From a virus, in the IMG/VR virus record IMGVR_UViG_3300006076_000021, positions 1 through 27,462 of that record: 27,462 nt of DNA; one strand, written 5' to 3'. Positions 1 to 27,462 of the stretch are shown here, in pieces (the first letter of the stretch is position 1; each line of letters starts with the position of its first letter). The notes under the pieces were generated by a model. It saw nothing but the letters and a program-made list of their open reading frames with translations, did not search any database and was not told the origin of the DNA. The translations under genes were made by a program, and so were the position numbers.

Positions 1-2
1 CT

Positions 3-122
3 ATCGTATTAAAAAAGATGAGTGATTATATAGATATCTTAGAAGATATATCTAAAAACTTAAAATCTGTTATAGACATAAACTATATAGATGTTAAGTA
101 TTATAACTTTATAAGTAAATAA
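3..122 (+). CDS. C-terminal end of an unidentified protein (partial)
   Basis: An open frame runs in from the left edge of the window and ends at TAA 120-122. It encodes about 39 residues, including DYIDILEDISKNLKSV and ending in KYYNFISK. The composition (Ile, Lys, Asp, Tyr) and codon choice match the neighbouring genes. It converges on the RNA polymerase beta-N gene, and the inverted repeat at 127-156 lies between the two ends. The start and the rest of the protein lie outside the window, so no function can be given. An internal ATG exists, but no ribosome binding site supports starting there. Confidence 0.55.
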   Translation: MVLKKMSDYIDILEDISKNLKSVIDINYIDVKYYNFISK

Positions 123-126
123 AAAA

Positions 127-156
127 ATCTATAGGGATATTACTATCCCTATAGAT
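127..156 (-). terminator. Intrinsic terminator of the beta-N gene block
   Basis: A perfect 12-bp inverted repeat (ATCTATAGGGAT at 127-138, ATCCCTATAGAT at 145-156) has a 6-base loop. On the minus strand it is followed by seven T residues (121-127), which is the classic intrinsic terminator form. The stop codon of the minus gene (TAG at 149-151) lies inside the right arm. On the plus strand the hairpin lacks a T tract, so it mainly serves the minus gene. Confidence 0.8.
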
Positions 157-1846
157 CAAAATCTTCTAAGTTTTCTTGTTCTAGGATTTTATCATCCATA
201 AATGACTGACTGAATAATTTGTTTAGTTTCTTGATAGCTTGTTTTGTTTTCTTATCGAATACAAACTTACCTCCTTCATCTATCTTAACGAATGGATTTA
301 TTTTAAATCTAGGACTAGGTGCTTTCTTGGTGATGTGTAAGATACTTCCTATATAAGGATCTTCTCCGTGTATCTTTCTAGTAGATTTAGGGAAGTTATT
401 ATCTTTACTTTTCTTAACTCCTTGTCCTTGATTTTGATCTATCAATGCAGAAGTTATTTTAAAATAATAATTATCTCCAGAATAGTCTACTGGATTCATA
501 GCTATATTAGTACCACCTTTAATTAATCCATATATCTTTCTAGTACTCCAATGTGTATCGAATATCTTATTTATATCTTTGATAGATACGTTACTCTTTT
601 TACTAAACTCTTTAATTAATCCATATATAGCTAGATTTAGTCCATGTATTAAATCATATGCTATATAATAGTTAATATCTATATATCTGTTAGATATATC
701 AGCAGATCTATCTATACCTTCTAATGTCATCTTTTCAAAGTTATCTATAACCCAGAATAATAAATCGTAATAGTTCTCTACTTGTATACCTATTTCTTTT
801 AATTTTTGTTTAGTTATATCGTCTATATAATTATCTAAATTATGCATAAATTCATGCATATCTGTCAATATCTTATCTAGGGTGTAGTTCTTATTATTAT
901 ATATCATTTTACCTAGAATTACTTTCCAGAATCTTTCCTCTGTTTTACCTCCTTCTTTAATAGCATTAACAATATTTCTAGAGAATATGTTAATATAGTC
1001 AAATGTTGTTATAAGACTAGCTACTATCTTTTTTATAGTAGGTGTTATTTTATCTCTCTTAACTAATATCTTTATACCATGTGGTATATAATCAGCATCA
1101 TTAAGTTTTCTAGGTTTTCTACCCATAGATTCTATTACTGTATATTCCTTTTTCTCTTCATCTGTAGGTTCTCTATCTATGATGATTTTAATATCATCTT
1201 TAGTTAATCCAGTATATTTTTCAAATACTCCATAGAACCCATACTTAACGAACATAAGTAATGTGATAGGAACATTTTTATTAGTAGATTTATTTACCCT
1301 ATATGGTTTAGTAACCGTTATACCTATAACTTCTTTATTACCATCTACTATAACACCTTTATCTAGTCTTCTGTATGTTATCTTATCCTTAATAAGTCTA
1401 GCGAATACATCATTACCACTACTAGATATAACATATTCTGTTAATACAGGTGCTATATAATACTGTGCTCCTGATAATGTCAGTAACCCTCCTCTTCTTA
1501 CATATGGTAACATAATAACTCTCTCTATTAATTCATCTCCATATTTAAATATATACTTAACTTTGTATAATGTATTATCTGTTATATCTATTTTATTCTT
1601 ATTAGGAGGTATGATTTTAAGTCCTTTATTATTGAACTGTGTCCAGAAGCTTTCTATAGGATCTAACATTTCATATCCAATATATTCTAATGGTATCCTA
1701 TCATTTATACTAACTTTAATTATTTGATGTAGATATTCAGCAAGGTAAGGGATGGTCTTAGTAGATAGACCATCCAATACATCATGATTTATTACCTTAC
1801 CTTGTTGTTCTCTCTTAAGGATAACGTTTTTAAGTGCTTTATTCAT
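149..1846 (-). CDS. Phage multisubunit RNA polymerase, beta subunit N-terminal half
   Basis: This 565-residue protein reads as the first half of a split RpoB-like subunit, as in phiKZ-type phages where beta and beta-prime are each encoded in pieces. Around residues 100-140, ERVIMLPYVRRGGLLTLSG followed by AQYYIAPVLTE matches the bacterial beta segment in which a Gly-rich turn precedes the GTE/RVIVSQ region. Around 330-370, LDNYIDDITKQKLKEIG resembles the beta 'NRRIRSVGE' region. Near the C-terminus, DPYIGSILHITKKAPSPRF aligns loosely with the HYGRICPIETPEGPNIG segment of fork loop 2. The start has a good AAAAGGAG site. The gene is last in its block, behind the unknown gene 1891-2865, and ends inside the terminator. 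The matching C-terminal half is at 17965-20208. Whether it belongs to the virion-packaged or the non-virion polymerase cannot be decided here. Confidence 0.75.
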   Translation of the reverse strand: MNKALKNVILKREQQGKVINHDVLDGLSTKTIPYLAEYLHQIIKVSINDRIPLEYIGYEMLDPIESFWTQFNNKGLKIIPPNKNKIDITDNTLYKVKYIFKYGDELIERVIMLPYVRRGGLLTLSGAQYYIAPVLTEYVISSSGNDVFARLIKDKITYRRLDKGVIVDGNKEVIGITVTKPYRVNKSTNKNVPITLLMFVKYGFYGVFEKYTGLTKDDIKIIIDREPTDEEKKEYTVIESMGRKPRKLNDADYIPHGIKILVKRDKITPTIKKIVASLITTFDYINIFSRNIVNAIKEGGKTEERFWKVILGKMIYNNKNYTLDKILTDMHEFMHNLDNYIDDITKQKLKEIGIQVENYYDLLFWVIDNFEKMTLEGIDRSADISNRYIDINYYIAYDLIHGLNLAIYGLIKEFSKKSNVSIKDINKIFDTHWSTRKIYGLIKGGTNIAMNPVDYSGDNYYFKITSALIDQNQGQGVKKSKDNNFPKSTRKIHGEDPYIGSILHITKKAPSPRFKINPFVKIDEGGKFVFDKKTKQAIKKLNKLFSQSFMDDKILEQENLEDFDL

Positions 1847-1890
1847 TATTTCTCCTTTTATAATTTTAGTTCAATAGATTAAGACGGATA

Positions 1891-2865
1891 TTATTTTATT
1901 ATAGTTTTTAACATCTTAATAGTATTGATCATATTTTCTACATCTCTTGTTTCTTCTTTTGCTATTATTTCTTCTATTTTAGTTAGTTGTTTCATACTTT
2001 CTATTTTATTATTAACAAGTTTATTTAGTATATCAGAATCTAAGTCATGTTTCTTTCTGAATTTTTCTAATACATTAATCATTTCTTTAGTTATAACTGG
2101 TGGGTTAAATAGTATAGCATCTTTATCGTTAAATGCTATAGTTTCTATTATGATACCGTTTTTCTTAATATTTGCTACTATGTTATTTGTATCAGATTTA
2201 TTTATATTAGTTTTTACTAATATTCCATTTAAGTTAAATTCTAATATACCACTAGTAGTAGTTGCTTCTATTTCAATATTTAAGATATCTTTAGAATTAC
2301 CTATATCTGTTATATAGATCTCATTCTTCAATGCATCAGTGTTACTATAAATAGTAACATCTGTACATTTTATAATATTTTCTCTATACAGCATTTCTAC
2401 AGGTATAAAACTTATAACTCTAATAGATAACTCTGCTCCTATCAACGGTCCATTAATACGTTCCATAGCTTTTTCTATAACACTTATTAACTCTTTTTTA
2501 ACTTCATCTGTAAGCTTGCTATATCTCTCTATATAGTTTATAATAGCACTAGCTTTAAGTATATTATGTTCATAAATACTGAATGTTCTAATAATATATA
2601 CACCTACTTCAAAGTTACTATCTAAAACATCAGTGTTATGTTCTACTGGCATAGGTATATTACCATATTTGAACCATATAGATTTATCGCTGTTAGCAGT
2701 AGCTTCCATAACATTATGATAAGCATGTATTTTAACATGTGGTTTACTTTCTTTATAGTTAGTAAAGTTCATACCACCATATCCCATATAACTATTGGAA
2801 CTTAGTGGATCATTAACGTCATCCTTAATAACTATTGTCTTTTTAATACTAATTGAATTACTCAC
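1891..2865 (-). CDS. Unknown protein co-transcribed with RNA polymerase beta-N
   Basis: This 324-residue protein is not recognised. The N-terminal ~60 residues are polar with a Gly/Tyr/Met-rich patch (YMGYGGMNF). The middle looks mixed alpha/beta, and residues ~255-324 look like a charged helical tail (KFRKKHDLDSDILNKLVNN and following). The start codon is GTG: AAAGGAG lies 6 bases upstream of GTG at 2865-2863, and no ATG is equally well placed. It is the first gene of a two-gene block, with a promoter-like motif at 2901-2914 and the beta-N gene 44 bases downstream. That pairing makes a role near the polymerase, such as an accessory subunit like the non-homologous fifth subunit of the phiKZ non-virion enzyme, or a structural role conceivable. 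No sequence motif supports either. Confidence 0.75.
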   Translation of the reverse strand: MSNSISIKKTIVIKDDVNDPLSSNSYMGYGGMNFTNYKESKPHVKIHAYHNVMEATANSDKSIWFKYGNIPMPVEHNTDVLDSNFEVGVYIIRTFSIYEHNILKASAIINYIERYSKLTDEVKKELISVIEKAMERINGPLIGAELSIRVISFIPVEMLYRENIIKCTDVTIYSNTDALKNEIYITDIGNSKDILNIEIEATTTSGILEFNLNGILVKTNINKSDTNNIVANIKKNGIIIETIAFNDKDAILFNPPVITKEMINVLEKFRKKHDLDSDILNKLVNNKIESMKQLTKIEEIIAKEETRDVENMINTIKMLKTIIK

Positions 2866-2900
2866 AACTTGCTCCTTTCTATCTTTTTATTATTACTGGT

Positions 2901-2914
2901 TAAATAATATATAT
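2901..2914 (-). promoter_or_regulatory. Promoter-like motif for the unknown/beta-N block
   Basis: On the minus strand this reads ATATATTATTTA, a close copy of the recurring motif TATATATTATTAA found upstream of several other blocks. It lies about 36 bases upstream of the GTG start at 2865 and follows no other gene on this strand. Confidence 0.5.
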
Positions 2915-2950
2915 CTATATCTTTATGAAATTATAAAAATAAAAAGATAT

Positions 2951-2978
2951 AGAAGAGTAGTATTCATACTACTCTTCT
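2951..2978 (-). terminator. Terminator hairpin overlapping a stop codon
   Basis: A 13-bp perfect inverted repeat (AGAAGAGTAGTAT / ATACTACTCTTCT) has a minimal loop. The TAG stop at 2969-2971 of the upstream minus gene lies in the right arm. On the minus strand it is followed, after four bases, by a T-rich run (CTTTTTATTTTT). It closes the block 4692-2969. Confidence 0.7.
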
Positions 2979-3331
2979 TCGTTATCTTCAGATATATAAA
3001 TATTTAACTCATCTTTTGCTACTGTCTTAGGATCGTTATATAATATAACAGGATCATCCATTTCTTCTGGATCTATTATCTTAGCAGCAAAGAATATTTC
3101 CGGTCCTGCTTCCATGCTACATACAATAGCTCCTTCGTCTTCTTCTATGCCATTAAAATATTGTCCGTCATCTTCTCCACAATATGTTTTCTCACACAAC
3201 TCTTTCATTTCTTTATAACTTGTTTTAACTATCTCATTAGCTTCTTTTAAATCCTGAGCTTTATATAACTCTGCTTCTATGCTAGGACAATTTTCTATTA
3301 GATTATATTTTAATATCATCACTTGTTTCAT
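2969..3331 (-). CDS. Small acidic protein of unknown function
   Basis: This 120-residue protein is acidic. It begins MKQVMILKYNLIENCPSIEA, has a helical segment around residues 25-48 with a Cys-containing stretch (ELCEKTYCGEDD), and ends in SEDNEEE. No known domain is recognised. The start has AAAGGGG six bases upstream. It is the last gene of a block of four small genes and ends inside the terminator at 2951-2978. Small acidic phage proteins often bind and modify host enzymes, but nothing in this sequence shows that here. Confidence 0.7.
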   Translation of the reverse strand: MKQVMILKYNLIENCPSIEAELYKAQDLKEANEIVKTSYKEMKELCEKTYCGEDDGQYFNGIEEDEGAIVCSMEAGPEIFFAAKIIDPEEMDDPVILYNDPKTVAKDELNIYISEDNEEE

Positions 3332-3379
3332 TGTTAACCCCTTTAATTATTTTATCGTAATACATAATTATAAATTCTT

Positions 3380-3703
3380 TTAAAGTTCTTTCCAATGTAT
3401 TTCAACAATATAATATACTTCTTCCATATCATGCGCTGAATAAGCATCAACTTTATCTACATATTTTAATAATTCTTTCATTTTTAATTCTTCAGTTATA
3501 CATTTTTCTATCTCTTCGCATGTTCCTCTTATACTTATAGTGTAACCAAAAGGACTAGGTTCTGCAGTTATTTCAAATTCTCTTTCTTTAAGAAGCTCAA
3601 CAACCTTCTCATATTCAGAAACTTTTCTTGTAATCGGAGAAGGAATTTTATTTACAAATTCTACTTTTAACTTATATTTTATTATTTCTGGTTGTGGTTT
3701 CAT
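3380..3703 (-). CDS. Small protein of unknown function, alpha/beta
   Basis: This 107-residue protein appears to be built from alternating short beta strands and helices, for example KLKVEFVNK, VSEYEKVVELLKE, YTISIRGTCEEIEKCI and YYIVEIHWKEL. That pattern suggests a small ferredoxin-like or similar sandwich fold, but it is not diagnostic. Its start overlaps the end of the upstream gene 3672-4061 by 32 bases, and its AAAGGAG site lies inside that gene, so the two are probably translationally coupled. No family is recognised. Confidence 0.7.
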   Translation of the reverse strand: MKPQPEIIKYKLKVEFVNKIPSPITRKVSEYEKVVELLKEREFEITAEPSPFGYTISIRGTCEEIEKCITEELKMKELLKYVDKVDAYSAHDMEEVYYIVEIHWKEL

Positions 3704-4061
3704 TGTTAACTCCTTTGTTTTTATCTAGTTCTATTATAATCCAGTTGCATTCGTTATGATCAAAATACATCAAAATATCACGTTCGTACTCTACAGATAT
3801 CTCAAATACACCACTTCTAATTAGACTTCCTTTAGTTATATCCTTGATCCATTCAACTATTTCATCAATATTATCATAGTTACTTAAATCACCCCAGATA
3901 GTTAAATTAGCTAAATTAAATCCGTTGTTGACTATTTGATAATGATATTCTAAAGGACCATTTGATCCTCTAGGTATCTTATCTTCATCTATCACTGGTA
4001 ATGAATTATATTCATGACCATTTATCCTAATAGAACCATTCACATGTGTCCATATCCCCAT
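3672..4061 (-). CDS. Small phage protein with N-terminal GxWTHVxGxIRI motif
   Basis: This 129-residue protein begins MGIWTHVNGSIRINGHEY. From memory, an N-terminal 'WTHV-G-IR' pattern occurs in short uncharacterised proteins of various tailed phages; this is a resemblance, not an identification. The remainder looks like two alpha/beta units, with IWGDLSNYDNIDEIVEWI followed by VFEISVEYERDILMY. The last ~15 residues are polar (NNETTTRNNKI), and their DNA also carries the ribosome binding site of the next gene. It starts one base after the stop of the gene 4063-4692. Confidence 0.7.
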   Translation of the reverse strand: MGIWTHVNGSIRINGHEYNSLPVIDEDKIPRGSNGPLEYHYQIVNNGFNLANLTIWGDLSNYDNIDEIVEWIKDITKGSLIRSGVFEISVEYERDILMYFDHNECNWIIIELDKNKGVNNETTTRNNKI

Positions 4062-4062
4062 C

Positions 4063-4692
4063 TCATACCTTTTTAACTAGTTTATCGTAATCAGGTAAAC
4101 CATTTGTATCAATAACATCTCTGCTATTAAGAAAATCATCTTTAGCTAATTTAAAATATGTTCTAGGTTCATAGAGAGTGATTTTAAATATTTCTGAATT
4201 AGCCTTAATCCATTTATATCCTTTATTTGTTTTTACTTTTACATCTATAGAGATATCATCATCACCATACGTAATCATATGTTCTTTTAATTTTCTTACT
4301 ATTGATCTTAGTTTATTCCATTCGTATAGTTTGGCTTTAAACACCTTTAAGATGCCTCTATCACCTACTTTAATTTTAAGTGTGTCTGAACTAGGATAAC
4401 CATACCATCTGGTATATACTCTACTATCTCCTCCTATCCATTCTTTTACTTTAAATACAATTTGTAAATCTCCGTTATATTCTTTTTCTAAACTTTCTAA
4501 ATAGTCAATAAGATTACTTAACTTCTTACATTTTAGAAATTTACTAGTAATGTCGTTTCTTATAGGACTAAGTTTTCTATTCGGAAATGCATCTAACTTA
4601 TTGGCTAAATTTCTTTTTAAATCATTGATGTCTTTACTATTTTCTAAAGATTCAATAATTTCTTTATAAATATCTTCTAATAGTACTGTCAT
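4063..4692 (-). CDS. Unknown protein, first gene of a small-gene block
   Basis: This 209-residue protein has a helical N-terminal third (LLEDIYKEIIESLENSKDI, then a Lys/Arg-rich stretch). The rest is mixed and contains a Gly/Tyr/Trp patch (GGDSRVYTRWYGYPSSD) and several likely beta strands. It is not recognised. AAAAGGAG lies seven bases before ATG 4692, and a promoter-like motif lies 30 bases further upstream at 4722-4734. It ends in TGA one base before the next start, so the block 4692-2969 is read as one operon. Confidence 0.7.
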   Translation of the reverse strand: MTVLLEDIYKEIIESLENSKDINDLKRNLANKLDAFPNRKLSPIRNDITSKFLKCKKLSNLIDYLESLEKEYNGDLQIVFKVKEWIGGDSRVYTRWYGYPSSDTLKIKVGDRGILKVFKAKLYEWNKLRSIVRKLKEHMITYGDDDISIDVKVKTNKGYKWIKANSEIFKITLYEPRTYFKLAKDDFLNSRDVIDTNGLPDYDKLVKKV

Positions 4693-4721
4693 TGTTTACT
4701 CCTTTTAGTATTTTAATCGTA

Positions 4722-4734
4722 TAAATAATATATC
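4722..4734 (-). promoter_or_regulatory. Promoter-like motif for block 4692-2969
   Basis: The minus strand reads GATATATTATTTA, matching the recurring TATATATTATTAA motif at most positions. It lies 30 bases upstream of the first start codon of the block. Confidence 0.5.
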
Positions 4735-4769
4735 TGTATTTTAAATTAAAAATAAAAAAAAAGAGAGGA

Positions 4770-4970
4770 TTAGAGTTTTAGAAACTCTTGAGGAGAGTAT
4801 GTCTCTCCTTCCTTTTCACCCTCTTCAACCACCTCTATATATCCGGTGGTTATGTTGTTGGTGAGGATGTATTCTTTCATTTTCTCTTTAGAGACGAAAG
4901 ATACATCCTTATCACACCCATAATTACCTGTCCAGTCGATTCCACACTGAAAATATGTATATATTTTCAT
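4770..4970 (-). CDS. Small protein of unknown function
   Basis: This is a 66-residue protein starting MKIYTYFQCGIDWTGNYGC. A start two codons upstream is possible (GTG at 4976), but AAAGGAG sits five bases before the ATG at 4970 and only overlaps the GTG, so the ATG is preferred. Two Cys and several aromatic residues crowd the N-terminus. The C-terminus is acidic (EVVEEGEKEGE). It follows gene 4986-6011 by 15 bases and is probably in the same operon. No function is recognised. Confidence 0.6.
   Translation of the reverse strand: MKIYTYFQCGIDWTGNYGCDKDVSFVSKEKMKEYILTNNITTGYIEVVEEGEKEGETYSPQEFLKL
4772..4788 (-). terminator. Possible terminator after the small gene at 4770
   Basis: A 7-bp stem (AGAGTTT / AAACTCT) with a 3-base loop starts at the stop codon of the minus gene. 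About ten bases further on the minus strand there is a run of nine T residues (4752-4760 region). The gap between stem and T run is longer than ideal, so the call is tentative. Confidence 0.4.
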
Positions 4971-4985
4971 TTTCACTCCTTTATA

Positions 4986-6011
4986 TTATTTTATACAAGC
5001 TTCTTTAAGATCGATTAGCGTATATTCTTTTAAAGAAGCTTTTGCTCTTAATAATTCTTTTTCTTTATAATCATCCAGTGCTTTCTTTGCATCTTTATAC
5101 TCGTTAGGATATAGAATCTTAAAGATATCGTCTATAGATACATTAACATCGATATACCCACTTTTTCTATATCCATCTGTTCCTCCGTCGCTCTCATACG
5201 ACATGACCCATCTATCAATTTTTGCATCTGAATCCCATTTTTTTCTTGCTCCTGCTTTAATAAACAGTTTTTCTTTATTTTTATCGAATTCTTCGATAAT
5301 ATCATCAGGAGCAAATTCTAACACTCTTTTATGTTTGAGAGTATTTTTTACTCTCATATACTCTCTCACATCTTCTTTTGCACCTAACAGAACCTTAACA
5401 ACTTGTCCTACGTCTCTGAATCCCCATATATCATAAGGAAGTTCAAAATCAACGACATAAAGTCCGGTCTTTTTATGAACCTTATATCTGTTGAGCCCAT
5501 CGCACACAGTCTCAAATTGAGCCTGTATATATTTTTTTATTTTATCATAATTATAACAAAGAGTACATTCAGGTTCGCACTCTTTTTCTATAATCTCGCC
5601 TGTTTTAACATAGCCGTTTATAGTATTCCCTGTGGCTAGATCAACACCGATCACATAATCGTAATTGTATGTTTTGTATTTAATAACTTTTTTATAGACA
5701 GAAACAGGCTCATATTCTGTCTCTACCTCTTCTTCACCTTCAAACAACCACCAGTCGATGATTTCTTCAACTGGTTTTTCTTCATAAACAACACCATCTT
5801 TTACATCGACGACATAATTGTCATCGAGTTCTATGATATTATATCTATTGTTTATTTTTACTAGATCAAAATAGTGGTCTGGTATCTCTTTACCAGACTT
5901 CCATTCCATAACTTTATCGTAATATTTGTTATTTCTATCATAAAGACAGATTTTACCATCACTGTCTTTAAAAATAATTCCTTTTCCTTTTCTATTTTCT
6001 AATGTAATCAT
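4986..6011 (-). CDS. Unknown protein, less AT-rich than its neighbours
   Basis: This 341-residue protein is not recognised. The N-terminal ~75 residues look like a beta-rich unit (KGIIFKDSDGKICLYDRNN). Residues ~85-110 are acidic. A stretch near 115-135 (YVIGVDLATGNTINGYV) faintly recalls the phosphate-1 loop of ASKHA/RNase H-like folds, but the later motifs are not evident. A Cys cluster follows (CEPECTLC, spacing C-x3-C-x2-C) and could bind a metal. The C-terminal half is charged, with likely helices. AAAAGGAG precedes ATG 6011 by five bases. GC-ending codons are more frequent than in the surrounding genes, which may indicate a more recent acquisition. It heads a two-gene block with 4770-4970. 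Confidence 0.7.
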   Translation of the reverse strand: MITLENRKGKGIIFKDSDGKICLYDRNNKYYDKVMEWKSGKEIPDHYFDLVKINNRYNIIELDDNYVVDVKDGVVYEEKPVEEIIDWWLFEGEEEVETEYEPVSVYKKVIKYKTYNYDYVIGVDLATGNTINGYVKTGEIIEKECEPECTLCYNYDKIKKYIQAQFETVCDGLNRYKVHKKTGLYVVDFELPYDIWGFRDVGQVVKVLLGAKEDVREYMRVKNTLKHKRVLEFAPDDIIEEFDKNKEKLFIKAGARKKWDSDAKIDRWVMSYESDGGTDGYRKSGYIDVNVSIDDIFKILYPNEYKDAKKALDDYKEKELLRAKASLKEYTLIDLKEACIK

Positions 6012-6045
6012 AATCTCTCCTTTTAAAATATAATCATAATCTATA

Positions 6046-6058
6046 TTAATGATATATA
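6046..6058 (-). promoter_or_regulatory. Promoter-like motif for gene 6011
   Basis: The minus strand reads TATATATCATTAA, one base different from the recurring TATATATTATTAA. It lies 35 bases upstream of the start codon at 6011. Confidence 0.5.
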
Positions 6059-6082
6059 AATAAAGAAAAATGAATAACTACT

Positions 6083-6110
6083 GTAGATATAGACATACGT
6101 CTATATCTAC
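6083..6110 (-). terminator. Hairpin after gene 6116-6604
   Basis: A perfect 12-bp inverted repeat (GTAGATATAGAC / GTCTATATCTAC) with a 4-base loop begins five bases after the stop codon of the minus gene. The downstream minus sequence is only moderately T-rich (ATTCATTTTTC), so termination efficiency is uncertain, but the position fits the pattern of the other blocks. Confidence 0.55.
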
Positions 6111-6115
6111 CATCA

Positions 6116-6604
6116 TTAATATTTATCTTCTATTATCTCTGTCTCCCATCTACCTACAAGCATCTCGTAAAACAACTCATCTAAGATTATGTTATTATCC
6201 TTACACCATCTAACTATATCATGTGGATTCCATACATTATCGACATATCTAATACTATCATCTTCTAAATTAGGATCTATAGACGTTACTTCACCATTCG
6301 GGTGTAATAAATACAACGTATGCCATTTAGACCATAACTCTGCTGTTAATATAGGTACCTTATCATCAGGATTGCCTATATATATTAACGGGATCCTTCT
6401 ATCAGATAACCATATTTTACCCGTACCTTCTATATCTATATGTTTTATATCTACATCAGATTTTATATTTATATTAGATATTGTTTCTCTATCAGATATA
6501 TGTGATACCGGACCTGTTTCCAACATTAAGTATCTATCAATATCTGTATAATTAGCTATTCCATCTATACTTGGTAGTGTATCATTGTTTATGTCATTAT
6601 TCAT
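6116..6604 (-). CDS. Unknown protein, acidic
   Basis: This protein has 162 residues when started at ATG 6604, which has an excellent AAGGAGG site six bases upstream. The frame is open for another 20 codons, but no site supports an earlier start. The protein is acidic with many Asp, Ile and Asn, and contains Trp-rich spots (IWLSDRRIPLIYIG, ELWSKWHTLYLLHPNG, VWNPHDIVRWCKD). It looks like a compact, mostly beta N-terminal part with a helical C-terminus. It is a single-gene unit between terminators. No family is recognised. Confidence 0.7.
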   Translation of the reverse strand: MNNDINNDTLPSIDGIANYTDIDRYLMLETGPVSHISDRETISNINIKSDVDIKHIDIEGTGKIWLSDRRIPLIYIGNPDDKVPILTAELWSKWHTLYLLHPNGEVTSIDPNLEDDSIRYVDNVWNPHDIVRWCKDNNIILDELFYEMLVGRWETEIIEDKY

Positions 6605-6660
6605 GATTACCTCCTTATTAATGATATTCATTTTAGTAATGTAAAAATAAAATATATACA

Positions 6661-6689
6661 ACATAAGAGGATATTACATCCTCTTATGT
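6661..6689 (-). terminator. Terminator overlapping stop of gene 6684
   Basis: A perfect 12-bp inverted repeat (ACATAAGAGGAT / ATCCTCTTATGT) with a 5-base loop has the TAA stop of the minus gene (6684-6686) in its right arm. The minus strand continues TGTATATATTTTATTTTT, which is reasonably T-rich. Confidence 0.65.
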
Positions 6690-7367
6690 ATTAGTATAAA
6701 ATGTTCTTAAATTATCCGCAATATCTTTATCGATATCTTTAAGACCTTGATTAAAGTCGATTATTTTCAATACTTCTCTTCTTCTTTTAGGATTAGATAG
6801 TTCTATTAACAGAGTAAATAACGCTAACCATTCTCTTCTACTTTTATCAGTACCAGACCATCTATAATCATATGCTAATATATGCTTTTCGTTAAATACA
6901 TCACTAGCTAATACAAATGCTCTATTGATAAGTTTTAAATAGTTATTTACTTTAGATCTATCTTTATCCTTTAACAATATCCTAATAGTTGTATATAAAT
7001 CATAATTCTTTCTTAAATATTCTTGTTCTGTTTTTTTACTATTACCTCTAATAAAATTAACATATGTATTTAAAGGTAGTATGACTTTACTATATTCAGG
7101 ATCATCTTTAAATTCTTCGTAAAGACATTCAAATGTCTTGCATCCACCTAATCTTTGATTAAATGTTTTAGGTTTAGCAACCTTTTGTTGTCTTACTTCT
7201 TCTTGTACTGGTTCATTAACTTCTGGTTGAACTACTTCTTTATTTTCTTCTTGAACTGGTTGATCATTTACTTTAGTTTCAACAACTTCTTTATCAGTTA
7301 CAGTCTTATTTACTTCTACAGACTTCTTATTATTTCTTTTAGAAGTATTATTTCTTGCTCTAGCCAT
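6684..7367 (-). CDS. Unknown protein with charged disordered N-terminus, next to the capsid gene
   Basis: In this 227-residue protein the first ~70 residues are low-complexity. A basic start (MARARNNTSKRNNKK) is followed by repeated Glu/Val/Gln/Pro stretches (VVQPEVNEPVQEEV). From about residue 70 a folded, helix-rich, basic domain follows (FNQRLGGCKTFECLYEEF, then several Arg/Lys-rich helices). AAGGAG precedes the ATG. It lies just downstream of the capsid gene on the same strand but behind that gene's terminator. A charged disordered head plus a helical domain next to the capsid gene could fit a scaffold, decoration or DNA-binding protein, but no homology is recognised. Confidence 0.7.
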   Translation of the reverse strand: MARARNNTSKRNNKKSVEVNKTVTDKEVVETKVNDQPVQEENKEVVQPEVNEPVQEEVRQQKVAKPKTFNQRLGGCKTFECLYEEFKDDPEYSKVILPLNTYVNFIRGNSKKTEQEYLRKNYDLYTTIRILLKDKDRSKVNNYLKLINRAFVLASDVFNEKHILAYDYRWSGTDKSRREWLALFTLLIELSNPKRRREVLKIIDFNQGLKDIDKDIADNLRTFYTNT

Positions 7368-7431
7368 AGTTTCTCCTTATATACTAGTTTAAATCAATCA
7401 AATAGGTATCTATTAACGTCGTAATAAAAAA

Positions 7432-7477
7432 AGTATATAACATAGAAGACATTAAGTCTCCTATGTTGTTATATACT
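7432..7477 (-). terminator. Strong terminator after the capsid gene
   Basis: A long, slightly interrupted hairpin has an outer stem of 10 bp (AGTATATAAC / GTTATATACT) and an inner stem of ATAG and AGAC pairing with GTCTCCTAT. On the minus strand it is followed by a run of seven or more T residues (7425-7431). It begins one base after the capsid stop codon at 7479. This is the best-formed terminator in the window, as expected for a highly expressed gene. Confidence 0.8.
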
Positions 7478-7478
7478 A

Positions 7479-9566
7479 TTATGCGTTATTCATATTGATT
7501 GTAAGTTTTCCAAGAACGTCTTCGATTCCAGTTACTTCAAATACTCCGATTAGTGGAATATTGATTACGTGTAAGTATTTAGGCATTACAGTAGTTCTTA
7601 CTGCAGTTGATCCGCTTTGTGTGCTTACTACAGGGATAACTAGATCTGGTGCTCTAAATAGTTGTCCAAAGTTAAGTGGGTTAGGTGCTTTGTTTCTATT
7701 ACTATCAAAGATACCGAATGAGAATACAATTTTACCTCTGATAGCTTGGTTTAGACTAATTGCAAATCTAATATCGAATGCTCCGTTGCTTAGTTCATCA
7801 GCGATTGATTTTAGATATTCACCGATTACTGGATCTGTAGCAATGATTAGTGTAGGTTTAACACCAGGCATTTCGATATTGATTGCTGTACCATAGTTTG
7901 TAAAGTAAAGTAATTTGTTAGCCGCATATTCAATTCTGTTAATTAATGCTCCAGCTATATCTCTTTTTCTGTTGCTTGATTCGATACCGTCAACAACTTC
8001 TTTTAGATCAACTGTTTCACTAATGAAACCTTTAGTAATAAATCTGTTAGCAACACCTTTAATGTTAACTTCGTCTCCACTATTTTTCATATAGCTAATA
8101 AAGTTGTTAAGTGTTTTAAATCCACTAGCATTGATTTTAAAGATAACCATTTTAGCAATATCGATAGCTGCATTAGCATCACCTGCATCTCCGTCATTAG
8201 CTACAGGATATTTAACTGTTGCACCAGTTCTATAGTTGAAGTTATAGATAGCTGTGTATCCATCGCTTGTTAATACAAGTCCGTCAACTCTTGCATTTGA
8301 GTTAGTTGTAAATCCTCTTACTTCATAACCAAGTGCTTTAAATGTATCGACTACTGCTTTAATTTTAGTATATGTATCATCAGTAGTAGCTAGTTTAGTT
8401 CCAGATGCTGTATAAACACCTTCAAGTGTTGGTCTTAAAAGGTCTACTACGATATTACCAGTTTGAGTATCACCTCTACCGCTTAGTTCATATTGAACTT
8501 TTGCTACATAACCTTGTGGTAATGCTGATAGAATTGCTGATTCAGCACCAGTAATTGTTCTTGTGTTAGTTGTATCAATAGTAGATACAATTGTAGTGTT
8601 AAGAACTAATGATTTTGCTTCATGTCCAGTTGGGCTTGGTGCAAATGTTACATCTGCTCCTTCTAGATCAAATTTGAATGTTTCAGTTGTATCATTTCCA
8701 GCGCTATCTTTACCAGAAAGTTGGAATACCACGCTAAGGATTTGTACTCTAGGATCTAGTGCATCTTCATCAGTTAACGCACCTCTTGATAACATTGCAT
8801 CAGTTGCTCCAAGTGTAAGTAAGTTAATTTCTTTACCGAATACAACAGGTGCTACTTCTACTTCTTCTCCACCTACTTTTTCAAGATGTTTACCTTCCGC
8901 TACTAATAGACTAGCTGCTTCATCTCTGTATACAGGCATTAATTCATTTTTATCAATGTCAATAAGATCAGGATTGTTTGCTGCTTTAATTAAAGGAATT
9001 TTGTTAAATTTGTTTCCAGATGCATCAAGTGGTCTTTTGAAACTGTTCATAATTTGTACTAATCTTACAGTTACGTTAGCTGCACTTGAGAACGCGTCTA
9101 CAGGAATTGTTGGGAAGAATAATTCAAGTGCTTCATCTTGATGTGCTGATGCTGCTGTTAGCATTACTGCAAATTTTTCTTTAGGTTCAGTGTTAGCTGC
9201 GTCGAATGACTCAATAGCTGCTTGTGGTAAAAAGTCAGCTTCTCCGATAACAGAAGTATCAATAATAACTCCGTCAGTTTCCATAGATGCTTTAACTCCT
9301 CTAGCTGATGCTTTAAGTGCTTCTAGTGGTGCTGCGTTAGCTAACATAGCTTTTTTAACTAAATCTAATGTTACATCATCTACATTAATCTTTTCTGATT
9401 CCAATGCTGTTTTAATTTTATCTTCACTCATATCTAAAGTTTGTACTACCATTTCTCTAGTAGTATCATCTGCTGATTCAATACCAGCAGCAATAAGTGC
9501 TTCTTTTTCATTAAGATCTGTATCAATTGCTTTTGCAAGCGTAACTAATGTTTCTTTATTCAACAT
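7479..9566 (-). CDS. Major capsid protein, phiKZ-like
   Basis: This 695-residue protein matches my recollection of the phiKZ-family major capsid protein in length and pattern. After an acidic helical N-terminal ~100 residues come FDAANTEPKEKFAVMLTAAS, the segment ELFFPTIPVDAF, and then the NSFKRPLDASGNKFNKIPLI region. Near the C-terminus LIIATDPVIGEYLKSIADEL and QAIRGKIVFSFGIFD resemble the late HK97-fold strands. A large Thr/Gly-rich insert fills residues ~270-470. Codons are noticeably less AT-extreme than elsewhere (many GCT, GGT, ACT), which fits strong translation. AAGGAG precedes the ATG. The N-terminal region may be a cleaved propeptide: S-M-E at residues 94-96 fits the S/A/G-x-E sites cut by the phiKZ prohead protease. 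A strong terminator follows. Confidence 0.75.
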   Translation of the reverse strand: MLNKETLVTLAKAIDTDLNEKEALIAAGIESADDTTREMVVQTLDMSEDKIKTALESEKINVDDVTLDLVKKAMLANAAPLEALKASARGVKASMETDGVIIDTSVIGEADFLPQAAIESFDAANTEPKEKFAVMLTAASAHQDEALELFFPTIPVDAFSSAANVTVRLVQIMNSFKRPLDASGNKFNKIPLIKAANNPDLIDIDKNELMPVYRDEAASLLVAEGKHLEKVGGEEVEVAPVVFGKEINLLTLGATDAMLSRGALTDEDALDPRVQILSVVFQLSGKDSAGNDTTETFKFDLEGADVTFAPSPTGHEAKSLVLNTTIVSTIDTTNTRTITGAESAILSALPQGYVAKVQYELSGRGDTQTGNIVVDLLRPTLEGVYTASGTKLATTDDTYTKIKAVVDTFKALGYEVRGFTTNSNARVDGLVLTSDGYTAIYNFNYRTGATVKYPVANDGDAGDANAAIDIAKMVIFKINASGFKTLNNFISYMKNSGDEVNIKGVANRFITKGFISETVDLKEVVDGIESSNRKRDIAGALINRIEYAANKLLYFTNYGTAINIEMPGVKPTLIIATDPVIGEYLKSIADELSNGAFDIRFAISLNQAIRGKIVFSFGIFDSNRNKAPNPLNFGQLFRAPDLVIPVVSTQSGSTAVRTTVMPKYLHVINIPLIGVFEVTGIEDVLGKLTINMNNA

Positions 9567-9589
9567 TTTTTTTCTCCTTATTTTGTTTT

Positions 9590-9602
9590 TTAATATAATA
9601 TC
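9590..9602 (-). promoter_or_regulatory. Promoter-like motif for the capsid gene
   Basis: The minus strand reads GATATTATATTAA, a variant of the recurring TATATATTATTAA motif with shifted T positions. It lies about 24 bases upstream of the capsid start codon. The match is weaker than the others. Confidence 0.35.
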
Positions 9603-9643
9603 AGTATATTAAATACCCTTATTTTAAGGAAAATATATTTTTA

Positions 9644-9667
9644 GAAGAGAGATTTTTATCTCTCTTC
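9644..9667 (-). terminator. Hairpin overlapping stop of gene 9656
   Basis: A 10-bp perfect stem (GAAGAGAGAT / ATCTCTCTTC) with a TTTT loop has the TAA stop of the minus gene (9656-9658) spanning loop and stem. The downstream minus sequence is A/T-rich but not a pure T run. Confidence 0.55.
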
Positions 9668-10324
9668 CATATTTTCATTGTTTAAATTCATTTTTTCATT
9701 CATTTTTATAGATACTAATCTATTCCAATTCAAATAGTGTGGTAACATATATGCATCTGGTTCTGATGGATTATTACCTAATAATTTATCTCTAAATAAA
9801 TCGATTAATTCTCCTTCTAGCTTTATACTTAATTCTACAAAACTAGAACTATCTTCTTTCAAGATAGCTAATAACAATTCATCTCCTATATATAAAACTT
9901 TTTTATCATTAACTTGTTTAACTTCATATAGAAGTTCATCGTCTTTCATAGTTGACTCAATCTCATCAATATAGTCATCAGTTACACTAAACGAATCTGA
10001 TTCCATTACTAAATCATTACTAGTACTAATCCTGATATATTTAGATACTACTTCGTGTAGTTTATTCTTTTCTACTATAGGATAAATATTGTACTTAGTA
10101 CTAGATCCATATACAGCATTTATAACAGATACAGATTCTCTTAATTCGTATAACTCATCTATAGTCAAATTGCTGAATGCACCACCAAAGTCTTCTTTAG
10201 TGTAAAATATCTTATTAGAATTAGCTAAAGATATTAATTTAAGAGGATCAATATTATCTTTAAATCTAGTAGGTAAAATTAAATCAAATATAGTTTTTTT
10301 ATTCAAATCGTATGGTGTTAACAT
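9656..10324 (-). CDS. Unknown protein upstream of the capsid gene
   Basis: This protein has 222 residues from MLTPYDLNKKTIFDLILPT. A start five codons earlier (10339) is open, but the AAAGGA site lies six bases before ATG 10324, so that start is chosen. The protein is acidic and helix-rich. It has a Ser/Asp-rich middle (SDSFSVTDDYIDEIESTM) and ends in a Met/Asn-rich tail (MNLNNENMEER). It is a single-gene unit transcribed away from the plus-strand helicase gene and toward the capsid gene. Its place beside the capsid gene hints at a head-related role, but no motif shows it. Confidence 0.7.
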   Translation of the reverse strand: MLTPYDLNKKTIFDLILPTRFKDNIDPLKLISLANSNKIFYTKEDFGGAFSNLTIDELYELRESVSVINAVYGSSTKYNIYPIVEKNKLHEVVSKYIRISTSNDLVMESDSFSVTDDYIDEIESTMKDDELLYEVKQVNDKKVLYIGDELLLAILKEDSSSFVELSIKLEGELIDLFRDKLLGNNPSEPDAYMLPHYLNWNRLVSIKMNEKMNLNNENMEER

Positions 10325-10366
10325 TTCTATTCCTTTCATTTTTTTCTTCTGTTCTTACTATGAACC

Positions 10367-10380
10367 ATAATGATATAATT
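10367..10380. promoter_or_regulatory. Shared promoter-like element between divergent genes
   Basis: This is the 97-base gap between the minus gene 9656-10324 and the plus helicase gene. The sequence ATAATGATATAATT resembles the recurring motif on both strands: the minus reading has ATATCATTAT, and the plus reading GATATAATT matches the element upstream of 20379. It could serve one or both genes. Confidence 0.3.
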
Positions 10381-10421
10381 CACGATATTAAAGATAAACT
10401 ATATACGTAAAAGGAAGTGTG

Positions 10422-11924
10422 ATGGAATTAACACAGATGTTATTAAAAGCTATTTTACTACTAATGCAAGAAAGAAGAGATTATGATAATATCAAGTCTA
10501 AAGACCAAATAAAAAGATTCTTAAAATATGCAGTAGTTAAAGCTAAGAGCTTAACTAATGGAGAAAGTGCTTTATCTCAAAAACTTATACAGTTTATTAA
10601 CGAGTTAATGGATACAGATAATTTTGATTTTGATTCTTACAAAGATAGTTTATCCATGATATTAGTAGAAAGACCTCAGTTAGCTAAAATGATGGATAGT
10701 TTAGTAAATAAAAAACTAACAGATAATGCAAGGATATTAAGATTAAGAGAGTTAGAAAACTATATATTAAAGGAAGAGTTCTTTAAATTACTTAAACAAG
10801 CTATGGTAGAAGGTAAGAGATTAGATATTAACTTACCTGAGTTTATAAGAAGTTTTAGAGATAAAGTATTAGAACTAGAAGTTAAAGCTAAATCAGATAT
10901 GTCTGATAAGATAGTAGATGAAGTAGATTTTGATAATGATGAATCTCTTAATAAAGCATTTCAAACAGCTATAGATCTTACTACAAACGCAACAGTATTT
11001 AAAACAGGGTTTGAATGTATTAACAAAATGACTCAAGGTGGATTACGTAGAGGAGAATTTGTTACTATAGCAGCATTACCACATAACTATAAATCAGGTA
11101 TGGCTAAGACATTCTTTATACAGCTTCCTAGATTAAATAAACCTGTTATGATAGATGAAACTAGAAAACCTCTTATGATATTCTTTAGTTTAGAAGAAGA
11201 AGTATCTGTAGTTATGTTATTCATATATCAATATTTCAAATATCTTAAAGAGAAGAAGATAGTAAAAGATACAGATAATATATCTAAAGAAGAAATGGTT
11301 GATTATATTAAAAAACATTTTCTTAATGAAACTGAATATAGTTTAAAAATAATAAGAATGAATCCAGTTACTACTAAATACACAGATATATTAGATGTTA
11401 TTAAAATGTATGAAGATCAGAATTATGAAATACATGGTATATTTATAGATTATCTATCACAGATATCTACTATAGGATTAGATAAATCAGGTCCTAGTGG
11501 TGTAGAATTTAAGAACTTATTTAAAGTTATTAGAAATGAATTAGTTAAAAAGAAAATACTAGTAGTAACACCACATCAGATATCTACAGAAGCTAAAAGA
11601 TTAATCAAAAATGGTATACCTGATATAGAGTTCGTTAAACATCTTAAAGGTAAAGGATATTACGCACATAGTGGTCAGTTAGACCAAGAGATAGATTTAG
11701 AATTATTCGTGCATAAGGCATATCTGAATAGAAAACCTGTATTAACAGTGCAAAGAGGTAAACATAGAATACCTACACAAGTAGATGATGAAAAAGATTT
11801 ATATACGATATTACAATTCCCTAGAAAAGCTCCTATAGTAGAAGATCATGTAGATGAAGATGGAAATCCTATTACAGCATGTATTAAAAATATCGTAGAT
11901 AGTGATGATGAATTTACATTTTAA
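10422..11924 (+). CDS. DnaB-type replicative helicase (RecA-fold ATPase)
   Basis: The 500-residue protein resembles a DnaB/T4 gp41-type hexameric helicase. Residues ~196-215, GFECINKMTQGGLRRGEF, are the usual lead-in to the ATPase core. A phosphate-binding loop follows at ~218-225 (ALPHNYKS), with Tyr where Gly normally precedes the Lys. Next come the catalytic-Glu motif FSLEEE (~255-260), Walker B IFIDYLSQI (~340-348), the sensor Gln in TPHQIS (~384-389) and a Lys/Arg-rich end (VQRGKHRI, ~443-450) that could supply the arginine finger. The N-terminal ~180 residues are helical and less conserved. The ATG at 10422 has AAGGA six bases upstream; a GTG one codon earlier is less likely. It is a lone plus-strand gene ending in a strong hairpin. 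It would unwind DNA at the phage replication fork. Confidence 0.8.
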   Translation: MELTQMLLKAILLLMQERRDYDNIKSKDQIKRFLKYAVVKAKSLTNGESALSQKLIQFINELMDTDNFDFDSYKDSLSMILVERPQLAKMMDSLVNKKLTDNARILRLRELENYILKEEFFKLLKQAMVEGKRLDINLPEFIRSFRDKVLELEVKAKSDMSDKIVDEVDFDNDESLNKAFQTAIDLTTNATVFKTGFECINKMTQGGLRRGEFVTIAALPHNYKSGMAKTFFIQLPRLNKPVMIDETRKPLMIFFSLEEEVSVVMLFIYQYFKYLKEKKIVKDTDNISKEEMVDYIKKHFLNETEYSLKIIRMNPVTTKYTDILDVIKMYEDQNYEIHGIFIDYLSQISTIGLDKSGPSGVEFKNLFKVIRNELVKKKILVVTPHQISTEAKRLIKNGIPDIEFVKHLKGKGYYAHSGQLDQEIDLELFVHKAYLNRKPVLTVQRGKHRIPTQVDDEKDLYTILQFPRKAPIVEDHVDEDGNPITACIKNIVDSDDEFTF

Positions 11925-11954
11925 CTATAGTAGCGTAATAACGCTACTATAGTT
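11923..11954. terminator. Bidirectional terminator between convergent genes
   Basis: A perfect 14-bp inverted repeat (AACTATAGTAGCGT / ACGCTACTATAGTT) with an AATA loop starts within the TAA stop (11922-11924) of the plus-strand helicase gene. It lies 15 bases from the end of the minus gene 11969. The plus-strand side continues in a T-rich sequence (GTTAATATATTTATTT). Confidence 0.75.
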
Positions 11955-11968
11955 GTTAATATATTTAT

Positions 11969-12871
11969 TTAATGTACGTTCTCTAATTTATAATATTTAA
12001 CTTTAGTTTTACTACCATCACTATGTTCATATTGTATAGCTAATATATATTCAGATATATTAGGTTTAACTATATCTGTAGGTAATCCTATGGTGAAATT
12101 AGTAGTAGTTGTTTGATATATTATATCATAATCATCATCTGCTACTCCATATATAGTTAAGTAAATATTAGTAACATCATCTACAGGATTTAATGTTAAG
12201 GCATAACCATCTGTTACATTAACATCGGTTAGATCTGATGTCACTTCTATTTCAGGAACATCATATACAGTAAATACTACACCACCTGGTTTAGATATAT
12301 CGCCACTACTTGAAACATGCGATACAAAAGCTATATATGTCTGACCTGCTTCTAATACATCTTTAAAAAGATATGATGTTTTATTTTCAGTATCATTAAG
12401 ATTAGTATGTTTTACATTACCAAGTATATCTGTGATAATATAATTACTAGCTATATGCTGTGTATTACTAGTAGCAGTCATAGGAGTAGTCAGTATTTTA
12501 AATAATGTACCTGGTACATTGTCGTATTCAGTATTTACATTAGGATAATTTAAAGATACTACAGGTCTAGATACTACTCCAGGTAATTCACCTACTATAT
12601 TTATTTTAAAAGCATCAGCGTATTCTATAACATCTATCTCAGACCAGTTAGATACGTAGTTATTAAATCTTAATCTAGCTCTACCATAATATATTTTATT
12701 AGGATCTAAATCTATATCAAATATGATCGTATATAAATGTTGTTGATCGTTTAAAGATTCTACTACTATATCATCAGTATTAAAATCTTTGGTAGTAGAT
12801 ATTTGCCAATCAGTTGCTACGTGTACATCATCTCCAGATACTATAGGAGGAGTTACATTCATTATTACCAT
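11969..12871 (-). CDS. Fibronectin-III/Ig-like beta-sandwich protein, probably virion surface
   Basis: This 300-residue protein is almost entirely beta-rich, with high Thr, Val, Asp and Asn and no Cys. It appears to hold about three ~90-100-residue beta-sandwich units. The first (residues ~15-85) has the hallmarks of a fibronectin type III domain: ATDWQISTTKDF, then YYGRARLRF, then SNWSEIDVIEY. The second is around 110-205 (TPMTATSNTQHIASNYIITD to VVFTVYD). The third is around 208-297. Such domains occur on phage tail fibres, on capsid decoration proteins and on tail tube ornaments. There is no signal peptide. AAAGGA precedes the ATG by six bases. It is a single-gene unit. It is likely a host-recognition or decoration protein; the exact location on the virion is not shown. 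Confidence 0.6.
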   Translation of the reverse strand: MVIMNVTPPIVSGDDVHVATDWQISTTKDFNTDDIVVESLNDQQHLYTIIFDIDLDPNKIYYGRARLRFNNYVSNWSEIDVIEYADAFKINIVGELPGVVSRPVVSLNYPNVNTEYDNVPGTLFKILTTPMTATSNTQHIASNYIITDILGNVKHTNLNDTENKTSYLFKDVLEAGQTYIAFVSHVSSSGDISKPGGVVFTVYDVPEIEVTSDLTDVNVTDGYALTLNPVDDVTNIYLTIYGVADDDYDIIYQTTTTNFTIGLPTDIVKPNISEYILAIQYEHSDGSKTKVKYYKLENVH

Positions 12872-12958
12872 TGTATATCCTTTTAGTGTTTATTATTCAG
12901 TCTATGAATATACGTGTTAGTTAAATAAAAAAAATAAAAGGAGAAAAAAGGAGTAAAG

Positions 12959-12994
12959 ATGAAGTGCTTGACACACGCCGTCCCTGAGTGGTAG
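12959..12994 (+). CDS. Possible 11-residue peptide with tandem ribosome binding sites
   Basis: The plus strand carries two AAAAGGAG sites (12936-12943 and 12946-12953). The second is five bases before an ATG that opens MKCLTHAVPEW and then stops at TAG. The spacing is identical to that of real genes here. The codons are GC-rich and lie inside the hairpin at 12967-13010. It could be a leader peptide, a remnant of a broken gene, or chance, because the same tract reads as a pyrimidine tail on the opposite strand. No clear plus-strand promoter is seen. Confidence 0.2.
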   Translation: MKCLTHAVPEW

Positions 12995-13010
12995 GACGAC
13001 GTATGCCAAG
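12967..13010 (-). ncRNA. Candidate structured small RNA, 17-bp GC-rich hairpin
   Basis: On the minus strand the 5' arm CTTGGCATACGTCGTCC pairs with the 3' arm GGACGGCGTGTGTCAAG over all 17 positions (14 Watson-Crick, three G-U), around the 10-base loop TACCACTCAG. As plus-strand RNA the same three positions would be A-C mismatches, so the minus strand is the better RNA strand. The element is about 59% G+C in a very AT-rich genome. A near-perfect promoter motif lies upstream at 13032-13044. Downstream on the minus strand lies a pyrimidine-rich tract with two CTCCTTTT copies, which could help termination or pair with the AAAAGGAG sites used throughout this genome. No start codon lies in the predicted minus transcript. 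It could instead be a distant terminator of gene 13063. Confidence 0.45.
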
Positions 13011-13031
13011 AAATGTGTTTGTTTGTTCGTC

Positions 13032-13044
13032 TTAATTATATATA
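13032..13044 (-). promoter_or_regulatory. Promoter-like motif upstream of the hairpin RNA
   Basis: The minus strand reads TATATATAATTAA, one base different from the recurring TATATATTATTAA. It lies 19 bases after the end of gene 13063 and 22 bases before the hairpin. No protein gene begins within 160 bases downstream, which points to a non-coding transcript or a long leader of gene 11969-12871. Confidence 0.5.
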
Positions 13045-13062
13045 AATGAAAATATTTGGAAA

Positions 13063-13323
13063 TCAATCCTCATCGTAGAATATAACATAATCTAAATCAC
13101 TAGGATCTCCTACTAGTTTTAGATCCTTCCACATTTTCTTAATATCAGGTATGTCTTCTACAGATATCTTTATTTCTTTACCAAATACTTTGTTATTATT
13201 AGAAAATGACATATTATACTCTGTATATGGAATATCATTTTTATCTAAATATTCCTTTAATTCATCCCAACTTTTATATGTGAAATTATGATCTACCCAT
13301 TCTACTAATTTACCTATTTTCAT
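13063..13323 (-). CDS. Small acidic protein of unknown function
   Basis: This 86-residue protein begins MKIGKLVEWVDHNFTYKSWD and ends in DPSDLDYVIFYDED. It is acidic, with a likely helix (SWDELKEYLDKNDI) followed by a short beta part (YNMSFSNNNKVFGKEIKISV) and another helix. It is not recognised. The start has AAAGGAG six bases upstream, and the best-matching promoter motif lies 30 bases further at 13353-13365, so it is probably a well-expressed single-gene unit. No conventional terminator follows it directly; the GC-rich hairpin 53 bases downstream may end its transcript. Confidence 0.65.
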   Translation of the reverse strand: MKIGKLVEWVDHNFTYKSWDELKEYLDKNDIPYTEYNMSFSNNNKVFGKEIKISVEDIPDIKKMWKDLKLVGDPSDLDYVIFYDED

Positions 13324-13352
13324 ATTGTCTCCTTTATTGTTAATTTATCTTG

Positions 13353-13365
13353 TTAATAATATATA
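13353..13365 (-). promoter_or_regulatory. Promoter-like motif, exact consensus copy
   Basis: The minus strand reads TATATATTATTAA, identical to the copies at 20243-20255 and 27414-27426. It lies 30 bases upstream of the start codon at 13323. Confidence 0.55.
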
Positions 13366-13390
13366 CGTGTATAAAAGTAAAAAATAAATC

Positions 13391-13419
13391 ATAAGGATCT
13401 TTTTGATAAAGATCCTTAT
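13391..13419 (-). terminator. Terminator overlapping stop of the SF2 helicase gene
   Basis: A perfect 12-bp inverted repeat (ATAAGGATCTTT / AAAGATCCTTAT) with a 5-base loop contains the TAA stop of the minus gene (13416-13418) in its right arm. The minus strand continues GATTTATTTTTTACTTTT, a good T-rich tail. Confidence 0.75.
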
Positions 13420-14942
13420 ATGTATTGTGTATATGTTAATGCTATTTTGCTTTTAGATATATGTTTAAAATATTGATCTTTATGATAATTATATCTTCTA
13501 TGTGAATCTATATCACTACAGTAAAAATAAGCATATATAACTTCTTTACCTTTAATCTCTCTTAACCTACCTATAGCTTGCTTATTAGCTTGCACACTAT
13601 CTATGGCTATAGTTTGTAATACTGTTATTAGATTAGGTATATCTACAGCAGTACCACTACTTAATATAGTAGATACTATTATATCAGATTCTTCTAATAC
13701 ACTAAAATCATCTTCTTGAGTATATTTATTTACTTTAAGATTAGGATGTTTTAATCTAAGATTATCTCTTATAGTTTCACACATAGCTATAGTCCCTGCG
13801 AATATTATACATTTATCTCCTGGTTCTCTTCTCTTAATATATAAACTCTTTAAGAATGTGTCTATCATATCTATATATCTTTTAGTAGTAGTTCTTCTTT
13901 TAAGTATAGATTGTTCAAACTTAACTTGTGAATATCCCTTACTACCTTTATATTTAATTTTCTTTTTATAGATAGGGTCTAATCTATAATTAACAGCTAT
14001 AACATTAATATAAGGTTTATCTTCTATATTTTCTTGTAACCTGGCTTCTATAGGGAATAATAGTTTATACATTTGATTAGTTCTTCTATCGTTACTTTCT
14101 AAAGTAGCTGACATAGCTACTATCTTCTTAGTGCTCATAAACATCTGTGATAGATAAACATTATGATATTCTTGATGTACTTCATCACTTAGCATATATC
14201 CTATTCTCATATGTTTGCTCAATAACTCTGGTTCTATATGATATGTGAATTCTCTACTATCATCTAACCATTCTTTAATATACATAGTTAATGTTTTTAG
14301 AGATATTATATATGCTTTAATCTTTTTAATATCTTCTTTATCCATCATCATTAGTTTTCTTAAACTACTACCACCTTGTATAACGTAAATATCTTCTTCT
14401 TTTAAACCTAGATAGAATTCTAAATCTTGTTTCCATTTATCTATATATCTAGGTAGTACTAATACAGCAAATTTCTTTTTTAATTTAGACATAGCATATG
14501 TGGATATAAATGTTTTACCTCCTCCTGTTTTAAGATCTATAAGAGTAGTAGGATAATCTAAGTTAGTTATAAGATTTATATATAGTTTCTGATTATCTCT
14601 TGGTTTATAATCAACAGCCATTTTATAATCTACATTATCAGATCTATGTAAACCATGATGATGTATATCTATGTCATAGCTAAGACTTTTCAAATAGTTA
14701 ATTATATCTTCCTTTAATGTAAAAGGATATCTGATAGATTTATCTCTAGGATCTATGATATAAAATTTCTTATCTACTTTAGTTTCTATTCTATATCTTC
14801 TAGTTTTTTTATCAAATATTTTATCTCTTCTGAATGTAACTAATTTTCTATTATAATCAAACATTACATTTATTAAAAAATTTATGTTGGGATAAACTAA
14901 TTTAATAAATTGTCTATACACATGCATCTCTATTTTACTCAT
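13416..14942 (-). CDS. SF2 DNA helicase, UvsW-like
   Basis: This protein has 508 residues from ATG 14942, which has AAAGGAG six bases upstream; a longer start at 14972 lacks a site. The superfamily 2 helicase motifs are in order: a Q-motif-like RDNQ (~115-118), Walker A LKTGGGKTF (~137-145), DEVH box SDEVHQ (~252-257), motif III MSATL (~277-281), a second RecA domain with CIIFAGTIAMCETI (~378-391), motif V around VSTILSSGTAVDIPNL (~423-438) and motif VI QAIGRLRE (~455-462). This order and size fit UvsW/RadD-like helicases of large phages, which remodel forks and recombination intermediates. The N-terminal ~100 residues are basic and probably bind DNA. It is a single-gene unit with its own promoter-like motif and terminator. 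Confidence 0.8.
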   Translation of the reverse strand: MSKIEMHVYRQFIKLVYPNINFLINVMFDYNRKLVTFRRDKIFDKKTRRYRIETKVDKKFYIIDPRDKSIRYPFTLKEDIINYLKSLSYDIDIHHHGLHRSDNVDYKMAVDYKPRDNQKLYINLITNLDYPTTLIDLKTGGGKTFISTYAMSKLKKKFAVLVLPRYIDKWKQDLEFYLGLKEEDIYVIQGGSSLRKLMMMDKEDIKKIKAYIISLKTLTMYIKEWLDDSREFTYHIEPELLSKHMRIGYMLSDEVHQEYHNVYLSQMFMSTKKIVAMSATLESNDRRTNQMYKLLFPIEARLQENIEDKPYINVIAVNYRLDPIYKKKIKYKGSKGYSQVKFEQSILKRRTTTKRYIDMIDTFLKSLYIKRREPGDKCIIFAGTIAMCETIRDNLRLKHPNLKVNKYTQEDDFSVLEESDIIVSTILSSGTAVDIPNLITVLQTIAIDSVQANKQAIGRLREIKGKEVIYAYFYCSDIDSHRRYNYHKDQYFKHISKSKIALTYTQYI

Positions 14943-14964
14943 CATTAACTCCTTTATTATGTCA

Positions 14965-14977
14965 TTGATCATATATA
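14965..14977 (-). promoter_or_regulatory. Promoter-like motif for the SF2 helicase gene
   Basis: The minus strand reads TATATATGATCAA, two bases different from TATATATTATTAA. It lies 23 bases upstream of the start codon at 14942. Confidence 0.4.
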
Positions 14978-14998
14978 TACTGTATATAAAATAAATAC

Positions 14999-15030
14999 TA
15001 TCTATAGCAGGTTTTTACCTGCTATAGATA
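14999..15030. terminator. Strong hairpin terminator after the membrane-protein pair
   Basis: A perfect 14-bp inverted repeat (TATCTATAGCAGGT / ACCTGCTATAGATA) has a 4-T loop. It lies six bases after the stop of minus gene 15036. The minus side continues GTATTTATTTTAT, and the plus side has a six-T run, so it can work in both directions. Confidence 0.75.
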
Positions 15031-15035
15031 CTTTT

Positions 15036-15500
15036 TTATGCTATTTTCATCATGTTTATCAATTCTCTTGTATTTCTTTCATGTATATATTTAACAAGTC
15101 TGTATTTATTAATTGTAAATTGTTTAGATAAATACAAAACAATTTTATTTATATCGAATTCAATCTTATCATCAGCAAATTTATCTTTATTAAGAGTCGT
15201 TATATAATACTCTAAATAATTTAGTATAAAATCAACTCTATTATATTTATAGCTATATGTATATACCGGTAATAGCACTAAGATTGTTACAGATCCTACG
15301 ACTAGTATAACAGATACATTTTCATGTACTATTACGAAATATGATAGACCTATTATGAATACAATTAACAAGAAATCTAAAAAAATCCTTATAAGTCTTA
15401 ATTTGGATCTATATGCAAGCATATCTTTTTTTAATTGTTTTAGAAATATGACTAACTCTTGCTTATCAAGATCCGTCGTTCTGTCTAATAGTGAATTCAT
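15036..15500 (-). CDS. Small two-helix membrane protein (second of a pair)
   Basis: In this 154-residue protein a charged N-terminal ~35 residues precedes two hydrophobic segments at about 39-58 (containing LLIVFIIGLSYFVIV) and 62-80 (VSVILVVGSVTILVLLPVY). A basic/polar C-terminal ~70 residues follows. Both ends would face the same side, probably the cytoplasm by the positive-inside rule. The start overlaps the stop of gene 15497-15889 (ATGA), and its AAAGGAG lies inside that gene, so translation is coupled. The two proteins share the same plan and may form a hetero-oligomer. A holin-like pair is one option, but the long C-terminal domains are unusual for holins. No endolysin gene is adjacent. 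Confidence 0.7.
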   Translation of the reverse strand: MNSLLDRTTDLDKQELVIFLKQLKKDMLAYRSKLRLIRIFLDFLLIVFIIGLSYFVIVHENVSVILVVGSVTILVLLPVYTYSYKYNRVDFILNYLEYYITTLNKDKFADDKIEFDINKIVLYLSKQFTINKYRLVKYIHERNTRELINMMKIA

Positions 15501-15889
15501 GACGGATCTCCTTTCTGAAATAGTTCGTTGTACTCTTGTTTAACTATTTCTCTTAATTTATTTAGATCATATATGATAAACAGAGTTTCTAATCTTAATA
15601 ATATTTTCTTTTTAACATTATCCTCTGTTGCCATATTATAGGCATTGTATAACATAAACATATTCTGTCTAAGTTTATAATTAACATATGATATGTATAG
15701 CATAATACCTACTAATAATGAAGTAGTTATGTCTATGAGAATTTTATAGTCTTGTTTCATATTGACATCTGTAGTTATATACATAGATAATAAAACCAGT
15801 ATAGTACTTAGTATAAATAAAGCTAGTGTTAGTAGTATAGTTTTGAAAGTATATTTTCGTAACTCTTGATAAAGAATTGACTCTTTCAT
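15497..15889 (-). CDS. Small two-helix membrane protein (first of a pair)
   Basis: This 130-residue protein has hydrophobic segments at about 16-38 (TILLTLALFILSTILVLLS) and 50-70 (LIDITTSLLVGIMLYISYV), separated by a short polar loop. A charged helical tail follows, with Lys/Arg and Glu alternating (KKKILLRLETLFIIYDLNK). AAAGGA precedes the ATG. It ends in an ATGA overlap with the next gene. The pair sits between the RNA polymerase block and the SF2 helicase. Candidate roles are membrane effectors, superinfection exclusion or lysis control; the sequence alone does not choose. Confidence 0.7.
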   Translation of the reverse strand: MKESILYQELRKYTFKTILLTLALFILSTILVLLSMYITTDVNMKQDYKILIDITTSLLVGIMLYISYVNYKLRQNMFMLYNAYNMATEDNVKKKILLRLETLFIIYDLNKLREIVKQEYNELFQKGDPS

Positions 15890-15941
15890 GTATATCCTTT
15901 AATATTATCCTAATATCATCGAATAATATTAAAGAATACAG

Positions 15942-15973
15942 AGTACGTAGGAGTTATCTCTCTCCTACGTACT
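15942..15973 (-). terminator. Hairpin at the end of the RNA polymerase block
   Basis: A perfect 12-bp inverted repeat (AGTACGTAGGAG / CTCCTACGTACT) has an 8-base loop that contains the TAA stop (15954-15956) of the beta-prime gene. The minus strand continues CTGTATTCTTTAAT, only moderately T-rich. Confidence 0.6.
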
Positions 15974-17972
15974 TAATAACTTCATTAGGGGTGTGTAATA
16001 CGTCTAGAGGATGATCTGGTTTCTTATCTCCTCTGTAGAATATAGGTTTTGTTAATTTATCTTGTAGTTTCATCCATCCTGCAGCAGCACCGAATGATCT
16101 ACCATCTATAGCATTAGTGATATTGATCAATGCCATATTAGCACTGTTTCTAGAGAGATCATAATCTTTATCATTAATATCTCTAGCTGTAAATGCATAT
16201 ACTAATACTTCTACTAATGCTATATTAACTACAATCTTACTAGATAGTAATTCTATAATTTTTTCTACTAATACTTCTGGTTTATACTTAGGTATCTTTT
16301 TACCTGTTTTTCTGTCTATAGTATATTCTCTAGTTTTAATAAGTTTAGCAAATTGTGCTCCTAATGTAGCAAAATCAAATTCTTTTTCTTCATAATAGAT
16401 GATTGGTTTCTTATAATCCCAATTATCTAACTCTACAACATAATTATCATTCTCATCTATGTCATATCCATTCTTTAAAATATAATCCCAGAAATAGACA
16501 GTAAAGATACCATATCTGTTATCTATTTTTAATTTCAATGGTTCTATAGTTCCTTCTCCTGTTTTAGGATCATATTCTTGTATATAGATCTCATTTAGTC
16601 TAGATACTTTAGACAAAGTAATCTTTCTGATATCTCCCATACCTACAGCATTCTTAAATCCATAAGTTTCTGTTTGAGGTATGATTAATCTTACTTTTCT
16701 AGTCTTCTTATCTAACCATCTCTTTTGTATATATAATTCATTCTTATTTTTAACTTGTAGATATTTAGCAGTAGTTCCTTTTAATGTTATAGCTGTAGTA
16801 GATGCTGATTTGGTTAAATGTTTAGCAGATAACAAACTTTGAGTAATTTTCTTAGTTATATTAGTAACACAAATATGTCCTAGATTATCTCTAGGTCTTA
16901 TACTATATGCTAATTCTCCAAAACAAGCACTACATATAGCTTTCTTATCAGGATGGTTGCAATATAGAGCAGATCTTAATTTAATAGTCTTACCAATAAG
17001 ATGTGTATGGTTCTTAGTGATAACTTCTTCCATCCCTGTTTCTTGATTTAAATATCTTTTACCTATAATAAACTCTAAGTCACTAGGTTTATTTTCATTA
17101 GCAGGTTCTACAAAGAAATCTACATAATGTTTAGTACCACAATCTCCATATACTATCTTCTCTACATTCATAGCTACTAATTGAAGTTCTCTTGCCATGA
17201 ATTCAGATTTAGAAATTGCTTTAATAGCTAGATACAATGCTTTAGCACCTGCTCTAGATTCTATAGCAGCATCATACACATTTCTAAATCCTAAAGTAAA
17301 TGAATTCATCATAGGTACTTTAAATATCTCTGAATTAATTTCAGTCAGATAACCTCTACTACCGAATAATTGTCTCAACTGAGATTTACTAACCATATCA
17401 GAAAGGTATATAAGTTTGATAATATTATCATCTGGTAACTCTTTAATAACTTTATCTAGTACATCATATGTATTTAAAATTCTCTCTTGGGATGGTTTGT
17501 TATATACATCTTGTATAGATGCTAATAGTTCTTCTTTCATTTGTACTTTTAATATATCAACCATCTCTACACCGAATACATAATGTCCTAGTACAGATCC
17601 TAATTCTTTAGGTATATTGTTAATAGTTTCATAAAGAGCTTTAAGATAATCATCTATTAAACCTATGTTATTAGTTTTCTTAACATGTATGTTTACAAAA
17701 TCTTTAAATATTCTACTATATAATCTGGTATATGTAGATGTATTAAAATAACCTTGTATTAAATAATTACTTATCCAATAATCAGATACGATAGGTATCT
17801 TAGGTAACTTATTGAAGAAATCAGTTAAGAATCTAAATGTGATAAGTAGTTTATAATTTAAGTTATCCATAACTATACCATCTTCAAATTCTATAGAGAG
17901 ATTATGTTTAAGATGTTTTACTTCATTTAGCGGTAAGCTAAATAGCTTACCTATTTTAATTACTTTACTCAT
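15954..17972 (-). CDS. Phage multisubunit RNA polymerase, beta-prime C-terminal half
   Basis: This 672-residue protein corresponds to the second half of RpoC. At ~195-230, KSQLRQLFGSRGYL aligns with the bacterial 'AAQIRQLAGMRGLM' region. At ~240-280, SRAGAKALYLAIKAISKSEF and then KIVYGDCGT match the bridge-helix and following segment. Four cysteines, one in GDCGT (~278) and three in the LYCNHPDKKAICSACFG segment (~338, 347, 350), match the four zinc ligands of bacterial beta-prime. The trigger-loop segment at ~370-392 (ITQSLLSAKHLTKSAS) keeps the Gln and catalytic His but has Ser where bacteria have Arg. The catalytic NADFDGD loop belongs to the other half and is not in this window. The ATG at 17972 has AAGGAG six bases upstream and overlaps the beta-C stop by 8 bases, implying coupled synthesis. 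Confidence 0.88.
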   Translation of the reverse strand: MSKVIKIGKLFSLPLNEVKHLKHNLSIEFEDGIVMDNLNYKLLITFRFLTDFFNKLPKIPIVSDYWISNYLIQGYFNTSTYTRLYSRIFKDFVNIHVKKTNNIGLIDDYLKALYETINNIPKELGSVLGHYVFGVEMVDILKVQMKEELLASIQDVYNKPSQERILNTYDVLDKVIKELPDDNIIKLIYLSDMVSKSQLRQLFGSRGYLTEINSEIFKVPMMNSFTLGFRNVYDAAIESRAGAKALYLAIKAISKSEFMARELQLVAMNVEKIVYGDCGTKHYVDFFVEPANENKPSDLEFIIGKRYLNQETGMEEVITKNHTHLIGKTIKLRSALYCNHPDKKAICSACFGELAYSIRPRDNLGHICVTNITKKITQSLLSAKHLTKSASTTAITLKGTTAKYLQVKNKNELYIQKRWLDKKTRKVRLIIPQTETYGFKNAVGMGDIRKITLSKVSRLNEIYIQEYDPKTGEGTIEPLKLKIDNRYGIFTVYFWDYILKNGYDIDENDNYVVELDNWDYKKPIIYYEEKEFDFATLGAQFAKLIKTREYTIDRKTGKKIPKYKPEVLVEKIIELLSSKIVVNIALVEVLVYAFTARDINDKDYDLSRNSANMALINITNAIDGRSFGAAAGWMKLQDKLTKPIFYRGDKKPDHPLDVLHTPNEVIKYVGER

Positions 17973-20208
17973 CACTCTCTCCTTCTTCTTTGATTGTTAT
18001 ATCTATATCCATATCTATGTCATTGTTATCCCAATCTTCAGGAACATCATAGATATATCTTCTTTTATCTTCTGTGAATTTAATATCTATACCGTTATTG
18101 TTTAGTAGTGTTTTAAATAACTCTAGGATAGCATGTCTACCATATGGTATTTTATCTCTGTCTATATTTTTATCTATTTTAGTAGGATTATTTGCTTCTA
18201 GTATAGATTTATATACTTCTTCATGACTTCTTACACTAGCTGATCTATCTGCTAACTCTGCTAGGAATTTTCTACCACCATATGCTCCATATGCTCTTGC
18301 TTCAGTTTCACCTAGTGCTCTTACAGGAGTATTTCTGAATGGTAGTCTATATTTTTCTTCTTTAGATACACCGATAGGGATCCTAAAATGATTTACTTTA
18401 GCACTAGCTGCTATAAGTAAGCTATCTGCAATTTTATTTAGTAGAATAAAATACATAGGTGCTATGAACACAGGATCTTTAGTTATATATGTCTCTCCAT
18501 TTTTCTTATATTTCACAGGACCATATGTTGGTTTAAAGATACTATCTTCTATGTCTAGTATTATCTCATATGCTCTTTTTTCATTATCTACTGTGAAATA
18601 TATATAGAACTCTTTATTATAGATTTCTGTAAGTATTTCTAACATAGTAAGATGATCTTTATTTTTATAGACATCTAGATATTCTCTATACTGATCTGTG
18701 TCTAATAACTTAAGATATTCTAAAACATAGTTATAGAATATATTACTTATACTCTCTTTAGATAGATTAGATAAACCTCCTTGTTTATCTATTTCTTCTT
18801 TAACTAATCTTTTAGCCTTTCTACTAGATGCCATAAAATATCTTTCATATAGTCTACCAATATTAATTCTGGATACAGTTGAAGTTGGATCCATGATAAT
18901 ATCTGCTCTGTTACCATCCGCATCTACAGGTGCTTCATCATCTGGTATAACTCTAACTATAACTCCTTTAGCTCCATGTAAGTCAACTAGTTTATTACCT
19001 GGATATAATCTCATGGATTCTACTACATCAAACTCCACTCTATACAAATCTAAAGGATTATTTTTATAAGTTTTCTTAATCTTAGTATTAGGATCTTTCA
19101 TATCTACTAGATTCATAGCTTCTACTAAGAGATTATTGAACTCATGTCCTACTATGAGATTCTTTTTATTCATTTTCTTATAACCAGAATTTAGATAGTT
19201 ATATGTATCTATAATTTCTTTATAGAAATAAGATAATCCATCTACATATTTATCAATATGTCTTTCTGTTCCTTTTAGCAGTGCTTTAGACTTATTTTTG
19301 TTAAAATAAGCTTTAATATCAACTACTTCTCCATATTTATTATACATATATTCTAAGTTATCGAATATATTGTTATAGTGCGTTAAATCCTTTTTACTAA
19401 ATAATCCTGGAGATAACTCATCATCATACCCTCTTGTTCCTGCAACTATACCGGTTTTATTAATCTTTTCTCCTATATCTGGGAATGGTTTAAAATTATC
19501 TTCATCTCCATACAAGTTTAAGAATACAGAATCTCTACCTCCTTCTACAGATCTGTGCTCTATAATTTTAAAAGACATCTTTTTAGCAAAAGATTCAGTG
19601 ATTACTATACCATCTTCAGATACTTCATCTAGTGTCATTAATGCTACATTAGCATTAACACCGAATGCATACTCTTCTGTATTAGGATCATAATTATTAG
19701 ACCAAGCTAATACTTTACCTTTTTCTATTATATCACCTTGTGTTAAAGATTCTATATAGTTTTCGTCTATATTATAAACAAATCCAAAATATGGATGATT
19801 TCTTCTAAATCTAGGAATCCTAATAATATCATGTATTTCATTATCTAAGTCATAATACACAATAACATATTCAGATATCTTATCTACACCTACTATATGT
19901 TTTTGATATCTAGGGATAACTTTAATTACTTCCCAATTGCTAGTAGCTACTATATTCATAGCGTGTTTACCTAATTCATATTCTAATCCAGTTTTAATTA
20001 TTCTTGGTTCTGGGTTATCCAATACTAACATCTGAGCTAAATGAGAACTCATCATCAATCCTCTCGGACTACTATTATAATTAATAAATGGATTTAACGC
20101 AGATGCTGAAAAAAACTTCTCATCTATTTCAAGGACCGAATCACTCGGTTCCTTGAATGTATTTATATATTTAGCTAAGACTTCTTTTGCTTTTTTGATT
20201 TCTGACAT
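17965..20208 (-). CDS. Phage multisubunit RNA polymerase, beta C-terminal half
   Basis: This 747-residue protein is the second half of an RpoB-like subunit. At ~32-80, FSASALNPFINYNSSPRGLM corresponds to the bacterial '[20 protein letters not shown]' region. At ~180-206, AFGVNANVALMTL and SEDGIVITES match the segment carrying the conserved Glu-Asp pair. At ~403-418, PGNKLVDLHGAKGVIV carries both active-site lysines (~406 and ~414). At ~427-455, an Asp-rich turn leads into ADIIMDPTSTVSRINIGRLY. The C-terminal ~110 residues hold the ALGETEARAYGAYGG segment equivalent to the clamp-proximal end of beta. The acidic tail ends in KEEGESDE. AAAAGGAG precedes the ATG, and an exact promoter motif copy lies upstream. 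It is the first gene of the beta-C/beta-prime-C operon; with the pieces at 149-1846 and 15954-17972 it would form part of a phage enzyme. Confidence 0.9.
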   Translation of the reverse strand: MSEIKKAKEVLAKYINTFKEPSDSVLEIDEKFFSASALNPFINYNSSPRGLMMSSHLAQMLVLDNPEPRIIKTGLEYELGKHAMNIVATSNWEVIKVIPRYQKHIVGVDKISEYVIVYYDLDNEIHDIIRIPRFRRNHPYFGFVYNIDENYIESLTQGDIIEKGKVLAWSNNYDPNTEEYAFGVNANVALMTLDEVSEDGIVITESFAKKMSFKIIEHRSVEGGRDSVFLNLYGDEDNFKPFPDIGEKINKTGIVAGTRGYDDELSPGLFSKKDLTHYNNIFDNLEYMYNKYGEVVDIKAYFNKNKSKALLKGTERHIDKYVDGLSYFYKEIIDTYNYLNSGYKKMNKKNLIVGHEFNNLLVEAMNLVDMKDPNTKIKKTYKNNPLDLYRVEFDVVESMRLYPGNKLVDLHGAKGVIVRVIPDDEAPVDADGNRADIIMDPTSTVSRINIGRLYERYFMASSRKAKRLVKEEIDKQGGLSNLSKESISNIFYNYVLEYLKLLDTDQYREYLDVYKNKDHLTMLEILTEIYNKEFYIYFTVDNEKRAYEIILDIEDSIFKPTYGPVKYKKNGETYITKDPVFIAPMYFILLNKIADSLLIAASAKVNHFRIPIGVSKEEKYRLPFRNTPVRALGETEARAYGAYGGRKFLAELADRSASVRSHEEVYKSILEANNPTKIDKNIDRDKIPYGRHAILELFKTLLNNNGIDIKFTEDKRRYIYDVPEDWDNNDIDMDIDITIKEEGESDE

Positions 20209-20242
20209 CGATGACTCCTTTTAGGTATTTATCATTTACACC

Positions 20243-20255
20243 TTAATAATATATA
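20243..20255 (-). promoter_or_regulatory. Promoter-like motif for the RNA polymerase operon
   Basis: The minus strand reads TATATATTATTAA, an exact copy of the consensus. It lies 35 bases upstream of the beta-C start in the 170-base divergent gap 20209-20378. Confidence 0.55.
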
Positions 20256-20340
20256 GACTAAAAAATTTGATTACACAGTTAAATTAGTATATAATAAATA
20301 TTTTTTAACTATAGCTATATAATAAAACCTGAAATACACT

Positions 20341-20354
20341 GATATAATTTATAC
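20341..20354 (+). promoter_or_regulatory. Promoter-like motif for the plus-strand genes
   Basis: GATATAATTTATAC on the plus strand resembles the minus-strand copy at 4722-4734 (GATATATTATTTATAC) with two bases removed. It lies 25 bases upstream of the ATG at 20379. A second similar stretch (TATATAATAAAA) lies at about 20317-20328. Confidence 0.35.
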
Positions 20355-20378
20355 AATTTTAACATATAAGGATGTAAT

Positions 20379-21026
20379 ATGACCAATAGTGTTGTAAATG
20401 GTGAGAATATACATTTTTCAATAATAACTGTAGCTAATATAATATTTCTAGTAGTAATAATAGTAGCTAACTTTTTTTATCTTAAGAATGAAACTAATAA
20501 AATCAAAATAGCTTTAGATAATCTAAGAGATGAGAAAGATGCTGATAAAGATACTATTATAACAGAAGTAAAGAAAATAAACGATAATCTAGTAGATAAA
20601 ATAAATACTGAAACTTCTAAGATAGTAGATAATTTTGAATTAAAGCTAACTAGAGCAAACGAATTAATACAAACACTAAATGATAAAATAGAACACGATA
20701 TCAATAACATAGAAAAAAAGCTAGATGAACAAAAAGATGACGATAATAAATTAAAACAACTTTATGACGAATTAAAAGAACATATAACTACAGTAAGGAC
20801 TACTATAAAAAATATAGAGAATGGTATAGAAACAGATAAGAAACATTTTAATACTATACTAGATGATAAACTAAATCTAATAGAAGAAAAATATAGCATA
20901 CATATAAACAATATTAATAAAACTATTGAAACTATCAATAACCATCTTAAAGAGAATATAAAACTTATATCAGGACGTATAGATCGTTTAGAGAAGACTA
21001 TAGATAAGTATTATAATAAAACTTGA
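20379..21026 (+). CDS. Membrane-anchored coiled-coil protein
   Basis: This 215-residue protein has one hydrophobic segment at about 13-35 (FSIITVANIIFLVVIIVANF). Nearly all of the rest is a charged helical region with heptad-like spacing of Leu/Ile and many Asp, Glu, Lys and Asn (for example IEKKLDEQKDDDNKLKQLYDELKEH). It is likely a single-pass inner-membrane protein with a long rod on one side. Such proteins can be spanin-like, membrane tethers or lysis regulators, and no family signature is visible. AAGGA precedes the ATG. It opens a plus-strand island transcribed divergently from the RNA polymerase operon. Confidence 0.7.
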   Translation: MTNSVVNGENIHFSIITVANIIFLVVIIVANFFYLKNETNKIKIALDNLRDEKDADKDTIITEVKKINDNLVDKINTETSKIVDNFELKLTRANELIQTLNDKIEHDINNIEKKLDEQKDDDNKLKQLYDELKEHITTVRTTIKNIENGIETDKKHFNTILDDKLNLIEEKYSIHINNINKTIETINNHLKENIKLISGRIDRLEKTIDKYYNKT

Positions 21027-21067
21027 TTATGTTGAAATAAATAATTATCAATAATAAGGAGAAACAT

Positions 21068-21490
21068 ATGAGAAGAAATAGAAAAGATGGTTACGAGATC
21101 ATAGCAGAAAAAGTGTTAGCTAGTTTAGAAAATGATGTGTTGAGCACATGTGAGACACTTAATATCGCTATAGAAGCATTTGAGGATCATTTAGAAAACT
21201 TAGATCATCCAGGAAGAGGTAATCCTGATATACAAGCATCTATAGAAAAAGCAAAAGAAAAACAATTAGATATTAAGAAAGCTGTTAAACATCCAGGAGC
21301 ATTCCATGAATGGTGTGTTGAACACGGATATGAAAAAGTAACTCCTGAATGTATAGAAAAAGGATTAAAAGATCCTGATCCTGTAGTTAGAAAAAGAGCA
21401 AGATTCGCTAAAGTATTATTAGAACTACAAAAGAAAAAACAAGAAAAAGCTAAGAAAAAGAAATCTAAATCAAATAGAAGATCTAGGTAA
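21068..21490 (+). CDS. Small basic phage protein, possible DNA binder
   Basis: This 140-residue protein has a helical N-terminal part (ENDVLSTCETLNIAIEAFED). A central motif, KHPGAFHEWCVEHGYEKV then TPECIEKGLKDPDPVVRKRA, resembles the 'PGAFxxW...I..G....D...RKRA.FA' pattern I recall in short basic phage proteins of unknown role. The C-terminal ~25 residues are almost pure Lys/Arg/Ser/Gln (KKKQEKAKKKKSKSNRRSR), well suited to nucleic-acid binding. AAGGAG precedes the ATG. It follows gene 20379 by 41 bases and ends in a strong hairpin. A DNA-condensing or virion-internal protein is plausible; this is inference from composition. Confidence 0.7.
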   Translation: MRRNRKDGYEIIAEKVLASLENDVLSTCETLNIAIEAFEDHLENLDHPGRGNPDIQASIEKAKEKQLDIKKAVKHPGAFHEWCVEHGYEKVTPECIEKGLKDPDPVVRKRARFAKVLLELQKKKQEKAKKKKSKSNRRSR

Positions 21491-21505
21491 CTACCTAGAT
21501 CTTCT
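21476..21505 (+). terminator. Terminator overlapping stop of the basic-protein gene
   Basis: A perfect 13-bp inverted repeat (AGAAGATCTAGGT / ACCTAGATCTTCT) has an AACT loop. The TAA stop (21488-21490) spans stem and loop. The plus strand continues ATAATATTTTAAT, A/T-rich but without a pure T run. Confidence 0.65.
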
Positions 21506-21554
21506 ATAATATTTTAATATCCGGTGATATACTTAGATTACTAAAAGGAATGAT

Positions 21555-21902
21555 ATGGATATAAAAGAACTACAGAACAATACAGCTATACAAACATCAA
21601 CTATAGATTTCAATCTACAACAATACTGGAAGAACTTTGTAGAAACTAGTGTAACTGAAGAAGACATAACTATAGTTAATGTAGATTCAGGTAAGTTAGG
21701 TCCTTATATATATAACTTCTATGGATTATTACATAACATATTAAATATACCTAGAGACTACTGGTTACCTAATTTATTTGTAAACGGATATAAAACCTCA
21801 TTAGATTATCTAGGAGATACTAGAATTAAAATAATTAATCCAGACATACTAGAAGAAGCATTAGAGCATTATCAAACCTTACAAAAAATAAAAAACAGTT
21901 AA
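21555..21902 (+). CDS. Small protein of unknown function
   Basis: This 115-residue protein begins MDIKELQNNTAIQTSTIDFN and contains an aromatic-rich middle (PYIYNFYGLLHNILNIPRDY, then WLPNLFVNGYKTSLDYL). The C-terminus is helical (NPDILEEALEHYQTLQKIKN). AAAGGA precedes the ATG by five bases. It lies between the terminator at 21476-21505 and the convergent terminator at 21903-21930, so it may have its own promoter (GATATACTTAGATTAC near 21526-21541 is a weak candidate). The conserved-looking aromatic and Pro residues suggest a compact fold, perhaps structural, but it is not recognised. Confidence 0.65.
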   Translation: MDIKELQNNTAIQTSTIDFNLQQYWKNFVETSVTEEDITIVNVDSGKLGPYIYNFYGLLHNILNIPRDYWLPNLFVNGYKTSLDYLGDTRIKIINPDILEEALEHYQTLQKIKNS

Positions 21903-21930
21903 AGCATATGGGTTAAATAACCCATATGCT
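21903..21930. terminator. Bidirectional terminator between convergent blocks
   Basis: A perfect 13-bp inverted repeat (AGCATATGGGTTA / TAACCCATATGCT) has a 2-base loop. It starts directly after the TAA of plus gene 21902 and lies seven bases from the end of minus gene 21938. It serves both strands by position; neither side has a long T run. Confidence 0.65.
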
Positions 21931-21937
21931 ATTATGA

Positions 21938-23476
21938 TTATCTTCTTCCGTATAATCCGTATGGATCGTATGGATTATATGGTGGTTGATCATACGGTTG
22001 TCTAGGATCAGGTTGATTATATCCTCTGTCATATCCTCCTCTAGGTAATCCGTATGGATCATACGGTTGTTGGTATCCTCTTGGGTATGTATTATTTCTT
22101 GGTGGTAAATACCCACCAGAGTTCATACCTGCATTAGGATTACCATAACCATACCCTGGCGTTGGATTAACTGGCGCTCTGTTTTGCACTCTTTCCATAT
22201 ACGCTTTTTGTTCAGCAGCCATTAATCCATCTATTAATGGATTACCTGTAGATGGAGGACCATAACTAGCTGGTGGATATTGTCCTCCTGCAGGTTGTCT
22301 GTTATCTACGCTACTGGGAAACCCTCCATAAGGAGCACCTCCTCTAACACCGAATATTCTCATTGCTTCTTCCGGAGATAGTTCATCGCTATCTTCTTGT
22401 TGTGGTTGTGTAATAGGTTGTTGATTAGTTTCAAATACAGACTTAGGTTGTTGTGTGTTATGTTGCGGATTAGTTTGTTGTGTTTGTTGTTGAGTTGTGT
22501 TGTCTGCTGTGTTAGGATTATAATCCATAATAAGTAAATCATGATCTGTAGGAATCTCCAATAATTCATATTTAATCTTATCTACAAATTTCTCTAGTTC
22601 TTCTATAGGTAGTGGTATATCTGGTAGAATCAATGTGTCTAATAATTCATTATCAAGATTTAGACTTTTAGCTACATCTATAGCTTTATTGATTTTATTC
22701 CTTAGGAAATCATACATCATCATAGTTACTATAAAACTAGGAGATGTAGTATTTTTAGTTCCTACCATATAACCGTCTAACAACTCATCTTTAGTTAATT
22801 CAAAGATAAACTCATATAGTCTTTGAAACACATGTTTATCTTTATTCCTTAACTTAACCTTACCTAATAATAAATCCTCTTTAACATTCATATTTTCTAA
22901 TTCTTCATATAGAGGAAATGTAATAGTACCTACTCTAGTATATTTAGTATCTCCTATCTTTCCTCCTTTCTTAACAAACATATGAAGGAATGTTTTATCT
23001 TTATCAGTTCCTATATCTGCTAATGTTTCCCATTTTTTAATAGTTTCATCATCCACTACTTTCTTGACACCAGGTTGGTTATATTTAAGCATATCTATAA
23101 ATTCTAAGAATTTTGGATCATAATTTTCCAACTCTTCCTGATACTTAACTCCTTGTAATAGTATCATACTTACACCAATGAAAGAATATTCTACCATTCT
23201 CTCTATATGTCTTCTGAGTTTAGTGAGAGATTTATTCTCTCCTTTAATAACGGATTCACTAAGAGGATTAAATATCCTCGCTTTTAATCTAGGTTTACCA
23301 TCAACTATTTCCACTATATCTGCTATTAATTCTTTCTTAGGTAGAATGATAGGTAAACCTTCTATATTGATAGGTAACTTCTTACCTGTAGAAGAGATAT
23401 ACATAAGTTTATTATTCTCTTCTACGATGTTAAATGTTTTAAGTATATCTGTATAAAATTTAATTATGTTATTCAT
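21938..23476 (-). CDS. Large protein with a Pro/Gln/Tyr/Gly-rich disordered tail
   Basis: In this 512-residue protein residues 1 to about 325 form a charged, mostly helical folded part (for example LIADIVEIVDGKPRLKARIF and FVDKIKYELLEIPTD). The last ~185 residues are low-complexity. A Gln/Asn/Thr stretch (TTQQQTQQTNPQHNTQQP) comes first, then a short acidic helix (DELSPEEAMRIFG). A Pro/Gly/Tyr/Arg tail follows, with repeated units PYDPYGLP, PYNPYDPYGL and RGGYDRGYNQP. The tail resembles phase-separating or adhesive disordered sequences. AAGGAG precedes the ATG. It is the last gene of a four-gene block, 17 bases after the stop of gene 23494-25038, and ends near the convergent terminator. It is probably a virion or assembly protein by context; the family is not recognised. 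Confidence 0.7.
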   Translation of the reverse strand: MNNIIKFYTDILKTFNIVEENNKLMYISSTGKKLPINIEGLPIILPKKELIADIVEIVDGKPRLKARIFNPLSESVIKGENKSLTKLRRHIERMVEYSFIGVSMILLQGVKYQEELENYDPKFLEFIDMLKYNQPGVKKVVDDETIKKWETLADIGTDKDKTFLHMFVKKGGKIGDTKYTRVGTITFPLYEELENMNVKEDLLLGKVKLRNKDKHVFQRLYEFIFELTKDELLDGYMVGTKNTTSPSFIVTMMMYDFLRNKINKAIDVAKSLNLDNELLDTLILPDIPLPIEELEKFVDKIKYELLEIPTDHDLLIMDYNPNTADNTTQQQTQQTNPQHNTQQPKSVFETNQQPITQPQQEDSDELSPEEAMRIFGVRGGAPYGGFPSSVDNRQPAGGQYPPASYGPPSTGNPLIDGLMAAEQKAYMERVQNRAPVNPTPGYGYGNPNAGMNSGGYLPPRNNTYPRGYQQPYDPYGLPRGGYDRGYNQPDPRQPYDQPPYNPYDPYGLYGRR

Positions 23477-23493
23477 TTTTGACTCCTTCTTTT

Positions 23494-25038
23494 TTAATAT
23501 AACACTTGATCTTTTACAGTATTAACAATTGTTCCTATGTTATCTGTAAATTGATTCATTGTTTGTTCATTTTGGATAAGTGGATTAAATAGTGCATCTG
23601 CTGCTTTAGGGAATGTATATTTAATATACGGATTACCATTAACAGATATAGTTAAGTTTATATCTCCAGTAGATATAGCATTAGCGAATATCTCTACTAC
23701 CATTTGATTGTTTCTAGTAACAGTAGGATATATAGCATTAGCGAATTCTATTTCAGCATGTTTAGACATAAGTATAGGATCTAAATCTGGTATGATAGTA
23801 GATGTACTACCAACTACTACATCTGGTCTACCAGATATATTAGACGCAGATACAGTTATATCATACAGAGCATATTTAGTCATTAGAGCTGTTATAGCTT
23901 CTGCTAGATAAGATGCTAGTCTATTTTCTTCAGATACTAAAGACGGATCTTCAGATACTGTGCTAAAGAATTCTTCAGGTGCCATAGCATCAAATCCTTG
24001 AGGCATTTGTTTCTCTCTAATAAATCCTCCTCCTGTAAATACCTGTACTCTATTTTGAGAATCATTCTGTAATGTAGGATCTATTCTTTCCAACTCTGCT
24101 ATAGTGATATATGGTCTATCTGGATTAAATCCATTTACATGTGTTAGTTTTCTAAAAAACATTACATTTGATACATCATTCTCAGAATGTAAAACACTGG
24201 ATGTATTAGCTAACACATCGATACCATTCGCATCTGGGAACCCAGAAGATGTTGCAAGACTATTATCCATAGTCCTTGTAATTATTTTACTTAAATAATC
24301 AGTAGGTAACATACTACTAGTATTTACCTTAACACTAGTTTCACCTTGTTGGTCGATAACCGCAGATGATTTTATTGTAATCTCTTCTCCATACGATCCG
24401 ATAGTTTCTTTAGAGATCAATCTTCCTAATACACTATCAGGAGTAGCTACTTCTAATAGATTACCTCCTATGTCATATGGATTAACATTTTGGAATCCAT
24501 ATCCTCCATCGGACATATGTACTACTTGATAATGTCCTACTATCCTACTGAGATATTGTTGTGTTCTTGCATTATAGATTTTATCGATAACTATAACATT
24601 ATTGATAAATAATTTCATATTAGGATCAAGAGTACCATTCATACTTATACCATAATAATCAGTATACCCAGATAGATATACTATTTCATATCCCATACCA
24701 TTTGGTTTAGGAGTTTCTACTAACATACTGAATCTAAATCTTTTCTCACTCCATCCACCCACTATATTAGCTTTAGCTATAGGCGCCATAGTAGGCATGA
24801 TAGCATCTGGCATAACTTGTGCTACTAAGTCATTACTTATCTTAGTAGCACCCATTTTAGATCTTTTATCTACCATATCCATTAATTTGTTTACATGATC
24901 AGGTCTGAGGTCAGCCTGATATGGTCTAATAACTTGCTCTTGATAACCTCCTGTTTCTATAAGTTGTAAAAATCTCACATTTGTTGGTGTTTGAAATGTT
25001 TGATCCAGTGTATTATTGTTACTGTTTATTCCATTCAT
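23494..25038 (-). CDS. Probable virion structural protein
   Basis: This 514-residue protein is beta-rich, with abundant Asn, Thr, Ser and Gly and almost no Cys. Features are an N-terminal segment RPYQADLRPDHVNKLMDMVD, then KRFRFSMLVETPKPNG with YEIVYLSGYTDYYGIS (about 95-135), suggesting a large beta domain. A Thr/Ser/Asn-rich middle follows, and then a C-terminal half with further beta segments (EIEFANAIYPTVTRNNQM, FANAISTGDINLTISVNGN). This composition is typical of phage tail, neck or baseplate proteins, and I associate the pattern loosely with uncharacterised structural proteins of phiKZ-like phages. AAAGGAG precedes the ATG. It lies in an operon between 25097-26692 and 21938-23476. The specific part of the virion is not determined. 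Confidence 0.6.
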   Translation of the reverse strand: MNGINSNNNTLDQTFQTPTNVRFLQLIETGGYQEQVIRPYQADLRPDHVNKLMDMVDKRSKMGATKISNDLVAQVMPDAIMPTMAPIAKANIVGGWSEKRFRFSMLVETPKPNGMGYEIVYLSGYTDYYGISMNGTLDPNMKLFINNVIVIDKIYNARTQQYLSRIVGHYQVVHMSDGGYGFQNVNPYDIGGNLLEVATPDSVLGRLISKETIGSYGEEITIKSSAVIDQQGETSVKVNTSSMLPTDYLSKIITRTMDNSLATSSGFPDANGIDVLANTSSVLHSENDVSNVMFFRKLTHVNGFNPDRPYITIAELERIDPTLQNDSQNRVQVFTGGGFIREKQMPQGFDAMAPEEFFSTVSEDPSLVSEENRLASYLAEAITALMTKYALYDITVSASNISGRPDVVVGSTSTIIPDLDPILMSKHAEIEFANAIYPTVTRNNQMVVEIFANAISTGDINLTISVNGNPYIKYTFPKAADALFNPLIQNEQTMNQFTDNIGTIVNTVKDQVLY

Positions 25039-25080
25039 CGATGTCTCCTTTAATTAGTTTATTATCTAAGTTATATATGC

Positions 25081-25102
25081 TTGTAATCAATTATGATTAC
25101 AA
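25081..25102 (-). other. Hairpin at the end of gene 25097 inside the operon
   Basis: A 9-bp inverted repeat (TTGTAATCA / TGATTACAA) with an ATTA loop contains the TAA stop of minus gene 25097 in its right arm. There is no T run after it on the minus strand and the next gene follows 58 bases on, so it may be a weak attenuator or an RNA-stability element within the block rather than a full terminator. Confidence 0.4.
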
Positions 25103-26692
25103 TTGGTTATATGAAATCATTTCTTCTTCTATTTGTAAAATCATCTTAGCTAATAAATCTTTAATGTCAGATGGAGGTGTTACGATTATATCCGTATTAC
25201 CTTTATATTTTTCTAGTAAATCTTCCGGAAGACTTGCTATTAATTTATTCTTAAAGATCCTTGTAGCAAAATCATTGATAACAGATTCTATTATAGATTC
25301 AGTATCTCCCTTGACATTCTTTATTTTATCATATGGAAAATACTCCTGTAGTTTCTCTCTAAGTTCTTTATCTATGTTATTCTTAGATGTCATATTGAAT
25401 AATATAACATCTTGTTCAGCACTAAAAGAAGTTATGATTATAGCAAGTTCAGTAAGATCATGTTCTATTAGCCATACGAAAGCAACACTCATAGCGTTTA
25501 ATATATATTCTATTTCTATATATTGTATAGCTCTTGGATCTATAATCTTCTTAAATATCCATCCTAGTAGATATATATTTTCTTCTGGTATATCTTTATT
25601 TATTAAAACATTAAGATTCCTTCTAATCTTTTTAACAAGATTAATATTCTTAACACCCATATCTTTGGCTAGTTTATCTAAGTTATTAAACACTTCTCTA
25701 AATTCTACTATCCATCCAGGAGTTAATTCTGTTGGTACTCTAAACGATTCCATAATAGATTCAGATTCATGTTCTTCAGCTACTCTTCCTGGATTAGGAT
25801 TTTTAAATCTTGTTTTAGACATAGATGTGTTAGATTGTATTTTAAATTTATATCTAACAGCGTTATAAAGTCTAGTGATGATGTTTTTATCATCTACAGC
25901 ATCTACATCATCGCTTAGTAATATCTTTTGGAATAATACTGTACTAAGAACATATTCAATAGCTTCATCATCCTTAGATATAAATGCTTCTATGATAAAC
26001 TTATCATACTCCTCTTTATTCTCTAGTGCTACGTCTCTAAGCTTTCTCACATACTCATAAAGTTTTCTGAATGCAGAAGTTTCATAAATAGGATGTGTTA
26101 TATAAAACTCTAGTAGTATTATTTCTTTCATAGATGTTTTGTTATAATTGGCCATAGCTACTGTAGCATAGAATCCTATAGGACCTATAGTTGCTTTTAA
26201 TATAGTCATTAATCCTATTAATTCATAATAGTCTCTTATAGTATAAGTTTGTTCTCTACTACCTTGATCATTTATCTCTATGGTTTTATCATATTTTTCT
26301 TTAAGCACTTTCGGATGCCTTATTATTCTTTTTTCATATAGTGTATTAACGACATCTTCATAGTCGAACATATTTAAAACATCGTGCACTATATCAAAAG
26401 GTAATTCATCCATTTCTAATAAACCAGCTGCTATTGTTTGTATTTTATAATGTGCTTTTTTATATCTGTTATATAGCTCTTTTTTAAAGTCTAAACTTTT
26501 AGTATTAAGATACGCATTTAACGCATGGAATATATTATCAGCTTTTTTCTTATCAGATACTTCATTAATAGTCTTTGTTTCAAACAGACCACTAACATCA
26601 AAATCCAACATATCAGTACCTTCAGGGTTATGTACCCTGAAGATAGCTCCAGTAGATCTATTTAGAAATTCTATCATATTTTTATTTTTCAT
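25097..26692 (-). CDS. Large helical protein of unknown function, probably phage structural
   Basis: This 531-residue protein appears almost entirely helical, with short repeats of Leu/Ile-rich amphipathic helices (for example RKLYEYVRKLRDVALENKEE and WIVEFREVFNNLDKLAKDMG). The N-terminus (MIEFLNRSTGAIFRVHNPEG) looks like a short beta unit. No enzyme motif is seen. AAAGGAG precedes the ATG. It follows the gene ending at 26716 by 23 bases and is followed by two large proteins that look structural. The likely context is virion assembly or neck/tail completion, by position only. Confidence 0.65.
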   Translation of the reverse strand: MKNKNMIEFLNRSTGAIFRVHNPEGTDMLDFDVSGLFETKTINEVSDKKKADNIFHALNAYLNTKSLDFKKELYNRYKKAHYKIQTIAAGLLEMDELPFDIVHDVLNMFDYEDVVNTLYEKRIIRHPKVLKEKYDKTIEINDQGSREQTYTIRDYYELIGLMTILKATIGPIGFYATVAMANYNKTSMKEIILLEFYITHPIYETSAFRKLYEYVRKLRDVALENKEEYDKFIIEAFISKDDEAIEYVLSTVLFQKILLSDDVDAVDDKNIITRLYNAVRYKFKIQSNTSMSKTRFKNPNPGRVAEEHESESIMESFRVPTELTPGWIVEFREVFNNLDKLAKDMGVKNINLVKKIRRNLNVLINKDIPEENIYLLGWIFKKIIDPRAIQYIEIEYILNAMSVAFVWLIEHDLTELAIIITSFSAEQDVILFNMTSKNNIDKELREKLQEYFPYDKIKNVKGDTESIIESVINDFATRIFKNKLIASLPEDLLEKYKGNTDIIVTPPSDIKDLLAKMILQIEEEMISYNQL

Positions 26693-26715
26693 CGTTATCT
26701 CCTTTAAGTTTTATG

Positions 26716-27384
26716 CTATATGATACCATCCAATAAATCATCTACAGATGGCGGTGTTGCTTCAACTGGTTTAGGTTTATTAACTTCTGTTGTTACAGGT
26801 TTAGTATTTTTATCAAGTTCAGTTATGTTTGCTTCTTCTGTGTATGCTTCTGGTACTAAATCTAGAATAGATTCTAATGTTCTAGCATATGCTTTAGTGA
26901 AGATTTCTGATGCTATAGTATCTGTTACTATACTACCATTAACACTAAATGTATAATAAGGTGTTGGTAGTAGTTTAAATATATATTTATTACCAACTTT
27001 ATTATCAGAAATTATTAGATAGTTAATAACTTCATCATTTACTTTTTTCTTAACTAGAGATATGGATCCATTTTCTTTAATATCTCCAGTAGGTTTATCA
27101 TCTACCCATACAGGTGAATGTAATGTGATTGTGAACATATGATCTAAATCTTTTTTAGGTAATTCTTTCATTTCGTTAATGAAAGCATATAATGCTTCTC
27201 TCCTTATAAACAGATTAGCACCTAGTTTATACTTATCTCTTTTTTTACTATCTTTATTTATCTCTCTTTCAAATACAGTTAACTTCAAACCACCTTTATA
27301 ATCGCTTAGCACAAATCTAGCTTCTTTAGTTTTACCTATTGTGTATAAAGTACTCTTGCTGTACAGTTTATTCTTATCTAACAT
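26716..27384 (-). CDS. Possible phage single-stranded DNA-binding protein
   Basis: This protein has 222 residues from MLDKNKLYSKS. The frame is open 16 codons further, but AAAGGAG sits five bases before ATG 27384, so that start is chosen. The N-terminal ~120 residues look like a beta-rich domain (EARFVLSDYKGGLKLTVFER and MFTITLHSPVWVDD). Residues ~180-210 are a Pro/Thr/Lys/Glu linker, and the protein ends in the short acidic-hydrophobic tip SVDDLLDGII. An OB-like beta core, a flexible linker and an acidic tip is the architecture of SSB proteins, whose tips recruit partners, but the OB fold is not proven. It is first in the four-gene block behind an exact promoter-motif copy. It could instead be an assembly protein. 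Confidence 0.45.
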   Translation of the reverse strand: MLDKNKLYSKSTLYTIGKTKEARFVLSDYKGGLKLTVFEREINKDSKKRDKYKLGANLFIRREALYAFINEMKELPKKDLDHMFTITLHSPVWVDDKPTGDIKENGSISLVKKKVNDEVINYLIISDNKVGNKYIFKLLPTPYYTFSVNGSIVTDTIASEIFTKAYARTLESILDLVPEAYTEEANITELDKNTKPVTTEVNKPKPVEATPPSVDDLLDGII

Positions 27385-27413
27385 TTTTACTCCTTTATTT
27401 TGTTTATGTCTAC

Positions 27414-27426
27414 TTAATAATATATA
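27414..27426 (-). promoter_or_regulatory. Promoter-like motif, exact consensus copy
   Basis: The minus strand reads TATATATTATTAA, identical to the copies at 20243-20255 and 13353-13365. It lies 30 bases upstream of the start at 27384 and heads the block 27384-21938. Confidence 0.55.
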
Positions 27427-27462
27427 AAACAAAAAATATTAAGACTACCCATATATTGTTGG

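Follow-up and report, generated by a model that had tools for sequence, protein, structure and literature searches.

The locus and its source

Between two minus-strand genes of the viral record IMGVR_UViG_3300006076_000021 lies a GC-rich hairpin with a promoter-like motif on one side and a U/C-rich tract on the other. The question is whether this element belongs to a dedicated small RNA (sRNA) acting on ribosome binding sites or ends the transcript of the gene in front of it. The window, by which we mean the whole stretch of DNA analyzed (27,462 bases, 28.4% GC), has PHROG matches to the major head protein, DnaB helicase, a second helicase, two RNA polymerase beta-type subunits and a polymerase family, and these matches mark it as part of the AT-rich genome of a jumbo phage of the phiKZ type. 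The closest named phages are still distant (about 26–33% identity), while the IMG/VR contigs sharing the gene order of the window showed ~30–44% protein identity in core genes. The latter contigs, L047/L058, L048/L059 (also L003), L049, L050, L051, L057 and L060, are referred to as the clade below. The features of the locus are listed in Table 1.

A separate observation concerns a 140-aa protein encoded at 21068–21490 of the window, which was 64% identical over 45 residues to L060 5521–5655, far above the 30–44% seen for core genes. The match in L060 lies on the strand opposite to the adjoining core genes, and the gene is perhaps a mobile one.

Table 1. Features at and around the GC-rich hairpin (coordinates are those of the window).
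Feature	Position	Strand	Remarks
GC-rich hairpin, 18 bp	12967–13010	-	Arms 12993–13010 and 12967–12984, loop 12985–12992
U/C-rich tail	12923–12966	-	29 U and 10 C of 44; two copies of CUCCUUUU
Early-promoter-like TATATATAAT	13035–13044	-	Followed by 6 nt (TAAGAC) and G at 13028, the predicted start
86-aa gene	13063–13323	-	Transcript most likely ended by the hairpin; exact early promoter TATATATTAT at 13356–13365
300-aa gene	11969–12871	-	Downstream of the hairpin; conserved in the clade; no early-type promoter in the proximal upstream region
Tandem Shine-Dalgarno matches AAAAGGAG	12936–12943, 12946–12953	+	Ranked first and 12th within the window
11-codon ORF, MKCLTHAVPEW	12959–12994	+	Stop codon lies within the hairpin; unlikely to be a gene

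A hairpin in minus-strand RNA

Read as minus-strand RNA, the element forms 18 pairs, 14 Watson-Crick and four G-U, around the loop ACCACUCA. The sequence-only reading had described 17 paired stem positions, all of which were recovered together with a closing U-G pair, and its figure of 59% G+C for the 44-base element was reproduced (GC of 0.59). The minus-strand RNA of the 120-nt region around the hairpin folded with -30.3 kcal/mol (z of -6.64), and none of 200 shuffles was as stable, while the plus-strand RNA of the same region reached -20.9 kcal/mol (z of -1.09). The whole window was also dinucleotide-shuffled 200 times; the mean best stem score was 27.2, and a single shuffle attained the score of 41 found here. 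No 44-nt stretch of the window exceeds the element in GC; one in coding sequence, at 22309, is nearly as rich (0.568), and the corresponding maximum in shuffled windows averages 0.53. We regard the high GC by itself as a modest signal, yet a striking one for an intergenic position. The hairpin in minus-strand RNA is well supported as real.

The same palindrome could act as DNA, namely as a protein-binding inverted repeat, a recombination site or an inserted mobile hairpin. It is isolated and GC-rich, has symmetric CTTG/CAAG ends and was not found in the relatives, all of which would suit such an element. However, every difference between the two arms is a G-U pair in the RNA of one strand, which is not required of a DNA site, and the palindrome occurs in a single copy in the window with no target duplication seen. 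We thus consider a DNA-level element extremely unlikely.

The asymmetry between the strands had been taken to indicate the minus strand as the functional RNA. The differences in fold stability agree with this part of the claim, but the pattern loses its value as a sign of an sRNA once gene ends are compared. A strand-neutral rule was applied to hairpins at gene ends, both in the window and at seven loci of the clade, and convergent gene pairs were excluded. Relative to the 86-aa gene, the element has three G-U pairs versus none by this rule (four with the closing pair). In 51 other gene-end hairpins, 30 transition differences gave G-U pairs on the strand of the gene and 7 on the opposite one (one-sided binomial p of about 1e-4). 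The asymmetry therefore speaks for an element that functions as minus-strand RNA; it is no specific mark of an sRNA, because the transcript-end hairpins of the clade typically carry the same sense-strand bias.

Gene-end hairpins in the clade

Hairpins mark nearly all gene ends in the clade, in most cases close to a T-run. In the window, L049–L051 and L057–L060, such hairpins are near-universal and their loops are mostly 4–6 nt long. The T frequency behind the stems is highest ~6–16 nt past the stem, not directly at it, and this offset may reflect how the phage polymerases terminate. The element shares with these hairpins the position at a gene end, downstream of the stop codon on the gene's strand, as well as the sense-strand G-U bias and a T-rich tail.

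In other respects the element stands apart. When compared with 47 clade gene-end hairpins (48 in total), it has the highest GC (0.59 against a median of 0.32), a stem among the longest (18 against a median of 12) and jointly the most G-U pairs. It starts 52 nt past the stop codon of the 86-aa gene, the second-largest distance of the 48, while the clade median is 3 nt. The first run of four T appears 17 nt past the stem, compared with a clade median of 7 nt, although 10 of the 47 others are equally late. The tail begins with CACTTCATCT, and a standard scan for canonical bacterial intrinsic terminators, which looks for at least five T in an 8-base window starting 0–2 bases past the stem, did not report the hairpin. 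Its distal tail (positions 26–45 of the tail) is also the most U-rich among the 48 hairpins. The element is an outlier of the gene-end hairpin class and no textbook terminator.

The orthologous place in the relatives

The 300-aa protein belongs to no Pfam or PHROG family, and its gene occupies a fixed place in the clade between the helicase and the DnaB/head genes. Upstream of its orthologue, a hairpin with a T-rich tract was found in four contigs (L047, L048, L051 and L060). Those of L047 (GC of 0.50, three G-U pairs) and L060 (GC of 0.47, two G-U pairs) are GC-rich for their own genomes. No such hairpin was seen at this place in L049, in which only 20 nt separate the genes, or in L057, where a T-tract is present but no clear hairpin accompanies it. 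In L048 (11826–11900), a weaker hairpin is followed by ACUUC..ACUCCUUUUUU, as in the window, and the sequence past the hairpin, AACUUCUCACUCCUUUUUUUAUUU, is close to CACUUCAUCUUUACUCCUUUUUU of the window. The resemblance of the ACTCCTTTTTTT tail of L048 to that of the window is observed although the proteins are only ~29–38% identical. Since the L048 hairpin has a similar tail, the CUCCUUUU copies may most simply be regarded as part of a terminator-like tail.

For the 86-aa gene, we found neither a family match nor a relative in the clade records, and no end hairpin other than the element. As neither the gene nor the hairpin has detectable relatives there, the two may be of recent origin or evolve fast.

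The sequence-only reading had named the terminator of the 86-aa gene as the last of its options, and this one fits best, with terminators being present at the orthologous place in the relatives. We propose, with a probability of about 0.52, that the element is the atypically GC-rich 3'-end hairpin of the transcript of the 86-aa gene. The promoter-like motif between the gene and the hairpin, the outlier traits of the element, and the two contigs lacking a hairpin (L049 and L057) count against this assignment.

The promoter-like motif

The motif between the 86-aa gene and the hairpin is, as had been noted, one base off the consensus promoter TATATATTAT, and its spacing to the G is correct. With a promoter matrix built from clade upstream regions, the consensus was TATATATTAYTWA, and most of the strong sites were located 27–51 nt before start codons. 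This consensus is nearly identical to the early promoter of phage AR9, AAATATATATTAT-(6N)-G (PMC5312081). Promoters of this early type occur clade-wide (in the window on the minus strand at 13356–13365, 20246–20255 and 2904–2913, and at clade loci) and precede several genes including those for RNA polymerase subunits. Two unsupervised promoter searches overfitted and gave no basis for a second class of promoters used late.

Scored with the clade matrix, the motif takes 22nd place among about 55,000 positions, and several matches inside coding regions score higher. Its score of 9.4 bits falls below the intergenic sites upstream of minus-strand genes (10.0–15.7 bits). The same A variant is, on the other hand, found upstream of gene 23494 and in L058. 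In AR9, the virion RNA polymerase (vRNAP) did not use one of the predicted early promoters, which has a single mismatch (PMC5312081). We give about even odds that the motif is a working early promoter. The proposal that the hairpin has its own promoter is plausible given the single mismatch and the spacing. The statement that no start codon follows the motif for about 160 bases proved correct, as there is no ATG from the motif to 12871.

The U/C-rich tail and ribosome binding sites

The two CUCCUUUU copies in the tract downstream of the hairpin, which had been pointed out as complements of the ribosome binding sites, are present. In a short RNA starting at 13028, the tail is predicted to be unpaired. 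In a longer transcript, UCCUUUUA pairs with UAAAAGGA of the 300-aa gene with a predicted probability of about 0.95–1.0. This pairing resembles the masking of ribosome binding sites in long early transcripts of some late genes of phage T4.

The tract may accordingly be read as part of a long 5' leader of the 300-aa gene, which would start at 13028 or arise by read-through from 13356–13365 and in which UCCUUUUA would mask UAAAAGGA until a closer promoter is used. Besides the pairing itself, such a leader would agree with the lack of a proximal early-type promoter for this gene and with the range of 5'UTR lengths in AR9 (26 to 491 nt; PMC5312081). The masking idea failed in a control, however. 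Over 105 clade genes, the Shine-Dalgarno sequence had a mean pairing probability of 0.52, and the 300-aa gene and its orthologues ranked 10, 13, 30, 49, 53, 65 and 81 among them. The idea loses force because Shine-Dalgarno sequences are often paired in this way across the clade and the orthologues are scattered in the ranking, which means that the pairing is not conserved as a trait of this gene. We regard the long leader as quite improbable.

On the plus strand, the tract reads AAAAGGAG-AA-AAAAGGAG, followed by an ATG at 12959 at the modal spacing. The best ribosome-binding-site match of the window lies here (12934–12947), with the second copy at 12944–12957. These tandem sites could serve a micro-gene of 11 codons ending in the hairpin. 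The top Shine-Dalgarno score, the correct spacing and the finding that the other intergenic AAGGAG-N4-8-ATG sites of the clade are nearly all ahead of longer ORFs speak for translation. Nevertheless, no matching promoter lies upstream on the plus strand and no plus-strand gene downstream, the 11 codons are GC-rich within a genome of 28% GC, the plus-strand fold is weak (z of -1.09), and the tract also makes sense as a U/C tail behind a terminator on the minus strand. A micro-gene is therefore very unlikely.

A possible stand-alone small RNA

The motif and the tail together raise the possibility of a stand-alone phage sRNA, which would be transcribed from the early virion-RNA-polymerase promoter at 13035–13044 with its start at 13028, be stabilized by the GC-rich hairpin, and block ribosome binding sites in trans through the U/C tail. 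The near-consensus site with the correct 6-nt spacing to G, the recurrence of its A variant and the lack of an ATG in the putative RNA are consistent with this, as are the two anti-Shine-Dalgarno copies predicted to be unpaired. Furthermore, sense-strand CTCCTTT is rare in the clade apart from complements of a neighboring gene's ribosome binding site. Against these points stand the promoter score below the main intergenic sites, the similar matches inside genes, the one-mismatch promoter ignored by the AR9 vRNAP (PMC5312081) and the lack of a homologue, hence of covariation. In addition, gene-end status accounts for the strand asymmetry, and U-rich tails generically pair with Shine-Dalgarno sites. 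A dedicated regulatory sRNA, the initial proposal, is thus not supported: the asymmetry is general, the position is that of a terminator and the pairing is commonplace. We consider the stand-alone sRNA unlikely. Its most far-reaching version is an early sRNA made by the injected virion polymerase, whose GC hairpin would present a double anti-Shine-Dalgarno tail tuning ribosome access to phage or host messages globally. With complementarity as the sole positive evidence, such a regulator is conceivable but exceedingly improbable.

Searches for homologues

Searches of Rfam at gathering and permissive thresholds gave chance matches only, none above the gathering threshold, and a tRNA search found none. 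Exact and degenerate hairpin patterns run against IMG/VR and bacterial genomes returned either nothing or 41 chance matches, which were in contigs of at least 50% GC. BLAST of the element yielded marginal short matches in phage records (E of 0.3 or worse) and none in plasmids. A one-sequence covariance model, which provides weak evidence, was run over whole relative records, and only the element itself and its own reverse strand stood out. In all, no homologue was found in Rfam, phages, plasmids, IMG/VR, bacterial genomes or the relatives. No genome of the bacterial collection contained an exact match to the hairpin core, and thus no CRISPR repeat with that sequence is known there.

Proposed function and comparison with known systems

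Under the 3'-end reading, the minus-strand transcript of the 86-aa gene would end in the GC-rich hairpin and then the U/C-rich tail. Hairpin and tail would stop the phage RNA polymerase and/or protect the 3' end of the RNA before the 300-aa gene. If the promoter at 13035–13044 works, a short RNA of ~75–110 nt that starts at 13028 would likewise end in this hairpin and tail. A terminator or 3'-end RNA of this kind would imply that split multisubunit phage polymerases work with hairpins far beyond the usual range, while in the case of an sRNA a jumbo phage would provide a rare example of an early regulatory RNA, a class of which very few members are known.

Of the known RNAs, the Racr RNA anti-CRISPRs (PMC10651486) resemble the element only in concept, namely that of a short hairpin-bearing phage RNA. 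The Listeria LhrC-type anti-Shine-Dalgarno sRNAs combine a hairpin with a CU-rich stretch that stays unpaired and complements ribosome binding sites. They are comparable solely in the way they work, as the Rfam LhrC match of the element is at chance level (17 bits versus a gathering threshold of 110, E of 2.5). The ~100 nt RNA from the 3'UTR of PHIKZ298 in phiKZ was demonstrated by Northern blotting; it carries two stem-loops, the second being a probable terminator, and lacks its own mapped start site (PMC8545117). Like that RNA, the element is intergenic, lies downstream of a gene in a phiKZ-type jumbo phage and has a stem-loop as the probable terminator of that gene. The element differs in having one hairpin and a possible promoter of its own. 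Since phiKZ makes a stable RNA from the PHIKZ298 3'UTR, the 3'UTRs of jumbo phages can yield stable small RNAs (PMC8545117).
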